From assembly GCA_902500785.1 (NCBI GenBank), contig CABVRW010000017.1, positions 1 to 63,302 of the forward strand: DNA of 63,302 nt, read 5' to 3'. This DNA is from an uncultured Nitrospira sp. GTDB lineage: Bacteria; Nitrospirota; Nitrospiria; Nitrospirales; Nitrospiraceae. Every line of letters begins with the position of its first letter. Position 1 is the stretch's first letter. A program made the position numbers and the translations under genes. This document shows, one piece after another, positions 1 through 63,302 of the stretch. Below the pieces are notes generated by a model. It saw nothing but the letters and a program-made list of their open reading frames with translations. It had not been told where the DNA came from and made no database searches.

Positions 1-58
1 GAACGCTGCTGCGGCTTTATTCTCGGCGTGCAGAGTGCCGCCATGCCTACCCGCCTCC

Positions 59-727
59 TCACACCGGCCATACCTCCTCGTTCCAGGCCATCTCCCAAAA
101 CATCCACTCATACTTCGAGCTGATCAGAAATGCCTGCTCCATCCGTTTCTTTTCCTCATGTCCGGCGGTGCGTGCCCAGGTATCGACCCTGGCCCGCATC
201 CATTCTTGCACGGCCTCGAATTCCGGCGAGGCATAGAGCATCAACCAGTCTCGGTAGGGGTGCTTGGCCGGCGGCGGGCCGCTCTTGAGGAAGTGCTTGC
301 CGACGACGCAGTAGATCCAGGCGCAAGGCAGGGCGACCACGGCGATTTCGGTGGCGCTCCCGCTTTGGGCGATCGCGAGCATGTGGCGTGTATAGGCATA
401 GTTGGTGGGGGCCATCGGCTCGTTCAGCATGACCTGCGGCGTGAGTTTCCAACGTTTGCCGTAGTTTTCGTGGAGGCTGCGCTCGACCGTGATGGTTTCT
501 TCGGCCAGTTTGGCAAAGCGGAGGGCCGATTCGGAATCCGGCGCCCGCAAGGAGCCGGCGGCAAACACACGGGCGAGATCCGCAAGGAAACGAGCGTCCT
601 GCAGGATGTAGTACCGAAACTTTCGTTCCGACAATGTGCCTTTACCGAGGGCGATCACGAACGGGTGGGTCAACTGTGCGTCCCACACGGGTTGGGCCAG
701 TTTGCGAAGATGGTTTGAAAACGACAT
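59..727 (-). CDS. tenA: TenA/thiaminase-II family protein
   Basis: A 222-residue all-helical protein of the TenA family, which hydrolyses thiamin breakdown products (aminopyrimidines) for salvage into thiamin synthesis in the cytoplasm. The family residues are visible: Asp44 in ILQDARFL, Cys135 in ALPCAWIYC and Glu207 in KYEWMFW, at the positions used by Bacillus TenA. The start at 727 is preferred over an upstream in-frame start at 808 because a GGAG lies just upstream of it and homologs begin near this point. No other thiamin genes or thi-box are seen nearby, so the physiological substrate is not fixed by context; a PqqC-like relative is the alternative. The family assignment is firm. Confidence 0.85.
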   Translation of the reverse strand: MSFSNHLRKLAQPVWDAQLTHPFVIALGKGTLSERKFRYYILQDARFLADLARVFAAGSLRAPDSESALRFAKLAEETITVERSLHENYGKRWKLTPQVMLNEPMAPTNYAYTRHMLAIAQSGSATEIAVVALPCAWIYCVVGKHFLKSGPPPAKHPYRDWLMLYASPEFEAVQEWMRARVDTWARTAGHEEKKRMEQAFLISSKYEWMFWEMAWNEEVWPV

Positions 728-817
728 GGGCGACTCCGTTGCGAGTTGATAAGGTGGGAATCCGGTGATGTGGCGAAGGAGTGACGTCACCCTCTCAGCG
801 ATCACCACATCGTACGT

Positions 818-2221
818 TCAGGCCCTGGGTGTCCAGGGCCTGGGCAACCGATTGATGCCATCCAGCGCGGCGACTCGGTAACATTCCGCGAGGGTCGGGT
901 AGTTGAATACCGCATCCACGAAGTAGTCGATCTGTCCATGGTAGGCCATGACGGTTTGGCCGATGTGGATGAGTTCCGTCGCTCCGTCGCCGATGGCGTG
1001 GACGCCGAGTACTTCGTGCGTCCTCTGGTGGAACAGGAGCTTCAGCATGCCGATGTCATCACCGATGATCTGTCCGCGGGCGATCTCTCGGTAGCGGGCG
1101 ATGCCGACGGCGTAGGGAACGCCGTTGTTTGTGAGCTCATCTTCGTTGCGGCCGACCATGGATATTTCGGGGATCGAATAAATACCGTAGGGCATGAGTT
1201 CCGATTGCGTCTGGATGGGAACGCCGAATGCGTGGCAGGCGGCATGGCGGCCTTGCTGCATGGAGGTCGAGGCCAGCGCGGGAAAGCCGATGATGTCGCC
1301 GGCGGCATAGATGTGAGGAACGGCGGTCTGAAAATGCTCGTTCACCTGGAGTCGTCCACGATGGTCCGCCACGAGTCTGATCGCCTCCAGGTTGAGCGCC
1401 GCGCTCGCGCCGGAGCGGCCGACTGAATAGAGCACGGTGGTCGCGGCGATTTCTTTGCCGCTTTTCAACTGGACGATCACTTGCCGTTCAGGTTGTCGCT
1501 CGATGGACACCACCTCTTCATTGAACCGGAGTGTCACGCCGATGCTGCGCATGTGGTACTGGAGGGCCTCGATCGTTTCCTGATCGACAAACTCGAGCAG
1601 GCGCGGGCGGCGTTCGATAAGGGTGACGTGGATCCCCATGGTGGCTAGGATCGAGGCATACTCCGTGCCGATGACTCCGCCGCCGATGATGGTGATGGAT
1701 TTGGGCAGGGCTTTCAACGTCAGGAGACCGTCGGTGTCGATGACGGTGTGGTCGTCAAAGGGAATGTGCGCGGGTCTGGCCGGAATGGTTCCGCAGGCAA
1801 TGACGAAAAAGTCGGCCGTATGTTCTATCTGGTCATCGGGGCGTTCAAGACGCAGGCGGTGCGGGTCGACAAAGCCCGCCGTGCCGTACCAGAGGTCGAC
1901 ATTGTTGCGCGTCATCTGGTTCTGAATGATCTCGATTTCCCGATTGATGACGTGGTTGGAGCGGAAGGTGAGATCCTCCATCGTGATGTCTTGCTTGACT
2001 CGATAACTGGCGCCATACAGGCTGCGCTGGTGAAACCCGGACAGATAGAGCGCGGCTTCGCGGAGTGACTTGCTGGGGATGGTTCCGGTGTTGGTGCAGA
2101 CGCCGCCGACGACTTGTTTGCGCTCGACGATGCCGACCTTTTTGCCCAACTTGGCTGCCTGAATGGCGGCTTTCTGTCCTGCCGGGCCGGTTCCGATGAC
2201 CAGCAGATCATAGTGAGCCAT
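818..2221 (-). CDS. sthA: Soluble pyridine nucleotide transhydrogenase (SthA-like flavoprotein)
   Basis: A 467-residue FAD/NAD(P) oxidoreductase most like SthA, which moves reducing equivalents between NADPH and NAD+ in the cytosol. The FAD site GTGPAG is at residues 10-15 and the NAD(P) site GGGVIG at 180-185; the C-terminal dimerisation domain spans roughly 345-460. In the flavin-proximal loop VCTNTGTIPSK there is a single Cys (Cys42). The redox disulfide of dihydrolipoamide dehydrogenases (two Cys) is absent, as in SthA, which argues against a lipoamide dehydrogenase. The start has a GAAGAGG ribosome site. It ends 90 bp before tenA, and a strong hairpin overlaps its stop codon. Confidence 0.88.
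   Translation of the reverse strand: MAHYDLLVIGTGPAGQKAAIQAAKLGKKVGIVERKQVVGGVCTNTGTIPSKSLREAALYLSGFHQRSLYGASYRVKQDITMEDLTFRSNHVINREIEIIQNQMTRNNVDLWYGTAGFVDPHRLRLERPDDQIEHTADFFVIACGTIPARPAHIPFDDHTVIDTDGLLTLKALPKSITIIGGGVIGTEYASILATMGIHVTLIERRPRLLEFVDQETIEALQYHMRSIGVTLRFNEEVVSIERQPERQVIVQLKSGKEIAATTVLYSVGRSGASAALNLEAIRLVADHRGRLQVNEHFQTAVPHIYAAGDIIGFPALASTSMQQGRHAACHAFGVPIQTQSELMPYGIYSIPEISMVGRNEDELTNNGVPYAVGIARYREIARGQIIGDDIGMLKLLFHQRTHEVLGVHAIGDGATELIHIGQTVMAYHGQIDYFVDAVFNYPTLAECYRVAALDGINRLPRPWTPRA
820..841 (-). terminator. GC-rich hairpin at the sthA stop codon
   Basis: A perfect 9-bp inverted repeat (AGGCCCTGG / CCAGGGCCT) with a 4-nt loop overlaps the last codons and stop of sthA. No U-run follows, so it could be a Rho-assisted terminator or a 3'-end stabilising hairpin; function is inferred. 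Confidence 0.4.
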
Positions 2222-2333
2222 GACGCCTCTTCAATGACCATAACATATGACGCGTGACGCGTATCTCGTTCCGAGAGAGGGTTGACGCTCAATTCTCAAT
2301 GAGCGGCCGATGCCTCACGGATTGGCGCTGACC

Positions 2334-3020
2334 TCAGCTGGCTGTGACCAGTTTGCGCGCGAATCGGAATGCTTCTTCCAGATTCGGCAGTTGCGCCAGT
2401 TCGGGAGTGATTTGGAGGTAGCGGACATTGTTGTCTTTGTCCACCACGAGCACGGCCCGACTCAGAAGATGAGGGTCTTTGAGCAGGAGCCCGTGGGCCT
2501 TACCGAAATCGGCGGCACGAAAGTCAGATAAGAAGGTCACATTGGCGATTTTGGCTTCTTCCGCGAAACGCTTTTGCGCGAAGGGCGTGTCGATGCTGAT
2601 GGTGATGAGCTCGACCATTCGATCAAGGCCCATGTTCTTCTCGCTCAGGTAGTGGGTTTGTTGTTCGCAGACCTTGGTGTCGAGGGATGGCACAACGCTG
2701 ATGATGCGGACTTTTCCCTTGCCCTTGGTCTCATTGATGGGGACCATCGACAAATCCGTTTGGGCGAGCTTCACATCGCGCAGCTTGTCGCCGACCTTGA
2801 TGCCCATGCCGGAGAGCATCAGCGGTTTCCCTTGGAAGAGGATATTGTTGCCTTCTCCGGCCACGGCGCTGCCGTCGGCCACCGGCATATCCTTATACGA
2901 AAAACCAGAGTCGCCGGGGCCGGGCAAACTCTCGCAACCGCTGAGGCTCAGGCACAGCACGGCGGCCAGCAGGTGAAGAACCGACACGCTCGGGATCATG
3001 CGGACAGGGATTGATGCCAT
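2334..3020 (-). CDS. tpx: Thiol peroxidase (Tpx family), predicted lipoprotein, no resolving Cys
   Basis: A 228-residue atypical 2-Cys-type peroxiredoxin of the Tpx family, which reduces hydroperoxides. An N-terminal signal with lipobox LSGC (lipidated Cys29) predicts export and anchoring, unlike the cytoplasmic Escherichia coli enzyme. The peroxidatic Cys118 lies in PSLDTKVCEQQ. By alignment with E. coli Tpx (Cys61/Cys95) the resolving position is Ala153 in FAQKRFAEEA, and no other Cys follows, so it should work as a one-Cys enzyme with an external reductant. The start at 3020 has a GGAG; the longer frame to 3146 overlaps the upstream hydrolase gene and lacks homology. It is last in a run of minus-strand genes from pycA. 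Confidence 0.85.
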   Translation of the reverse strand: MASIPVRMIPSVSVLHLLAAVLCLSLSGCESLPGPGDSGFSYKDMPVADGSAVAGEGNNILFQGKPLMLSGMGIKVGDKLRDVKLAQTDLSMVPINETKGKGKVRIISVVPSLDTKVCEQQTHYLSEKNMGLDRMVELITISIDTPFAQKRFAEEAKIANVTFLSDFRAADFGKAHGLLLKDPHLLSRAVLVVDKDNNVRYLQITPELAQLPNLEEAFRFARKLVTAS

Positions 3021-3091
3021 ATAGAATCTCCATCGATGAGGGAAGGTTGTCTGCGGTTGCTCCGCCACTGTATGGCCGGCACGGCACGCTG

Positions 3092-4057
3092 TCAAGGCTG
3101 CAGGAATTCCGTAATGTATCGGTTGATCACCTGCGGCTGTTCCCACTGCGGGATGTGGCCGGCATTCGGGACCACGATGAGGCGAGACTGCGGAATCGTG
3201 GCGTGGAGGTGGCGGCCGACCTCGGGAGGGAAGAGGCGATCCTGTTCACCCCAGAGGATCAAGGTGGAATGCCGTATGTCTTTGAGCCTGGGCGCAAAAT
3301 GCTGCTCCCACAAAGGCAGGCTGTCACGGAGCGAGAGCAGGGGGCTGATCATATCCTCCCGTTGCCGGTTCCGGTTGGAGCGGTCGAGTACCGCTGGTGT
3401 CACCAAGCTGTGATCGTAGACGATTTCCTTCAGCACGGCTTCCATGGTGTGGCTGCCGACGAAGAGGGCTCCAAAGCGGGCCAGCCAGGCAGGAACACGC
3501 GTGTTCACCGCGCGGCGCATCAGCGGGCTGGCGAGGCGTTCGCGCACATGGTCGGGCAAGCCGTCGATCAACACCAGGCGATGTACTCGTTCAGGGTGCG
3601 TCAGGGCCATGCCGCTGGCCACGCCGCCGCCCATGGAGCTGCCGATCAAGGTGGCGGTCGATAGGCCGAGTGCATCCATGAGGCCGCGTATCGATTCAAT
3701 CAACTCTTCAGGCCGATAGTCGATCGTGGGTTTGTCCGAGAGGCCGGACCCGATCAGGTCAGGTGTAATGATGCGAAAGTGTGCGGCGAGGGGGAGCTGT
3801 TGATACTCCCATTGCCACATCGATCCGCCGTACCCATGGATCAGGATGAGCGGCGGGCCCTGGCCCTCGTCCAGATAGGCGATGCGATGGCCGTTGACGG
3901 ACGCGGTGTGGATGGGAAAACGTTGGACGGCGTCGAACCAGCGGGGGATCTCCGTTCGTGCCGCACAGCCGCTCATGATGACCGTCGCGAGACAGAGGGT
4001 TAGGAAACGTGTCGACGCGACAGCGGCAAGCCGGAGATGCCACGCCGGGAGCGTCAC
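3092..4057 (-). CDS. Alpha/beta hydrolase, predicted lipoprotein
   Basis: A 321-residue alpha/beta-hydrolase-fold protein with a complete triad: nucleophile Ser141 in GSSMGG, Asp273 in GEQDRLFP and His301 in NAGHIPQWE; an oxyanion HGYG motif is at 74-77. A signal sequence ending in MSGC (lipidated Cys31) places it at the envelope. The start is GTG at 4057 with a GGAG seven bases upstream, and only three bases separate it from the end of pycB, so it is probably translated from the same message. Substrate cannot be told; ester, lactone or haloalkane hydrolases share the fold. Linking an exported hydrolase to a cytosolic carboxylase has no obvious logic. Confidence 0.82.
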   Translation of the reverse strand: MTLPAWHLRLAAVASTRFLTLCLATVIMSGCAARTEIPRWFDAVQRFPIHTASVNGHRIAYLDEGQGPPLILIHGYGGSMWQWEYQQLPLAAHFRIITPDLIGSGLSDKPTIDYRPEELIESIRGLMDALGLSTATLIGSSMGGGVASGMALTHPERVHRLVLIDGLPDHVRERLASPLMRRAVNTRVPAWLARFGALFVGSHTMEAVLKEIVYDHSLVTPAVLDRSNRNRQREDMISPLLSLRDSLPLWEQHFAPRLKDIRHSTLILWGEQDRLFPPEVGRHLHATIPQSRLIVVPNAGHIPQWEQPQVINRYITEFLQP

Positions 4058-4060
4058 CGG

Positions 4061-6049
4061 CTACTCCAGCTGAAGCAGGGTTTCGTCGATCTTAACGGTG
4101 TCTCCCTCGACGACCAGAATGGTCGCCACTCGCCCGTCCATCGGAGCCGGGACTTGGCTTTCCATTTTCATGGCCTCGATGATCAAGAGCGGCTCGCCGG
4201 TTTTCACCTGCGCGCCTTCTGCCACCAGGACCTTCACGACACGACCCGGCATCGGCGGGGCGACATCGCCTGGTTTGGTCGGCCTGGGACGCTTCGGTTT
4301 CGTTGCGCCACCGGCTTGGGGAGCTTCAGGCACACCGGCATGCACTTCCTGCAGCGGTTCCAGCGACACCTCCTGCAGCCGATCATTGACTCGGATATAG
4401 TAGGGCTTGCGGCCGTCGGTGGTGCGCCCCGAGCCGGAGACGACGACATGGTACGTTTCCCCATGTACCGTAATGTTGAATTCCGCCGGGGCGAGGTGGA
4501 GATCGTGCGCCACCGATGGCCCCTTGGTCTCGGGCGGCTCAAGCGGCTCGGGTTGGAGCTCGCCGCGTTCGCGCGCCTCGAAAAAATCCCTGGCGATCGC
4601 CGGGAACAGCGCGAACGAGAGTTGGTCTTCCGGGGTGGTGGCCGTCTCGGGCATGTCTTCCTTCAGTTTGTCGAACTCCGGCTCCAGCCGGTCGGCCGGC
4701 CGGCCCTTGACCGGCTCTTCATCACCGATCGCCCGTGCCATGATGGCCTTGTCGAGCGCGCCGGGCGCACGTCCATACAACCCGAGGAAGTAGTTCTTGG
4801 TCTCCGTCGTGATGACCTTATACCGCTCACCCTGTTCACCCGTCAGGACGTTCAATGTCGCCTGGGTGCCGACGATCTGGCTGGTCGGCGTCACGAGCGG
4901 GGGATAGCCCATTTCTTTCCGCACGCGCGGCACTTCATCGAGCACTTCCTTCATGCGGTCGAGGGCGTTCTGTTCCGCCAGTTGTGCGGCGAGGTTCGAT
5001 AACATGCCGCCGGGAATTTGTGAGGTCAGAATTTCGGCGTCCACGCCGGTGAAATCGCTTTCAAACTGCCGATATTTTCGACGCACATTGCGGAAGTGTT
5101 CGGTAATCGGTTCGAACTGCCGCAGATCCAGTCCGGTGTCGTAGGGCGTATTGCGCAAACTGGCGATCAAGGTTTCGGTCGGCGGGTGTGACGTGCCGCC
5201 GGCCAGCGGCGACACAGAGGTGTCTAGCATATCCAGTCCGGCCAGCACGGCCATCAATGCCGACATCGACGCCATGCCTGATGTGTAGTGGCTATGCAGG
5301 TGGATCGGGACCTGCACGGCTTTCTTGAGTCGACGGACCAGATGGTAGGCGTCGAGCGGCGCCAGCAGGCCGGCCATGTCTTTGATACAGAGCGTATCGG
5401 TGCCTAGGTCCTCTAAGTGCTTGGCCATCGATACGAACCGATCGATGTTGTGGACGGGGCTCACGGTGTAGCAGATCGTCGCCTCGACGTGTTTCCCGCA
5501 GGCTTTGACTTCACGGATGGCGCGGTCGAGGTTGCGCACGTCGTTGAGCGCATCAAAAATGCGGAACACGTCGATGCCGTTGGCGGCTGAGCGTTCGATA
5601 AACTTGTCGAGGACGTCATCGGCATAGTGCCGATAGCCCACGAGGTTTTGCCCACGGAGCAACATTTGCAGTTTGGTGTTCGGCATGGCCTCGCGGAGCG
5701 CCCGCAGACGCTCCCACGGATCTTCCTTCAGGAACCGCAGACAGGTATCGAAGGTGGCTCCGCCCCAGACCTCCAAAGACCAGTAGCCGACGGCATCGAG
5801 CTTCTGGGCGATAGGCAGCATGTCTTCCGTGCGCATCCGGGTGGCCAGCAGCGACTGGTGCCCGTCGCGGAACGCGACATCGGTCAGGAGGAGCTTTTTC
5901 CCCGGCGCCGGATCTAGGTGGAATTCAGGGTTTGACGGGTGTAGGGTCCGGACGGGGTGTGAGGTAGCCTTCCGGCTGGTCTGTGCAGACACCCTCTTTT
6001 TCGAATTGGTCTTCTTGGGGACGACTTTCTTGGTCTTTTTCGTTGCCAT
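4061..6049 (-). CDS. pycB: Biotin-dependent carboxylase, carboxyltransferase plus biotin carrier subunit (PycB/OadA type)
   Basis: A 662-residue protein with a Lys-rich N-terminal tail (about 1-35), a carboxyltransferase TIM barrel (about 50-330) with TDVAFRDGHQS, the lysine motif CIKDMAGLL and metal ligands in HLHSH, a conserved central domain, then a Pro/Lys linker and a C-terminal biotinyl domain with EAMKM (biotin Lys628). With the biotin carboxylase encoded 70 bp upstream it would make oxaloacetate from pyruvate and bicarbonate. OadA of sodium-pump oxaloacetate decarboxylase is excluded as a pump, since no beta or gamma membrane subunit is nearby. A 2-oxoglutarate carboxylase of a reductive TCA cycle has the same layout and cannot be ruled out. 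The Lys-rich tail is unusual. Confidence 0.85.
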   Translation of the reverse strand: MATKKTKKVVPKKTNSKKRVSAQTSRKATSHPVRTLHPSNPEFHLDPAPGKKLLLTDVAFRDGHQSLLATRMRTEDMLPIAQKLDAVGYWSLEVWGGATFDTCLRFLKEDPWERLRALREAMPNTKLQMLLRGQNLVGYRHYADDVLDKFIERSAANGIDVFRIFDALNDVRNLDRAIREVKACGKHVEATICYTVSPVHNIDRFVSMAKHLEDLGTDTLCIKDMAGLLAPLDAYHLVRRLKKAVQVPIHLHSHYTSGMASMSALMAVLAGLDMLDTSVSPLAGGTSHPPTETLIASLRNTPYDTGLDLRQFEPITEHFRNVRRKYRQFESDFTGVDAEILTSQIPGGMLSNLAAQLAEQNALDRMKEVLDEVPRVRKEMGYPPLVTPTSQIVGTQATLNVLTGEQGERYKVITTETKNYFLGLYGRAPGALDKAIMARAIGDEEPVKGRPADRLEPEFDKLKEDMPETATTPEDQLSFALFPAIARDFFEARERGELQPEPLEPPETKGPSVAHDLHLAPAEFNITVHGETYHVVVSGSGRTTDGRKPYYIRVNDRLQEVSLEPLQEVHAGVPEAPQAGGATKPKRPRPTKPGDVAPPMPGRVVKVLVAEGAQVKTGEPLLIIEAMKMESQVPAPMDGRVATILVVEGDTVKIDETLLQLE

Positions 6050-6119
6050 GCTGGCGGCCTTGGGCGGCGGATCCGCTCACGTCACAGGGTTGAGGTGGTG
6101 TTGCCGAGTGGTTGGGAGG

Positions 6120-7538
6120 TCAGAGTCCTTCGTACGCGGCGATCGCTGCGGAGATCGCCAGCACCAGGTCCTCCGGCTCCTCGGATTCTTCGTATTGATA
6201 CAGATCCGGGTGGGTCTCCAGGTACGACGTGTCGAATCGTCCGGCCTGAAAATCCTGCTCCATCATAATGTTCTTCATGAACGGTATCGTCGTCTTCACG
6301 CCGCGCAAGACATATTCCTCAAGCGAACGCCGCATGCGGCTCACGGCTTCTTCCCATGTGCGCCCACGGACGGTGAGTTTCGCCAGCAGCGCGTCGTAGT
6401 AGGGTGGAATCGTATAGTCGCGGTAGACCGCTCCGTCGATGCGGACCCCGATGCCGCCGGGTGACAGATAGGCGGTAATGGTGCCGGTGCAAGGCATGAA
6501 GTTGTTGAGGGGATCTTCGGCGTTGATGCGGCATTGGATTGCGTGCCCCTGCAGCGTCACATCCTTTTGTCGAATCTCCAGCGGCTTGCCCGCCGCGATC
6601 GAAATTTGGTTGCGAACGATGTCGATGGCCGTGATCTGTTCCGTGACAGTATGTTCGACCTGGAGGCGTGGATTCATCTCCATGAAATAGAAATGGCCCT
6701 CATGATCCAGGAGAAATTCGACGGTGCCGGCATTGTCGTAATTCACGGCTTTCGCGATGGCAATGGCGGCTTCGCCCATTTGCGTGCGCAGTTTCGGTGT
6801 CAGAATGAGCGAGGGGGCGATTTCGATCAGTTTTTGGTGCCGGCGTTGGATGGAACAATCACGCTCGCCCAGGTGAATGATGTTGCCGTGTTTGTCGCCC
6901 AGGATTTGAAATTCGATATGGTGCGGCCGCTCAATGTATTTCTCAATAAAGATGCTGCCGTCGCCGAAGGCTGCCAGCGCTTCACGCGACGCGACTTCCA
7001 TATTCTCGCGTAGCTCCTGGTCGGACCGGACGACCCGGAGTCCGCGGCCCCCACCGCCGGCGCTGGCCTTGATCATGACCGGGTAGTTGATCTGACGGGT
7101 GAAGGCCAGAGCTTCGTCGACGCTGGTGACCCCGCCTTCGGTTCCAGGCACGATCGGGACGCCGGCCTGCTGGGCGATCTGCCGCGCCTTCACCTTGCTC
7201 CCCATCAGATCGATCGTCTCGGGAGAGGGACCGATGAAGGTAATCCCGGAGGTTTGGCAGAGTCGGGCGAATTTTGTGTTTTCTGAGAGGAACCCGTATC
7301 CGGGATGGATCGCGTCCGCGCCGATGCGCTTGGCGATCTCCACGATTTGTTTTCCGTCCAGGAAACCTTTGACGGGGCCGGGGCCTACGAGGTAGGACTC
7401 ATCGGCTTTTTTGACGTAGATCCCGGACGAATCCGCTTCGGAATAGATCGCCGCGGTCGCGATATTGAGCTCGCGACAGCCACGGATGATGCGCATGGCG
7501 ATTTCGCCACGGTTGGCAATGAGGATCTTCCGAAACAT
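6120..7538 (-). CDS. pycA: Biotin carboxylase subunit (PycA/AccC type)
   Basis: A 472-residue ATP-grasp biotin carboxylase that carboxylates the biotin arm of its partner. The opening RKILIANRGEIAMRIIRG, the glycine-rich ATP loop GGGGRGLRVV, EKYIERPHHIEFQ and the catalytic-region FMEMNPRLQVEHTVTE are all present and the length is typical of the family. It starts with ATG at 7538 and ends 70 bp before pycB, so the two form an operon. Pairing with a carboxyltransferase/biotin-carrier subunit, rather than accB, favours pyruvate (or 2-oxoglutarate) carboxylase over acetyl-CoA carboxylase, although sharing with acetyl-CoA carboxylase is possible. Confidence 0.87.
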   Translation of the reverse strand: MFRKILIANRGEIAMRIIRGCRELNIATAAIYSEADSSGIYVKKADESYLVGPGPVKGFLDGKQIVEIAKRIGADAIHPGYGFLSENTKFARLCQTSGITFIGPSPETIDLMGSKVKARQIAQQAGVPIVPGTEGGVTSVDEALAFTRQINYPVMIKASAGGGGRGLRVVRSDQELRENMEVASREALAAFGDGSIFIEKYIERPHHIEFQILGDKHGNIIHLGERDCSIQRRHQKLIEIAPSLILTPKLRTQMGEAAIAIAKAVNYDNAGTVEFLLDHEGHFYFMEMNPRLQVEHTVTEQITAIDIVRNQISIAAGKPLEIRQKDVTLQGHAIQCRINAEDPLNNFMPCTGTITAYLSPGGIGVRIDGAVYRDYTIPPYYDALLAKLTVRGRTWEEAVSRMRRSLEEYVLRGVKTTIPFMKNIMMEQDFQAGRFDTSYLETHPDLYQYEESEEPEDLVLAISAAIAAYEGL

Positions 7539-7664
7539 GATGGGGTTGCGAGAGGCCCGGAGCCGCAGCTCACCTCTGATTCGCCTCCAAAAAGATCGCG
7601 TAACCTAGCATAGGGTCAGGAGAGTTGTCGAGACGAACTGGTGAACAGCGAGAGGGGAGGAAGC

Positions 7665-7691
7665 GGGCTGGAGGGGATGCGCCTCCGGCCC
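7665..7691 (-). terminator. Hairpin downstream of the TIG-protein gene
   Basis: A 10-bp stem (GGGCTGGAGG / CCTCCGGCCC, one G-T pair) with a 7-nt loop begins about 10 bp after the stop of the gene at 7702. There is no U-run, so terminator function is inferred from position. Confidence 0.4.
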
Positions 7692-7701
7692 GCGCAAGAT
7701 C

Positions 7702-8157
7702 TTACTTGGCTTGGATGAGCAGCGGTTTGGATTGGGCGCTCCCTCCGCCGGCCACCACGATGATAAAGGACATACCGGCTTTCGCCTCCGGGACGACGGC
7801 TTCGATCGTGCTGTCATTGACGAATTGGTAGTCGATCTTTGCCTTGGAGGCGGCGCTGAACGTCACGCCGTGGAAACATTCTTTGCTGCCGAAATTTTCA
7901 CCCTTGATCGTAATTTTTTGACCGGGTTTGGCCTCGTCCGGTTCAACTTTCGCAATGGAAGGACGCTTGGACCGATCGCAGACCGGATCGTTTTCAAGTT
8001 TCGAGGCGTCCGATCCCTTGATCGATTCGGTGCTGAACATCGAATATCCGGTGCCCTCTACCATCGCGCCTTCCTCGGCATGGCCGGCGAGGACGGCGAC
8101 GAACGTAGTGCCCAATATGAGGGTGCTGCCGAGAACGAAAGTGACAATTGCGCGCAT
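7702..8157 (-). CDS. Exported single IPT/TIG-domain protein
   Basis: A 151-residue exported protein: an N-terminal signal peptide (about 1-27, hydrophobic then AGHAEE), a short linker, and one immunoglobulin-like IPT/TIG domain (about 67-150) recognised by RPSIAKVEPDEAKPGQKITIKGENFG and the closing IIVVAGGGSAQSKPL. Two Cys (in PVCDRSK and KECFHG) could form a disulfide in the periplasm. TIG domains usually mediate binding and give no enzymatic function. A very strong AAAGGAGG precedes the ATG, and the upstream gene for a substrate-binding-like protein stops 12 bp away, so the two are co-transcribed and may act together. Confidence 0.72.
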   Translation of the reverse strand: MRAIVTFVLGSTLILGTTFVAVLAGHAEEGAMVEGTGYSMFSTESIKGSDASKLENDPVCDRSKRPSIAKVEPDEAKPGQKITIKGENFGSKECFHGVTFSAASKAKIDYQFVNDSTIEAVVPEAKAGMSFIIVVAGGGSAQSKPLLIQAK

Positions 8158-8169
8158 GAAAGCCTCCTT

Positions 8170-8994
8170 TTATGGAGATGATGTCTTTGGGAGTGGCGTA
8201 TACGACTCGCTGATGATTTTTTGCCCGTCCTGCGACAGGGCGAATTGTTCGAAGGCGTCAATAAGCGGGTCCCGCTCATTGTTCGACAGCAACAGGACCG
8301 GGCGGCGCAGCGTGTAGCGGCCGTCCCTGACGGTAGGTGTTTCCGGTTCGACTTTATCGACCGGTAACAGTTTCACGGGCACACCGGAGGCCACGGCTTC
8401 CAAGGCCTGGCCGAGAGACAGATAGGCGACGGAAGAGTAGGGCGGGAGGGTGCCGGCAATCGTCTTGATGACCTTTTCGTCTTTGGCGATCACCTTCGCT
8501 GTGTCGGAGATCTTGCCGGTGATGCCGATCTGTTGTTCAAATGAATCACGGTTGTTTTCATTGCGCGGCCGATCGATCAAGAGAACCTTTGTATCGGGCC
8601 CCCCGAGTTCGGCCCACACTTTGAACTTCCCGGAGAAAAGCTCGGCGACCTCCTGTTTGGTGACTTCCTTGGTGAAGTTCGATCGGTGCACCATGATGGC
8701 GATCCCGTCCCAGGCGATCTGGACGGCTCGAAGGCCGTCTTCCGCAGTCCCGGTGACCGCGATGTTCGCCTGTTTGGCCTTCACCATGTCCAGGGGTTTT
8801 GAATTAGTGTCCCAGGCGACGTCGATGTAGGCGCGAGGATTAGCCTTTTCAAACGCGTGGGCCAGTGCTTCCATCACCCGTTGTTCGGGACCCTGGCCGA
8901 CAATGACCATTGATCCTGCCACCTCGGCTGAGGCCGGGAGGCTCACGAGGAGAAGTAGACCGACACAGAGAACTACACTGAAACGGGGGTGCAT
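8170..8994 (-). CDS. Periplasmic PstS-like substrate-binding protein
   Basis: A 274-residue exported protein (signal peptide about 1-23, ending PASAEV) with the PBP-like fold of phosphate/molybdate-type binding proteins: an opening SMVIVGQGPEQRVMEALA, IAVTGTAEDG, and VTKQEVAELFSGKFKVW, a stretch typical of PstS-like proteins. No ABC permease or ATPase genes are nearby, so it is an orphan; such orphans can serve as sensors, scavengers or adhesion-linked proteins rather than uptake parts. It is followed by the TIG-domain gene 12 bp away. Ligand identity cannot be decided from sequence. Confidence 0.75.
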   Translation of the reverse strand: MHPRFSVVLCVGLLLLVSLPASAEVAGSMVIVGQGPEQRVMEALAHAFEKANPRAYIDVAWDTNSKPLDMVKAKQANIAVTGTAEDGLRAVQIAWDGIAIMVHRSNFTKEVTKQEVAELFSGKFKVWAELGGPDTKVLLIDRPRNENNRDSFEQQIGITGKISDTAKVIAKDEKVIKTIAGTLPPYSSVAYLSLGQALEAVASGVPVKLLPVDKVEPETPTVRDGRYTLRRPVLLLSNNERDPLIDAFEQFALSQDGQKIISESYTPLPKTSSP

Positions 8995-9093
8995 GCTGAA
9001 TGATTCTCCCTGTCAGTCCTCAGCCGCCGCGAGGCCTTCTCCGAAAGCATTCCGATAGGGACAGGCCGGATTCCCTCGGCGACATGTCTGGAT

Positions 9094-9411
9094 CTACGAG
9101 TCGTTCCCGTCGGGTGGAGTTGTGGCTCCGGCGCCTGACATCATGTCCGGCGTGATATCCACTCGTTTGCCCATGGCGGGCGGGAGTTTGGAGAACCGAT
9201 CCATGCGTTCGTTCAGCATGCTATAGGCCTTCATTTCCTCGAAGCCTGGCTTGTGGGTGCCTTTAATCTTGGAAGCAAAAGCCGAGAGCATTCTGGTGGC
9301 GCCGATTCCGTTGCACTGCGGACAGACGGTATCCTCCGGTCGCGCATGGACGGACTGGGTAGCCTCGAACTGGTGTGAACATTGTTCGCAGCGATATTCG
9401 TAAACCGGCAT
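9094..9411 (-). CDS. FmdB-family zinc-ribbon protein
   Basis: A 105-residue protein beginning MPVYEYRCEQC, the hallmark of the FmdB/CxxC_CXXC_SSSS regulatory family. Two Cys pairs (Cys8/Cys11 and Cys30/Cys33) should bind one zinc. The start at 9411 is fixed by an AAGGAG seven bases upstream and by the family N-terminus; the longer frame reaches into the divergent small gene. The C-terminal half is polar and unconserved. The original family member was proposed to regulate formamidase/acetamidase genes, but its wider role is unknown. Confidence 0.8.
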   Translation of the reverse strand: MPVYEYRCEQCSHQFEATQSVHARPEDTVCPQCNGIGATRMLSAFASKIKGTHKPGFEEMKAYSMLNERMDRFSKLPPAMGKRVDITPDMMSGAGATTPPDGNDS

Positions 9412-9570
9412 TGCCGACTCCTTGGATGGCGCTCCACGACCTCGCCCTGATGGACTAGATCGGATAAAGCGATTCTCCCCTTGGAAACGCTTGACCCTGT
9501 GCATAGCTTTGCACTATTGTACCGAATCTTTGTGCCGAAACGCGAGTCACAATTTGGAGGAGCGGTTGAA

Positions 9571-9747
9571 ATGCCCCTGTTAATTCGGAAGTATAAAGGA
9601 AACGGCGGTGTGATGCAGGAAGAGCGGATCGATGATCCGGATCGTATTGACCGCTACATGCGCCTCTTTGAAGAGAAGGACGTCAAGAAGCTGAACACCG
9701 GCGTCAAGACTGTGATTGAGAAGGACGAGTGGCAGCTCCTGCCCTAG
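9571..9747 (+). CDS. Small conserved-looking hypothetical protein (58 aa)
   Basis: A 58-residue polar protein starting MPLLIRKYKGNGGVMQEER. A GGAGGAG ribosome site about ten bases upstream supports ATG 9571 rather than the upstream start at 9481, which would run into the divergent zinc-ribbon gene's leader. There are no Cys, no membrane segment and no motif I recognise. Its N-terminus looks like a beta strand and the rest is charged and probably helical. It is transcribed divergently from the FmdB-family gene. No function can be given. Confidence 0.6.
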   Translation: MPLLIRKYKGNGGVMQEERIDDPDRIDRYMRLFEEKDVKKLNTGVKTVIEKDEWQLLP

Positions 9748-9899
9748 CGCGACCTCCTAGGTTCATCCCACAATCTTACTGATCATTGCCGTCACGGGGC
9801 CGTTGGGGACTCGGTGCTGCCTGCGCATTGCTCTCCCATCGGGGAGCGTGGTAGGGTTTGAGCGGCGACGGTCGTGATGCCTGAATCTGACGGGGTACT

Positions 9900-10103
9900 A
9901 TGGTCTATTGGCTTCATATTGCACGCGCGATTGATCGAGTGACACTTCATCGGGATCGTTGCTCGGAAGTCCCTTCCAGCATCTCAAGTAGTGATTTCTG
10001 GGAAGGCGGATGGTTCGACTATCCTGATAAGGAACGGGCTCTCGCCGCGATGGAGCAGGCCGGTACCAGCGACGAACGCAAATGTGCGTTGTGCAAACCC
10101 TAA
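9900..10103 (+). CDS. Small hypothetical protein with C-terminal CxxC (67 aa)
   Basis: A 67-residue protein with the pattern HRDRCSEV ... FWEGGWFDYPDKERALAAME ... ERKCALCKP. One Cys near the N-terminal third and a CxxC at the end could bind a metal, a layout seen in short uncharacterised soluble bacterial proteins. The ribosome site is weak, which lowers confidence. It lies between two unrelated plus-strand genes. It could be a chance frame, but its composition is protein-like and it ends in a plausible Cys pair. Confidence 0.5.
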   Translation: MVYWLHIARAIDRVTLHRDRCSEVPSSISSSDFWEGGWFDYPDKERALAAMEQAGTSDERKCALCKP

Positions 10104-10207
10104 CGTCAGGAGTACCGAATCATGAATGCTGAATGGTGACGGAGGGACTCTCGGGGCCGTCTCCTTGATCCCACCTTTAGCATTCGCCTTCATCATTTCT
10201 GTTTGCC

Positions 10208-11086
10208 ATGCCTCAATTCGCCCTGCTCCTCACAACCGTTGTGTGGGGAGCGACTTTCCCGGCGACAAAAGCCGCTCTCGAACAAATCTCTCCGCTTTCG
10301 TTCCTATTCTTGCGATTTCTCCTCGGAATGATCGTCGTGTTTGCGGTCCTGTTGCTGATGCGCCGCCGGCTGACTTGCAATGCCGACATGGTGCGGGCGA
10401 GTCTGATCGCGACCGGCTGGCTGTTCATCGGCTATGTCATGCAGACAGTGGGGCTTCGCTTCACGACGGCGTCGAATTCAGCGTTTATTACGGTGTTGTA
10501 CGTCGTGTTTGTGCCGCTCTATTTGCGTCGACTGGGTATCCAGACGTGGGTGTCCAACGGGATTGCACTGGTCGGACTGTGGTTTCTCGTCAAGCCGACG
10601 GCCTCCGCCAACCTTGGAGATCTGCTGACCCTTGGAAGCGCGGCGGCATTTGCCGCCCACATGGTTTGTCTGGAGCGATATACCCGGGTGGCGGATTCAG
10701 TCTCGTTGTTCGCGTGGCAATTGCTGCTGATGACTGTGGCGTTGTTGGGGGCGATGTGGTGGGAGCATCCGACGCCAGCGATGTTCGAGCCGAGCTACGT
10801 GTTAGCCGTTGGTCTCGTGGTGACAGGAATTCTCGCGACCGGCGCGTTTGCAGTGCAAATGTGGGCGCAGCGGCTCCTGCCGGCGCAGCAAGTCGCGTTA
10901 TTGTTTGCGGCGGAGCCGGCCGTCGCCGCCTGGCTCGCCTGGTATTTTCTAGGTGAAAGTCTGGATGCGCAAGGATGGTTCGGTAGTGTGATGATCCTGG
11001 GCGGCGTGATGTTTGGAGCGTGGGCGACCGGTGAGACCGCGCCGACACATCCAGAGCCTGTGGCGATGCGCTCAGAAGGAGGATGA
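10208..11086 (+). CDS. DMT-superfamily (EamA) transporter
   Basis: A 292-residue integral membrane protein with about ten hydrophobic segments arranged as two EamA repeats. It opens FALLLTTVVWGATFPATKAAL with the typical WG-F-K pattern, has SALFS-like ends of repeat one around NSAFITVLYVVFVPL, and in repeat two has LLPAQQVALLFAAEPAVAA, the strongest family signature. Members export amino acids, nucleosides or other small metabolites through the inner membrane; substrate is not predictable here. The next gene starts two bases after its stop with its ribosome site inside this gene, indicating translational coupling. Confidence 0.85.
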   Translation: MPQFALLLTTVVWGATFPATKAALEQISPLSFLFLRFLLGMIVVFAVLLLMRRRLTCNADMVRASLIATGWLFIGYVMQTVGLRFTTASNSAFITVLYVVFVPLYLRRLGIQTWVSNGIALVGLWFLVKPTASANLGDLLTLGSAAAFAAHMVCLERYTRVADSVSLFAWQLLLMTVALLGAMWWEHPTPAMFEPSYVLAVGLVVTGILATGAFAVQMWAQRLLPAQQVALLFAAEPAVAAWLAWYFLGESLDAQGWFGSVMILGGVMFGAWATGETAPTHPEPVAMRSEGG

Positions 11087-11087
11087 C

Positions 11088-11558
11088 GTGGCTCAGAAAT
11101 TCGGCAACGGCCGTTGGGTGCAAGAGGGGTTTCTCGACAACCGGCAGGACGGCACGGTCGTGGGACGTATGACATTTGCCGTGTTGGGAGCGGTCGATTT
11201 TTACCTTGCGGGCAATTGCCGAGGAGAAATTTCCGGGACGGTGATCCGGTTCAAGAATAGCCGGTTCGCCGACGAGGATCTCGCGGGTCAGGTGCTCGGG
11301 GAGGTGGAGATCCCACAGATCGGCGACGCGGGTCTCATCTCCTTCGATCCGCATCCGCATTTAGAGCCGCACCCGTACATCGAGTGGTTTTCCATGCGGA
11401 AGAATCACTATCGTATCGAGTTGGTGCCGGAGGATGCCTGGATTGCGACAGAGCAGGAAATTGGTGAGGTCGATTCAATCAGCAGGGAGATTCGAGCACG
11501 GCTATCATCGCAATACGGGTCCAAGGCACGGTCGGCAGATGACGCGGAGTGGATGTAG
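11088..11558 (+). CDS. Hypothetical protein coupled to the DMT transporter (GTG start)
   Basis: A 156-residue soluble protein beginning VAQKFGNGRWVQEGFLDNRQ. An ideal AAGGAGG five bases before the GTG at 11088 decides the start; this site overlaps the 3' end of the transporter gene, so translation is coupled. It is acidic, with a central LISFDPHPHLEPHPYIEWFS stretch rich in His and aromatic residues, and has no signal peptide. I do not recognise the family. The coupling suggests a role connected with the transporter, but that is inference. Confidence 0.75.
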   Translation: MAQKFGNGRWVQEGFLDNRQDGTVVGRMTFAVLGAVDFYLAGNCRGEISGTVIRFKNSRFADEDLAGQVLGEVEIPQIGDAGLISFDPHPHLEPHPYIEWFSMRKNHYRIELVPEDAWIATEQEIGEVDSISREIRARLSSQYGSKARSADDAEWM

Positions 11559-11568
11559 CACGGAGTGA

Positions 11569-11595
11569 GGGGGCGGGCGTTGTATGGCCGCCCCC
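11569..11595. terminator. Bidirectional GC hairpin between convergent genes
   Basis: A perfect 8-bp stem GGGGGCGG / CCGCCCCC with an 11-nt loop sits between the stops of the convergent genes ending at 11558 and 11606. The position suggests a shared terminator; there is no clear U-run on either side. Confidence 0.5.
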
Positions 11596-11605
11596 CCGGT
11601 CACCG

Positions 11606-12622
11606 TTAGGCGAGTTTACTCTTGCCTTCTCGCACATGCGCAGGCACTTCTCGAATATCCCAGATCAGTCCCAGCGCCTGCAGGCCCCGCAGCATGTAGT
11701 AGGTGATGTCGATTTCCCACCAGTAGAAGCCTTGGCGGGTCGAGGCCGCGTAGTAGTGGTGATTGTTATGCCAGCCTTCGCCGAGGGTAATCATGGCGAG
11801 GATGAAATTATTCTTGCTGTCGTCACCCGTCTTGTAACGCTGAGATCCGTACACATGAGAGAGCGAGTTGATCGTGCAAGTGCCGTGGAGCAAGGCGACG
11901 GTAGAAACGAAGAAGCCCCAAATCAGCATTTGCGGGCCATTCGTGCCGAGGCTCGGGGCGTAGGTTTCCAGCAACTTGCCTAAACCGAACATGCCGAATC
12001 CGCAGATCGTCGGGACAAGGGTATCGAATCGGTCCAAAAAACGCAGTTCAGGAAACTTTGCGAAATCGCCGATGCTCTTCAGTCGCGGCGGGAAAAATTT
12101 CTTGGAACTAATCCAGCCGATGTGAGCCCAGAGAAATCCCCCTTGGCGCACTGAATGCGTGTCTTCCGGCTTGTCTGAATAAATATGGTGATGGCGATGG
12201 TGGCCGGCCCACCAGAGGGGGCCGCGCTGGGCGCAGGACGATCCTAGAAGGGCAAACGCGAACTGACAGGCGCGGGAGGTCTTGAAGGTGCGGTGTGAGA
12301 AATAGCGGTGGTACCATCCGGTGATGGCGAACATGCGCACGAAGTAGAACGCGGCCGCGACACCCACGGCGACCCAGCTCCACCCGACGATGAAGACGCC
12401 CAGGCAGATCAAGTGCACGGTAATAAGGGGAATGGCGCGGAGCCAATCTACCGATGCCGGCGCGGCATCCGTTTGCATCTTCTCAATGCCGGCCCAGGAG
12501 TCAAACCAGCGCAAGACGGTGATCCAAGGGGCGTCGCTCTTGTGCTCTTCCCCGGGTTGTCCATTGTTGTTAGCGAGCTCACCACTTTCGGGTAAGGTGA
12601 GCGGGTGCAGATCACTACTCAT
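11606..12622 (-). CDS. Membrane fatty-acid (acyl-CoA) desaturase
   Basis: A 338-residue membrane di-iron desaturase of the delta-9 acyl-CoA type. The three histidine boxes that hold the iron pair are intact: HRYFSH (105-110), HHRHHH (141-146) and HNNHH (285-289). Hydrophobic pairs at about 63-100 and 200-255 are the membrane hairpins. It introduces double bonds into membrane acyl chains with an electron donor such as ferredoxin or cytochrome b5-like protein; none is adjacent. GGAGG precedes the ATG. The N-terminal 40 residues are polar and variable. Head-to-head with hemE across a 378-bp gap. Confidence 0.88.
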   Translation of the reverse strand: MSSDLHPLTLPESGELANNNGQPGEEHKSDAPWITVLRWFDSWAGIEKMQTDAAPASVDWLRAIPLITVHLICLGVFIVGWSWVAVGVAAAFYFVRMFAITGWYHRYFSHRTFKTSRACQFAFALLGSSCAQRGPLWWAGHHRHHHIYSDKPEDTHSVRQGGFLWAHIGWISSKKFFPPRLKSIGDFAKFPELRFLDRFDTLVPTICGFGMFGLGKLLETYAPSLGTNGPQMLIWGFFVSTVALLHGTCTINSLSHVYGSQRYKTGDDSKNNFILAMITLGEGWHNNHHYYAASTRQGFYWWEIDITYYMLRGLQALGLIWDIREVPAHVREGKSKLA

Positions 12623-13000
12623 GCCACCTCCACAGTTGTGCGAATCAAGGATGCGTTACCGAGGGGTCGCGCCGCAGTTGTTTAGCGTGACTTAGTCATC
12701 GCGGCGCTTGCGAGTGCTACGAATAGGCAGGCCGCTGAATGCTCTGGATCGTGTCGATCAGTGAGCGACGATACTCAGGCTCAACGACACGTGGGACCAT
12801 TATACACAGAGTTGCAGGGAAATGTCGTGAGTTTTTTACGCAATAGCACGATGGCAGCGCGATGGCGTTCTAGGCGACTGACCGGTAGGAATCGAGTGGT
12901 CGTCGGTCTCCCGGGTCGTAGAGCTATCCGGTTGGGTCCTCGCATGCTGCGCGAGATTGTTTGACTCTGTTCGGACCGCCCCTCTAAAATGCGCCCCATT
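12623..13000. other. Divergent intergenic region, desaturase/hemE
   Basis: About 378 bp without a convincing gene. It must hold the desaturase promoter and, at its right end, the hemE promoter described separately. A 67-codon frame at 12761 has no ribosome site or recognisable content. Confidence 0.5.
12961..12990 (+). promoter_or_regulatory. Sigma-70-type promoter of hemE (near-leaderless)
   Basis: TTGACT (12961-12966) and TAAAAT (12985-12990) are separated by 18 bp, each matching the consensus at five of six bases. Initiation would fall at about 12996-12999, only a few bases before ATG 13001. Confidence 0.55.
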
Positions 13001-14026
13001 ATGAATGATCGATTTCTCAAGGCGTGCCGGCGCGAACCGGTCGATTGTACACCAGTCTGGTTCATGCGCCAGGCCGGACGGTACATGATCGAGTATCGTC
13101 GTTTGCGTGAAAGGTATTCGATCCTTGAACTCTGTAAGACGCCCGAGTTGGCGGCGCAGGTCACGTTGCAGCCGATCGACCGCTTCGCGCTCGATGCCGC
13201 GATCATTTTTGCCGATATTCTGCTCCCCTTGGAACCGATGGGCCTGTCGTTGGAGTTTGCGGAGGGTGAGGGGCCGATCATTCACAACCCTGTGCGGGAT
13301 CGGGCGGCAGCGGAGGCGCTCAAGGCCATCGACGACACCGAGTTGCAGTACGTAATGGATGCCATCAGTCTGACCCGTACGATGCTGGCCGGCCGCGTGC
13401 CGTTGATCGGGTTTGCCGGGGCGCCGTTTACCTTGGCCAGTTATGCCATCGAGGGTGGAAGCTCGCGGAATTATATCCATACGAAACAGATGATGTATCG
13501 CGAGCCGGAGACCTGGCATCGCCTGATGGATAAATTTGCGCGGGTGATTACCGGTTATCTTCGTCGTCAGATCAAAGCCGGCGCCCAGGCTGTGCAGTTG
13601 TTCGATAGCTGGGTCGGCTGTCTCTCCGCCGGGGATTATGCCGAATATGTCATGCCGCATGTGCAGCTGATTTTCGAAGGGCTCAAGCACGTAGGCGTGC
13701 CCCTTATTCATTTCGGCACGGGTACCACGGCCATTCTTAAGGCCATGCGCGAAGCGGGGGGGGATGTCATCGGGATTGATTGGCGCGTTCCGCTTGATGA
13801 GGCCTGGGCCATGGTCGGTTACGATCGTGCCGTGCAGGGGAACCTCGATCCGGTTGCATTGTTTGGTCCGATCCCTGAAATCGAGCGGCGCGTGACGGAC
13901 ATTCTTCGCCGCGCCGAGGGCCGTCCGGGCCACATCTTTAATCTGGGCCACGGAATTCTCCCCAATACTCCGGTGGAGCATGTGGCCGCGACCATCGATC
14001 TGGTGCATAAGTTGAGCACGCGCTAA
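13001..14026 (+). CDS. hemE: Uroporphyrinogen decarboxylase
   Basis: A 341-residue cytosolic enzyme that removes four carboxyls from uroporphyrinogen III to give coproporphyrinogen III in heme synthesis. The substrate-binding signature PVWFMRQAGRYMIEYR lies near residue 20, followed by ADILLPLEPMGL and GFAGAPFTLASY, all family hallmarks. An ATG at 12989 is in frame, but the second ATG at 13001 (MNDRFLKAC) matches where homologs begin, and the promoter's -10 box overlaps the first ATG. No ribosome site precedes either, in keeping with a leaderless message. It heads the hemE-hemH-hemG run. Confidence 0.9.
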   Translation: MNDRFLKACRREPVDCTPVWFMRQAGRYMIEYRRLRERYSILELCKTPELAAQVTLQPIDRFALDAAIIFADILLPLEPMGLSLEFAEGEGPIIHNPVRDRAAAEALKAIDDTELQYVMDAISLTRTMLAGRVPLIGFAGAPFTLASYAIEGGSSRNYIHTKQMMYREPETWHRLMDKFARVITGYLRRQIKAGAQAVQLFDSWVGCLSAGDYAEYVMPHVQLIFEGLKHVGVPLIHFGTGTTAILKAMREAGGDVIGIDWRVPLDEAWAMVGYDRAVQGNLDPVALFGPIPEIERRVTDILRRAEGRPGHIFNLGHGILPNTPVEHVAATIDLVHKLSTR

Positions 14027-14087
14027 GGGTTGCAATGCGCAGCAACGGCGAGATCCGCTTCACGATTGACGAATGCCGAGGTTTCGG

Positions 14088-15032
14088 ATGCCTGAACCGC
14101 ATCGACCCATTGCCGTATTGCTGATGGCCATGGGCGGCCCGGATTGCCTGGAGAATGTGGCACCTTATCTCAATGATGTGCGTGGTGGGCGTCCGACCGC
14201 GCCGGAGCTGGTAGAGGAAATCCGTCAACGATATCGTGTGACGGGCGGGAAATCTCCGGTGCTGGGAATCACACGCGACGTGGCACTTGCACTGGAGCAG
14301 CGGTTGAATGCAGCGGGTGACGCACGCTACCGATGTTATGTCGGGTTGCGGCACTGGCATCCGTTCATCAAGGAAACGTACGCGGAATTGCTTGAAGATT
14401 TTCCGGAGCGCGTCATCGGATTGTGCATGGCCCCGCAGTACTCCTCCCTCAGCATCGGTGCCTACATGAAAAAGGTCGAGGATGCACGGGCCGAACTTGC
14501 CAGCGAGACTCCCATCAGCTTCGTCAGGAGCTGGCATCGCCATCCCCGGCTGATCGCCGCGATAGTCGACAATGTTCAGCAGACGTTGCTGAGGTTTCCA
14601 GTTGACGTTCGTTCACGCGTGCCGGTCCTGTTTACGGCCCATAGCCTGCCCGAGCGGGTGGTGGCCATGAAAGATCCTTATCCGAATGAGGTGCGGGCCA
14701 CGGCGCAGGCGGTCTGCGCGCAACTCGGGAGCCAGCCGACGCGGTTTGCCTATCAAAGTCAGGGGCGATCCGGAGAGAAATGGCTCGGCCCTTCGGTCGA
14801 AGAGACGGTGGTTGAATTGGCTCAGGACGGCCATCGTCATGTGCTGGTGGCGCCGATCGGCTTTATCTGCGACCATGTGGAAACCTTGTACGATATCGAT
14901 ATCGAGCTCAAGCAGATGGCACAGACGAAGAGCATTCAGTTGGAACGTATTCCCATGTTGAACGCCTCGGCGTCCTTGATCGACATCGTGACGTCGGTCG
15001 TGGAGGCGCACGAGTCCTCGCTGGTTCATTAG
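14088..15032 (+). CDS. hemH: Ferrochelatase
   Basis: A 314-residue ferrochelatase that inserts iron into a porphyrin (protoporphyrin, or coproporphyrin in the coproporphyrin-dependent branch). Visible signatures: VLLMAMGGPDCLENVAPYL at the N-terminus, YVGLRHWHPFI with the metal-handling His, GLCMAPQYSSLSIGAY, and FTAHSLPERV. ATG 14088 is chosen because a CGAGG sits six bases upstream; ATG 14073 is possible. It lies 61 bp after hemE and 11 bp before hemG. No 2Fe-2S tail is present. Pairing with an oxygen-type hemG leaves open which branch is used. Confidence 0.9.
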   Translation: MPEPHRPIAVLLMAMGGPDCLENVAPYLNDVRGGRPTAPELVEEIRQRYRVTGGKSPVLGITRDVALALEQRLNAAGDARYRCYVGLRHWHPFIKETYAELLEDFPERVIGLCMAPQYSSLSIGAYMKKVEDARAELASETPISFVRSWHRHPRLIAAIVDNVQQTLLRFPVDVRSRVPVLFTAHSLPERVVAMKDPYPNEVRATAQAVCAQLGSQPTRFAYQSQGRSGEKWLGPSVEETVVELAQDGHRHVLVAPIGFICDHVETLYDIDIELKQMAQTKSIQLERIPMLNASASLIDIVTSVVEAHESSLVH

Positions 15033-15043
15033 CGGCACTACCC

Positions 15044-16498
15044 GTGGCGCGCACCCCAAGGTCAGTGGTCATCATCGGTGGAGGCATCTCGGGCCTCTCC
15101 ACGGCGTTTGCCCTGTTGGAGCAGGCCGCGGCGGCTGAGGTTGCCATCGCCTGCACGATCCTTGATGCCGCGCCGGTCTGGGGAGGGAAGATTCTGACTC
15201 ACCGGGTCGGCCGGCTGGTGATGGAGGCGGGACCCGACTCGTTCCTTTCGCAGAAGCCCTGGGCAATGGAGCTCTGCCGACGTCTCGGGCTGGCCGATCA
15301 GCTCATTGACACCAACCCTGTTGAAAAAAAAGCGAGCGTGTTGAGGGGCGGGCAGTTGCATGAGTTGCCGGAAGGGTTGGTCACGTTTACACCGACTCAA
15401 CTCGGACCGTTTCTCCGCAGCGGGCTGCTGTCGTGGATGGATCTTGCCCGCATGGGGTGTGACGTGTTGATTCCGCGGCGTCGGTCGACCGAAGATGAAT
15501 CACTTGCGGCGTTTTTCCGTCGTCGCTTCGGGCGACATGCCTGTGAACGGGTCATAGAGCCATTGATGGCCGGCATCTATGCGGGCGATGCCGAGCAGAT
15601 GAGTCTTCGCGCGACGTTCCCACGATTCTACGAGTTGGAACAAGCGCATGGCAGTGTGATCCGCGGCATGATGGCGGCACGCCGCGCGCGGGCGCAGCAC
15701 GCTTCCGGCGGAGGCCCTCGACGCACCATGTTCGTGACGCTCAAAAACGGCTTGGCCGATCTAGTGGCTGGACTGACGACCCATATCGGGCAGGCCGGCG
15801 GTGTCTTGAAAGCTGGAGTTCAGGCGGAGGCGCTGCGCGTGCGTTCGCACCAGGCGGGACGTTGGATGTACGATGTGATCTGCTCCGATGGGACGGCGCT
15901 CTCGGCGGAGGCCCTGGTCTTGGCGACGCCGGCGTATGTGAGTGCCGACCTGGTGCGGCCGTTGACTCCCCTGGCCGCCGGATTGATGGAGATGATCCCC
16001 TATGCCTCGACGGCGACGATCTCCCTCGTCTATCCGGCTGAGGCGGTGGGGGCTCGCTTGCAAGGATTCGGTTTCGTGGTTCCGCGCGTCGAGGAGCGTG
16101 ATTTGATTGCCGCCACCTGGACGTCGCTCAAGTGGCCCCACCGCGCATCGCCACAGGAGGTGTCCGTGCGGTGTTATCTCGGCGGGGTCGGGCGAGAGGC
16201 CATCTTGCAGCGGGATGACGAGGCCCTGGTGCGGTGCGTGCGGGAGGAATTGGCCTCCATCGTGGGTCTGCAGGCGGCCCCGCACTATGTTGAAGTGAAT
16301 CGGTGGCGCCGGGCGATGCCTCAGTATACGATCGGGCATCTCGACCGGCTGGCGCAGTTGGATGCGGCGCTGTCACGATTCGGCGGCCTGGTTGTCACCG
16401 GCGCCGGCTATCGCGGGGTGGGGCTTCCCGATTGTATTCGGGACGGGGCCGAGACGGCGGCGCAGACGCTACGCTATCTGCAATCGACGGTGGCATGA
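15044..16498 (+). CDS. hemG: Protoporphyrinogen/coproporphyrinogen oxidase (HemG/HemY flavoprotein type)
   Basis: A 484-residue FAD-dependent oxidase of the PPOX/HemY family that oxidises protoporphyrinogen IX (or coproporphyrinogen III) to the porphyrin. The FAD-binding VVIIGGGISGLSTAFAL is at residues 8-24, GKILTHRVGRLVMEAGPDSF follows as in the family, and the C-terminal GLVVTGAGYRGVGLPDCI completes the flavin site. The start is GTG 15044, 11 bp after hemH, with little ribosome-site match; translation may depend on coupling. Operon position with hemE and hemH supports the role. Confidence 0.88.
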   Translation: MARTPRSVVIIGGGISGLSTAFALLEQAAAAEVAIACTILDAAPVWGGKILTHRVGRLVMEAGPDSFLSQKPWAMELCRRLGLADQLIDTNPVEKKASVLRGGQLHELPEGLVTFTPTQLGPFLRSGLLSWMDLARMGCDVLIPRRRSTEDESLAAFFRRRFGRHACERVIEPLMAGIYAGDAEQMSLRATFPRFYELEQAHGSVIRGMMAARRARAQHASGGGPRRTMFVTLKNGLADLVAGLTTHIGQAGGVLKAGVQAEALRVRSHQAGRWMYDVICSDGTALSAEALVLATPAYVSADLVRPLTPLAAGLMEMIPYASTATISLVYPAEAVGARLQGFGFVVPRVEERDLIAATWTSLKWPHRASPQEVSVRCYLGGVGREAILQRDDEALVRCVREELASIVGLQAAPHYVEVNRWRRAMPQYTIGHLDRLAQLDAALSRFGGLVVTGAGYRGVGLPDCIRDGAETAAQTLRYLQSTVA

Positions 16499-16540
16499 CG
16501 GTTTCAATGACGGTGGTGGTCGTGAGAGAAGGAATATCAG

Positions 16541-16972
16541 ATGTTGAATGACGAATTGGTGATCTCCAGTGTGACCGGTCCCTTTCGCGAGCCGCGGGAG
16601 CCGGTATTGTCTTATGACTACTCTATTCAACGGGCAACCTGGGCGGCGACGCATGCGGTTCGGGTAAAGATTGCCTTGGCGGAAGAGTTGGACTATGTGA
16701 AAGGGAAATTGCTGGGAACCGTCGCCGGCAGCCCCGGGCAGCAGATGATGCTCAATAAGTTGCTGTCCCGTAAGATCGGCGACCAGAAGGTTCGGATTGC
16801 CGAGGCGGAAGGTTGGTTGAAGGAACGCGGCGATGTGTTGGTGGCCCCCTTCACCGGCACGCTCTCCCATTACTTCCCGCAATTGGAGGCATGGGTGCAG
16901 GCAGAGCAGGACGCGTTGCGGGCTGAAATCAAAAGCAGTGTCGGCATCGCGGCGACTTCACCGACGGTCTGA
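16541..16972 (+). CDS. Hypothetical protein downstream of the heme operon
   Basis: A 143-residue soluble protein, 42 bp after hemG in the same direction. It has an N-terminal LSYDYSIQRATWAATHAVRV, a basic helical centre and an acidic C-terminal helix; no Cys, no signal and no membrane segment. I do not recognise the family. Its place after hemG suggests co-transcription and perhaps a role in tetrapyrrole handling, but there is no direct support. Codon usage looks like its neighbours, so it is probably native. Confidence 0.7.
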   Translation: MLNDELVISSVTGPFREPREPVLSYDYSIQRATWAATHAVRVKIALAEELDYVKGKLLGTVAGSPGQQMMLNKLLSRKIGDQKVRIAEAEGWLKERGDVLVAPFTGTLSHYFPQLEAWVQAEQDALRAEIKSSVGIAATSPTV

Positions 16973-17354
16973 CGGGTGCGCCTTGGGTGACCTTCGGTCA
17001 GCAGACCACTGGAGGTCTGTGCGATGGCGATGACCCCTGCTTCTCCGGCCATACGAGAGACCTATGTGTTGGTGTCGTCTGCGATCTGGACGGCGCTCGT
17101 CCGGTCGTTATCCTGCCGACTATTTTTCACGCACAGAATCTGTGGATAACCATGTGAATATCAGCCGTCTCTTCTCTCAACCCCCTCAGTGGAGAGGTCC
17201 TTGAGCGGCCTGCACAAGTTTTAGGCATTGGGGTAGTCGTTCGACAAGCCACTAGATGCTGTGGGAGACGGAAACCCCTAGGGACATTCTTCTTGCTCAA
17301 GGCTGGGCTGGGGATAGCGAAGGCCGTATAGGCGAGGATTTTCGACGCAGCGGC
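16973..17354. other. Intergenic region with two hairpins
   Basis: About 380 bp between convergent genes. It holds hairpins TGACC-TTC-GGTCA (16988-17000) and CAGACC/GGTCTG (17002-17019) just after the hypothetical gene, which may end the heme operon, and one perfect DnaA box (17141-17149). No gene is supported. Confidence 0.45.
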
Positions 17355-17969
17355 TCAAAAAATACGTCGATATCGTTTGCTGTGGACCCCGGAATCGTCG
17401 GCAAATCCGAGCGACCCGGTGTCGGGATTGCTCGTGTCGTTCAAATCGATACGGTAATGTCCGAGGACGTGTTCCATCGCTTCTTCGAATGGAATGGCTT
17501 GCGGGTAGAGGTTACCCGGCGCATGGGCCCCACGAGCCAATGTCCCGACGGCCTCCGGCGTGGCATATTTGGGCTCTGAGAAAATGTACAGGTCGGCAAC
17601 GGCTTGGTCACCGAGTTTGTGTCCGGGACTGGTGGCCGGGAGCATGGAGGGAAGATTCTGACTCAGCCGGGCTTGCTTGAACTGTTTGAGGAGGCCGACG
17701 ATCTGACTAGTCGTCGCCTGCGCCGGCACGACGATGCTGACGGCGTTGAACTCCGTCAAGGTCGTCTGGACTTTGTACATGACCGGCGCCGCATCCGGAT
17801 CTTCGGTGTCGACCTGTGAAATCTCCGGGCCGGCGGCCTGCTTTTGTTTGCCGCTTGGAACGGCCAGATTGATCAGGAGCCCCATCACCACAATCCCGCC
17901 GAACAGGACGAGGAGCGGATGCAGCCCCGCTCGCTTGCCTTCTTCATATGGGTCCTGGTCTCCGCTCAT
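17355..17969 (-). CDS. Hypothetical single-pass membrane protein coupled to mazG
   Basis: A 204-residue protein with a cytoplasmic N-terminal tail, one membrane helix at about 17-37 (LHPLLVLFGGIVVMGLLINL) and a polar, presumably periplasmic remainder. The outer part contains two short conserved-looking stretches, VQTTLTEFNAVSIVVPAQAT and LARGAHAPGNLYPQAIPFEE. Its ATG overlaps the mazG stop in an ATGA junction, so it is translated with mazG. I do not recognise the family; a functional link to nucleotide clean-up is not implied by the topology. Confidence 0.72.
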   Translation of the reverse strand: MSGDQDPYEEGKRAGLHPLLVLFGGIVVMGLLINLAVPSGKQKQAAGPEISQVDTEDPDAAPVMYKVQTTLTEFNAVSIVVPAQATTSQIVGLLKQFKQARLSQNLPSMLPATSPGHKLGDQAVADLYIFSEPKYATPEAVGTLARGAHAPGNLYPQAIPFEEAMEHVLGHYRIDLNDTSNPDTGSLGFADDSGVHSKRYRRIF

Positions 17970-18871
17970 GTGCGAGTCCGCGTCGGTTCGGTCGTGGAAG
18001 CGGGGAGAGGGATGCCGGCAGAGGGTCCGGTGGATTCAAGCCGCTTTGCCGCTTCCCAATAGTGATTCATTTCCACCGTTGAGAGGTCGGTCACGCTCCG
18101 TCCGCTGCGCGCCGCTTCATGTTCGATGAATTGGAACCTGGTCGTGAACCGATTCGTCGCCTGACGGAGCGACTCTTCCGGATTCACTTTGATGTGCCGA
18201 GCGACGTTCACGAGTGAGAAGAGGATGTCGCCCAATTCCGCGGCCATTTCCAGCGTGGGTTCCGACTTGGGATCGGGCGAGGCCTGAGGCGCGGCCCCGT
18301 CGCTGATGGCCTTCCGGAGTTCCCCGATTTCTTCTTCTACTTTGGAGAGTACCTCAGCCAGGCCCTCTGGGCTATCCGGCCAGTCGAATCCGACCCGCGC
18401 GGCACGGACCTGTGTTTGATAGGCGCGAAGGAGGGCCGGCAGGGCTTGTGGAATGTCATGCAGAACCGATGCCGGTTTCCCGGCCTGTTTGCGCTCAGCC
18501 CGCTTGATATCTTCCCACCGATGAACGACCTGGTCGGAATTGAGGGATGGCGTGCCGCCGGCCTTGTCACCGAATACGTGAGGATGGCGGCGCACCAGCT
18601 TGTCGCCCAATTCCTGCAGAACCTCGTCGATAGTGAAGGTGCCCTGTTCCGTACCGATTTGGCTGTGAAACAACACTTGGAGCAGCACATCGCCAAGTTC
18701 TTCTTTCAGCTTGGCGAAATCCTGCAGGTCGATCGTCTCGAGGGCTTCATAGGTTTCTTCGATCAAGTAGGGCTTGAGGGATTCGTGAGTCTGTTTGCGA
18801 TCCCATGGGCACCCGCCCGGTGCCCGAAGCTGAGCCATGATGGTCACGACTTTGTCAAAACGTTCAGACAT
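17966..18871 (-). CDS. mazG: Nucleoside triphosphate pyrophosphohydrolase MazG
   Basis: A 301-residue protein with two MazG all-alpha NTP-pyrophosphatase domains. The N-terminal domain has GGCPWDRKQTHESLKPYL, the metal-binding EETYEAL and EELGDVLLQVLFHSQI; the second has KVEEEIGEL and ELGDILFSLVNVARH. It hydrolyses NTPs to NMP and pyrophosphate, removing aberrant nucleotides and, in some bacteria, lowering ppGpp. The C-terminus has a Pro/Thr-rich extension of about 30 residues. The downstream membrane-protein gene overlaps by four bases. Confidence 0.9.
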   Translation of the reverse strand: MSERFDKVVTIMAQLRAPGGCPWDRKQTHESLKPYLIEETYEALETIDLQDFAKLKEELGDVLLQVLFHSQIGTEQGTFTIDEVLQELGDKLVRRHPHVFGDKAGGTPSLNSDQVVHRWEDIKRAERKQAGKPASVLHDIPQALPALLRAYQTQVRAARVGFDWPDSPEGLAEVLSKVEEEIGELRKAISDGAAPQASPDPKSEPTLEMAAELGDILFSLVNVARHIKVNPEESLRQATNRFTTRFQFIEHEAARSGRSVTDLSTVEMNHYWEAAKRLESTGPSAGIPLPASTTEPTRTRT

Positions 18872-19003
18872 GCATACCCCCTCATGGCGTCACTCTAGCT
18901 GAGTTTTCCCCTCCCTTCAACGGGGCCCGCTGCCTTGCGCCTCCACGAGGCCTATGGTAGGGTACGGCCCTGCATTTTACATTCGTTGATCGGAGGCTTT
19001 CCT

Positions 19004-19423
19004 ATGGGTGATGAGCAAGAACAGGGATTCGTCATCCGCGATCGTCGAGGACGGGGTGAAGATGCGCCCCCACCGCCGCCGGCGGCCACGCCTCCCTCGC
19101 CCGAGCCTACGGCTGCCGAATCTCATCATGCCGAATCACAGGCCCATGCGGGGCATTTACCGGTCAATTTTTCTTCCTTCGTGATCTCGATGGGAAGTTC
19201 GTCCTTGATGCTCATGGGGGAGCAGCTGGATCCGCAACAACCGGCGATGCCGCTGAATCTTCCCCAGGCCAAGGAAATCATCGATCTCCTCTCCATGCTG
19301 GAAGAAAAGACGCGAGGCAACCTCACCTCGGACGAGCAGGTCGTCATGAAAGACATGCTCTACGCGTTGAGGATGAAATTCGTCAGTTTGACCTCCGGGA
19401 AATCGACGCTTCACACCCCGTAG
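19004..19423 (+). CDS. DUF1844-family protein
   Basis: A 139-residue protein whose C-terminal half (about 50-135) is a DUF1844 domain: NFSSFVISMGSSSLMLMGE followed by LPQAKEIIDLLSMLEEKTRG and LTSDEQVVMKDMLYALRMKF. The N-terminal 45 residues are Pro/Ala/Glu/His rich and likely disordered. GGAGG seven bases upstream fixes ATG 19004. The family is widespread in Nitrospirae, Deltaproteobacteria and others and has no established function. It is divergent from mazG. Confidence 0.82.
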   Translation: MGDEQEQGFVIRDRRGRGEDAPPPPPAATPPSPEPTAAESHHAESQAHAGHLPVNFSSFVISMGSSSLMLMGEQLDPQQPAMPLNLPQAKEIIDLLSMLEEKTRGNLTSDEQVVMKDMLYALRMKFVSLTSGKSTLHTP

Positions 19424-19556
19424 CCTCGTGAATTCCTCCTGCGCGTTGTCCCGCTTCGCGGTGTCCGTCCCCCTCCGGGTCAGGCCCGTGCCCTTCGGCG
19501 TCCCGGCTCTCCACTGTCCCTCGGTGACGCGACGAACGGGGCGCGGGGTTCCTCTT

Positions 19557-19585
19557 TTGAGACTCCTCCCTGAATTCGTTATAGT
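19557..19585 (+). promoter_or_regulatory. Sigma-70-type promoter of the NtrY-like kinase gene
   Basis: TTGAGA (19557-19562) and TATAGT (19580-19585) are 17 bp apart, each matching consensus at five of six bases. Transcription would start near 19592, about 37 bases before the ATG. Confidence 0.6.
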
Positions 19586-19628
19586 GAGGCAGAACCGGAT
19601 CGGCCGAGCGTGAGTCGGAGTATCGAGC

Positions 19629-21926
19629 ATGCCTGAATCGACGGACATGACGAAGCTCATTCCTCCGGGAGTGTTGCGCGAACACGAGCCCTCGTCGCCC
19701 GCTTCTATTGAGAGCGAGCGGCGAAAACGCCATGTTCGGCCGGTGTGGATCGTGCTGATTCTACTTCTGCCCTGTCTCGCCCTCACTTTTTATTATGCCC
19801 AAATGGCGGTGCCGGTCGGGGATGAGTCGGATTCCTTTCTGCCCAGCACCGGATATGCCTTTGTGCTGTTGCTGGTCAATCTCGACTTGATCGGCTTTGT
19901 CGTCCTCACGCTGCTCCTCTCGCGCAATCTCATTAAAGCCTATTTCGAGCGGCGGCATCGGCTTGTGGGATCAGGGTTCCGGGCGAAGCTGGTGGCCGCA
20001 TTCATCGGATTTTCCCTCATACCCACCGTCTTATTGGCCTTGGTGGCGAGCGGGTTGGTCAACAAGGCCGTCGATGTCTGGTTTAACGATCAAATCGAAC
20101 ATGTGATGAAGGATTCATATGAAGTGGCGCGTATGCACCATGCCGGTCACGTATCGCTGGCCATCAACAGTGCACGTGCCATCAGCCATGAAATTTACCG
20201 GGAAGAGCTCTTGTTGCCTGAGCAGCGGGATTTGTTGGTCGCGGCGATCGCCCGGAAGCGAGCGGAATATGCCACCGCGGGCATCGAGGTCTTTTCCTCA
20301 CGGATGGAAACGCTGACCAAGTCGCTGGATCCCGAGGTGCCGGTGTCGGTGCTCGATCTGCCGATCGGCCAACTGGTGTTACAGGTGATCAACGGCAAGC
20401 AGGAACTCACGTCCGTCCAGGAAGCTCAGACGGGGCGCCTGGTGAGGGCCGGCGTTCCGATCGCGTCCGGCATCCGCCGCGGAGAAATCGATGGGGTGGT
20501 GGTGGTCGACGCGTATGTGCCGGAATCGTTGCTCGGCAAGATGGAGAGTATCGGGCGCCAATATACCGAATACAAACAGATGAAGGCGATGAAGAATCCC
20601 ATCAAGGCCGGCGCCTATCTGCTGGTGGCCGTCATCACGGTCATGATTCTCTTCAGCGCCACCTGGTTCGGATTCTATGTGGCACGGGGCATTACCGTGC
20701 CGATTCAACGGCTGGCTGAGGCCACCGAAGCCATTGCGCAGGGGGATCTCTCGGTGCGCATTGAAGCGAAGGCGACGGATGAAATCGGCACCCTCGTCGA
20801 ATCCTTCAATCGCATGACGGCTGATCTGCAACACAGCAAGACCAAGGTGGAGGAAGCAAACGTGTCGCTCCGCCAATCCAACCTCGAATTGGATCGACGG
20901 CGCGCCTATATCGAAACGGTGGTCGATACGATCGCCGCGGGGCTCCTGTCGATCGATCGGCAGGGGATTATCACCACCTTCAATCCTTCCGCGGAGCGGA
21001 TGTTGGGGTTGTGGGCCGATCGATTTCGTGGCCGGTCCGCCAACGAGGCCTTTAAGGAATACAAGTTGGACCTGTTTCAGTCTGTGTATGATCGCATGCT
21101 GACCGACCAGCGGGACAATATCGCGCTTGAAGGGCAACTGGATCTCCAGGGACGGTTTCTCACCATCGGGGTGCATTGTTCCCGGATGAAGGATGAGTCG
21201 AACAAGGATCTCGGGTTCGTGCTCATCTTCGAGGACCTGTCGGAGCTGATCAAGGCGCAGAAGGCGGCGGCGTGGCGGGAAGTCGCGCAGCGAATCGCCC
21301 ATGAGATCAAGAACCCGCTGACGCCCATTCAGCTCTCGGCGCAACGGCTGCGGAAGAAGTTCCAGGACAAGGCGCCCGATTTCGACCGGATCTGCGACGA
21401 ATCCACTCAAGTGATCGTCAACGAGGTCGGGAGCCTCAAGCAAATGCTGGACGAGTTTTCGAAGTTCGCGCGAATGCCGGCCCCGCATATGACGATGAGT
21501 TCGCTGGACGACGTCGTGAAAGAAGTGGTGGCGTTGTATGAGGGCGCGCATCGCGAGGTGGAGTGTGTGGTGGCGCTGGATCCCGATCTGCCGCCGTTCA
21601 GTTTCGATCGGGAGCAAATTAAGCGGGTCCTGGTCAATCTGTGCGATAACGGTATCCATGCGATGAACCAGAAGGGACGCTTGTGGATCACGACGCGGTA
21701 TGACACCAAGCAGCGCCGGGCGGTGGTCACCGTGGCGGACGAGGGGACCGGCATCGCGTCCGAGGATCAGGAGAAGTTGTTCGTACCCTACTTTTCCAGG
21801 AAGAAAACGGGAACCGGGTTGGGGTTGGCGATTGTGCGGCGAATTGTGACCGATCACGATGGCCAGATTCATGCGGGGAACCATCAGCCCAAAGGGGCCT
21901 TGTTTACCTTCGAACTGCCGGTGTAA
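19629..21926 (+). CDS. NtrY-like membrane sensor histidine kinase
   Basis: A 765-residue sensor kinase. Hydrophobic segments at about 37-57, 75-97 and 118-140 precede an extracytoplasmic region, then a membrane helix at about 333-355, HAMP (about 355-410, RLAEATEAIAQGDLSVRIE), a PAS domain (about 430-530), and a histidine-kinase core with the phospho-acceptor His558 in IAHEIKNPLTPIQ and ATP lid elements NLCDNGIHAM and GTGLGLAIV. This is the layout of NtrY, which with NtrX controls nitrogen or respiratory genes. A sigma-70-type promoter precedes it and the partner regulator follows in the same direction. The signal is unknown. Confidence 0.85.
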   Translation: MPESTDMTKLIPPGVLREHEPSSPASIESERRKRHVRPVWIVLILLLPCLALTFYYAQMAVPVGDESDSFLPSTGYAFVLLLVNLDLIGFVVLTLLLSRNLIKAYFERRHRLVGSGFRAKLVAAFIGFSLIPTVLLALVASGLVNKAVDVWFNDQIEHVMKDSYEVARMHHAGHVSLAINSARAISHEIYREELLLPEQRDLLVAAIARKRAEYATAGIEVFSSRMETLTKSLDPEVPVSVLDLPIGQLVLQVINGKQELTSVQEAQTGRLVRAGVPIASGIRRGEIDGVVVVDAYVPESLLGKMESIGRQYTEYKQMKAMKNPIKAGAYLLVAVITVMILFSATWFGFYVARGITVPIQRLAEATEAIAQGDLSVRIEAKATDEIGTLVESFNRMTADLQHSKTKVEEANVSLRQSNLELDRRRAYIETVVDTIAAGLLSIDRQGIITTFNPSAERMLGLWADRFRGRSANEAFKEYKLDLFQSVYDRMLTDQRDNIALEGQLDLQGRFLTIGVHCSRMKDESNKDLGFVLIFEDLSELIKAQKAAAWREVAQRIAHEIKNPLTPIQLSAQRLRKKFQDKAPDFDRICDESTQVIVNEVGSLKQMLDEFSKFARMPAPHMTMSSLDDVVKEVVALYEGAHREVECVVALDPDLPPFSFDREQIKRVLVNLCDNGIHAMNQKGRLWITTRYDTKQRRAVVTVADEGTGIASEDQEKLFVPYFSRKKTGTGLGLAIVRRIVTDHDGQIHAGNHQPKGALFTFELPV

Positions 21927-22034
21927 CCGAACGTACGATTGTGTGATGGGGCGAAGTGATTGCGCAGATTCATCCGGTCGGATGTGACTGGCCTTGACCA
22001 GACGGCCGGATCGGACTTCGTGCTTGGAGAATGT

Positions 22035-23435
22035 ATGTCCGCTTCGATTCTGATTGTCGACGATGAAGTGTCTATCCTGAACTCCTTGAGCAGCATCCTG
22101 GAGGATGAAGGGTATGAGGTGAGTGTGGCGAAGAGCGGCATCGACGCCCTCAAGATGTGCGCCGTGAGTCCGCCCGAACTGATGATGCTGGATATTTGGA
22201 TGCCCGATATGGACGGCCTGGAGACGCTTCGACGGTTGCGGGAACTGGTCCCGCACACGCAGGTCATGATGATGTCGGGGCACGGGTCGATCGAGACAGC
22301 AGTGAAGGCCATCAAGCTGGGAGCGTACGACTATATCGAAAAGCCGCTCTCGCTGGAGAACGTGACGCTGCGTGTCAAACATGCCTTGGATCAACACCGG
22401 CTGGAGCAGGAAAATCGCACCCTCCGCACGAAGGTCGAGCGAAAATTCGAATTGATCGGGCGGGCGCCGGCGATGCAGCAGTTGAAGCAAATCATTGAAA
22501 CCGCCGGTCCGACCAATAGTCGAGTGTTGATCGGCGGCGAAAACGGAACCGGAAAGGAATTGGTCGCCAGGGCCATCCATCAGCACAGCGCCAGGGCGAA
22601 TCGCCCGTTTGTGGCGGTGAACTGCGCCGCCATCCCGGAAACCTTGATTGAGAGCGAATTGTTCGGGCACGAACGGGGCTCCTTCAGCGGCGCCACGACC
22701 ATGAAGCGGGGGCAGTTCGAGCAGGCCGATGGAGGCACGCTCTTCCTGGACGAGATCGCCGATATGAGCGTGAGCACGCAGGCCAAAGTGTTGCGAGCGC
22801 TTCAAGAGCAGCAGTTCACGCGAGTCGGCGGAACGAAACTGATCAAGGTCGATGTGCGTGTACTGGCGGCCTCCAATAAAGATCTGTTGCAGGAAATCGA
22901 GAAGGGCACGTTTCGAGAAGATTTGTTCTATCGGCTGAATGTCGTCCCGATCGTGGTGCCGACGTTGCGCAATCGCCGTGAGGATATTCCTCTGCTGGTC
23001 AAGCATTTCCTGCATGTGCACGCGGAGGAGCAAGGATTGAAGATCAAGCAGGTCTCGCCGGAAGCCATGGACGTCTTCATGCAGTACGAGTGGCCCGGCA
23101 ATATTCGCGAATTACGCAACTTGATCGAACGGCTCATGATCATGGTGCCGGGGCCTGTGATTGAAGCCTCTCATGCGTCGGTGGCGCTGCAAGTGCGCCC
23201 CCAGCTGCCGGCCTCGCTCCCAGCCGCCGGGGCGCAACCCGCCAATACGCTGCTCGCAAGACATTACGATTCACTCCGCGATGCCCGCAATGCGTTCGAA
23301 AAGGAATTCATCGCCCGCAAGTTGCGTGAACATCATTGGAACATCTCCCGCACCGCCGAAGATCTGCAGATCGAGCGGAGTCACCTCCATCGAAAGATCA
23401 AGTTGCTGGATGTCGAGATGCGCCCGGAAAGCTAG
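22035..23435 (+). CDS. NtrX-like sigma-54 response regulator with altered GAFTGA loop
   Basis: A 466-residue regulator with an N-terminal receiver (phospho-acceptor Asp53 in MMLDIWMPDMDG), an AAA+ ATPase (Walker A GGENGTGKE near residue 170, Walker B TLFLDEIADM) and a C-terminal Fis-type helix-turn-helix (about 425-466). The loop that contacts sigma-54, normally GAFTGA, reads GSFSGA at 215-220. The change replaces the key Thr with Ser and may weaken or change sigma-54 contact. ATG 22035 is chosen from the receiver N-terminus and a GGAGA just upstream. It follows the NtrY-like kinase by 108 bp. Confidence 0.87.
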   Translation: MSASILIVDDEVSILNSLSSILEDEGYEVSVAKSGIDALKMCAVSPPELMMLDIWMPDMDGLETLRRLRELVPHTQVMMMSGHGSIETAVKAIKLGAYDYIEKPLSLENVTLRVKHALDQHRLEQENRTLRTKVERKFELIGRAPAMQQLKQIIETAGPTNSRVLIGGENGTGKELVARAIHQHSARANRPFVAVNCAAIPETLIESELFGHERGSFSGATTMKRGQFEQADGGTLFLDEIADMSVSTQAKVLRALQEQQFTRVGGTKLIKVDVRVLAASNKDLLQEIEKGTFREDLFYRLNVVPIVVPTLRNRREDIPLLVKHFLHVHAEEQGLKIKQVSPEAMDVFMQYEWPGNIRELRNLIERLMIMVPGPVIEASHASVALQVRPQLPASLPAAGAQPANTLLARHYDSLRDARNAFEKEFIARKLREHHWNISRTAEDLQIERSHLHRKIKLLDVEMRPES

Positions 23436-23565
23436 TCAGGCTGCTGAAAAAGACCTGCAACGTCGTTCTCGCCTCGAAACAATCCTCAACGTGCCCCGAG
23501 GGAACGCCTCTGGTTCTTTCTCGCCTGCGGCCTTGTTGCGGGACCTTGGTGAGCAGCCAGGAACG
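23433..23565. repeat. Intergenic repeat, copy 1
   Basis: About 130 bp bounded by GGCTGCTG and GAGCAGCC in inverted orientation, with an internal CGTCGTTCTCGCC, AACAATCCTCAACGT, a short central CGT/ACG dyad and GCCTGCGGCCTTG. It resembles, from memory, a repeat common in Nitrospira genomes. A second, diverged copy follows at 23641. Confidence 0.55.
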
Positions 23566-23640
23566 CCCCTCGAATCTCCCGCTGTTGACCAACCCTCTCC
23601 CGCATCGCTAAGATGCATGCGTTTGTCGGAGAGACACCGT

Positions 23641-23775
23641 TCGGCTGCGGCGAAAGATCCGCAACCGTCTGCGTCGTTCTCGGCCCAAAACAATCCTCGA
23701 CGTATTGCAGTGAATACGCCTCCGGTTGTTTCGGGCCTGCGCCTTGCATCCGGTCTCGGCTCTTTAACCTCGCTG
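23641..23775. repeat. Intergenic repeat, copy 2
   Basis: A diverged second copy in the same orientation, sharing GCGTCGTTCTCGGCC, AACAATCCTCGACGT, ACGCCTCCGGTTGTTTC and GCCTGCGCCTTG with copy 1. Its centre carries a clear dyad CGTATT/AATACG around GCAGTG. It ends about 30 bp before purM. Confidence 0.55.
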
Positions 23776-23803
23776 CGAAGGTGTTCTCCTCCAGACTCTC
23801 CCT

Positions 23804-24841
23804 ATGACGACCTATCGTGAGGCCGGGGTTGATATCGACGCCGGCGATGAATTCGTCGAGCGGATCAAGCCGCATGTGCGGGCGACTTTTCGACCGGAAG
23901 TGATGACTGATCTGGGCGGCTTCGGGGGACTCTTCCGTTTTCAAGCCAACCGCTACCAGGATCCGGTCCTCGTCTCTGGAACCGATGGCGTCGGGACCAA
24001 ACTCAAGATCGCCTTCCTCATGGACAAACACGACACGGTCGGCATTGACCTGGTCGCCATGTGTGTGAACGATATCGCAGTGAGCGGCGCCGAGCCGCTC
24101 TTTTTCCTCGACTATTTTGCGACCGGGAAACTGTCGCTCAAGACCGCCGAAGCGGTCGTGCGGGGAATTTCCGCCGGCTGCCGCCAGGCAGGGTGCGCCT
24201 TGATCGGCGGAGAAACCGCCGAGATGCCGTCGTTCTATGCAGAGGGCGAATACGATCTGGCCGGTTTTGCCGTAGGGGTGGTCGATCGGCCGAAGATGAT
24301 CGACGGACGACAGATCGCGCCTGGCGATGCGGTGATCGGGCTGGCCTCCACCGGGGTCCACAGCAACGGGTTTTCGCTGGTGCGCAAGGTCCTGTTCGAA
24401 AAGAGCCGGTTGACGATCGAGAGTGTTGTGCCGGAGCTGGGCGGCGTGTTGGGAGAGACTCTGCTGACCCCCACGCGTATCTATGCCAAACAGGTGCTGG
24501 CGTTGGCCGAAGCCTATCCGATCAAAGGGATTGCGCATATCACCGGCGGCGGGATCACCGAAAACCTGCCACGGGTCTTTCCGGCTCGCTGCGGGGCGCG
24601 CATTCGTCGAGGATCCTGGCCGGTACTCCCGATTTTCCAGACGATTCAGGAGCGCGGGGCGGTGGCGTCGGACGAAATGTATCGCGTCTTCAATATGGGG
24701 ATCGGATTGATTGTGGTTGTCGCCCCCGACCAGGTCGATCGGGTGATGGCCAAGGCCGTGGAGTTCGGCGACCGGGCGTATCACATCGGCGAGATGGTGG
24801 GGCAGACGACTGACGAAGGTGTGGTCGAGTATGTCGAGTGA
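23804..24841 (+). CDS. purM: Phosphoribosylformylglycinamidine cyclo-ligase
   Basis: A 345-residue AIR synthetase, the fifth step of purine synthesis, closing the imidazole ring with ATP. Family features are clear: opening YREAGVDIDAGDEFVERIK, GFGGLFRF, the ATP-site VSGTDGVGTKLKIA, DLVAMCVNDIAVSGAEPLFFLDY and GGETAEMP. No strong ribosome site precedes ATG 23804, and the intergenic repeat lies close upstream. The 3' end overlaps the start of purN by 11 bases, so translation of the pair is coupled. Confidence 0.93.
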   Translation: MTTYREAGVDIDAGDEFVERIKPHVRATFRPEVMTDLGGFGGLFRFQANRYQDPVLVSGTDGVGTKLKIAFLMDKHDTVGIDLVAMCVNDIAVSGAEPLFFLDYFATGKLSLKTAEAVVRGISAGCRQAGCALIGGETAEMPSFYAEGEYDLAGFAVGVVDRPKMIDGRQIAPGDAVIGLASTGVHSNGFSLVRKVLFEKSRLTIESVVPELGGVLGETLLTPTRIYAKQVLALAEAYPIKGIAHITGGGITENLPRVFPARCGARIRRGSWPVLPIFQTIQERGAVASDEMYRVFNMGIGLIVVVAPDQVDRVMAKAVEFGDRAYHIGEMVGQTTDEGVVEYVE

Positions 24842-25505
24842 GTCACCGCGCTTGGTGCGACTCGGCGTGCTGCTGTCCGGCCGAGGATCCAATCTCCAGG
24901 CGATCATTGACGCAATCGAGGCGGGAACCCTGTCGGCCGAGATTGCGGTCGTGCTCAGCAACAAGCAGGATGCCGGCGGGTTGGAGCGCGCGCGCAAGCA
25001 TGGCGCTCCTGCCGTGTGGCTGGATCCCAAGCCGTTTGCCGGCCGTCCGGATACTCGCGAGGCCTACGACCGGGCCGTGCTCGAGGTGCTGCAGAAGCAC
25101 GAGGTGGATCTCGTGCTGTTGGCCGGGTATATGAAAATCGTGACGACGGTGCTGATCACGGCCTATGAAAACCGGATGATGAATATTCATCCCTCGCTGC
25201 TCCCGTCGTTTCCCGGACTGGATGTGCAGAAAAAAGCGATCGACCATGGCTGCAAAATCGCCGGCTGTACCGTGCATTTTGTGACAGAAGGCGTGGACGA
25301 AGGCCCCATCATCATTCAGGCAGCCGTGCCGATTCTGGAAGAGGAGACGCCCGAGGTGCTGGCGGCACGCATCCTGGAGCAGGAACATCGGATCTACCCA
25401 CGCGCGATTCAACTCTACGCAGAAGGGAAGCTGCGAGTGGAGGGCCGGCGGGTGGCAGTGGCGGAAGCGGGGCAAGCGGCCGAGGGTTTTCATAATCCCG
25501 GATAA
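24831..25505 (+). CDS. purN: Phosphoribosylglycinamide formyltransferase (folate-dependent)
   Basis: A 224-residue GAR transformylase of the formyl-tetrahydrofolate type. Signatures: GVLLSGRGSNLQAIIDAI (phosphate binding), MNIHPSLLPSFPG with catalytic Asn and His, and GCTVHFVTEGVDEGPIIIQ with the catalytic Asp. ATG 24831 inside the end of purM is preferred to an in-frame GTG at 24819. A C-terminal extension of about 15 residues beyond the core is unconserved. The gene ends about 75 bp before tRNA-Ala. Confidence 0.93.
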   Translation: MSSESPRLVRLGVLLSGRGSNLQAIIDAIEAGTLSAEIAVVLSNKQDAGGLERARKHGAPAVWLDPKPFAGRPDTREAYDRAVLEVLQKHEVDLVLLAGYMKIVTTVLITAYENRMMNIHPSLLPSFPGLDVQKKAIDHGCKIAGCTVHFVTEGVDEGPIIIQAAVPILEEETPEVLAARILEQEHRIYPRAIQLYAEGKLRVEGRRVAVAEAGQAAEGFHNPG

Positions 25506-25532
25506 CGTACTCCACGGATCCGTAAGTTCGTA

Positions 25533-25561
25533 TGGAGACCCGGGCTTCGGTTGTGTATAAT
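25533..25561 (+). promoter_or_regulatory. Promoter of tRNA-Ala
   Basis: A perfect -10 box TATAAT (25556-25561) lies 18 bp before the tRNA 5' end, with a weak -35 TGGAGA (25533-25538) at 17-bp spacing. Confidence 0.6.
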
Positions 25562-25578
25562 GCCGCGTGAGAGGGTGT

Positions 25579-25654
25579 GGGGGGCTAGCTCAGTTGGGAG
25601 AGCACTACGTTCGCAACGTAGGGGTCGGGGGTTCAACTCCCCTGCCCTCCACCA
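25579..25654 (+). tRNA. tRNA-Ala (anticodon CGC)
   Basis: A 76-nt cloverleaf with encoded CCA: acceptor GGGGGGC/GCCCTCC (one G-T), D arm GCTC/GAGC, anticodon stem CTACG/CGTAG with loop TTCGCAA (anticodon CGC, codon GCG), T arm with TTCAACT. It borders the accessory island to its right. Confidence 0.95.
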
Positions 25655-26363
25655 AACCTCGCTTGCTACTTTTTACACCTGCCAGCAGGGATTGAAGTTT
25701 CCGATCACCTGAACCGGTCACCTTCTTCCAGCTTTCGTGCTTCCAGCTTTCGTGCCCGCCACCGCATTCATCGCTTCGGGGCTGGGACTGGACTGCTCGC
25801 CGGCGGAGAATCACCAGAGTGACCACACTTATTATCGCCAAGACAGCGCCGATAGCGATCCATGTAAATGTCTGATGGAGCACTGCAGAAAAGCTACTCC
25901 ATTCCTCACCCAGAACATACCCCGCCGTAATAAACGTTCCTGACCAGACCACCGCGCCCAAATAGGCAAACGTCGCAAAGGGAGGATATCGCAAACCGGA
26001 TGTGCCCACCGCAAGTGCGCCGAGATGACGCAGGCCTGGCACAAAGTAGGCGACAAGGATCGCGTACATTCCCCACTGGCTCACCCACCGCTGTGCAGCA
26101 AGAAAATGTGTCTCGCTGATGTGGAGCCATGGACCGAGCCTTGTGGTGACGCGTGGTCCAAGGAGGCGCCCGAGGCCATAGCTGATCGTGATGCCAGAAG
26201 CGCTGCCTATTGCAGCGGATAAAATGGAGAGAGGAACAGACAAATCGCCCTTAAAGCACAGATACCCGACAAACACGAGCAACGTTTCATCTGGAATTGG
26301 CAGGCCGACAATCCCCAACATGAGGAGTACAACAATGGCGGAGTACTCTAGTCGTGGATCCAT
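25605..26363 (-). CDS. DedA-family membrane protein; frame runs into tRNA-Ala
   Basis: About 252 codons from ATG 26363. Residues about 5-200 are a DedA/VTT-domain membrane protein: LGIVGLPIPDETLLVFVGYL, an internal amphipathic stretch, and AYFVPGLRHLGALAVG, the counterpart of the family's F-x-R-x-x-P-G-x-R motif in which the first Arg is replaced. DedA proteins act in envelope lipid recycling and proton-dependent homeostasis. Two oddities: the frame is continuous upstream with an RND pump fragment, and no stop occurs before the antisense of tRNA-Ala, so the last 30 or so residues are unlikely to be native. A tandem 15-bp duplication lies in this tail. It may be an intact domain in a decayed setting. 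Confidence 0.6.
   Translation of the reverse strand: MDPRLEYSAIVVLLMLGIVGLPIPDETLLVFVGYLCFKGDLSVPLSILSAAIGSASGITISYGLGRLLGPRVTTRLGPWLHISETHFLAAQRWVSQWGMYAILVAYFVPGLRHLGALAVGTSGLRYPPFATFAYLGAVVWSGTFITAGYVLGEEWSSFSAVLHQTFTWIAIGAVLAIISVVTLVILRRRAVQSQPRSDECGGGHESWKHESWKKVTGSGDRKLQSLLAGVKSSKRGLVEGRGVEPPTPTLRT
25725..25754. repeat. Perfect 15-bp tandem duplication
   Basis: Two adjacent copies of CTTCCAGCTTTCGTG in the 3' tail of the DedA frame; probably a recent slippage event. Confidence 0.85.
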
Positions 26364-27119
26364 GCAAACGCCGTCTCCAAGATGTTCACCAATTACCTCC
26401 TGATCAATCCACCCCAGCCAGATGCCTGCATGAGCTTCTCGGCTTGTTCCGGCATCAGACTCCTCCTGCTGCACATCATAGTCGTGGAGCAGTTCAACGA
26501 GTACCGGTAACACTAGCAGAATCAGGACGGCGGAGGTCAGCATCCCACCGACGACGACACGGGCGAGAGGCTGTTGGGATTGGGCTCCGATGCCGGTTGA
26601 GATCGCTGCGGGTAAGAGGCCAATGGCCGCTGCCAACGAAGTCATCAGGACGGGACGCATTCGCTCTTCGGCGCTCTTCAAGATCGCCCGTTTGAGATCA
26701 TAAGTCTCCTTGACAAGATCACGAATGCGGCTCACCAGAATGAGTCCGCCTTGCACGGCCACGCCAAAGAGGGAAGTGAACCCGACTGCGGCAGAGATAC
26801 TAAAGTGCGTCCCCGTGATCGCAAGTGCCAGAACTCCGCCCACCAGTGCGAACGGGACGGACACTATCACCAGAACGGCGTCGCGGATCGAGCGTACGGC
26901 GAGGTACACCAGGAACAGAATCAGCGCCAAGGTGAGGGGCACGATGGTGGTAAGCCGGTGCTTCTCATCCTGCAGCTGATCATATTCACCATGCCATTCC
27001 ATCCGGTAGCCCTCTGGCAATATGATCTGTTCGGTAATTCGGTGCCGCGCCTCCGTCACCGTCCCTTCTAAATCGCGGCCCCGGACGCTGAATTTGATGG
27101 GGAGATAGAGAGGGCCCCG
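26364..27119 (-). pseudogene. 3' remnant of a CzcA/CusA-type RND metal-efflux transporter
   Basis: The C-terminal quarter of a heavy-metal RND pump is recognisable (about 250 codons): LPIKFSVRGRDLEGTVTEA, the membrane block LTLALILFLVYLAVRSIRDA, then FSISAAVGFTSLFGVAVQGG and PVLMTSLAAAIGLLPAA. The rest (N-terminal membrane and docking domains) is missing: the sequence stops at the edge of the IS3-family remnant, which removed or displaced the 5' part. Instead of ending with a stop, the frame continues through a linker of about 35 residues into the DedA gene. It cannot function as a pump. Confidence 0.85.
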
Positions 27120-27138
27120 AAAATTCGGACAGTGTGAT

Positions 27139-27949
27139 AAGTGGTAGCCTTGCTTCACCGAAGCCACCAGAGGGTGGCGAACCAGAGGAGCACGACGATG
27201 AAGAGAACGAGACGCAATCACGGCGCGGCATTCAAGGCTCAGGTGGCCTTAGCCGCATGTAGGGGCGACAAGACGCTGGCGGAATTGGCGGAACAGTTTG
27301 GCATCCATCCCACCCAGATCACAGATTGGAAGCGACACTTACTGGAGCGGGCAGCAGATGTGTTTGGCGGCCCGACCCACAAGCCAGACGCGCCGGATCT
27401 CAAGGTCCTTCACGCCAAGATTGGGCAGCTGGCGCTGCGGCTTCGTATACTTGTGTGCGGTCATGGACTAGGCCAGTCGCCGGGTGCTGGCGTGGCGGCT
27501 CTCCAACACGCTGACGACCGATTTCTGTGCGGAGGCGGTCCAGGAGGCCGTGACCACCTATGGCGCACCGACGATCTTCAACACCGACCAAGGGTAGCCC
27601 GTTCACGAGCCTCGAGTTCACGGGGATCCTGAACGCGCACGGCATTCAGATCAGCATGGACGGCACAGGCTGCTGGCGCGACTACGTGTTCGTGGAACGA
27701 CTCTGGAAGAGCATCAAATACGAGGAGGTGTATCTGCACGCGTACGAAACTGTCAGTGCAGCACACCAGGGGCTCGCACGCTACCTGGTGTTCTATAATC
27801 AGCACAGACCACACAGGGCGCTTGACGGCAAGACGCCAGAACAGGTGTACTGCGACAACCTGACGATGCGGCTCTCCGCCGCATCGTCAGACCACCGCGA
27901 GGCGCCACTTAAAAAATGGACCATGCTGTCCAACCAAACGGGGCCACTT
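27139..27949 (+). mobile_element. Decayed IS3-family insertion sequence
   Basis: About 0.8 kb, shorter than the usual 1.2-1.3 kb. Ends share AAGTGG (27139-27144) and its inverse CCACTT (27944-27949). It carries the start of OrfA and the end of OrfB with an internal deletion and later point lesions, so it is not autonomous. The left edge abuts the RND fragment. Confidence 0.75.
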
Positions 27950-28066
27950 CTATTGCGGTGCATGCCGAATACAATACGTACCAGTCGAAGGGAGTCGGCG
28001 CGGCAGGCGGGGATCTGCTTAGTCAGACGATGCTTGCCGGGTTGGACTTTTCGACAATGCGGCTGA
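27198..28066 (+). pseudogene. IS3-family transposase (OrfA-OrfB), broken
   Basis: OrfA begins at 27198 with GAGGAG upstream and reads MKRTRRNHGAAFKAQVALAA, a helix-turn-helix typical of IS3 OrfA, to LHAKIGQLAL near 27437. The rest of OrfA and the start of the OrfB integrase are deleted. What remains of OrfB is first readable from about 27444 as LCAVMD, a TAG stop, then ASRRVLAWRLSNTLTTDFC to NTDQG, where a second TAG and a frame change occur. It resumes as SPFTSLEFTGILNAHGIQIS and ends with FVERLWKSIKYEEVYLHAY and NQHRPHRALDGKTPEQVY. At least four lesions show long inactivity. Confidence 0.85.
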
Positions 28067-28187
28067 AAGAAGCGAGGCGGTTAAGGCTACGGCCATCCTG
28101 ACCGCCGGGTACCCGCGCTTCTCTCCCTGAATGAAATCAAGCCAGCCCTCCAGTGGATGACCTGGTATTGCCGCCTCGTCACGCCTA

Positions 28188-29246
28188 TCAGGGCGAAGCG
28201 TGATGCAGTTCGGCCATCAAATAGGACAACAGTCGAGTCGTATGCTCGGCTCTCCCCTCCAGGGTCAGATGGTAAATGTGGTCCGTAAACCATTTTGCGT
28301 CATATTGAGAATCGGGGGGGTGTCCTAGTATGGGTATTCTCATGTCGTGGAGTCGTCCAGCTATCTGCCGTATGGAATTTGATACGCGTGGAGAAGTGAA
28401 GTCCAGCTCGTTTTTTACGACCGGCGGCCAAGCGATGTATACAGCAATGTCCCGCGCATGACAGCTCACTACAAAGTCGCGCAAATTGCCCCAGAAATAT
28501 GTCGACTCAACAAAGTCGACATCCAGCTCATAAGGATCTTTGCCGAACGGCCTTGGGGCCTCCGGTGTTCGCAACCTGGCATCTCCATGGGGATCGATGT
28601 TCAGAAACGAATAGATTTTTTCCGGGTGGTAGTCTGGTTGGCTCCAGGCGTCGCGTACCAGGCTCAGGATCTCCTGCGAACTTTTGAGCCGTCTGGCCCG
28701 AACGCTCTCCAAGCGTTCACCCATGGCCTTGGTGATGGCGCCAAGCAGCACTCGCTGTGGAACGACGGAAAACATAAATTCCAATTTCTCCCTCGGCTCA
28801 AGATCCCGGAAATAATCCGGGTCCCATGCCATGATTTGACTCGTGAGCCATTCAGTATAAGGCACTCCCGGGCTGTAATATCCATACTCGAGCGGCAACA
28901 CAACGATATCGCCCGGCTCGATGTAGGGTGCAATCTCCTTCAGCATGAAATCAAACGGTCGGTTCATACTCACGCCCATATTGATGGTGGAGATGCCGAG
29001 CACCCGTTCAATTCGGTCGGAATCGATCCCGAAGAAGGCACTGGAGCCGGCTACGAACAGGAGTTTTTGTTTCTCCCGGTTCTGCGCCAGCAAATCACGC
29101 TTCACGATTTGGGCGTCATGTATCCAATACTCCGCCGATACGAGTGCGCCCAGTTGATAGAAAAATGCACTGCTATACAGCAGGGCGAGAAGGACGAGTG
29201 TGAGGGCGATCACTCCCACATATTTCACCGGCGAGAAGGTGTTCAT
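28188..29246 (-). CDS. DltD/AlgX-like SGNH-fold protein, membrane anchored
   Basis: A 352-residue protein with one N-terminal membrane anchor (about 8-30) and an outward SGNH-like domain: LFVAGSSAFFGIDSDRI holds the nucleophile Ser of block I and FTDHIYHLTLEG near the C-terminus the Asp and His. Such proteins partner MBOAT acyltransferases and pass acyl groups to cell-surface polymers. ATG 29246 lies six bases after the MBOAT stop, so it is in an operon with it, although no ribosome site is visible; a TTG two codons earlier is the alternative. The acceptor polymer is unknown. Confidence 0.78.
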   Translation of the reverse strand: MNTFSPVKYVGVIALTLVLLALLYSSAFFYQLGALVSAEYWIHDAQIVKRDLLAQNREKQKLLFVAGSSAFFGIDSDRIERVLGISTINMGVSMNRPFDFMLKEIAPYIEPGDIVVLPLEYGYYSPGVPYTEWLTSQIMAWDPDYFRDLEPREKLEFMFSVVPQRVLLGAITKAMGERLESVRARRLKSSQEILSLVRDAWSQPDYHPEKIYSFLNIDPHGDARLRTPEAPRPFGKDPYELDVDFVESTYFWGNLRDFVVSCHARDIAVYIAWPPVVKNELDFTSPRVSNSIRQIAGRLHDMRIPILGHPPDSQYDAKWFTDHIYHLTLEGRAEHTTRLLSYLMAELHHASP

Positions 29247-29252
29247 ATGCAA

Positions 29253-30809
29253 TCAGAAATTTTGATAAATAAAGCCGCTAGGATGTGTGGTTATGGATGC
29301 GAGCAACACGAGAAACAGAAGGGCACCAATAAACATCCCGCGTCTCATCGTGAAGGCGACTGGGAGACTATGGTTGTCCAGATGCATCCATTCGTGTGTG
29401 TTCGGCAGTCGTAGAACGATCAGACTTGATGCAAGGAGCCAGAAAAGGTGCAGCGCGGGCTCTGATAAGAGGAAATTGATTGGGAAGGCTGTCCAGCGGT
29501 CGAATGAAATGGCGACTTTCATAGTATCAACGGTAAAGAATTGGGCGAAAGCAGTAAACTGAGGCGCCGGCTTCTCCAAGGAATGCAGAGCCTCTCGCAG
29601 GCCATTCGCCCACAGTCCATTCAGCCCGGCGAGCGAAGCCGAAATTCTCAGGGCTGCAGACACAGTCTCGGCTCGAAACCATACCCAGGCCACGGAAACG
29701 GAGAGAAAGGTCAGGCTCCATCCCACAGCATGGGAGCAACGGCCACCTAGTTTTCGCCAGCCATGGTTGATCATGAGATAGAGGCCGTGCAGGGCACCCC
29801 AGATCACGAATGTCCAACTGGCTCCATGCCATAGTCCGCATAACGCCATGGTGATCATCACGTGGAGTTGTTGCCGCAGCAGGCCGCTTCGATTTCCGCC
29901 TAAAGGAATGTATAGGTAATCCCGGAGGAAGCGAGAAAGCGTCATATGCCATCGTGTCCAGAAATCAGTAATACTGGTAGCTTTGTACGGAGAGTTGAAA
30001 TTTTCGGGTAGCACAATCCCGAATAGCTTGGCCAGCCCGAGCGCCATATCCGTATAACCGGAGAAATCGAAGTAGAGTTGGAATGTGTAGGCAAGGATCC
30101 CGCCCCACGCTTCGACCAGGCCCATTTCTCCTCCTTGGGAGTCTGCGGAGAAAATCGGATTGGCATAAGCGGCCAAGGTATCTGCCAAAACAAGTTTCTT
30201 GAAGAGACCGATTGAGAAGAGGGTGATCCCTTCTGCGAAGGCACCAGACGAAAACGAGCGCATCGCGCTTCTCAGCTGAGGAGCGAACTCTCCATACCGA
30301 ACAATCGGGCCGGCCAGCAGCTTTGGGAAAAACGAGCAGAATAGCCCGTACTCCAACACATGAAAGGTTGTGACTTGGCCGCGATACACGTCGACGAGGT
30401 AGGCGATTTGTTGGAACGTCAGAAATGAAATGCCGAGCGGTAAATAATTGGTGCTGAGTGGATATGCCGTCCCCATGACGACGTTGATATTCTCCAGCAG
30501 GAATGTTGAATATTTGAAATAGCCCAGCAGGGCGAGGTTGATCGTCAGGCCCAAGATCAAAAGGTATTTTCGCTTTGCGCTTAGCAGAGAGGTGTAACGA
30601 TGGATGGAAAAGCCGATTAGATAGTTCGCGCACATTGAGAGCAGAATCAGCGCCATATCCCATCCCGACCGCCAGCCGGCGAAAGTCAGAGACATGCCGA
30701 TGAGCCCGACAAGTGCAAGGCGAAATTGGCCGATTTTGTTCAGCAGGACGTACAGGAGTATCGAGAGGGGTAAAAAACCGGCAATAAAACTGAATGAATG
30801 TAAGGCCAT
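29253..30809 (-). CDS. MBOAT-family O-acyltransferase (AlgI/DltB-like)
   Basis: A 518-residue polytopic membrane protein with about 10-12 hydrophobic segments. Family hallmarks: LLAGPIVRYGEFAPQL, FDFSGYTDMALGLAKLFGI, NFNSPYKATSITDFWTRWH and the catalytic GLWHGASWTFVIWGALHG. It would carry acyl (often acetyl) groups across the inner membrane for transfer to an exopolysaccharide or similar polymer, with the SGNH protein encoded next in the operon. The surrounding DNA is visibly richer in A/T than the core (about 45% GC in 30481-30540 against about 72% in 24301-24360), which suits horizontal acquisition. Confidence 0.87.
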   Translation of the reverse strand: MALHSFSFIAGFLPLSILLYVLLNKIGQFRLALVGLIGMSLTFAGWRSGWDMALILLSMCANYLIGFSIHRYTSLLSAKRKYLLILGLTINLALLGYFKYSTFLLENINVVMGTAYPLSTNYLPLGISFLTFQQIAYLVDVYRGQVTTFHVLEYGLFCSFFPKLLAGPIVRYGEFAPQLRSAMRSFSSGAFAEGITLFSIGLFKKLVLADTLAAYANPIFSADSQGGEMGLVEAWGGILAYTFQLYFDFSGYTDMALGLAKLFGIVLPENFNSPYKATSITDFWTRWHMTLSRFLRDYLYIPLGGNRSGLLRQQLHVMITMALCGLWHGASWTFVIWGALHGLYLMINHGWRKLGGRCSHAVGWSLTFLSVSVAWVWFRAETVSAALRISASLAGLNGLWANGLREALHSLEKPAPQFTAFAQFFTVDTMKVAISFDRWTAFPINFLLSEPALHLFWLLASSLIVLRLPNTHEWMHLDNHSLPVAFTMRRGMFIGALLFLVLLASITTHPSGFIYQNF

Positions 30810-31685
30810 AATTCGGTACGGATGTCGCTAGGCTTCACATTGTCGCCCATGCTAAGTGGAAACGATCACGTGGCGTTGACTGTCTGTCTGATGCTTGGTC
30901 ACGGCATTGGGCGATCAAATACTCGGGGACAGAGCCTCGTCAGTCTGTTGGCTCAAAATGCGAAACTCTTTGTTCGAGCGGTATCCACGGCAGGGGCATT
31001 GCACAGTCGATGTCGAACTGCCAATGCGACACTGTTACTGTCGAATGCCTGTAGCTCGGCAGCCAACCCACAACCCTAGAATGTCCGCAATGCTTTGAAT
31101 AGAGGTCATTATCATTGCCAAAGCTGTGCCAACAATGTCGGGAGAGATCCAAGCAAAAAAACTCATGGCGGTGCGGAGCCTTGGCGCGTTCCCAAAGCAC
31201 GCTCATCGCGAGAATTTCCTCCTGGCTTCTGTAACTGAGTCATTCAAAATGTCAGGATTTCAAGCATATGGAGCATGAGGGGGACCGTCACAGTTCCACC
31301 AGGAAACACCTTCCCATGATTCGGCCAAGACTTGGTGGTTTCGTCGACAGCAGAAATGAAGGGGAGGAGTTGTCCAGAAAGCAAGGTTCGCTCCTGCAGG
31401 CGACTGGCTCCTTGAGCGATACCGCACGTCGAGCACCCTCGCTGAGCGCTCATAGCGGGCTCCCTCAAGACTGTTCGGAGTTCCATGCGTTTGGAAGTCT
31501 GTAGCTATCTATCAGCGGGATCTTCGTGCCAACGGCTTTACATAACACCACGGGACGGCTGGTCCGTCTACGGGCTAGGCGATACGGCACCCGGCGGCCG
31601 AGCTTGGCATCGAAACTAACAACACATTAACCGGTGAGGGAGGGTGGATGGAGGATGGGTGCGGTAGATCTGTACCGGGGGCAGG
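30810..31685. other. Long non-coding stretch at the island's right side
   Basis: About 876 bp with no convincing gene. Frames at 30822, 30940 and 31244 have no ribosome sites or recognisable content. A 43-codon minus-strand frame (31035-31166, starting MSFFAWISPDIVG) is weakly hydrophobic but unsupported. It probably holds the MBOAT promoter and decayed island sequence. Confidence 0.5.
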
Positions 31686-32015
31686 CTATCGTTTGTATAC
31701 AACCGTAACTCGGACGAGGAAATCCCGCAGGAGTTCCTGTTGATGCTGCAACGTGCCGAAGTCTTTTGCCAAGGCAGCCTCCTCAAGGTGATGACCGATC
31801 ATACTAATCTGATCAAGCCCATATCCGCCGCCATCACCTTTCATGCGATGGCCCAGAAGACGGATGGTGGTTAGGTCGCCTTGCTTGAGACAAGCTTCAA
31901 TCGTGGTGAGGTCGCGTTGTCGATTAGCGAGAAATCCCGGCACAATCGCTTCCAGGTCAGGATCAATTGTGACGACAATTCTCTCTCGGTCGGCATCAGG
32001 GCGCGCCTGTGTCAT
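31686..32015 (-). CDS. Hpt-domain phosphotransfer protein
   Basis: A 109-residue histidine phosphotransfer (Hpt) protein. The helical bundle holds the phospho-acceptor His in [20 protein letters not shown], followed by a second helix with [15 protein letters not shown]. It would relay phosphate between the receivers of the adjacent hybrid kinase and a downstream response regulator. Its start overlaps the stop of the hybrid-kinase gene by four bases (ATGA), so the two are translated together. Confidence 0.85.
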
Positions 32016-33778
32016 TGAGGGCCTGTTTTTTCAAAGGCTGCGAGCAATTCAAGAAGCGTGATCCGTTTTAGTGGCTTGGTCATGTGAGCGTTGCAGCCCG
32101 CCTCGAAAATTCTCGTGGCTTCTTCCTTGAGCGCCAATGCCGTCAGTGCCACAATTTGAACTGCGGGCAGATCCTGCTCTTGTTCCCACTTACGAATGGT
32201 TCTCGTGGCGGTCAACCCATCCATGACCGGCATCTGCATATCCATGAGGATCAGGTCGTAGTGTCCGTTCTGAAACTTCGCGACTCCGATCTGACCGTTA
32301 TCTGCAAGATCCAATCGATGGGAAGTATCCTTGAGATAGGATTTGATCAGGACTTGGTTGTCCGGGGAGTCCTCGACGAGGAGGATTCGCAGAGGCTTGC
32401 AGGAGGGCGTCGCCGGTGGTCGCGAATGCTGAGAGGTAGTCAAAAACGCACTCTGGCTGCGTCCGAGCGCGATACTGATTGTTTGTTGAAGCTCGGATCG
32501 CCGGATCGGCTTGACCAGATATCCGCCCAAGCCGAGGTCGTAGGTTTTGGCAATGTCGTCGGCCCACCGATCGGATGCCAACATAATGATGGTAAGGCCG
32601 CTGAGTCGATGATCGGCACGAATACGCTCGATGACCTCAAACCCATCCATTCCGGGCATTCGACAATCCAGCAGCAGGAGACCAAAAAGCGTCTTCGAAG
32701 TCAGCGACTGCTGCAGTAGTTCCATCGCCTGTTCTCCGCTGTCGGCTTCCTCCACGAAGGCGCCCCACCCGAAGAGTGTTTCACGCAGAATCAACCGATT
32801 GGTGGGGTAATCATCCACTACCAAACAACGCAGCCCTGTGAGGTTCAGTGCGACGGCCGGATTAGGTATCGATGGGGCCGTTTGTATGCCGAGCCGAACG
32901 ACACAATGGAAGGTACTGCCTTCGCCCAGTGTGCTTTCAGCCCAGATTCGTCCCCCCATGAGCTTGGCCAGTTGCTGTGAAATCGAGAGTCCCAGGCCAG
33001 TGCCGCCGTATTGGCGGGCAATGGTGCTATGGCCTTGAGTGAAGGTGTCGAAAATGGTCTTCAACTTGTCCGGAGGTACTCCGATCCCGGTGTCCGTAAT
33101 CGAGAATCGAATCACGCCTGCTTCTTGTCGGTCGGGATCGTTGGTGACCGTCATGACCACCGAACCCGTCTCCGTGAATTTGATCGCATTCCCCAGCAAG
33201 TTCAGCAGGACTTGGTAGAGGCGGTTCGGATCGCCGATGAGATGGCAGGGCACGTCGGGGGCCAGGTGCGAGACCAGTTCGAGCCCTTTTTCATTGGCTC
33301 GAAGCGCCAGCATCTCGCTCGCCTTGTCGATCAGCTCGGAGAGGTCGAAATCGATGGCGTCCAGGTCCAGGCGGCCGGATTCGACCTTTGATAAATCGAG
33401 GATGTCGTTGATCAGGCTCAGCAGACTGGCTCCGGCGCGACGAAAAATACGCAGGTATTTTCGTTGCTCAGGGGTCAGCGTGGTCTCCCACAGCAAGTCG
33501 GCCATGCCGATGATGGCGTTCATCGGGGTGCGGATCTCATGGCTCATGCTGGCCAGGAACTCGCTCTTGGCACGGTTGGCCACATCGGCGGCATCTTTCG
33601 CGCGTTGCAGCTCCTCGACGCGGCGTTGCAGCTCTTTGGACACACGTTGGAGCGCTCGCTCGGCACGTCGGCGCGCGGCCTGCTCGCGTTGCAGTGCGGT
33701 GAGTGGTCGGGAAGGGATTCGGGAAGCGCGTGTCGGAGAGGCGGCGGTTTGTCGGGTCTGGGAGATGCGTTTCGCCAT
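32012..33778 (-). CDS. Soluble hybrid histidine kinase with two receiver domains
   Basis: A 588-residue protein with no membrane segment. A basic N-terminal coiled coil (about 28-72) leads to a HisKA domain with His80 in [16 protein letters not shown], an HATPase (about 185-305; [24 protein letters not shown]), then two receivers: REC1 (about 325-440, acceptor in [13 protein letters not shown]) and REC2 (about 465-580, [13 protein letters not shown]). Signal input must come by partner proteins or the coiled coil. It forms a relay with the Hpt gene that overlaps it and probably the regulators just upstream. Confidence 0.88.
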
Positions 33779-33861
33779 GTCGTGGTCCGGTCGTCTTCAG
33801 CCCATCATGACGGCTTGGTATCGCGAGTGGGAGAAAGGATCCTCGCGATGGCAGAAGGCCG

Positions 33862-34866
33862 TCAATCGTTATGCGTGTGATGCACGAGTGTCAGGACCCC
33901 GGCCTGTTTGGTGCGATTGCGCCCTTCCTGCTTCGCTTGGTACAGCGCCTGGTCGGCGGCTCGAATCAGATCGGTCGGCGCGGCGATGCGGTTGGGAACG
34001 GTGCTCGCGAAACCGAGACTGATGGTCATCGGATCTCCGTTCGGATGTTTGATCTCCGCTTCGTAGACTTTGCGCCGAAGGGTCTCGGCGACCTGCGCCG
34101 CGCCGTCCACCGTGGTGCCGGGCAGCACGATGACGAACTCATCGCCACCGTACCGGGCGACCAAGTCGCCGGGACGATTCACATGGCTTGAGATGAGGTG
34201 GGCGATCTGGCGGAGTAGTTGATCTCCGGCCTGGTGCCCATGCGTATCATTGTAGGTTTTAAAATAGTCGATATCGAGCATGATGAGCGAGAGGGAGGTC
34301 GATTCGCGCGCGGCTCGGCGCCATTCCTGGTCGAGAAAGTCGTCGAACTGCCGTCGATTGGTAATCCCGGTGAGGCCGTCGAGGCATGAGAGGCGCAGTA
34401 ACATCTGGTTGGCTTCCTGTAACTGCCGCATGACCTCCAGAAGTTCCTGCTCGCGCGCGCGGCGCCGTTCGATTTCATGGACCAGGCGGAGCACGCAACG
34501 GACGCGTGTCAGGAGCTCGATCTTGCTGATAGGCTTGGCGACATAATCGATGGCGCCGGCGGCAAAAGCCAACTGCAGATCCACCGGATCGGTCTTGACG
34601 GTGACCATGATGATCGGGATGTCGCGGTACCGTTCGACGGCCTTGATTTGTCGACAAGCTTCGATGCCGCTGGTGGAAGGCATGACGATATCCATCAGAA
34701 TCAGATCGACTCGGCCGGTCATCTGCCGCATGCCGTCGAGCCCTAGGAGACGAAATGCGGCCGAGGCGGACTCGGCGACAAAGGTCTCTTCATACCCGGC
34801 GTTGGCGAGGATGGATTGGATCAACAGACGATCGTCTGTCGAGTCATCGACGATCAGGATACCCAT
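33862..34866 (-). CDS. Receiver-GGDEF diguanylate cyclase
   Basis: A 334-residue response regulator: receiver with acceptor Asp59 ([13 protein letters not shown]), a short helical linker and a GGDEF domain with the active motif YGGDEF at 239-244. The inhibitory product site RPGD (231-234) sits exactly five residues before it, so product feedback is expected. It makes cyclic di-GMP when phosphorylated, usually promoting attachment and polymer secretion. It starts at ATG 34866 with GGGAGA upstream and lies between the zinc-tailed regulator and the hybrid kinase, all in one direction. Confidence 0.9.
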
Positions 34867-35131
34867 GGTCAGTGTCTCCCTGAAAGTGTGTCTCGCAAGC
34901 GGCGGAAAATGTCCACCGGCGGCGTGCTCGACCTCGGTGAAGCGGCGCTCGTCAGAGACTGCAGCCGGGCTCTATCCGGAGGACGAACGATATTTCTCGA
35001 ACAACGGACTAAGAGGACGGCCTGTTCCGCAGCCTGCGGTCGATTCTGATACCAACGTGCCACGTACGTGGATCGTGTCCTATGGTGCGAACATTGAGGT
35101 GGTCCGCAGCCTGTTAGAAGGATGCTAGCAG
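34867..35131. other. Intergenic region with a 12-bp palindrome
   Basis: A 265-bp gap inside the phosphorelay cluster. It holds a perfect palindrome CCACGTACGTGG (35060-35071), a possible operator, and two CCGCAGCCTG copies. No gene is seen. Confidence 0.45.
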
Positions 35132-35779
35132 CTAGTCTGGGTAAACGCCAGGGTAATGCTTTTTGATGCAGGGAGTGCAGAGGCCGTGACTGAACTCGGC
35201 TTCGGAATGTTGCTGGATATACTCTTCCAATTGCTGCCAGAACCCCTGATCGTTCCGAATTTTCTTGCAGGAGGCACAGATCGGCACCAGCCCTTTCAGT
35301 ACCTTGACTTCCCGCAACGCCTGCTGGAGTTCGGTATTGCTGCGACGCAGCTCCATCTCGCGGGTTTTGCGGCAATCCATTTCTTTTTTGAGCATCAGCG
35401 CGGAGTTGACCCGGGCAAGCAGTTCTACGCTGTTGACGGGCTTCGTGATGAAATCCATGGCCCCGGCCGCGAACGCGGCTTGAAGATCCCCCAGGGCGGT
35501 CTTCGCCGTGACGACGATGACTGGGATGTCCCGCAAGTGCTCCAGGCCCTTGATACGTTGCGTCGCGGCGACGCCGTCGATGCCCGGCATGAGAAAATCC
35601 ATCAGGATCAAATCAATGGGCCGTGCCGGCTCGTTTTGTTGAGGCTGATCGATGCCCAGGTGGTCGTAGGCCGCAGCGGCTGAATCTGCGATGACCAGGT
35701 CCTCGTGGCCCGCTTTATTGAGGATGGTCTTCAGCAGCAGCTGTTGATCGGGAGAGTCGTCGACGATCAGGATACCCAT
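35132..35779 (-). CDS. Response regulator with C-terminal Cys4 zinc-ribbon-like tail
   Basis: A 215-residue protein: receiver domain (1-125) with acceptor Asp61 in LILMDFLMPGID, a coiled coil (about 128-162), then a compact tail with ICASCKKIRND (Cys168, Cys171) and HGLCTPCIKKHYPG (Cys201, Cys204) separated by WQQLEEYIQQHSEAEFSH. Four Cys in two CxxC pairs should bind zinc or iron. This tail recurs, as I recall, on receivers and PAS proteins in Nitrospirae and Deltaproteobacteria, without a known function. GAGG precedes the ATG. It leads the phosphorelay cluster. Confidence 0.85.
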   Translation of the reverse strand: MGILIVDDSPDQQLLLKTILNKAGHEDLVIADSAAAAYDHLGIDQPQQNEPARPIDLILMDFLMPGIDGVAATQRIKGLEHLRDIPVIVVTAKTALGDLQAAFAAGAMDFITKPVNSVELLARVNSALMLKKEMDCRKTREMELRRSNTELQQALREVKVLKGLVPICASCKKIRNDQGFWQQLEEYIQQHSEAEFSHGLCTPCIKKHYPGVYPD

Positions 35780-35949
35780 GCCGTATAGCCTCGTCTGGTT
35801 GGTAACGTGGAGGCAGGTTCGACCCCTGCCGATCGGGCATGCTGAGTGGTGACCATGCTGGGGATGGCTTCGACCCGATGCCGCTCGTCAGAACCCGTAT
35901 CGGCAGGATCGAGAAATAGATTAAGAGGCTGGAGGCAGCAGCCGTAGGA

Positions 35950-36399
35950 CTAAGGCTGGAGGGCCGCTTTGACTAAGTCGCTGACGACCTTGCCGTCTAC
36001 GGATTGGCCGGCTAGACGGGCCATTACGGACTTCATCACCTGGCCCATGTCCTTGAGGGATGAGGCACCGGACTCCTTGACCACGACCTCGACGATCCGA
36101 GCGAGCTCATCGGTAGAGAGCGCGGCAGGAAGATACCCCTCGATGATACAGATCTCCTGCCGTTCTTTCGTGGCCAGGTCCTGCCGGTTCCCTTTTTCGA
36201 ATTGCTCGGCGGCCTCTTTGCGTTGCTTGATAAGGGTGGTCATGATCCGGCTCATGCCGGCATCGTCTAGGTCCTGTTTCAGCTCGACTTCCTTGTATTG
36301 CACGGCGGCTTTAATCATGCGGATGACGTCCATGCGCAGTTGGTCTCTCGACTTCATCGCTGATTTGAGATCTTCAGTTAGACGGTCATGTAGCGACAT
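35950..36399 (-). CDS. GatB/YqeY-domain protein
   Basis: A 149-residue YqeY-like helical protein related to the tail domain of the GatB subunit of glutamyl-tRNA amidotransferase. Recognisable parts are LTEDLKSAMKSRDQLRMDVIRM, LIKQRKEAAEQFEKGNRQDL and AAL-like IIEGYLPAALS, ending with GQVMKSVMARLAGQSVDGK. Stand-alone copies are thought to interact with tRNA or assist translation, but their job is not settled. The gene is single, with a phosphorelay cluster downstream on the same strand. Confidence 0.88.
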   Translation of the reverse strand: MSLHDRLTEDLKSAMKSRDQLRMDVIRMIKAAVQYKEVELKQDLDDAGMSRIMTTLIKQRKEAAEQFEKGNRQDLATKERQEICIIEGYLPAALSTDELARIVEVVVKESGASSLKDMGQVMKSVMARLAGQSVDGKVVSDLVKAALQP

Positions 36400-36567
36400 C
36401 GGGTTCCTTTCAGGATGCGTCTGCTCCTATCGCGGAGGATAACGCCTTTGTCGAAGTCAGTCAACGTGTGGAGAACGTGTGTTTTCATGTTGAGCGTAAC
36501 CACATACTATCTCATAATGCGAGGTCGATGGTGCCTGAGCCGGATGGACATCGAAAGGGGGAGCAGC

Positions 36568-36780
36568 ATGGGTATTGGGAACGGCGAGCTGGACGGAGGG
36601 GCGCGTTGGGGCGGGGTTGTCTTTGGCGTGGTCGTCGCGGTGATATTGACGACCGGTTGCGCGAGTGAGAAACCGAAGCCGATGGCACAACCGTCCTTGG
36701 AGCAGGTGAAGGGCAGCGCCGACCGCGGTTTCGATAAGCTCAAACAGGAAGAACGGGACCATAAGCCGGCGGGGATGTAG
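36568..36780 (+). CDS. Small lipoprotein (70 aa)
   Basis: A 70-residue protein with signal sequence WGGVVFGVVVAVILTTGC, lipidated Cys31, then a short charged tail of about 40 residues. GGGGGAG five bases before ATG 36568 decides the start over two earlier in-frame starts. It is too short for a domain and is likely a small envelope anchor. It converges with the MFS gene, whose stop is only 27 bp away. No function can be assigned. Confidence 0.65.
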   Translation: MGIGNGELDGGARWGGVVFGVVVAVILTTGCASEKPKPMAQPSLEQVKGSADRGFDKLKQEERDHKPAGM

Positions 36781-36807
36781 CCTCCCTAGGCATGGCGGCG
36801 TGACCAG

Positions 36808-38238
36808 CTAGGGTGCCACGCGGGGATTTTTCCAGGGGAGCAGCGCGATCAATGGTTTGACCAGCGGCAGCTCCCACAAGAGGTGCTGTGTGAGCGATGG
36901 CGCGAGAGGGCGTGGTTCGCGGAACGTTCCCAGCAGGCTCAGAGCAATCAGCAAACGTAACGCACCGGAGAGACAAAATACGAACGGCAGGTTGGACGCG
37001 GGCGTCACAACCCAGCTGCCGAATAAAAGCTGAGCCGGGGTGATCGTGGCCAACCAGCTGCCAATCAAGGCGCCGGTGCCCCATCCGATCGCATTCATGG
37101 CATTTGCCGAGGCCACACCCCTGGTGCGTTCCTCGGGGCGGAGAGAATCGAAGACATAGTTTTGCAATCCGAGTGACAGTCCTGCCCAAATCACCCCACC
37201 GAAGAAGTTTAAGATCAGTAGAAACAGATACTGTTCGCTGAAGAGGTAGCCCATCGGCAGGAGCGGCACCGACAAGCCTGTGATTGCCACGAGAGTTTTG
37301 TTGCCGTAGCGGTCGCCGAACTGTCCCCAGGGCGTGAGCGTGAGGAATTGTGCCGAAATGCTGCTGGCCATCCAGCCTGCGTACTGGAGATAGGACCACT
37401 GGAGATCCCGCAGCAGGTAGATCACAAAAAATGGTCCGGAAATCAGCACAGCGAAGTGCATCAGGCCGGAAAACAGCAGGAAATGGCGAAAGTCCCTCGT
37501 GGCCGTCTGGAGTAGAAAATGCCGGAATCCATGCGGGGCCTCGATGTGATGCACCGGCGTCAGTTTGGAAACCCTGATTTGACAGTTGGTGGCGCCTATC
37601 CGCGCGACCGCAGCGACCAAAAAAATCACGAGAAAGCCGATCCAGCTGATGTCCCATTGTTGCCCGAGTGTCAAGATCGTTCCCGCGATCCCCAGGGCGA
37701 CGAAACTCATCAAGGCCGTAATACGAGCCCGCCGAGCAAAATAAGCGCCTCGACCGCTCAATCCCACCATCTCGACCAGGAGGCTGTTCCAGATTGGAAT
37801 CGAGGCGTGTCCACAAGCAAAGTACAACATGGCGCAGCCGATCAAGATCCAGGGACCATGCTCGGGGATGAGCAACGGGAGGGTGAGGAGCGGGAGCCAG
37901 CAGAAGGCCTGTGCCCGGCCGAAAGTGACGATAAGTCGGCCGGGGTTGCGAAGGCGCTGCAGCAATTTCACCGATGACAATTGCGCCACCACACCGACCA
38001 ATTGAGGGAGAGCGGATAGAATTCCGATATGGAAGGGGGAGGCGTGCAAGAGCAGGGCAAAGGCCGAAAAGTAATTTTCTCCGCCGCCCTGCGCCGCAGC
38101 TTGGAAGGCCGCGTCACGGACGCCGTAACGACGACTCTGAGCCGAGGCCTCGCTCTCCGATGACAGCGTGAGATTGTCTGAGGTGCCACCCTCGAGAAGG
38201 AGGAGCGATGTCTGGTGCTGGGGAGGAGATTGGTTCAT
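36808..38238 (-). CDS. MFS transporter
   Basis: A 476-residue major facilitator superfamily protein with about 12 membrane helices in two halves. The centre has WGQFGDRYGNKTLVAITGL, the MFS loop 8-9 motif, and the N-terminal half has LIVTFGRAQAFCWLPLLTL. It begins with a 40-residue polar tail. Substrate cannot be inferred; relatives in Nitrospirae and Cyanobacteria are annotated only as MFS. A 150-bp divergent region separates it from the exported protein gene at 38389. Confidence 0.83.
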   Translation of the reverse strand: MNQSPPQHQTSLLLLEGGTSDNLTLSSESEASAQSRRYGVRDAAFQAAAQGGGENYFSAFALLLHASPFHIGILSALPQLVGVVAQLSSVKLLQRLRNPGRLIVTFGRAQAFCWLPLLTLPLLIPEHGPWILIGCAMLYFACGHASIPIWNSLLVEMVGLSGRGAYFARRARITALMSFVALGIAGTILTLGQQWDISWIGFLVIFLVAAVARIGATNCQIRVSKLTPVHHIEAPHGFRHFLLQTATRDFRHFLLFSGLMHFAVLISGPFFVIYLLRDLQWSYLQYAGWMASSISAQFLTLTPWGQFGDRYGNKTLVAITGLSVPLLPMGYLFSEQYLFLLILNFFGGVIWAGLSLGLQNYVFDSLRPEERTRGVASANAMNAIGWGTGALIGSWLATITPAQLLFGSWVVTPASNLPFVFCLSGALRLLIALSLLGTFREPRPLAPSLTQHLLWELPLVKPLIALLPWKNPRVAP

Positions 38239-38353
38239 GGATCCGTGGGGGGTGAGGGTTGTATACTGTGTAAAGTGTTGTTTCTAGGGATTCTTCGGAT
38301 TCTATCAGAGCCAGTTGCGGTTCCCGGTTGTTCACCAGGATGGCGATAGGCCG

Positions 38354-38385
38354 TTGACCCCCTTCGCTACAGTGAGTACGATAAT
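38354..38385 (+). promoter_or_regulatory. Possible promoter of the exported-protein gene
   Basis: TTGACC (38354-38359) with TACGAT (38377-38382) at 17-bp spacing; an overlapping GATAAT ends at 38385. Initiation would fall at or near the ATG at 38389, implying a leaderless message. Confidence 0.4.
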
Positions 38386-38388
38386 CTT

Positions 38389-39075
38389 ATGGTGTGCCTA
38401 AGGTCGAAACAAATCGCGAATCCGTTCATGAGCAGAGATGCCGGTGTATCCCTTCGCGCACTCGCCGCCATGCTGTTTGTGACCACTGGCCTGACCTTCT
38501 CCTCTGGCATCTTGGAGGGACGCGACTTGATGGTGCCGAAGGAGCAGGCCACCACGGAGTTCGAGCCGATGGAAGCCCCTTCCCTGGACGTTCAGAAGAG
38601 AGGGGTTCCCCAGTCACTGTTCACCTGGATTAAGATGGCGCGTGGCTACGATGTGGAGTGGGACACGTTCGGCAGAAAGGGATGGTACACGCAGGATCCC
38701 CGTCTGAAGCCGATCGCGCCAGGCACGACGGTGTTTGCGCCGGATACCCCGGCGGTCTATATCGTGTTTGAGGTCGCTCCCCTTGAAGATCCCGCCCAGT
38801 TTGCCGCCCAGGTGTTTCCCGTGAGCGCGGACGGCAAGACGGGAGAGCATGCGATCGTGACCGATAGTTTGGAAGTGCCGGGTCACGAGCGGTATGGATT
38901 TCTGGAGTTGAAGAAGCCCTCGGAGCAATGGCTGCCGGGAAAGTATCTGGTCAAGATCTACATTACCTCGCTGGGGCAGCAACCGTTTCACGCGGTGAAC
39001 CAAGTGGGGACGATGCGTTTCGCCGTGGCCGAGCAGCCGCCCACTCCTGCCTTATCGGATTCCCCGACCCGTTGA
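38389..39075 (+). CDS. Exported hypothetical protein
   Basis: A 228-residue protein with an N-terminal hydrophobic segment (about 23-45, LRALAAMLFVTTGLTFSSGI) that may be a signal peptide or anchor, then a beta-rich domain (about 90-215) with VYIVFEVAPLEDPAQFAAQV and KYLVKIYITSLGQQPFHAVN. No Cys remains in the mature part. I do not recognise the family; the repeated strand pattern suggests an Ig-like fold. No ribosome site precedes ATG 38389 or ATG 38428; a promoter placed directly upstream suggests leaderless translation from 38389. Confidence 0.65.
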   Translation: MVCLRSKQIANPFMSRDAGVSLRALAAMLFVTTGLTFSSGILEGRDLMVPKEQATTEFEPMEAPSLDVQKRGVPQSLFTWIKMARGYDVEWDTFGRKGWYTQDPRLKPIAPGTTVFAPDTPAVYIVFEVAPLEDPAQFAAQVFPVSADGKTGEHAIVTDSLEVPGHERYGFLELKKPSEQWLPGKYLVKIYITSLGQQPFHAVNQVGTMRFAVAEQPPTPALSDSPTR

Positions 39076-39152
39076 ATCTCTCCCATCGCTTGGTCTAACG
39101 TGCTCTCGTCCGTTGCGGGCACGGCGCGATCGTATTACCCAGGAGTAGGTGC

Positions 39153-39437
39153 ATGAAAGAGACTGATGTGGAGAAGCTGGCGCTCTTGTATGAGCGCTTT
39201 TGTGATGTGTGCCTGGTTGAGAAGGAAGTGTGGACCGAGATCTATATGCCGCGAACATTCAAGGATGGCACCGCGGTTCGAACCAATCTACAAGACACGT
39301 ACGAGGTCGTGATCGATGATCAGGCCGTGGAGGATGCTTTGGATGCCAATATCCCTCTTGGGAAGGCCGCATTGACTGCGGCCATCCAAGAGTATCGAGC
39401 GCACGTCAGTTTTGTGAAAAAAACTGATCGCGCTTAG
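39153..39437 (+). CDS. Small hypothetical protein (94 aa)
   Basis: A 94-residue acidic soluble protein, MKETDVEKLALLYERFCDVC at the N-terminus with a Cys pair, then a region of alternating charge and a C-terminal helix. AGGAG about eight bases upstream of ATG 39153 supports translation. No family recognised. Its stop overlaps the stop of the convergent glutathione-peroxidase gene by four bases. Confidence 0.6.
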   Translation: MKETDVEKLALLYERFCDVCLVEKEVWTEIYMPRTFKDGTAVRTNLQDTYEVVIDDQAVEDALDANIPLGKAALTAAIQEYRAHVSFVKKTDRA

Positions 39438-40057
39438 TGCTTCGCGAGAAAGCGCTCCACGTCTTTCACCACGTCGTCGGCCACTGGTTTGGTTCGGTGG
39501 TGGTAACGGGCTACGACGTTGCCGGAGCGATCGACTAAATATTTCTGAAAGTTCCATTCCACCTCGCCGGGGAACGGGCTCTGCTCGGTGAGATAGCGGT
39601 AGAGAGGGTGTTTGTCGCCGCCCTTGACGCTGATCTTGCTGAAGAGTGGGAAGCCGACACTATACTTGGTCAGGCAAAATCCCTTGATCTCCTCGTTGGT
39701 CCCTGGTTCCTGCTGGCCGAAGTTATTCGCCGGGAATGCCAAGATCTCGAAGCCCTGGTCTTTATAGGTCTCGTACATGTGTTCAAGGTCGGTATATTGC
39801 GGCGTGTTGCCGCAGAAGCTGGCGGTGTTGACCAGCATGATGACCTTCCCCTTGTATTGACTCAGCGAGACGGGTTTGCCGTCGATATCGTTCAGCGTGA
39901 AATCATAGACCGTTGAAGCTTTGGCAGCCATGCGCGTTGCTCCTTGTTCCGCCGCATCGACCGAACCGAATCCCATTTCGATGGCGCCAAGCCCGAGACC
40001 CAACGCGAGTCCGAGGACGAGTACTTTCCATGAACCAGTCGGTCGAGAGGTCGGCAT
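39434..40057 (-). CDS. Exported glutathione-peroxidase-family peroxidase (Cys type)
   Basis: A 207-residue enzyme with an N-terminal signal or anchor (about 10-33), so it acts outside the cytoplasm. Active-site set: Cys82 in VNTASFCGNTPQY (in place of selenocysteine), the Gln in FPANNFGQQEPG, and Trp/Asn in VEWNFQKYLVD. Cys128 in KGFCLTKY lies at the position of the resolving Cys of thioredoxin-dependent GPx enzymes, so it is likely a thioredoxin-type peroxidase. AAGGAG precedes ATG 40057. It follows htpX by 16 bp, an envelope-stress pairing. Confidence 0.87.
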   Translation of the reverse strand: MPTSRPTGSWKVLVLGLALGLGLGAIEMGFGSVDAAEQGATRMAAKASTVYDFTLNDIDGKPVSLSQYKGKVIMLVNTASFCGNTPQYTDLEHMYETYKDQGFEILAFPANNFGQQEPGTNEEIKGFCLTKYSVGFPLFSKISVKGGDKHPLYRYLTEQSPFPGEVEWNFQKYLVDRSGNVVARYHHRTKPVADDVVKDVERFLAKH

Positions 40058-40073
40058 ATGAAGACTCCTTTGG

Positions 40074-40991
40074 TTAGAGACGTTCCAACGCCGCGACACG
40101 CTCCTCAATCGGAGGATGGGTCGCCAGCAAGTGCATGAAGCCCGACGAATTGCCGGAAATCTTCATGGTCGCCAAGGCGTCTTGAGTCGAATACTCGAAT
40201 TGGGCGCGGTTGACCCACCGGTCGATACCCTGCAACGCATTGATCATCGACTGTTTTCCATACACCTTTGCTGAGAATGCGTCCGCGGCGAATTCCCGGC
40301 GGCGGGAATGCCAGCTGACGACCACCATAGCCAATACGGACAGGACAATTTGTAAGAAGAGATACACCACGAAACCCAGGATCGGGCTACCGCTTTGCCC
40401 CTCTTCTCGATCGCCGCCCTGCGGCTGGGCCACCATGTGATACACAAAGTTGCTGATGTAGTGGACGAACGTGTTCATTAACCCGGCGAGTACCGTCGTG
40501 GAAAACATATCGCCGTTGAAGACATGCCCCATCTCATGGGCGAGCACGGCCCGCACTTCGTCTTCCCGCAGATTGGCCAACAGACCGGTCGACACCGCGA
40601 CCATGGCGTTATTCTTGCTCGGACCCGTGGCAAACGCATTGGGGTCGGGCGAATCGTACACCCAGACTTCGGGCATTGTGATATGGAGGCGTTGTGCAAT
40701 CTCCTGCACCGACCCATAAATCACTTGTTCGGCCTGTGTGCGGGGTTGCGTAATCTGGGTGCAGTTCAGCATGGCGCGGGCCATCTGTTTAGAAAAGAGC
40801 AAACTGATGAACGCGCCGCCGAAACCGATGACCAGCGACCACACCAGCAGCTCCTGATTGAAGGCGCCACGGACATCGATGCCGAAGGCCGGCAACACGA
40901 CGTTGACCAGCACTCTGACCGTAATCGACAGGGTTAAAAAGATGAGAATGTTCGAAATGAGCAGCAGCCCGATACCCTTCAACGACTTCAT
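40074..40991 (-). CDS. htpX: Membrane zinc metalloprotease HtpX
   Basis: A 305-residue HtpX: two N-terminal membrane helices (about 7-33 and 48-66), zinc site AHEMGH (His152, Glu153, His156) with the remote Glu in RRREFAADAFSAK, and two further hydrophobic segments (about 165-215). It degrades damaged inner-membrane proteins. A strong AAGGAGG precedes the ATG. A minus-strand TATAAT about 70 bp upstream may be its promoter. The GPx gene follows, so the two are one stress operon. Confidence 0.92.
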   Translation of the reverse strand: MKSLKGIGLLLISNILIFLTLSITVRVLVNVVLPAFGIDVRGAFNQELLVWSLVIGFGGAFISLLFSKQMARAMLNCTQITQPRTQAEQVIYGSVQEIAQRLHITMPEVWVYDSPDPNAFATGPSKNNAMVAVSTGLLANLREDEVRAVLAHEMGHVFNGDMFSTTVLAGLMNTFVHYISNFVYHMVAQPQGGDREEGQSGSPILGFVVYLFLQIVLSVLAMVVVSWHSRRREFAADAFSAKVYGKQSMINALQGIDRWVNRAQFEYSTQDALATMKISGNSSGFMHLLATHPPIEERVAALERL

Positions 40992-41060
40992 ATCTATCCT
41001 CCTTGAAGGCCCGCTCTCCTCGCATCCGTCTTCTACGGAGGAGAGCGAACCTTGGATGTT

Positions 41061-41066
41061 ATTATA
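41061..41066 (-). promoter_or_regulatory. Possible -10 box of htpX
   Basis: A perfect TATAAT on the minus strand about 70 bp before the htpX ATG. No good -35 match was found, so this is tentative. Confidence 0.3.
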
Positions 41067-41200
41067 CCGGAACTCGAGCCGATTGTTGGCCCCAGGGCGA
41101 AGGGATCCGTCGTGGCTCGGTGCTCAGAGATAATACCGGATTGCCTCCCGGTCAAGTCGCCGGCTCGGTTGACCGACTCCGCGAGCTTCTGCTAGAAACG

Positions 41201-41653
41201 ATGGCTATGGGCACGGTTCCCCTTTCGCTGAGGCTGGGCATTCTCTCTCTATTGGCGCTATGGAGCCTCGCTGGCCCTGCGCTCGTGACCGGGGCCGACC
41301 AGGCGCCACAGGTTCCTCCGTTACAGGTGCCGATCGATCAGCTTGATGGCGTACAGCGGGCCACCGTGATTCTGGACAGTTACTCGTATACCCCCAGGCA
41401 CTTGATCGTCCAGGCAGGAAAGCCTGTCGAATTGATTCTGACCAGCATCACCACGATTACTCCCCATAATTTTCTCTTGAAAAGCGAGGTCGGAGGGCTG
41501 TCGATCGAGCGCGATGTCGGGTCTGGGGACACGGTCACCGTGCAATTTACGCCGATGAAGCCCGGGCTCTACCCCTTCAATTGCGACAAGAAGCTCCTGT
41601 TTTTCCCCAGCCATCTTGAAAAGGGCATGGAAGGCCTGCTGGAAGTTAGATAA
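41201..41653 (+). CDS. Exported cupredoxin-like protein
   Basis: A 150-residue exported protein (signal about 1-32) with a cupredoxin domain: ILDSYSYTPRHLIVQAGKPV then the type-1 copper ligands His89 (TPHNFLL), Cys128 (YPFNCD), His138 (FFPSHLE) and Met143 (KGMEG). The Cys-to-His spacing is nine residues (CDKKLLFFPSH), longer than in plastocyanins. It probably carries electrons or handles copper in the periplasm. ATG 41201 lacks a clear ribosome site. Its stop is in frame with, and a few bases before, the squalene/phytoene synthase frame. Confidence 0.78.
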   Translation: MAMGTVPLSLRLGILSLLALWSLAGPALVTGADQAPQVPPLQVPIDQLDGVQRATVILDSYSYTPRHLIVQAGKPVELILTSITTITPHNFLLKSEVGGLSIERDVGSGDTVTVQFTPMKPGLYPFNCDKKLLFFPSHLEKGMEGLLEVR

Positions 41654-41671
41654 GAGGGTGATTCCACGGCT

Positions 41672-42706
41672 ATCGACTCCGCAAGACACGAACTGCTCCA
41701 CAGTATCCTCAAGCAGGTTTCCCGGTCGTTTTATCTGACCCTCAATGTGCTGCCGACGACGGTGCGCGACCAGATGGGCTTAGCCTATCTCTTTGCGCGG
41801 GCCGCCGACACCATTGCTGACACCGATCTGATCGGTCGTGAGCAACGGCTCAGTTATCTCAACCAGTTTCGGACACAGTTCACCACCGGGTCCGTGGTGC
41901 GGAAGGACGTACAGGCGATCCAATCCGCATTGGTGACTCATCAATCTGACTCCGCCGAACGTGTGCTGCTGCAGCGGCTGGAAGACTGTTTTGCGCTGTA
42001 CGACGAATTCGATTGCGAGGATCAGGAACGGATTCGATGGTTGATGGGAGTGTTGCCGGACGGGATGGCGATGGATCTCACTCATTTTCACGGAGAGTCT
42101 GCACCGAGCCTCACGGCCTTTCAGACGATGGATGAATTGGACCGGTATACCTACTATGTCGCCGGTTGTGTCGGAGAATTCTGGACCAGGATGGTCTGCG
42201 CCCATTGTCCGTCGATGGCACGGTGGAATGTGACTCAGATGTCGGCTATCGGCGTGCGATTCGGCAAAGGATTGCAGCTCACGAACATCGTGAAGGATAT
42301 CGCACGAGACCTCCATCGTGGCCGCTGCTATGTGCCGGAACCGCTTCTCCATGAAGCAGGCCTGACGCCGACGGATTTGCTGAAGCGGGACACCTTGCCG
42401 AAATTCAGGCCCGTCTTGAATCGATTGATCACACTCGCGGTGGAACATTTGGACCAAGGCTGGATGTATACCATGGCGATCCCGCGCTTCGAGATCCGCC
42501 AGCGCTTGGCCTGCATGTGGCCGATTTTATTGGCCGGTGAAACGCTCAAACGTGTGGCCGCCGCGCCCGATCTCCTCGACCCCGCGGTCAACGTCAAGGC
42601 GCCGCGCTCCGTCGTGTATCGTGTCATCGCGCTGACCACCCTCACCGGCGCCTCCGGCTATGCCGGCACCGCCTACTGGGGGCGTCTGCGGAAGCAGATC
42701 GTCTAA
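41672..42706 (+). CDS. Squalene/phytoene synthase; no canonical start codon
   Basis: About 344 codons. Family motifs are intact: SRSFYLTLNVLP, first Asp motif ADTIAD in FARAADTIADTD, and second motif NIVKDIARDL, so it should condense prenyl diphosphates to squalene or a related precursor of hopanoids. However, between the previous in-frame stop (TAA 41651) and SRSFYL there is no ATG, GTG or TTG. Candidates are ATC 41672, ACG 41666 or CTG 41693; the only GTG (41747) lies after the conserved N-terminal motif. Either a rare start or a sequence error is involved. The cupredoxin gene ends directly upstream, so translation may be coupled. Confidence 0.8.
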   Translation: MDSARHELLHSILKQVSRSFYLTLNVLPTTVRDQMGLAYLFARAADTIADTDLIGREQRLSYLNQFRTQFTTGSVVRKDVQAIQSALVTHQSDSAERVLLQRLEDCFALYDEFDCEDQERIRWLMGVLPDGMAMDLTHFHGESAPSLTAFQTMDELDRYTYYVAGCVGEFWTRMVCAHCPSMARWNVTQMSAIGVRFGKGLQLTNIVKDIARDLHRGRCYVPEPLLHEAGLTPTDLLKRDTLPKFRPVLNRLITLAVEHLDQGWMYTMAIPRFEIRQRLACMWPILLAGETLKRVAAAPDLLDPAVNVKAPRSVVYRVIALTTLTGASGYAGTAYWGRLRKQIV

Positions 42707-42850
42707 TCGCGGTTTGTCGGTGGCTCTACAGCGGGTAAAAGAGACGCAGGGACTGCATGGATTCAGAGCTTTTTTCTCAGAGCTGGGCCGTTGACTCTGC
42801 TCAGAGTTGCGAGGGGAACGGATTCCCGCCACGACGATACCATCTCTGAC

Positions 42851-43147
42851 CTACTTCTTCTGCGGCTCCAATAACTTCTCGCCCTTCTTGAAGACCGCAT
42901 AAATGGCTTGCGACGGGCAGGCGTCCAGGCAGAGCCGGCAGCTTTCCAGGCAGCGGGAGGGATCGAACTTATAGGGCGGTGTCGACAGCCAAGCGCTGGT
43001 CGGGCAGATGGGAACACAAATGGCTTGATGGGTGCAACGATCGGGATGACGGACGAGGTGATCACGAATGACCAGCATGGGCTTCACTCCTTCGAAGAGA
43101 CCTTGTGAGAAGATCTCGAACATGTTTTTCTGAGGTAGACTGCTCAC
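42851..43147 (-). CDS. Ferredoxin-like protein with unusual Cys spacing
   Basis: A 98-residue protein with two ferredoxin-like Cys groups: Cys38-x5-Cys44-x3-Cys48-Pro and Cys66-x3-Cys70-x2-Cys73-x3-Cys77-Pro. The second resembles a 4Fe-4S motif with one extra residue, and the first has only three Cys, so cluster content is uncertain. The start is GTG 43147: AAGGAG lies five bases upstream and the GTGA overlaps the stop of the gene before. It is the last gene of a four-gene operon. It should carry electrons, partner unknown. Confidence 0.75.
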   Translation of the reverse strand: MSSLPQKNMFEIFSQGLFEGVKPMLVIRDHLVRHPDRCTHQAICVPICPTSAWLSTPPYKFDPSRCLESCRLCLDACPSQAIYAVFKKGEKLLEPQKK

Positions 43148-43557
43148 TTCCACTCCTTGACCAGGTCTTTGAGCCGGTCCTTCAATTCCGGGATCTGTTC
43201 CATGTTATTACGAATCGCTCCGAGAATATTTTCGAGGCGTGCGGTGCGTTGCGCGTTCTTGTCTTTCATGATCAGGTGATCATACACGGCGTAGGCTTCG
43301 CGGTGTTTGGTTTCCAGATATGGTCGGCTTGCCTGCAGGGCCTCGCCCAATTGAAAGGGCTCCATAGTCAGCGGCGGAAGCACCATAAACGATCCGTCGG
43401 TACAGATCAGTGCCGCCGTTCCGTCCTTGCTCTTGAGCGGCGTGACCCTGTCCACGGTTTTCCCGGCAAGTTGCGTCCAGTGGTGGAGCAGGCCGGGGAA
43501 GGCTTTCATGTAGGCCACTTTGTCCATGTTGGCCTTCCATTTCTCATCGGCTGGCAT
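43144..43557 (-). CDS. Hypothetical protein in the Fe-S operon
   Basis: A 137-residue soluble protein: N-terminal WKANMDKVAYMKAFPGLLHH, a beta-rich centre (TAALICTDGSFMVLPPLTME) and a long C-terminal helix rich in Lys, Arg and Glu. It has one Cys. No family is recognised. Its stop overlaps the GTG of the ferredoxin-like gene, and it follows the 2Fe-2S gene by 34 bp, so it belongs to the operon. It could be an adaptor of the electron carriers. Confidence 0.72.
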   Translation of the reverse strand: MPADEKWKANMDKVAYMKAFPGLLHHWTQLAGKTVDRVTPLKSKDGTAALICTDGSFMVLPPLTMEPFQLGEALQASRPYLETKHREAYAVYDHLIMKDKNAQRTARLENILGAIRNNMEQIPELKDRLKDLVKEWK

Positions 43558-43591
43558 AGGAGTCTCGCGAGGTCGGCAGAGGGTGATCGGT

Positions 43592-43951
43592 TCAGGCTTT
43601 CAACGGGGAGAGAAGGGGGAGCGAGGACTGGTCGGGCATCAGGAGTCGTTCAACCGGCTCTCCCTGTACGATGTGCCGCTCCATGATTTCCTTCACGTCG
43701 GCCTCGGTCTTGACGCGGTACCAGACTCCCTCGGGATACACCACGACGCTCGGGCCTTGCGCGCAATAATCGAGACAACCGGCTTTGTTGGCGCGGACGA
43801 CCCCTTTCAGGTTGAGGCGTTTCGCTTCTTGTTTGAAGCAGGCGTGGAGAGCTTCGGAGCCGAGGTTTGAGCAACTGCCGCGCGGGTCATCCGGTTCCCG
43901 CTTGTTCGTGCAGACAAAAATGTGTCGTTGATAGCCGGTCATGCTAGGCAT
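43592..43951 (-). CDS. Thioredoxin-like 2Fe-2S ferredoxin
   Basis: A 119-residue thioredoxin-fold 2Fe-2S ferredoxin with the family's cluster set: Cys14, Cys27 (x12 apart), then Cys59 and Cys63 (x3 apart; AGCLDYCAQGPSVVVYPEG). An extra Cys38 is present. The N-terminus HIFVCTNKREP matches the family. The start is 43951 or 43942; neither has a strong ribosome site. It is the second gene of the operon. Such proteins shuttle electrons to formate, hydrogenase or other enzymes; none is adjacent. Confidence 0.85.
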   Translation of the reverse strand: MPSMTGYQRHIFVCTNKREPDDPRGSCSNLGSEALHACFKQEAKRLNLKGVVRANKAGCLDYCAQGPSVVVYPEGVWYRVKTEADVKEIMERHIVQGEPVERLLMPDQSSLPLLSPLKA

Positions 43952-43980
43952 TCCGAAGCGGCGCAGTTCGATGTGCGTGG

Positions 43981-44349
43981 TCAAGCGTGGGCATGAAATT
44001 GCTCGATCAATTGCGTGACGTCCGTCGAGTTGATGAGCGGCGAGCCGGTGGCCTGGGTTCCGGCGATAGCGGCAATTTCGCGGAGCCGCAATTGCGCCCG
44101 TTGTTTCGCTTCTGGTTCCGACAGGGCGGAAGCCTGACCCTTGGAGAGTTTGTCGAATTCGGTGCGGATATCGCGGAAATCACGCTGCAGGTTTTTCATC
44201 ATGGAACAGGGTTCGCAATACCATTTCGGGCTTTGATCGGAAGCGGGCGACAGCCGGTCATAGGCCCGCCCGAAGAAGTCTTTGCCGAGGGAGTATTTCA
44301 TCAACGGTGTGCCCGCCGTGCTGCAGGCATTACAGGATCCGGCATCCAT
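43981..44349 (-). CDS. Hypothetical double-CxxC protein, first in the Fe-S operon
   Basis: A 122-residue protein with CNAC (Cys6, Cys9) and CEPC (Cys45, Cys48) in the N-terminal half and a long C-terminal helical region (about 52-120). The four Cys may bind zinc or iron-sulfur. GAGGAGC upstream supports ATG 44349; the longer frame to 44541 overlaps the divergent ald gene. It opens the operon toward 42851 and is divergent from ald. No family recognised. Confidence 0.72.
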   Translation of the reverse strand: MDAGSCNACSTAGTPLMKYSLGKDFFGRAYDRLSPASDQSPKWYCEPCSMMKNLQRDFRDIRTEFDKLSKGQASALSEPEAKQRAQLRLREIAAIAGTQATGSPLINSTDVTQLIEQFHAHA

Positions 44350-44463
44350 GCGCGAGGTGCTCCTCTTAAGCGGAAATGATCGATGGCTCGCGAATCTTAC
44401 CGCACTGATCTTTGCCGTAGCAAGGTGCGGAATGGTTTGTGACGGGGATGGCTTTCGCCCATG

Positions 44464-44469
44464 TATAAT
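44464..44469 (+). promoter_or_regulatory. -10 box of ald
   Basis: A perfect TATAAT about 44 bp before the ald ATG, on the plus strand. The best -35 match is weak, so only the -10 is asserted. Confidence 0.4.
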
Positions 44470-44512
44470 GCGGGGTGTGGCGCGACACGCGGTGCAGTGC
44501 AAGGAGGCGGCT

Positions 44513-45616
44513 ATGCGTATTGGGGTGCCGAAGGAAATCAAAGATTACGAGTATCGGGTGAGTCTGACACCCGACGGAGTCCGCGCATTGCGGCAGGCCG
44601 GGCATCAGGTTGTGGTGGAGCCCTCGGCGGGACAGGGAAGTGGGTTTTCGGACGAGGCGTACCGTCAGGCCGGCGCCGAGGTGGCTCGCTCAAAAGCCGA
44701 GGTGTTCCAGCAGGCGGAACTCATCGTGAAGGTCAAGGAGCCGCAGCTGTCGGAGTGCGTGTTCTTTCGGCCGGGACAGGTGCTCTTTACCTATTTGCAT
44801 CTGGCGTCGTTGCCGGATTTGACTAAGGCCTTGGTATCGGCCGATGTCACGGCCATTGCGTATGAAACGGTCGAGGCTGGAGATCGCAGTCTGCCGATGT
44901 TACGGCCGATGAGCGAGATTGCCGGACGGCTGGCGGTACAAGTCGGGGCCCACTATCTTGGAACGGCACAGGGGGGGCGTGGTCTTTTGCTGGCCGGTGT
45001 GCCCGGGGTGCCGCCCGGTCATGTCGCAGTGGTGGGGGCCGGAGTGGTGGGGACCTCGGCTGTCAGAATCGCCGTCGGTCTAGGGGCGCACGTGACCGTG
45101 ATCAATTTGGATCTTGAGCGGTTACGGTTTCTCGACGACCTGTATGGCGGACGAATTGCGACCAGTGCCGCGACAGAATCCGCCATCGAACGCGCCGTCG
45201 TTGAAGCCGATCTAGTCATCGGCGCGGTGCTGGTTCCGGGCGCGCGCGCGCCGAAGGTCATTTCGCGCGGACTCGTGGCGAGGATGAAGCCGGGTTCCGT
45301 GATTGTGGATGTGGCGGTCGATCAGGGGGGTTGTTGTGAAACCACCAGGCCCACCAGCCACTCAGATCCCGTGTACACAATGGACGGCGTCGTGCACTAC
45401 TGCGTCACGAACATGCCCGGCATCGTGCCCCATACGTCAACGCGGGCATTGACCAACACCACGCTCCCTTATATCGTGCGGCTCGCATCGGAAGGGGTCG
45501 ACCGGGCGATCCGATCAGACCCCGGTCTTGCCAAGGGTGTGAACGTGATGAACGGCAAGATCACATGCCAAGCTGTGGCCGATGCGCACGGCTTGCGTTT
45601 TACCCCTCTGTTGTAA
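44513..45616 (+). CDS. ald: Alanine dehydrogenase
   Basis: A 367-residue NAD-dependent alanine dehydrogenase converting alanine to pyruvate and ammonia (reversible). N-terminal [20 protein letters not shown], the NAD-binding [20 protein letters not shown] and the C-terminal [20 protein letters not shown] are diagnostic. AAGGAGG five bases upstream fixes ATG 44513 against an in-frame start at 44282. A -10 box lies about 44 bp upstream. In an ammonia-assimilating or nitrogen-cycle organism it may work in amination. A tRNA-Pro gene follows 34 bp after its stop. Confidence 0.93.
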
Positions 45617-45650
45617 GACAATCCGACTTCTGATTTCGGTTCTGCCCGGT

Positions 45651-46108
<458 letters not shown>

Positions 46109-46396
46109 ATGGCCGACACCGGCGAATCAGTGCGCGCGAGAATTCTCGTCAGCGGGCGCGTGCAGGGCGTCGGGTACCGAGCCTTCACCTGCCGCATGGC
46201 GGTTTCGCGCGGGGTGAGAGGCGGCGTTGAGAATCTCGATAGCGGACAAGTTGCGGTGGAGGCCGAAGGGAGCCGAGGCGCTCTTGAGGAATTCGTGACG
46301 GATCTCAAGAAGGGGCCGGTCGGGGCGCGTGTGACACAGGTGCAGGTGGAGTGGGGCCACGCCACGGGACGGTATCACGACTTTACGATCAAGTAG
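46109..46396 (+). CDS. Acylphosphatase
   Basis: A 95-residue acylphosphatase that hydrolyses acyl phosphates such as carbamoyl or acetyl phosphate. Signature [20 protein letters not shown] carries the catalytic Arg, and [17 protein letters not shown] carries the catalytic Asn. GGAGG lies about 11 bases before the ATG. It ends 14 bp before the sigma-factor gene, so the two may share a transcript; no functional link is known. Confidence 0.9.
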
Positions 46397-46410
46397 CAGG
46401 TGACGAGGAT

Positions 46411-47409
46411 ATGGCTCGACGCGCAACAGTGCGACAGGACCACGACGTGAATGCTCCCGTCTCGACTCGCCGGCCACGCGTGGCGCGCGAGGACGACGAT
46501 GCGTATGCGGAATCGCAGAGTCATGCAGAGACGGAGGAGTCCGGAAGGGATAGTCGTCCCGCGGAATCCGGGCGGGCCGAAGGCCTCGACACGATTAAGA
46601 GTTATCTGCGCGAAGTACGCAAGTCGACCTTGCTGAATTTTAAACAAGAACAATCTCTGGGCAAACGGATCATGGAGGGGGACGAAGCGGCTCGCCAGGA
46701 GATGATCGAGGCGAATCTCCGTCTGGTCATCAGTATCGGGAAACGGTACATGAACCGTGGATTTCCCTTTGCGGATATCGTCGAAGAAGGCAACTTGGGC
46801 CTGATCAAGGCGGTGGAGAAATTCAACTACAAGCGAGGGTTTCGCTTCAGTACCTACGCCTCCTGGTGGATTCGCCAATTTATCGAACGGGCCATCATCA
46901 ATCAGGGCAAGATTGTTCGATTGCCGGTCCATGTAGTGGAACGATTGAACCGTTATCTGGGCAAGGTTGAGCAGCTGGTCCATGAGCTTGGACGAGAACC
47001 TCGGGCCGATGAAGTGGCGGCCAAGCTGAAAACCAGCGTCGCGGAAGTCGATGATCTGAAGCAATTAGTCCGCACCACCTGCTCACTCGACAGTCCGATC
47101 AGCGACCGACAGGATACGTTTCTGCGAGATGTGATCGAAGACCCACTGTGCCTGACGCCGGCGGAGACAACCGAAGGGGTCATGCGGCGTGCGGAGCTGA
47201 TGGCCTGGGTGAAAGAGCTGCCCGAAAAGGAGCGGACGGTGATTTTGGCGCGGTTTGGACTTGACGGGGCTGAGTCGCGGACGTTAGAAGAGATCGGCCA
47301 AGAGATGGGGCTGACTCGTGAGCGGGTCCGCCAGATCGAAACGGCCGCACTGGCCAGGCTTCGCGGGATCATTGAACGGAAAACCATGAAGCGGGCGGAT
47401 CTCTTATGA
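46411..47409 (+). CDS. RpoS/RpoD-type alternative sigma factor (sigma-70 family)
   Basis: A 333-residue sigma-70 family factor: a 45-residue charged N-terminal tail instead of region 1.1, region 2 with the core-binding and -10 recognition stretch [19 protein letters not shown] followed by [13 protein letters not shown], region 3, and region 4 with the -35 helix [19 protein letters not shown]. The size and lack of region 1.1 point to an alternative, RpoS-like factor rather than the housekeeping one. The start at 46411 follows GAGG closely. Which stress it serves cannot be told. Confidence 0.88.
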
Positions 47410-47433
47410 GGACGTCCCGATTCGACTGCACCC

Positions 47434-47949
47434 ATGAACTACAAGTCGCTCATTCGAGAAGTTCCCGACTTTCCTAAGCCCGGCATTCTTTTCTACGACA
47501 TTACGACCCTGCTCAAAGATGCCCGGGCCTTCCGGGCCATCGCGGATGACCTTACCGCTCGTTATGAAGGGCAACGTATCGCGAAGATCATCGGGATCGA
47601 ATCGCGTGGCTTCATCATGGGTGGCACGTTGGCCGCTCGCCTCGGTGTCGGATTTGTTCCGGTGCGGAAGCCGGGAAAGTTGCCTGCCGATAGTTATGAA
47701 GTCAAATACAACCTGGAATATGGGTCCAACGCCCTGGCGATTCATCGCGATGCGGTGGCGATCGGGGAACGGGTCCTGATCGTGGACGACCTCCTGGCGA
47801 CGGGCGGCACGGCAGCAGCCACCGTCCATCTGGTGCGTCAACTCGGCGGGGAAATCGCAGGCCTGGATTTCCTGATCGAGCTGAAAGGCCTCAACGGTCG
47901 TGACCGGCTGACCGGTTACGACGTGCATTCAATGATCATCTATCCGTAA
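47434..47949 (+). CDS. apt: Adenine phosphoribosyltransferase
   Basis: A 171-residue enzyme that makes AMP from adenine and PRPP in purine salvage. [20 protein letters not shown], the conserved [12 protein letters not shown], and the PRPP-binding [20 protein letters not shown] are present, at typical length. It follows the sigma-factor gene by 24 bp. An 18-bp perfect palindrome begins immediately after its stop. Confidence 0.94.
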
Positions 47950-47950
47950 A

Positions 47951-47968
47951 TCCCCAAGATCTTGGGGA
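47951..47968. terminator. 18-bp perfect palindrome after apt
   Basis: TCCCCAAGATCTTGGGGA begins one base after the apt stop. As RNA it folds a 7-bp stem with a GATC loop but has no U-run; it could end the transcript or bind a dimeric protein. Confidence 0.4.
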
Positions 47969-48054
47969 GCGAGGTACTTGTCAAACGATCTGTAGCGTGA
48001 TATACCTGCCAAACTTTTTCGCCTTGCACTCATCACGAAAGGGCATGAGACTCT

Positions 48055-48630
48055 ATGGCGACGAAAGTCCACGCGAAGAAAAAAACATCAACGACGAAAG
48101 CAAAAGCCATCGCTCCCGAGAAGCCTGTTAAAAAAGAGCGCCTGGCTCCGATTGCTCCTATGACTGAAAAAGACGAAGACAGTGTTGCCGCACGTGTGGT
48201 GGCGGCCCTCACGCTCAAGGAAACCCCTAAGGAACGGGAAGAGCGTCAGCGACGGCGTGAAGTGCTGCAGCGTATGCTGCTGAGCAAGCGCCAGGAGATC
48301 ATGCGCGAGATCGAGGGCAACCTCGGGCAGTCGTTGACAGAAGATCAGCAGCGCCGCTTGGAATCAGCCAGAGACGTGGGGGATCAAGCCCTCATGGATC
48401 TGGATCGCGAGCTCGGTATTTCCTTGATGGAGATGCGGAACCGCAGGCGACAAGCCATCGATGAGGCGTTGACCAGGCTGAGCGAAGGGACATACGGGAT
48501 TTGCGCGGAATGCGGCATCGAGGTCAGTGAGAAGCGGTTGGAGGCGGTACCGTTCGCGAAATTGTGTGTCCAATGCCAGTCTCGACAGGAACTGCTCGAA
48601 AAAATCGAGAAGGAAGAGGATCGCGACTAG
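48055..48630 (+). CDS. TraR/DksA-family zinc-finger protein
   Basis: A 191-residue protein: a Lys/Ala-rich N-terminal tail (about 1-45), a coiled coil (about 60-140) and a C-terminal zinc finger with ICAECGIEVSEKRLEAVPFA followed by KLCVQCQSR (Cys pairs CxxC and CxxC). This is the DksA/TraR layout, proteins that enter the RNA polymerase secondary channel and adjust transcription, often with ppGpp. The long basic tail is unusual for DksA. A strong terminator follows. It is probably a DksA homolog, but role not proven. Confidence 0.85.
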   Translation: MATKVHAKKKTSTTKAKAIAPEKPVKKERLAPIAPMTEKDEDSVAARVVAALTLKETPKEREERQRRREVLQRMLLSKRQEIMREIEGNLGQSLTEDQQRRLESARDVGDQALMDLDRELGISLMEMRNRRRQAIDEALTRLSEGTYGICAECGIEVSEKRLEAVPFAKLCVQCQSRQELLEKIEKEEDRD

Positions 48631-48636
48631 CTCGCA

Positions 48637-48665
48637 GGGGCAGGTCGCGTCCGTGCCCCGTTTTC
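48637..48665 (+). terminator. Rho-independent terminator after the DksA-like gene
   Basis: Stem GGGGCA/TGCCCC extended by GG/CC across a one-base bulge, followed by GTTTTC. The best intrinsic terminator seen in this window. Confidence 0.6.
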
Positions 48666-48753
48666 AAGCGTCAACTGCCTACGATCCCCGTGCCGATGGC
48701 CATCTTGCCGGTGTCCGGTCGCCCATAATCTGCCTGGTTCTTTCCTGTCCCTT

Positions 48754-49452
48754 ATGACTCGTGTCGATCCCAAGGCCGTGATCTTATTGAGCGGAGGATT
48801 GGATTCTACCGTCACGGCTGCGATTGCCCAGCAAGACGGCTATCGAATTTATTGTCTCACCGTCTCCTACGGCCAGCGACATCAGGTGGAAGTGAAACGG
48901 GCCAAAGCGGTGGCTCAGGCGTTGGGCGCAGCAGACCATGTTGTGATGGACGTCAATCTGCGGGCGTTCGGAGGCTCTGCTCTCACGGATGCTGTAGGCG
49001 TACCCAAGGACCGCACGCAAGAGGCACGAGCAGGCGAGATTCCTGTCACCTACGTACCGGCCCGCAACACAATCTTTCTCTCGCTGGCTCTGGCCTATGC
49101 CGAGACGCTCGACGCCCGGACGATTTACTTCGGAGCTAATGTGCTGGACTATTCCGGCTATCCGGATTGTCGACCAGAGTTCATCAGGGCCTTTGAAACG
49201 GTCGCGAGGCTGGGCACAAAAATGGGAATCGAAGGCCGAGGGGTCGAGGTGCGTGCACCATTGCTGATGCTGTCAAAAGCCGCCATTGTGCAACGCGGGC
49301 AGGACCTCCGGGCTCCGTTGGACCTGACGCATAGTTGTTATGACCCCGACCGCGAAGGCCTCGCCTGTGGTCGGTGTGACAGTTGCCGGATTCGACGTGA
49401 AGGTTTTCGCCAGGCGGGAGTTGTAGATCCGGTCTCCTATGCGATACCCTGA
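48754..49452 (+). CDS. queC: 7-cyano-7-deazaguanine synthase
   Basis: A 232-residue PP-loop ATPase making preQ0, the precursor of queuosine in tRNA and of 7-deazaguanine DNA marks. ATP loop SGGLDST is near residue 12, ARNTIFLSLALAYAETL and the C-terminal zinc-binding CYDPDREGLACGRCDSCRIR are diagnostic. Other preQ0 genes (queD, queE, folE) are not in this window. The start is ATG 48754. Confidence 0.93.
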   Translation: MTRVDPKAVILLSGGLDSTVTAAIAQQDGYRIYCLTVSYGQRHQVEVKRAKAVAQALGAADHVVMDVNLRAFGGSALTDAVGVPKDRTQEARAGEIPVTYVPARNTIFLSLALAYAETLDARTIYFGANVLDYSGYPDCRPEFIRAFETVARLGTKMGIEGRGVEVRAPLLMLSKAAIVQRGQDLRAPLDLTHSCYDPDREGLACGRCDSCRIRREGFRQAGVVDPVSYAIP

Positions 49453-49539
49453 CGATGGAGTTGTGGGAATCTGTCGATCCGATAATTGATGGATTCGAAT
49501 TGCAGTTCAACCTAGGTTCAGCTCAACAGATAGACCACT

Positions 49540-49716
49540 ATGACGCCTGAAGAATTTTTTATGTACCTGATCATCGGCCTGGTGATCATTGCGCCGATCG
49601 GCGCGCGGCTCTACCGCCGGTTGACGTTGAATCGTACGACGCGAATGCTTCGGGAACAATTGAAGCAATCACAGGAACCTAAGGTGACGACCACGCCGTC
49701 GGAGCCTCCGCGATGA
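49540..49716 (+). CDS. Small membrane protein overlapping the cytochrome c gene (58 aa)
   Basis: A 58-residue protein, MTPEEFFMYLIIGLVIIAPI in its first 20 residues, with one membrane helix (about 8-24), then a basic, polar tail. Its stop overlaps the ATG of the cytochrome c gene in an ATGA junction, which argues for real, coupled translation. There is little ribosome site before its own start. It might be a partner or a membrane anchor for the cytochrome; function unknown. Confidence 0.6.
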   Translation: MTPEEFFMYLIIGLVIIAPIGARLYRRLTLNRTTRMLREQLKQSQEPKVTTTPSEPPR

Positions 49717-50135
49717 AGCGACTCAGTGTCAGGAGCGCACTGCTGAAGGTGTGGGTGGTCGGAGTCATGTTGACCGTCTTGATCGCGGCTCTGGCGGCTT
49801 GTGAGTCCAATGCCACGAATCAGGATGCCGCGAAGCCAGCCGGGGGGGCGACGCCGGCGGATGTTCAGGTGGGCGAGGCGAAATTCACCGCCAATTGCGC
49901 CGCCTGTCACGGCGTCCGAGGTGTCGGGACCAAGCAAGGTCCACCGCTGGTGCATAAGATTTATGAACCGAATCATCACGCCGATATCGCGTTCCAACGT
50001 GCGGCAGAGAATGGTGTACGTGCTCACCATTGGGAGTTCGGTAACATGCCGAAGATCGACGGGGTGACGTCCGGCGATGTTGAGCACATCATTCGATATG
50101 TCCGATGGCTGCAGCGCGAGGCGGGAGTTTATTAA
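49713..50135 (+). CDS. Class I c-type cytochrome, predicted lipoprotein
   Basis: A 140-residue c-type cytochrome with a lipoprotein signal (LIAALAACE, lipidated Cys near residue 30), a single heme site CAACH in FTANCAACHGVRGVG, and the axial Met in GNMPKIDG. It should carry electrons at the outer face of the inner membrane. ATG 49713 overlaps the end of the 58-residue membrane protein. The terminal segment VEHIIRYVRWLQ is the last helix of class I cytochromes. Its redox partners are not adjacent. Confidence 0.87.
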   Translation: MKRLSVRSALLKVWVVGVMLTVLIAALAACESNATNQDAAKPAGGATPADVQVGEAKFTANCAACHGVRGVGTKQGPPLVHKIYEPNHHADIAFQRAAENGVRAHHWEFGNMPKIDGVTSGDVEHIIRYVRWLQREAGVY

Positions 50136-50328
50136 CTCGACCGCTGTTGGTCTCTTCTCTTCCGGTTGTTCTTCCACCGTGACTCAATCTGCCGCTTCAG
50201 ATTTCTTCGTTTGACAACTTCCACGAGCGGTTCGTAAGGTATTGGCATGGCATGATGGGATCGTCGAACCCCACAAAATGACACGTGGTGGGGCCGGGTT
50301 GGTCAGATCCTTTCACGGGAGGAATACT

Positions 50329-51156
50329 ATGAGACACGCAGCCTGGTCCATGGTGGGAGCTATGGGGGTATTGCTGATGACATCGGGTTGTGTGGCGATT
50401 GAGGCCGGCCATGAGGGGGTCTTGGTCGAACAGCCATTCTTCTTCGGTCATGGAGGTGTTGACGCGGTTCCCTCCAAGACCGGCCGGGTCATGGTTGCGC
50501 CGACGACGAAGGTCATTGAGGTGGATATCCGGCCGTTACAGTATTCAGAGCATTTCGACATCATTTCGGCGGAAAATGCTCCGGTCTCGTTCGATGCCTT
50601 CATGATCGCCAATGTTGTCGAAGGTCGCTCACCGGAACTCATCGGCCGATATGGGACCAGTTGGTATCCAAACAACGTCAAAGAGGCCTTTCGCACGTTT
50701 GTTCGGGAAGAAGTGCAAAAGTATCCGCTGTTTCAGTTGACCACCGACCCGACGACCAGAACGAAGTTGCAGGATGCCATCGCGCGCGAGGTGCAGACGA
50801 AGCTCATCGAAAAGCAAAACATGCCGATCCGGCTCAATCGCGTCGTCGTCGGCAGCATTCTGCCGCCGAAGGGCGTGGTCGAACAGACGACCCAAACCAT
50901 TGTGCAAGAGCAGCGGAAAATTACGATGGTCGAGTTTCAAAAAGCAGAAGAGGCGCGTGAAAAAGCCGAAAAACAGCGTGGCATCGCCGACCGGGCGTAT
51001 CGTGAATCGCTGGGACTGACCGCGCCGGAATTTGTCGACCTGCGCCGCATCGAAGTGCAGAAGGAAATCGTGCAGCATTCACCGTCGGCCTTGACCGTCA
51101 TCATGGGATTAGAGCGTGTCGGCATCAACATGCCGCCTCTCGCTGCCGATCGATAA
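50329..51156 (+). CDS. SPFH/Band-7 domain protein, predicted lipoprotein
   Basis: A 275-residue protein of the SPFH (stomatin/prohibitin) superfamily. A signal ending in LMTSGC anchors it as a lipoprotein (Cys20), rather than by the usual transmembrane helix. The SPFH domain spans about 22-185 (EAGHEGVLVEQPFFFG, SFDAFMIANVVEGRSPELI, MPIRLNRVVVGSI) and is followed by a coiled coil rich in Glu/Lys (about 190-240). Such proteins form ring scaffolds in membranes. GGGAGG supports ATG 50329. Its partner protease or channel is unknown. Confidence 0.82.
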   Translation: MRHAAWSMVGAMGVLLMTSGCVAIEAGHEGVLVEQPFFFGHGGVDAVPSKTGRVMVAPTTKVIEVDIRPLQYSEHFDIISAENAPVSFDAFMIANVVEGRSPELIGRYGTSWYPNNVKEAFRTFVREEVQKYPLFQLTTDPTTRTKLQDAIAREVQTKLIEKQNMPIRLNRVVVGSILPPKGVVEQTTQTIVQEQRKITMVEFQKAEEAREKAEKQRGIADRAYRESLGLTAPEFVDLRRIEVQKEIVQHSPSALTVIMGLERVGINMPPLAADR

Positions 51157-51193
51157 TGCCGGGTCATGGGAGTCTGTCGCGCGTGGTGTGACA

Positions 51194-51227
51194 GACACAG
51201 AGCCGCTCCCACCGTCAGCTCTGTGTC
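51194..51227. terminator. Bidirectional hairpin between convergent genes
   Basis: A perfect 10-bp stem GACACAGAGC/GCTCTGTGTC with a 14-nt loop, between the stops of the SPFH gene (51156) and the minus-strand gene (51243). No U-run; shared terminator by position. Confidence 0.5.
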
Positions 51228-51242
51228 CTGAACGTTGAGGCA

Positions 51243-51974
51243 CTACTTCACGACCCAGACCCGGTAGGTTTTGGCATTGAGCGGTTTCGCGATTTTGAGG
51301 GTGCCCATCTCCCCCGGATTCATCACGTCATCACCGGTCGGGGTTTTCCGGGCCGGGTGTCCACTGCTCCGCACCAGTATCCCTTGGTCATCGTAGAAAT
51401 CCACCATCACATCGGCTGATTCGCGCAAGGTGCCCTGGTAGGCAGTTCCCAGCCAATCCAGGCGCTTGAGCGCCTGGTAGACGATGACAAGTGTGCCGTC
51501 CGGATCTTCGTGCGCGCTGACAATTTTCAGCGCCCGATTGTGATCCAATCCCGGTTCGGTCCCCCCCGTTGTCTGTGCGATGAGGACCCGTTCGACCTCA
51601 TCTGCATGAAAGACCGCCGTCACTTTGCAGTACACCGTGCGTCCCTGTTCGCTCTGTTGCACGATCTGTTCGTCGGTGACATGTTTCGATGCGAGGGTAT
51701 AGACCAGCGTGTGAAATAATTTTGAATCGACGATCGAAGCGGTCTGCTCGCGCACCGCCGCTGAAGTGCCGATCGCCTGGTGGAGCGCTTCCCTGCAGGC
51801 ATGTTGTCTGGCTTCAGCCGCAGTTTCTGGCTCATGATAGGCGTACCGGTAGTCCCCGGTGATATCTACCCGTGAGTGTCCTGTAACAGCCTGGACCGGT
51901 GTGGCAAGCGCGAGACATTGGACGACGATTGCGAGCAAGGTGCCGCTCCCTGCTAGAGACAACCGCGGGGTCAT
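51243..51974 (-). CDS. Exported hypothetical protein (FlgT/LPP20-like arrangement)
   Basis: A 243-residue exported protein with a signal peptide (about 1-29, ending PVQAVTG). The domain at about 45-130 has the arrangement of FlgT/LPP20-like folds: AAEARQHACREALHQAI, then SKHVTDEQIVQQSEQGRTVYCKVTAVF. The C-terminal half is beta-rich (VMVDFYDDQGILVRSSG), perhaps Ig-like. A GGGAGGTGG precedes ATG 51974. No flagellar genes are near, so a motility role is doubtful. Confidence 0.68.
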   Translation of the reverse strand: MTPRLSLAGSGTLLAIVVQCLALATPVQAVTGHSRVDITGDYRYAYHEPETAAEARQHACREALHQAIGTSAAVREQTASIVDSKLFHTLVYTLASKHVTDEQIVQQSEQGRTVYCKVTAVFHADEVERVLIAQTTGGTEPGLDHNRALKIVSAHEDPDGTLVIVYQALKRLDWLGTAYQGTLRESADVMVDFYDDQGILVRSSGHPARKTPTGDDVMNPGEMGTLKIAKPLNAKTYRVWVVK

Positions 51975-52368
51975 ACAAGCCACCTCCCTTTTTGTGGTCG
52001 GCCGGTTTCCTGGTGTATGAGCACAGCTCGACTCTCAACGCTCATTATGCTACCACGCGTGAAAAGATGCAGCAATGCGGCTTCGTCGAACGTGTGGCCG
52101 ACTCTTCTGTGACCGCTTGGATAGTGAGGGATGATGTCAGCCATCCTAGGCTCAGGAACTGGTGCGAAGCAGAGCGAGCACTGTTGGATCATCAGCCCAC
52201 AACTTGAATAGCAGTCTCCTCGGTCGGTCGGTCACCCGACTGCGACCGGCGGAGGGCGTACTGCCGCTGCTGACGGTCATTCTTCCCTGTATGGCGGCGC
52301 AACTCTGCGGAAAAGCGTGGGGTCTCTTGACTTGATCAAGGTCTTCACTCACACTCGGGCACGACGCT
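51975..52368. other. Divergent intergenic region before malQ
   Basis: About 394 bp with no convincing gene on either strand. It should hold the malQ promoter; a TTGACT about 40 bp before the malQ ATG has no matching -10 box. Confidence 0.4.
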
Positions 52369-54630
52369 ATGTATGACGGCACCGAGCAAGATCTGCTGCA
52401 CCTCCTCGCCTCGCGAGCCGGCATTTCCTCCGACTATTACGACATCGCCGGCACTCTCCACGTCACGAGCGACGACACTCGTCGGGCCATCCTGTCTGCC
52501 ATGGGTTTTCAAGTCGCGTCGGTCGAGGCCCTGGCGCAAGAACTTCTCGCCTGGGACGAGGCGCCGTGGCAGCAGCCCTGTGATCCGACCCTCATTCTCC
52601 ATCAAGGATATGGTCCTACGCAGTGGGCGTTTCGTCCCACGCTGGCGGAGGGGGAAGAGTCGCATGTTACGGTGGCCTGGCACCTGACCGATGAAAAAGG
52701 GACGATCATTCATCGCGAGGAAGCCGGGCCCGATCTCGCTCCGCAGGAAGTCCGGTCGCTCGCGGGTCGACGCATGATCCGGTTTGAACTCCCCTTGGTT
52801 CCTGACCTGACACTCGGCTACTACGACTTGTCAGTCGTCACGGTGGGCAGCACGATCGCCACGAAGGGCACGCTCCGTGTCATCGTGGCTCCGCCGCATT
52901 GTTATGTGCCGGAGGAGATGGCCCGGGGTGGACGAGTGTGGGGTCTTGCCGTGCAATTGTATGCGCTCCGATCCCAAACCAATTGGGGCGTGGGCGATTT
53001 TACTGATTTATCCCGGTTGGTCGAATGGGCCGGCCAGGAATTGGGCGCCGGAATCATCGGCCTGAATCCGCTGCATGCGCTGAAGAATTCACGTCCCCAC
53101 CATCTCAGCCCGTATGCTCCGACCAGCCGGCTGTTTTTAAACGAGCTCTACATCGATCTCGATCGGCTCCCTGAGTATCACACGTCGCCTGACGCGCAGC
53201 GGTTGCGCAACAGTTCAGAGTTTCAGAAGGAGTTGGAGCGGGTGCGCACCGCCGATTTGCTGGACTCCGAGTTCGTGGTCAAGGCGAAGCGGACAATGTT
53301 GGATCTGACGTACCGGCAGTTTCTCAAAGATAATTACGCAGGGACCGAACCGTCTCTGGAACCGACCTCCGCGCGTGGGTGGCTGTTGGATCGGTTTATT
53401 CGGGACGAAGGCGAATCCTTGGAACGGTTTGCATTGTTTCAGGTGTTGGAAGAAGAGCGGCGCCTCATCGAACTATCCCCCAAGCTCTGGCCCGAGTGGC
53501 CGGTACAGTATCGGACCCCGGGGTCACCGGCGTTGCGTGAGTTTGCTAGGCGACACCGCAAGCGGGTTCGGTTCTTTCAGTATATGCAGTGGGTGGCGGC
53601 GGATCAGCTCAGAGCGGCCAAATCGCGAGCGGCGCAGGTGCACATGACGGTCGGGTTGTATCCCGATCTGGCGCTGGGGAGTGATCGCAACGGAGCGGAG
53701 GCGTGGATGCTGCAGGATGTGCTGGCGCTCGGCGCCGACTGTGGCGCTCCGCCGGACGCGTTCGCGCCGCAAGGACAGAATTGGGGGTTCGCTCCGTTTC
53801 ATCCGTTGCGCCTCAAGTCCACGGGCTATCGTTCATTCATTGAGCTGCTCCGGAAAACGCTCCGCCAAGGCGGGGCAATTCGCGTCGACCATGTCATGAT
53901 GCTGTTCCGGCTGTTTTGGGTCCCTCGCGGATTGAGCGCGGAGGTGGGAGCGTATGTGCAGTATCCAGCGGAAGATTTGCTGCGGATTCTCGCGCTGGAA
54001 AGCACGCGCGCGCGGACACTTGTCATCGGAGAGGATTTGGGGACCGTGCCCGATTACGTGCGAGAGCAGCTGGCGCGCTATCAGATCCTCTCCTATCGAG
54101 TGTTTTACTTTGAGCGAAACGGGGATGGGACCTGCAAGGCGCCATCGGCCTATCCCGATCAATCGCTTGCGGTCGTCACCACGCATGACCTTCCCACTCT
54201 GACCGGCTATTGGACGGGGGAAGATATCCGATTGCGAGCGAGGCTCGGCCTGTATGTGAACGAACAGGCCGTGCAGCAGGCACTGGAGGAGCGGATGCGG
54301 GACAGGGGACAGATCCTTGCGGCCTTGCAGGCGGCGGGACTCTTGCCTTCCGGTCTGAGCGATCAGTCGGACCAGGTTCCGGCGATGACGCCGGCCCTGT
54401 GTCGGGCCATTCATGCCTATCTTGCGTCGTCGCCGGCCTGGATCGTCCTGGCCAACCTCGACGATGTGATCGGTGAGGCGATGCAGATGAATTTGCCGGG
54501 TACGGTGGATGCCTATCCGAATTGGTCGCGCAAACTATCGCTGTCTCTGGAGGAACTCCAACGGGATGAACGCGTACAATCACTCGCCGCAGCCGTGCGT
54601 GCTCTCCGTCCTCCGACCTCAACCTCCTAG
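52369..54630 (+). CDS. malQ: 4-alpha-glucanotransferase (amylomaltase)
   Basis: A 753-residue GH77 amylomaltase with an N-terminal beta-sandwich region (about 1-185) and the catalytic barrel from about 190. Diagnostic parts: LRSQTNWGVGDFTDL, GLNPLHAL, LSPYAPTSRLFLNELYIDLD, and in the barrel GAIRVDHVMMLFRLFWVP, ARTLVIGEDLGTVPDYV and ATTHDLPTLTGYW. It moves 1,4-glucan segments between chains in glycogen or maltodextrin metabolism. No other glycogen gene is adjacent. The larger N-terminal part marks the long E. coli-like MalQ type. Confidence 0.92.
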   Translation: MYDGTEQDLLHLLASRAGISSDYYDIAGTLHVTSDDTRRAILSAMGFQVASVEALAQELLAWDEAPWQQPCDPTLILHQGYGPTQWAFRPTLAEGEESHVTVAWHLTDEKGTIIHREEAGPDLAPQEVRSLAGRRMIRFELPLVPDLTLGYYDLSVVTVGSTIATKGTLRVIVAPPHCYVPEEMARGGRVWGLAVQLYALRSQTNWGVGDFTDLSRLVEWAGQELGAGIIGLNPLHALKNSRPHHLSPYAPTSRLFLNELYIDLDRLPEYHTSPDAQRLRNSSEFQKELERVRTADLLDSEFVVKAKRTMLDLTYRQFLKDNYAGTEPSLEPTSARGWLLDRFIRDEGESLERFALFQVLEEERRLIELSPKLWPEWPVQYRTPGSPALREFARRHRKRVRFFQYMQWVAADQLRAAKSRAAQVHMTVGLYPDLALGSDRNGAEAWMLQDVLALGADCGAPPDAFAPQGQNWGFAPFHPLRLKSTGYRSFIELLRKTLRQGGAIRVDHVMMLFRLFWVPRGLSAEVGAYVQYPAEDLLRILALESTRARTLVIGEDLGTVPDYVREQLARYQILSYRVFYFERNGDGTCKAPSAYPDQSLAVVTTHDLPTLTGYWTGEDIRLRARLGLYVNEQAVQQALEERMRDRGQILAALQAAGLLPSGLSDQSDQVPAMTPALCRAIHAYLASSPAWIVLANLDDVIGEAMQMNLPGTVDAYPNWSRKLSLSLEELQRDERVQSLAAAVRALRPPTSTS

Positions 54631-54660
54631 GCCATCCATCCTGCGCGGCAGGCCATCGCC

Positions 54661-55812
54661 ATGAAGAACCGGAATCAGGTGGTCCTCGCCATCTCCGCCT
54701 GTTTGTTTCTCATCGTCACGGTGATGGAATGGATGTTCCCATTGAACGTGGTGGGCGCATTCGGTTTTGTCTTGCCGATCTTACTGGTGGCCACCGTCCG
54801 AAATCGACCGCTCATGGTCTTGACGCTGGCCCTGTGCGTGCTGGTGACGTTTATCGGTCTCTTCCAGCCGGGAAAGAAAAAAGATCGATTCACGGCCGTC
54901 GTGGTGAATCGTATCATGGTGGTCTGTGTGCTGGCGGGGGTGGCGTATATCGGTGTGACCTGGGAGGATCGTAAAGCTCGTGAAGAGGCAGCGAGAGCCG
55001 CTCTGGCCACCCAAACGGAGCACCTGCTGCGGGCGAATACGCAGTTGGTCGAGGTCAAAGACAAGCTGGCGCGATCGGAACGGTTGGCCGCCGTGGGGCA
55101 ACTGGTGGCATCGGTGGCGCACGAGGTCGGAACGCCCTTACATTCGATTGCGTGGCATGTGGAAGCGCTGGCGGAGGAGCCGGGTGTCACCGCCGCCATG
55201 CATAAACGGATCGGTATCATCGATGAACAGTTGAATCGTGTGGTGCGGATCATTCAAGATCTCTTGTCATCGACCAGGCAACGGAAGCCTGAGCCGACAT
55301 GGTACCCCGCCGAACGCCTGATCGAGCCGGTTGTGGCGTTGATGGAACCGGGATACCACGCGAAAGGCGTGACGCTTCAGGCCACGGTAGCCCCGGCGCT
55401 GCTGGTGTGGGCAGACGCTGAAAAGATCCATCAAGTGTTAGTGAATCTTCTGACCAATGCGCTGGCGGCCACCGCGGCGAGAGGGCATGTGACGGTGACA
55501 GTGACACTGCGTCAGGCCTCTCCGGAGGAGATGGAGAGTGCGTCTTGCACAGGTCGGTCCGATCTCGGGACGGTGGTCACGATGGTGGTGGGAGACTCGG
55601 GATGTGGGATGCCCCAGGAAGATGTGGATCGAGCCTTCCAGCCGTTTTTTACGACGAAGGCTATCGGTAAGGGGACCGGGTTGGGGTTGTTTCTGAGCCG
55701 CGAGGCCGTGTCGGCGCACGGCGGCCGTTTGACGCTTCAGAGTGAAGTCGGAATAGGCACGACGGTGACCGTGGTGCTCCCTGGGTTGCAGGCAGACTCG
55801 GCCGCGATATAG
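54661..55812 (+). CDS. Membrane sensor histidine kinase
   Basis: A 383-residue kinase with about three or four N-terminal membrane helices (about 7-100), a coiled coil (about 105-142) and the kinase core: His154 in ASVAHEVGTPLHSIAWH, then NLLTNALAATAARG and GTGLGLFLSREAV in the ATP-binding part. Its sensor is compact, with little outside the membrane. The sigma-54 regulator starts 14 bp after its stop, so the two are a two-component pair. Sensed signal unknown. Confidence 0.88.
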   Translation: MKNRNQVVLAISACLFLIVTVMEWMFPLNVVGAFGFVLPILLVATVRNRPLMVLTLALCVLVTFIGLFQPGKKKDRFTAVVVNRIMVVCVLAGVAYIGVTWEDRKAREEAARAALATQTEHLLRANTQLVEVKDKLARSERLAAVGQLVASVAHEVGTPLHSIAWHVEALAEEPGVTAAMHKRIGIIDEQLNRVVRIIQDLLSSTRQRKPEPTWYPAERLIEPVVALMEPGYHAKGVTLQATVAPALLVWADAEKIHQVLVNLLTNALAATAARGHVTVTVTLRQASPEEMESASCTGRSDLGTVVTMVVGDSGCGMPQEDVDRAFQPFFTTKAIGKGTGLGLFLSREAVSAHGGRLTLQSEVGIGTTVTVVLPGLQADSAAI

Positions 55813-55825
55813 GAGAGGGAGGCAC

Positions 55826-57220
55826 ATGAGCCAGGCGAAACTATTCGTGGTGGATGATGACGAGGCCGCGCGCACCCTGCTGGCGGAAGCGTTGGTGATG
55901 GAAGGGTATGAAGTCGAGGCATTCTCCAGCGGCCAGGCCGCGGTGGAACGCGGCAAACAATCGCGCGCCGATGTGGTCTTGACCGATATCCGGATGGAAC
56001 AGGGCGACGGGTTTCTCGTGCTGAAGGAATTCAAGCGGTTCAGCCCGGAGACCTCGATCGTGTTGCTGACGGCATTCGGATCTCTGGAGGGCGCGATCGA
56101 AGCGATCAAACAAGGGGCCTACGACTATTTGGCGAAGCCGTTCAAAAAAGAAGATATCCGGCTCGTCGTCCAACGCAGCTTGGAACATTGTCGGTTGGTT
56201 CGGGAGAATGCCCGCTTTCGTGACGATGCGCGCACACGCGAACCTTGGTCTCAGTTGGTCGGCAGCAGCCCGGCGATGTTGGAAGTCTATAAGCTGGTGG
56301 CCCGGGTTTCCGAGGGGCGGAGCACGGTGCTGATCGAAGGGGAGAGCGGAACGGGAAAAGAGCTGATTGCGCGGGCCGTGCATTTAAACAGTCCGCGGCG
56401 CGACAAACCGTTCATTCCCGTCAACTGCGGCGCATTACCCGATCATCTGCTTGAGTCGGAAATGTTCGGCTATGAGAAGGGCGCCTTTACGGGAGCCGTG
56501 GGGGCGAAAGCGGGACTGTTCGAGGCCGCCAATGGGGGGACCTTGTTTCTCGATGAGATCGGCGATCTCGGCCAGTCACTCCAGGTGAAGCTCTTGCGGG
56601 TGATGCAGGAGCAAGAGGTGCGACGTGTCGGCAGTACCTCCTCGGTGAAGGTCGATGTGCGAATCATTGCCGCCACCAATCGCGATCTGGCCACACTGGT
56701 CAAGGAGAGCAAGTTCCGCGACGACTTGTACTATCGTCTCAACGTGGTGCGGATTGCCCTTCCGTCACTGGCCGAGCGACGTGAGGACATTACGATGCTC
56801 GCACATCATTTCTTGCAAAAATACGCCAAGCAATCGTTGCACGTGAGGGGATTTTTGCCGGAAACAATGGCGCTGCTCAAGCGTTATCACTGGCCGGGGA
56901 ACGTCCGTGAACTGGAAAATGCCGTGGAACGGGCGGTCTCGCTCAGCCACGGCCCGCTCTTGCTACCCGACGATCTTCCGGAGTCGATCAGGGGTGGGTC
57001 GGATTCGGCAGAGACGCTCAAGGGAGTCTCGGCCGGCGCGGATCAGGACGCGCTGTTGACCTTAGATGAGGTCGAGAAGCGGCATCTGGCCCGTGTGCTC
57101 AAAGAGACGCGGGGCAACAAGGTCAAGGCAGCGAAGATACTGGGAATCGATCGGCGTACGTTGTATCGGATGGCGGAGCGGTTCGGGTTGGATTTCGGCG
57201 AGGAGACCGAGGAAAAGTAG
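55826..57220 (+). CDS. Sigma-54-dependent response regulator
   Basis: A 464-residue NtrC-like regulator: receiver with acceptor Asp54 (VVLTDIRMEQGDG), AAA+ ATPase with Walker A GESGTGKE and an intact sigma-54 contact loop GAFTGAVGAKAG, and a C-terminal Fis-type helix-turn-helix (about 420-460; GNKVKAAKILGIDRRTLYRM). It activates sigma-54 promoters. It is paired with the kinase immediately upstream. In contrast to the NtrX-like protein at 22035, its GAFTGA is canonical. Confidence 0.92.
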   Translation: MSQAKLFVVDDDEAARTLLAEALVMEGYEVEAFSSGQAAVERGKQSRADVVLTDIRMEQGDGFLVLKEFKRFSPETSIVLLTAFGSLEGAIEAIKQGAYDYLAKPFKKEDIRLVVQRSLEHCRLVRENARFRDDARTREPWSQLVGSSPAMLEVYKLVARVSEGRSTVLIEGESGTGKELIARAVHLNSPRRDKPFIPVNCGALPDHLLESEMFGYEKGAFTGAVGAKAGLFEAANGGTLFLDEIGDLGQSLQVKLLRVMQEQEVRRVGSTSSVKVDVRIIAATNRDLATLVKESKFRDDLYYRLNVVRIALPSLAERREDITMLAHHFLQKYAKQSLHVRGFLPETMALLKRYHWPGNVRELENAVERAVSLSHGPLLLPDDLPESIRGGSDSAETLKGVSAGADQDALLTLDEVEKRHLARVLKETRGNKVKAAKILGIDRRTLYRMAERFGLDFGEETEEK

Positions 57221-57227
57221 ATCGGCC

Positions 57228-57674
57228 CTACAATAATCGAAGCGCGTTCTTGATGAGGCGAATCTCATTCGCGGCACTCTGCGGCAGGGGCGTCTCCGCA
57301 TCCTCCCATGAGTCGAAGAGCCCGTCCTTCCCGCGATGAAACACCTGCAGGCGTACCCGCGCAGTCTGGTCGTCTTGCGGGACCACCCGTGCCTCCACCC
57401 GGCTCTTGCCTACGCCGAATCTCCAGCGCAACAGTCCGTTCCATGGGCTCCTGATTTCCTGCCGCATTCCGGTCGTGATATTGCCGGCATCATCCTGCTC
57501 GACCGTATAGCCTCCTTGCGTCAGGACATCGGCCAGCGCCGTTCTGACCTGCTCGGCGGGAACCGGGAGTGTCACCTCCATCACATCGGGCTCAGGAGCG
57601 GGTGGGCCTCCCGCGCACCCAGTGCCCGCTGTGAGGACGACCACGGCTATGATACGCGCGAGACACGCGTTCAT
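57228..57674 (-). CDS. Hypothetical lipoprotein
   Basis: A 148-residue protein with a signal ending LTAGTGC (Cys20), a weak lipobox, and a mature domain with EVTLPVPAEQVRTALADVLT then VEQDDAGNITTG and a beta-rich C-terminus. The pattern of a strand, a long helix and strands is typical of NlpC-like or BamC-like envelope lipoproteins, but I cannot name a family. It overlaps the stop of the small ligand-binding gene by four bases, so they are co-translated. It converges with the sigma-54 regulator gene 7 bp away. Confidence 0.68.
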   Translation of the reverse strand: MNACLARIIAVVVLTAGTGCAGGPPAPEPDVMEVTLPVPAEQVRTALADVLTQGGYTVEQDDAGNITTGMRQEIRSPWNGLLRWRFGVGKSRVEARVVPQDDQTARVRLQVFHRGKDGLFDSWEDAETPLPQSAANEIRLIKNALRLL

Positions 57675-57925
57675 TTTGGCTTGCCTTCCTGAAGGCGATA
57701 GACCAGATGGGTGTCCGTCTGATCGACACCGGGAATGGCATGAATCTTTGCGAGCACGAGTTGGGTCAACGCGTCCTGATGGGGAATTTCGACGATCGTG
57801 AAGATGTCCGGCTTTCCCCAGCAGGGATCGATTTGTTTGATTTCCTTAATGTCCCCCAGGGCCTTCACGACATCGGCGGTTTGGCCGGGATGAACGGTGA
57901 TCAACACGTAGGCTCGGTCGGACAT
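57671..57925 (-). CDS. Stand-alone Lrp/AsnC ligand-binding (RAM) domain protein
   Basis: An 84-residue protein consisting only of the RAM/ACT-like ligand-binding domain of Lrp/AsnC regulators, without a DNA-binding domain. MSDRAYVLITVHPGQTADVV, KEIKQIDPCWGKPDIFTIVE and IHAIPGVDQTDTHLVY are typical. Stand-alone copies form rings and may bind amino acids. GGGAG supports ATG 57925. The downstream lipoprotein gene overlaps by four bases. Confidence 0.82.
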   Translation of the reverse strand: MSDRAYVLITVHPGQTADVVKALGDIKEIKQIDPCWGKPDIFTIVEIPHQDALTQLVLAKIHAIPGVDQTDTHLVYRLQEGKPK

Positions 57926-58056
57926 GCAGGGGATCTCCCGTGAGGTGGTGTGGCGCAACCGCAATGCCTGCCCACGAATCGAAACCTAGCGGATTGCTCC
58001 GGATGAAGTCAACAGAACGCCCCGCGCGTGGACAGATTGGACGCCGGCGCGTCGGA

Positions 58057-59769
58057 CTACTTCGGTGCCACGATGACTTCCACGCGATACACGTCGCTGA
58101 CGGTTGACAGGTCGACCTCCAGCCCGCGAGGGTTTCCCACTCGGCCGTCAGGATCGTAGATAAAGCATAACAGGGTGGCTCCGTGTGGGCGCGTGGAATA
58201 GCGGGCGCTGTCTGCCGTGACTTGCTCGGCGATATCTCTGGTGGTCAACCCTGAACGGGTTTGTTTGACGACGACCACCGTTTTGTCCCAGTCGAGAAGA
58301 TAGCTGGTCCGATGGGCGCCGTCGGCGTATACCGGGGCCCACTCTTCTGTTCCAACCTCATCGAATTGCAAGCGGAGGAGGGCGTAGAACAGGTCCTGCA
58401 GATCCTGCTCATCGGTGATTTCCAGCGTCGGTCGATATTCCTTTCGCAAACGAAGTTGTCGCGCCACCAGGTGGAATCTGGCACACATTCTCCGGAGGAT
58501 CTCGAGCGTTGTGGTCTCTGATTGGCTGCTATTCATGCTCGAATTCCTGGGTGCTGCGAGCACCGTCGCCGTTGTTGGTGCTGTGACGACGGGTGCGACG
58601 GGCGGATCTGGTTGGGACTCCATGCCGGCAGCGGACGGAAGAGGTGCTTCCGGGATAGACCGCGTAGTTGGAATCTCGCGAGGGCCGGGGAGATCGTTGT
58701 GCTGCTGTTTTTCCTCTGCAGGCGCGGGTATGACTGGAATCGGCGCAAGTGCAATGGTGGTGGCTAGGGCCGGTGTGGGCGCCGGCGCGTCGATCGAATT
58801 CGAAGTCGGTTGGACTGGTGGAGGCGGCTCAATGGGAGACGCGGGTATATTTGCAGGCCTCGGAGTCACTCTCGGTAGAGGAGGGATGGTTCCCGATGGA
58901 ACGGGTGTCCGTAGTGGTGCCGTTGTCGGACTTGCGGCTGTGGTGACCACCGGACGCGCTGTCAGGTCCGGCAGTGATGCGGTATTTGTGGATGGAGGGG
59001 GGAGAGCAGGTTCTGCGGGCAACGAGGGTGTTGGACTCTGAAGTGGCACGATTTTCTCAACCGCGACCACGGCGGCATTAGCCATCACGGGGCTCAGCGG
59101 AAGGGATGACGGTGGCTGTGGCGCGCGCTGGATTGATGTTTCGCGAATCGGTTGAGGTGCAGTCTCCGGCGCAGGCGGCATTGGGGCTGTCGTCGCGGCG
59201 ACTGGTGTCGTCAGGACGATCGGAGCCATGGCCTGTGTGATCTGGCTGAGGTTCGTCGTCATTGCTACCGAGACGGTCATCGGTGTGCTGGTCATGGTCA
59301 CAGCGGCGAGGGGGGGGGCGTTCTGAGCGTTGGGGCGTGCGATTGGATCGGAAGGCTGGATCGGGGAAACCGGCTTTAGCATGGAGCGATTCGGAGTCGT
59401 TGATGGCGGCGCAGGTGGTTCGTTTGGTTTGAGGCCTAGGAGGTCGGCTTTCTGATTCTCCAGGGCGACAATCAAGTCCTTGACCAGTGTCGTGCTCTGT
59501 GCGGACTCCGTGCGACTGCCGATTCGGAGCTTGTGATTCTTATGCGCTTGATATTCCGGTGACTTTTCGCCGAACAGCCGCCGAATCGTTTCACGAAAAG
59601 AGAGCTCGGTTCTCGCTCGGACCGCTTCACGGTAGGGGAATCCATCCTGGCTGAGGTCGTCGATTTGTGTGCTCAGTTCGCGCAGCGTGGTGATGCCGCG
59701 GTTGAGTTCTTCTGCGGGATTCGGTTTCGATCGACTGCGCTGCGGGTCGCTGGCTTTTGCTCGTGCCAT
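58057..59769 (-). CDS. Large protein with degenerate DpnII/MboI-type PD-(D/E)XK domain
   Basis: A 570-residue protein in three parts. The N-terminal 20-110 is a helical domain (YREAVRARTELSFRETIRRL, FGEKSPEYQAHK). Residues about 115-415 are a low-complexity Pro/Ala/Thr/Val-rich linker, likely disordered. Residues about 422-570 match the REase_DpnII-MboI fold: ARFHLVARQLRLRKEYRPTL, TDEQDLQDLFYALLRLQFDE, EEWAPVYADG, ATLLCFIYDPDGRV and GNPRGLEVDLS. The core D...ExK reads RTSYLL ... VVVVKQTR, so the Asp is Ser489 and the Glu is Val500, with Lys502 kept. Nuclease activity is unlikely. ATG 59769 has a weak ribosome site. Confidence 0.75.
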   Translation of the reverse strand: MARAKASDPQRSRSKPNPAEELNRGITTLRELSTQIDDLSQDGFPYREAVRARTELSFRETIRRLFGEKSPEYQAHKNHKLRIGSRTESAQSTTLVKDLIVALENQKADLLGLKPNEPPAPPSTTPNRSMLKPVSPIQPSDPIARPNAQNAPPLAAVTMTSTPMTVSVAMTTNLSQITQAMAPIVLTTPVAATTAPMPPAPETAPQPIRETSIQRAPQPPSSLPLSPVMANAAVVAVEKIVPLQSPTPSLPAEPALPPPSTNTASLPDLTARPVVTTAASPTTAPLRTPVPSGTIPPLPRVTPRPANIPASPIEPPPPVQPTSNSIDAPAPTPALATTIALAPIPVIPAPAEEKQQHNDLPGPREIPTTRSIPEAPLPSAAGMESQPDPPVAPVVTAPTTATVLAAPRNSSMNSSQSETTTLEILRRMCARFHLVARQLRLRKEYRPTLEITDEQDLQDLFYALLRLQFDEVGTEEWAPVYADGAHRTSYLLDWDKTVVVVKQTRSGLTTRDIAEQVTADSARYSTRPHGATLLCFIYDPDGRVGNPRGLEVDLSTVSDVYRVEVIVAPK

Positions 59770-59877
59770 GTGTCCGGTACCCCTGTGGAGAAAGTCTATC
59801 CGAGAGGATGTTGCCTGACAAGAAATCCCTCGCTTGCGTCCGTTAGGCAACGAGAGAGACGCAGGTAGTGAGGGTCT

Positions 59878-60372
59878 TCAGTCAACCCACTCAACGTCAC
59901 CATTACCGGATCGAGTCGCGCTCTTTTGATCGGGAGTGGCAGGAGGCCCCGCTAAAACCTGTCGCACAAGCGACAGCAGCGCTTCGCTGGTAAAAGGCTT
60001 TTTGAGAAACGGCAATCCCTCTCGCACCATGCCTCGACTCTGTAACTCAGGGCCGGGGCTGCCGGACATGAGTATGACGCGGATCTCTCGCTTGTCTTGG
60101 ATGAGCCGCTCAACCATGTCGAGGCCGTTCACACGGGGATAGGGGTTCTTCTCGACGGAGAGTTGAAAGCCGGGTGGAGGGAGGAAGACATCGGCGATGA
60201 TGAGATGTATCGGTTTGGGGTGTTCGGCAGAGAGTCTGAGGCCTTCGGCGCTGCCCGGCGCCTGGAGAACCGTGTAGCCGGCATCCCGTAAGGGCTTGCT
60301 CCCTACGAGCAGCGTGGTGGGATCGTCGTCGACTATCAAGATTGTCGCGAGTGGTATTCTGTCGGGGGCCAT
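59878..60372 (-). CDS. Single-domain response regulator with insertion
   Basis: A 164-residue receiver-only protein: acidic patch IVDDDP, acceptor Asp61 in LIIADVFLPPPG, and the Lys in LPFLKKPFTSEALL. Between the acceptor strand and the usual GL-motif (NGLDMVERLI) there is an insertion of about 12 residues (FQLSVEKNPYPR). It could relay phosphate or act as a sink. It lies before the large degenerate-nuclease gene on the same strand, about 110 bp apart. Its cognate kinase is not adjacent. Confidence 0.85.
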   Translation of the reverse strand: MAPDRIPLATILIVDDDPTTLLVGSKPLRDAGYTVLQAPGSAEGLRLSAEHPKPIHLIIADVFLPPPGFQLSVEKNPYPRVNGLDMVERLIQDKREIRVILMSGSPGPELQSRGMVREGLPFLKKPFTSEALLSLVRQVLAGPPATPDQKSATRSGNGDVEWVD

Positions 60373-60416
60373 GGTGAACTCCTCTGTGGCGGGGCCTGGG
60401 CCTGTGTCCCGCAGCC

Positions 60417-61259
60417 TTAGAAGGGACGCTGTTGCTCCTTCAGCCGTTCGTATTCACGTTGTTCGCAACTGCCTGGTTTGGGACGTAAGGATTCAGGGAC
60501 TTCTGCGAAGCGCACGGTGCAATAGCGCTGGGCCTGGCGCCGCCGATCGAGGTCTTGTTGTTCTTCGAGTTGTTGGAGGCGGACCGTGAGGTCGATAGTC
60601 GGAAGATCCTTGCCTGTCGGTGTGGCCTGTCGCGGTGTTAGTGAGTTGTCCTCGCTAGAGCGTGGATGTGGGCCATTCAATCGCCAGCGCGTCAACACAT
60701 CGTCCTGATTGAACACAATGGTCAAGCCGAATTGAGAGTAATCCCAGATCAGTTCTCCCTGATCGGGACGCGCCCAGATAGATCGGGGGAGGCCGTATCG
60801 GTTCCAGATCTCGTCACGCAGCATGCCGACGCGCGGCGTCAGATTTCGGATCGCCGTGATTTGTGCCACGATCGGGGAAATGTCTTTCTGCGTACCGGGA
60901 TTGGTGCGTCTGGTGAGCGATTCCAGGGTGGGGCGAGGCACGCGCAGCAATCGCCACACCGTGACGAGTCCTTGCGCGCAGTCGGCGGGACGCAAGTCTT
61001 CGAAAATCATTTGTGTGTCCATCGGAAATCCTCCGATTTCCTGGGTACGTGTGAAGTTCTTGACCTCTTGGACGGCGGCGATGTAGGCACGTTGACGTCC
61101 CTCTTCTACGTTCGGGGCGCAAGAAGATCGTCCGGTAAAAAATACCTCGTCGCCAAAGTGAAACAGCGCTTGCTCTGTCCAAAATGGGCGATTCTCAGCG
61201 GCGCTTACCATTGAGGCCGCGATGAGGCTCAGGAGCGCGGCGGCAAGATAATGGACCAT
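60417..61259 (-). CDS. Exported hypothetical protein
   Basis: A 280-residue protein with a signal peptide (about 1-20, VHYLAAALLSLIAASMVSA). The mature part has FFTGRSSCAPNVEEGRQRAYI and a central LRDEIWNRYGLPRSIWARPD, resembling small envelope proteins with a SmpA/BamE-like segment (DEIWNRYGLP). The C-terminus is rich in Arg, Glu and Gln and has two Cys. ATG 61259 is chosen because the longer frame lacks a signal. Function unknown. Confidence 0.66.
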   Translation of the reverse strand: MVHYLAAALLSLIAASMVSAAENRPFWTEQALFHFGDEVFFTGRSSCAPNVEEGRQRAYIAAVQEVKNFTRTQEIGGFPMDTQMIFEDLRPADCAQGLVTVWRLLRVPRPTLESLTRRTNPGTQKDISPIVAQITAIRNLTPRVGMLRDEIWNRYGLPRSIWARPDQGELIWDYSQFGLTIVFNQDDVLTRWRLNGPHPRSSEDNSLTPRQATPTGKDLPTIDLTVRLQQLEEQQDLDRRRQAQRYCTVRFAEVPESLRPKPGSCEQREYERLKEQQRPF

Positions 61260-61443
61260 AGGGGTGCAAGGCGAACGCCCATTGTGGAACGGCAGTGTTG
61301 AGTATAGCGCGCGGGTTGAAAAAATCGATAAAAGAGCGAGTTTGCGCGTTGGAGGAGCGGAAGGGGATCCTATCGGGTGTGCCCCCAGGGGCAGGAGCAA
61401 ACCGTAGGTACAAGGATTTGTGGACGGATCGGCAGGGAGATGA

Positions 61444-62133
61444 CTAGTAATTCGTCGAGCTGGTTGAACTATCTCTACTGGATGCGGCCGGGGTAGCCAG
61501 GGGCTTAGAAGAGGTTACTTCGCTGGTCATGAGCCCGGACCCCGGTGGGCAAATGTTTTCCGGCGCGACGGCACCAGGGTTGCGTATGCCCCAGGCCGTT
61601 GCGAGGGCATGGCAGGTCAGGAGGCTGATGCCTTCTTCGATATTGCCGAACCGTTCAGTCGATTGAGCCTTGCCGCTCCATTCAATTTCGCCGGTATTGA
61701 CATCGACGGCCCTGAGGGCAATTGTGGCGGAATAGACCCGTTGGCTGTGAGGGAAGCCGGTACTCCAATCGAGCGCCTCCCAGGTTCCTATCTCGGCATT
61801 GCTAAACACCACCAGCCGCGCGCCTACGAGTTTGGCCATTCGCAGCACGTCTGTTTCAAGGTACTGATAGCCGGTGAGACTTACTTTCTGGTCAGCCGCC
61901 GCCTGCAGCACTTTCGTCTGGTCCACGACGAGAATGCCCTTTTTGAGCAACCAGGTACTCGCACTCTGGACCGTGTCGGGACGACCACCCCAGACAACGG
62001 CGCGAGTGTATGGGGCGGGGAGTTTTGAGTGGAAGCCATCCGTCGTCGGGGTTTCGACAAACGCATACCCATGGCAACCGGCTGTTGCCAGGAAGAGTAT
62101 CGACAAATACAGGAACAGATTCGCCGGCTTCAT
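61444..62133 (-). CDS. Hypothetical lipoprotein
   Basis: A 229-residue lipoprotein: signal ending LFLATAGC (Cys20) and a mature domain with DTVQSASTWLLKKGILVVDQ, DVLRMAKLVGARLVVFSNAE and TIALRAVDVNTGEIEWSGKA. This order, a strand-helix pattern then a beta hairpin with NTGEIEWSG, is like the CsgG/FlgO family of envelope proteins. The C-terminal 35 residues are Ser/Thr rich. It is the first of a minus-strand run. Family assignment is tentative. Confidence 0.68.
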   Translation of the reverse strand: MKPANLFLYLSILFLATAGCHGYAFVETPTTDGFHSKLPAPYTRAVVWGGRPDTVQSASTWLLKKGILVVDQTKVLQAAADQKVSLTGYQYLETDVLRMAKLVGARLVVFSNAEIGTWEALDWSTGFPHSQRVYSATIALRAVDVNTGEIEWSGKAQSTERFGNIEEGISLLTCHALATAWGIRNPGAVAPENICPPGSGLMTSEVTSSKPLATPAASSRDSSTSSTNY

Positions 62134-62664
62134 GGGACTCTTACGACAAGAAGTTGCTGCGGGCCGTCACGGCGTGCAGTCGAATGCATTGGTCAATTAT
62201 CGATAGTATACATGAACAATTCTACCTACGTCTGCTGTATTCGTCGAGGTGCTTCGAATATCCGACCGCGACATGGCCGCCATAGCCTTACTTATGTGAT
62301 TCATCCATGGCGAGATGTAGATATAGTCGGCCAGCAGCGTTCTCTGCCTCCGTGAATCGTAACGCGTACCTAGTCAGGGATTGCAACTGAGCTGTACCGA
62401 GATGAACGACGGACTAAGAGGCTGGCGTTGTGCTGCCTTCTGCGGACTCGCTTGATGGCGACACGACACGTGAGCTGAATGCAGCCGATGAGGCAACAAT
62501 CGATCGTTGCCGCAGTCTGCGAGGAATTGTCGATGAGCCGACCCGTTCCATCGGAACGTTGCAGGGTGATGAGAACAGGGCAGGGGAGAGTGGAACAGGC
62601 CTGGACTGGCCGGGTCGTAGGAAAGGCGGCGGTTCCATTCATGATCAACAGAACCGCCGCACGC
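62134..62664. other. Non-coding stretch between lipoprotein and small membrane protein
   Basis: About 530 bp without a supported gene. A 99-codon plus-strand frame at 62430 has no ribosome site and overlaps the 43-residue gene antisense. Confidence 0.4.
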
Positions 62665-62796
62665 TTACACGATCTCGACCTGAGGAAAGCCGTTCTGGTC
62701 GCCCGTCTGTTTGGGTCGGTCGGCCCTGATCATGATCTGGATGGCGACGAGGGGAAGAAGTGCATAACCGATTAGGATCAACGGAAACTCAATCAT
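62665..62796 (-). CDS. Small membrane protein with a strong ribosome site (43 aa)
   Basis: A 43-residue protein with one membrane helix (MIEFPLILIGYALLPLVAIQ) followed by a basic then polar tail (RADRPKQTGDQNG). It is supported by an ideal AAGGAG eight bases before the ATG at 62796, a complete frame and a stop at 62665. It is too short to show homology; small proteins of this layout often join larger membrane complexes. No neighbour points to a partner. Confidence 0.55.
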   Translation of the reverse strand: MIEFPLILIGYALLPLVAIQIMIRADRPKQTGDQNGFPQVEIV

Positions 62797-63251
62797 GATG
62801 TGGACTCCTTTGTGATGTGGAGCATCCATTGCAATCTTGGTACCGATCTGCGGCCAGGTCGTAACCCATTGATTATTTATGCGACGTTAGCGACTCAACA
62901 CAAAAGCGTTCCGGATGTGAGTCGAGAACCGGCGCAAAGAACTGTGCAATGGCAACATTTTGCGCTGAGCCGGAAGGCCTAAGGGTGGTCGTGCGAAAGG
63001 CAGGTGCTGGTCGAGTCCTCGCTCCGGTTTTGATGGAAGCGCGGTGCGCCGCTTGATCTCCGTATCACTTGATCTCCGTATCATTGGTGACTTGGGGAGA
63101 CCGGCAGAAAACCACGGGAAGGCACCTCAGGTCATGCGTGACGGGCCGGACCGAGCAAGAGGTATCGGAGAGATTCTGAACCGCACAGAACCTCTCAACA
63201 ATCGCGACTGTAGGCGCAGTTGAGTACAGCTCAATGGAGGCTGGGTGTGGA
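62797..63251. other. Non-coding stretch before tRNA-Arg
   Basis: About 455 bp without a supported gene. It carries the tandem 16-bp repeat described separately and may hold the tail of tRNA-Arg processing. Confidence 0.4.
63052..63083. repeat. Perfect 16-bp tandem duplication
   Basis: Two adjacent copies of CTTGATCTCCGTATCA, in non-coding DNA about 170 bp before tRNA-Arg's 3' end. Probably recent slippage. Confidence 0.85.
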
Positions 63252-63302
63252 TGGTGCCCCCGACACGAATTGAACGTGCGACCCGCGGTTTAGGAAACCG
63301 CT
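63252..63302 (-). tRNA. tRNA-Arg (anticodon CCT), 3' part, cut by window edge
   Basis: The 3' 51 nt of a tRNA on the minus strand: anticodon loop TTCCTAA (anticodon CCT, codon AGG), variable loop, T arm with TTCAATT, acceptor CGGGGGC, discriminator A and encoded CCA. The 5' part lies beyond the window. Confidence 0.9.

Follow-up and report, generated by a model that had tools for sequence, protein, structure and literature searches.

Restriction-endonuclease (REase) folds that have lost their catalytic function and taken on new jobs are already known, and cases in which the steps of that transition can be seen are few. For example, the N-terminal domain of RPB5 and domain 3 of RecC are dead REase folds with a structural or DNA-handling role; the RPB5 domain has been described as acting in protein–protein contacts, and the two provide precedents for either a nucleic-acid or a protein outcome (PMC1185551). 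Such pseudonucleases are the known kind to which the protein described here belongs, although RPB5 and RecC have no detectable sequence kinship to it and are both subunits of known complexes. The only solved sequence relative with a meaningful match is EcbAgaN (bAgaN; PDB 23wq; PADLOC Aga_Helical-REase), a long-B Argonaute-associated DNase with a related C-terminal domain (E 3.9e-5), whose DNase activity requires a D-EVK motif made up of D298, E309 and K311 (PMC10620215). The nearest intact kin of the C-terminal domain (~50% identity) are compact two-domain proteins of the Pfam family PF18742 (REase_DpnII-MboI), including one of 265 aa from Nitrospira defluvii (L003). No paper found in the literature searched names PF18742, and the databases searched gave the gene no name other than its domain match.

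The window analysed here, a 63,302-nucleotide stretch of contig CABVRW010000017.1 from an uncultured Nitrospira sp., encodes on its reverse strand a retired PF18742 protein of 570 aa plus stop (58057..59769, (-); ATG at 59769), in which the open reading frame, a profile search and AlphaFold2 delineate a helical domain, a disordered linker and a pseudonuclease domain. The N-terminal domain with its basic N-terminal tail spans residues 1–117 (59419..59769, (-)) and was delimited by AlphaFold2, which placed four helices at residues 18–39, 47–66, 71–75 and 86–110 (pLDDT ~90), as the original prediction of a helical domain had anticipated, and by a weak, collinear match to PDC-S35. Resemblance of this domain to the FliS/NarX-like four-helix proteins was considered, but the Z scores of these matches (~9–10) are ones that common bundles also reach, and the matches were set aside. 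The linker, residues 118–410 (58540..59418, (-)), is rich in Pro, Ala, Thr, Ser and Val and fast-evolving, and its pLDDT is mostly <50 over a length of ~290 residues, close to the 'about 300' first estimated. The C-terminal domain occupies residues 411–570 (58060..58539, (-)) and is a catalytically degenerate DpnII/MboI-type PD-(D/E)XK domain; residues 424–570 matched PF18742 with E 2e-48 and 164 bits against a curated cut-off of 27, which makes the protein a family member by homology and upholds the assignment made from the letters, while NCBIfam returned no match to the protein.

Modelled alone, the C-terminal domain reached a pLDDT of 88.6 and a pTM of 0.85, and the AlphaFold2 models contained the alpha-beta-beta-beta-alpha-beta core of the PD-(D/E)XK fold with its motif strands (helix 454–468, strands 473–477, 487–492 and 497–503, helix 510–525 and strand 532–538), the same secondary structure as PF18742. 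Its top structural neighbours were mostly of REase fold (BstYI Z 8.2, CdiA-CT 7.9, BglII 7.5, BamHI 6.7), with RNA-polymerase RPB5-type chains further down the list. BstYI, BglII and BamHI align over the whole domain (Z 6.7–8.2), but they are active sequence-specific restriction enzymes with ~10% identity to it, and a Z near 8 may reflect a common arrangement. Neither model had a Foldseek match in the PDB at E<=0.001, so it is the sequence profile, together with the topology, that supports the fold assignment.

The catalytic columns were anchored on the intact relatives and on EcbAgaN, and they place Ser489 (58303..58305, (-)) where the catalytic Asp is expected, Val500 (58270..58272, (-)) where the Glu of the ExK motif is expected, and the retained catalytic Lys at Lys502 (58264..58266, (-)), which is kept in 94% of orthologs. 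These are exactly the residues and coordinates that had been proposed. The spacing of +11 and +2 is identical between EcbAgaN D298/E309/K311 and positions 489/500/502, and in the AlphaFold2 model Ser489 lies in strand 487–492 and V-x-K in strand 497–503, as expected of the fold. Of the active D...(D/E)xK motif the protein thus has the Lys (K502) but neither metal-ligand acid (S489, V500). EcbAgaN also resembles the window protein in having an unstructured link between two domains; it differs in that its D-EVK site cuts DNA, whereas the window protein has S-V-K and belongs to a genus in which no Piwi gene was found. The family PF18742 differs from the fused orthologs, which have a long linker and in each of which at least one catalytic acid is replaced (both in the window protein).

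The protein is widespread in its family. Every good genus genome (24 of 24) contained PF18742, and 102 of the 114 good genomes at family level encoded the protein; many of the genomes sampled are MAGs. Outside the family, only scattered PF18742 matches occurred in the phylum searched. Some of the family's small genomes lack the gene, and it is thus dispensable in them. Nitrospira defluvii and N. moscoviensis, which belong to a group of central importance to nitrogen cycling, are among the carriers. Both acids were kept in none of ~120 sampled fused orthologs, nor in any fused protein of the named genomes, those two species included. In contrast, D-E-K was found in 8/8 compact relatives tested, several of which lie beside defence genes, and in all compact proteins of the named genomes (Paraburkholderia, Achromobacter and others); among the rows first tabulated only two compact paralogs had it. 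The pooled sets gave 133 distinct rows, a few of which may be the same protein counted from two collections, and the six with D-E-K were every one compact. The original prediction of a retired nuclease is strongly supported by this survey, together with the purifying selection, fixed locus and conserved promoter described below.

The loss of the two acids appears to have been stepwise. A C-terminal-domain tree from which the catalytic columns had been left out split the compact from the fused proteins (98/95). In the main fused clade neither Asp nor Glu is found, while eight deep-branching genera and the second copies in a ninth retain Asp or Glu but never both; the deep genera show YEK, GER, DQK, DSR, DVI, DVK, DIK and DTR (D-V-K, D-I-K, D-S-R and D-T-R in the further genera sampled). 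All three stages can still be seen: intact relatives, deep orthologs half-disarmed at a shared locus, and a main clade that is fully disarmed. Under a model of irreversible loss, the best tree has three losses of D (2–4 across bootstraps) and five of E (4–7), while free parsimony required just three changes for each and the changes in E could include a regain; the exact number thus varies with the model, implying about three losses of Asp and four to seven of Glu if loss is irreversible. Repeated loss suggests that giving up cutting was, in each lineage, either tolerated or favoured, and that some other function of the domain was kept. The deep orthologs L080–L084 share the locus of the window gene and so are not merely stray paralogs, while synteny with the window locus was not found for L086, L092 and L094 in the sequence stretches examined.

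The degenerate C-terminal domain is under strong purifying selection. Nei–Gojobori omega was 0.05–0.14 in the N-terminal domain, 0.05–0.15 in the C-terminal domain and 0.42–0.72 in the linker, which behaves as a spacer; with omega at 0.05–0.15 in the folded domains and the frames open, neither the relaxed selection nor the broken frame of a pseudogene was seen. K502 has stayed fixed, as have many residues with no catalytic part, whereas the catalytic columns have become variable; the constrained non-catalytic set comprises R431, H433, R442, R446, D453/456/459, W477, P479, Q516, D520, the motif CFxYDPxGRxxxP and E551. R431, H433, R437, R442 and R446 make up a conserved basic helix, which, like Lys502, is common to the active relatives and may be structural.

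The gene also has a fixed setting. A conserved sigma70-type promoter, TTGTCA-N17-TAGACT (59793..59821, (-)), ends 23 bp before the ATG, and in 48 of the 70 orthologs, against 0.3% of shuffles, a promoter of the TTGYCA-N17-TAGACT type lay 11–24 bp ahead of the start codon, a proximity that implies a very short leader (a near-leaderless promoter). Synteny identified a stand-alone Lrp/AsnC ligand-binding (RAM) domain gene (57674..57919, (-)) as the constant downstream neighbour, and the order pseudonuclease, RAM, lipoprotein-like gene, convergent NtrC, HK and malQ is shared across the family, including several deep genera. Two conserved upstream genes (window 60417–61265 and 61444–62133, (-)) had no Pfam match at E 0.001, and the histidine kinase/NtrC-type sigma54 activator pair (window 54661–57220, (+)) is kept at the locus family-wide. 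Genomes without the pseudonuclease retain RAM and the lipoprotein/NtrC/HK/malQ block, and in the sister family RAM alone persists, so the neighbourhood is the older feature, and the gene either joined it or was lost from it. The constant position is for the same reason not evidence for joint function, and RAM, rejected as an obligate functional pair, is probably not an obligate partner.

Taken as a whole, the evidence makes it fairly probable that the protein is a domesticated, catalytically dead immune nuclease that now serves as a non-catalytic, two-module binding protein. Within this reading, the loss of cutting and the recruitment of the domain are well supported by the sequence comparisons, and we infer that what is bound is nucleic acid or protein; recruitment for binding or scaffolding, as originally predicted, can reasonably be proposed. 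The protein would no longer cut, and its C-terminal domain would act as a binding module whose old substrate groove most likely grips nucleic acid, a protein partner being the less likely alternative. Through the flexible linker this module would be tethered to the basic helical N-terminal domain, which with its tail may serve in anchoring or oligomerisation, so that the protein could bridge two things or recruit one to the other. A steady promoter at an unchanging locus would suit a housekeeping role over inducible killing. A more specific version is tentative: that early in the nitrite-oxidising/comammox Nitrospira family an immune nuclease became domesticated, was disarmed several times independently and is now a near-universal chromosomal DNA-bridging or regulatory protein. 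If true, the family would hold a natural series from toxic defence effector to housekeeping protein.

Whether the partner is nucleic acid or protein is where the most durable alternative enters, a possible though doubtful one in which the domain, in the manner of RPB5's inactive REase-fold domain, scaffolds or tethers proteins and makes no nucleic-acid contact. The RPB5-type chains among its structural neighbours, the protein–protein role of the RPB5 domain (PMC1185551) and the long linker are consistent with such a scaffold, as is the slightly acidic character of the domain (median net charge -3), which makes DNA binding not obvious, though the intact relatives are equally acidic. Against it, the kept basic helix (R437 included) and Lys502 fit a retained nucleic-acid groove, if they are not simply structural. 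Because these shared features persist, nucleic-acid binding is preferred here only slightly over a pure protein scaffold; net charge does not argue for DNA.

The immune connection rests on several relatives. The nearest annotated kin of the C-terminal domain in the defence library are the Aga_Helical-REase models; compact relatives adjoin PLD_Helicase, HmaC/DUF499-like and ThsB genes, and more distant relatives were found on conjugative plasmids. The N-terminal domain matched the N-terminus of PADLOC PDC-S35 weakly but collinearly (E 0.0054), and direct profile comparison (HHalign) with the compact N-terminal domains was likewise weak and was partly repaired through a bridging protein, L227, which matches PDC-S35 at E 5e-4. 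This 275-aa protein (L227:1577–2401, (-)) joins the same helical N-terminal domain (E 7.6e-15) to a Hypoth_Ymh (HEPN-type) domain, and its host is a family member without the pseudonuclease. Kinship with the PDC-S35-like N-terminal domains of the compact proteins is accordingly probable only, and an immune-effector origin of the whole protein is likely from these comparisons. The compact proteins differ in their intact D-E-K, their lack of a long linker and their scattered defence-type contexts, against one fixed locus for the window protein. A second PF18742 protein of Nitrospira defluvii (L089:2741–4426) is compact and has an intact D-E-K; a convergent gene next to it gave a weak TIR-effector match. 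In another Nitrospirota genome, a Piwi gene (class II pAgo match) overlaps an AgaN-like nuclease with an intact D-EVK (L230:15–2362, (+)).

This kinship to defence-type proteins, and an N-terminal domain that resembles that of PDC-S35 and in G169 is joined to a HEPN-type (Ymh) domain, would also fit a non-cutting role in immunity, as a sensor, decoy or scaffold that either cooperates with further defence proteins or damps intact paralogs via mixed dimers. We consider such a role unlikely, as the fixed vertical locus, near-universal presence and own conserved promoter are unlike defence islands, and an intact compact paralog occurs in only 2 of 29 genus genomes, so damping cannot be the general role. 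An Argonaute partner was likewise rejected: no Piwi domain or gene was found in the 29 genus genomes, so the gene does not adjoin an Argonaute as bAgaN does.

Less probable still is a nuclease with a rearranged site, in which Lys502 would work with Glu/Asp515 of the next helix and with another acid in place of Asp489. In some restriction enzymes of the Ecl18kI/PspGI type, an acid elsewhere stands in for the lost Glu, and in principle an acidic residue at 515 could do the same here, although the Asp is also gone. The 94% retention of K502, an acidic 515 (K+13; Glu in the window protein) in 46 of 52 fused rows and the invariance of D453/456/459/539 are in keeping with such a site. However, these acids are equally conserved in the D-E-K relatives and so are not compensating; EcbAgaN cuts although N, H and N occupy the positions of 453/456/459; and the other six fused rows have G, A, Q or K at 515. 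An alignment scan of the retired clade found no position at which an acid had become newly fixed, and column 489 ranks high in variability (87th percentile). The proviso in the original prediction that another acid might complete the site was thus addressed at the level of the alignment, where a compensating acid was rejected; position 515 is frequently acidic there without being invariant.

Local decay or a pseudogene in this one genome, where the catalytic residues have indeed been lost, is virtually ruled out by the ortholog survey and the selection test: intact orthologs had been named beforehand as its sign, and instead none of the ~120 sampled has both D and E, omega is low, the frames are open, and promoter and synteny are conserved.
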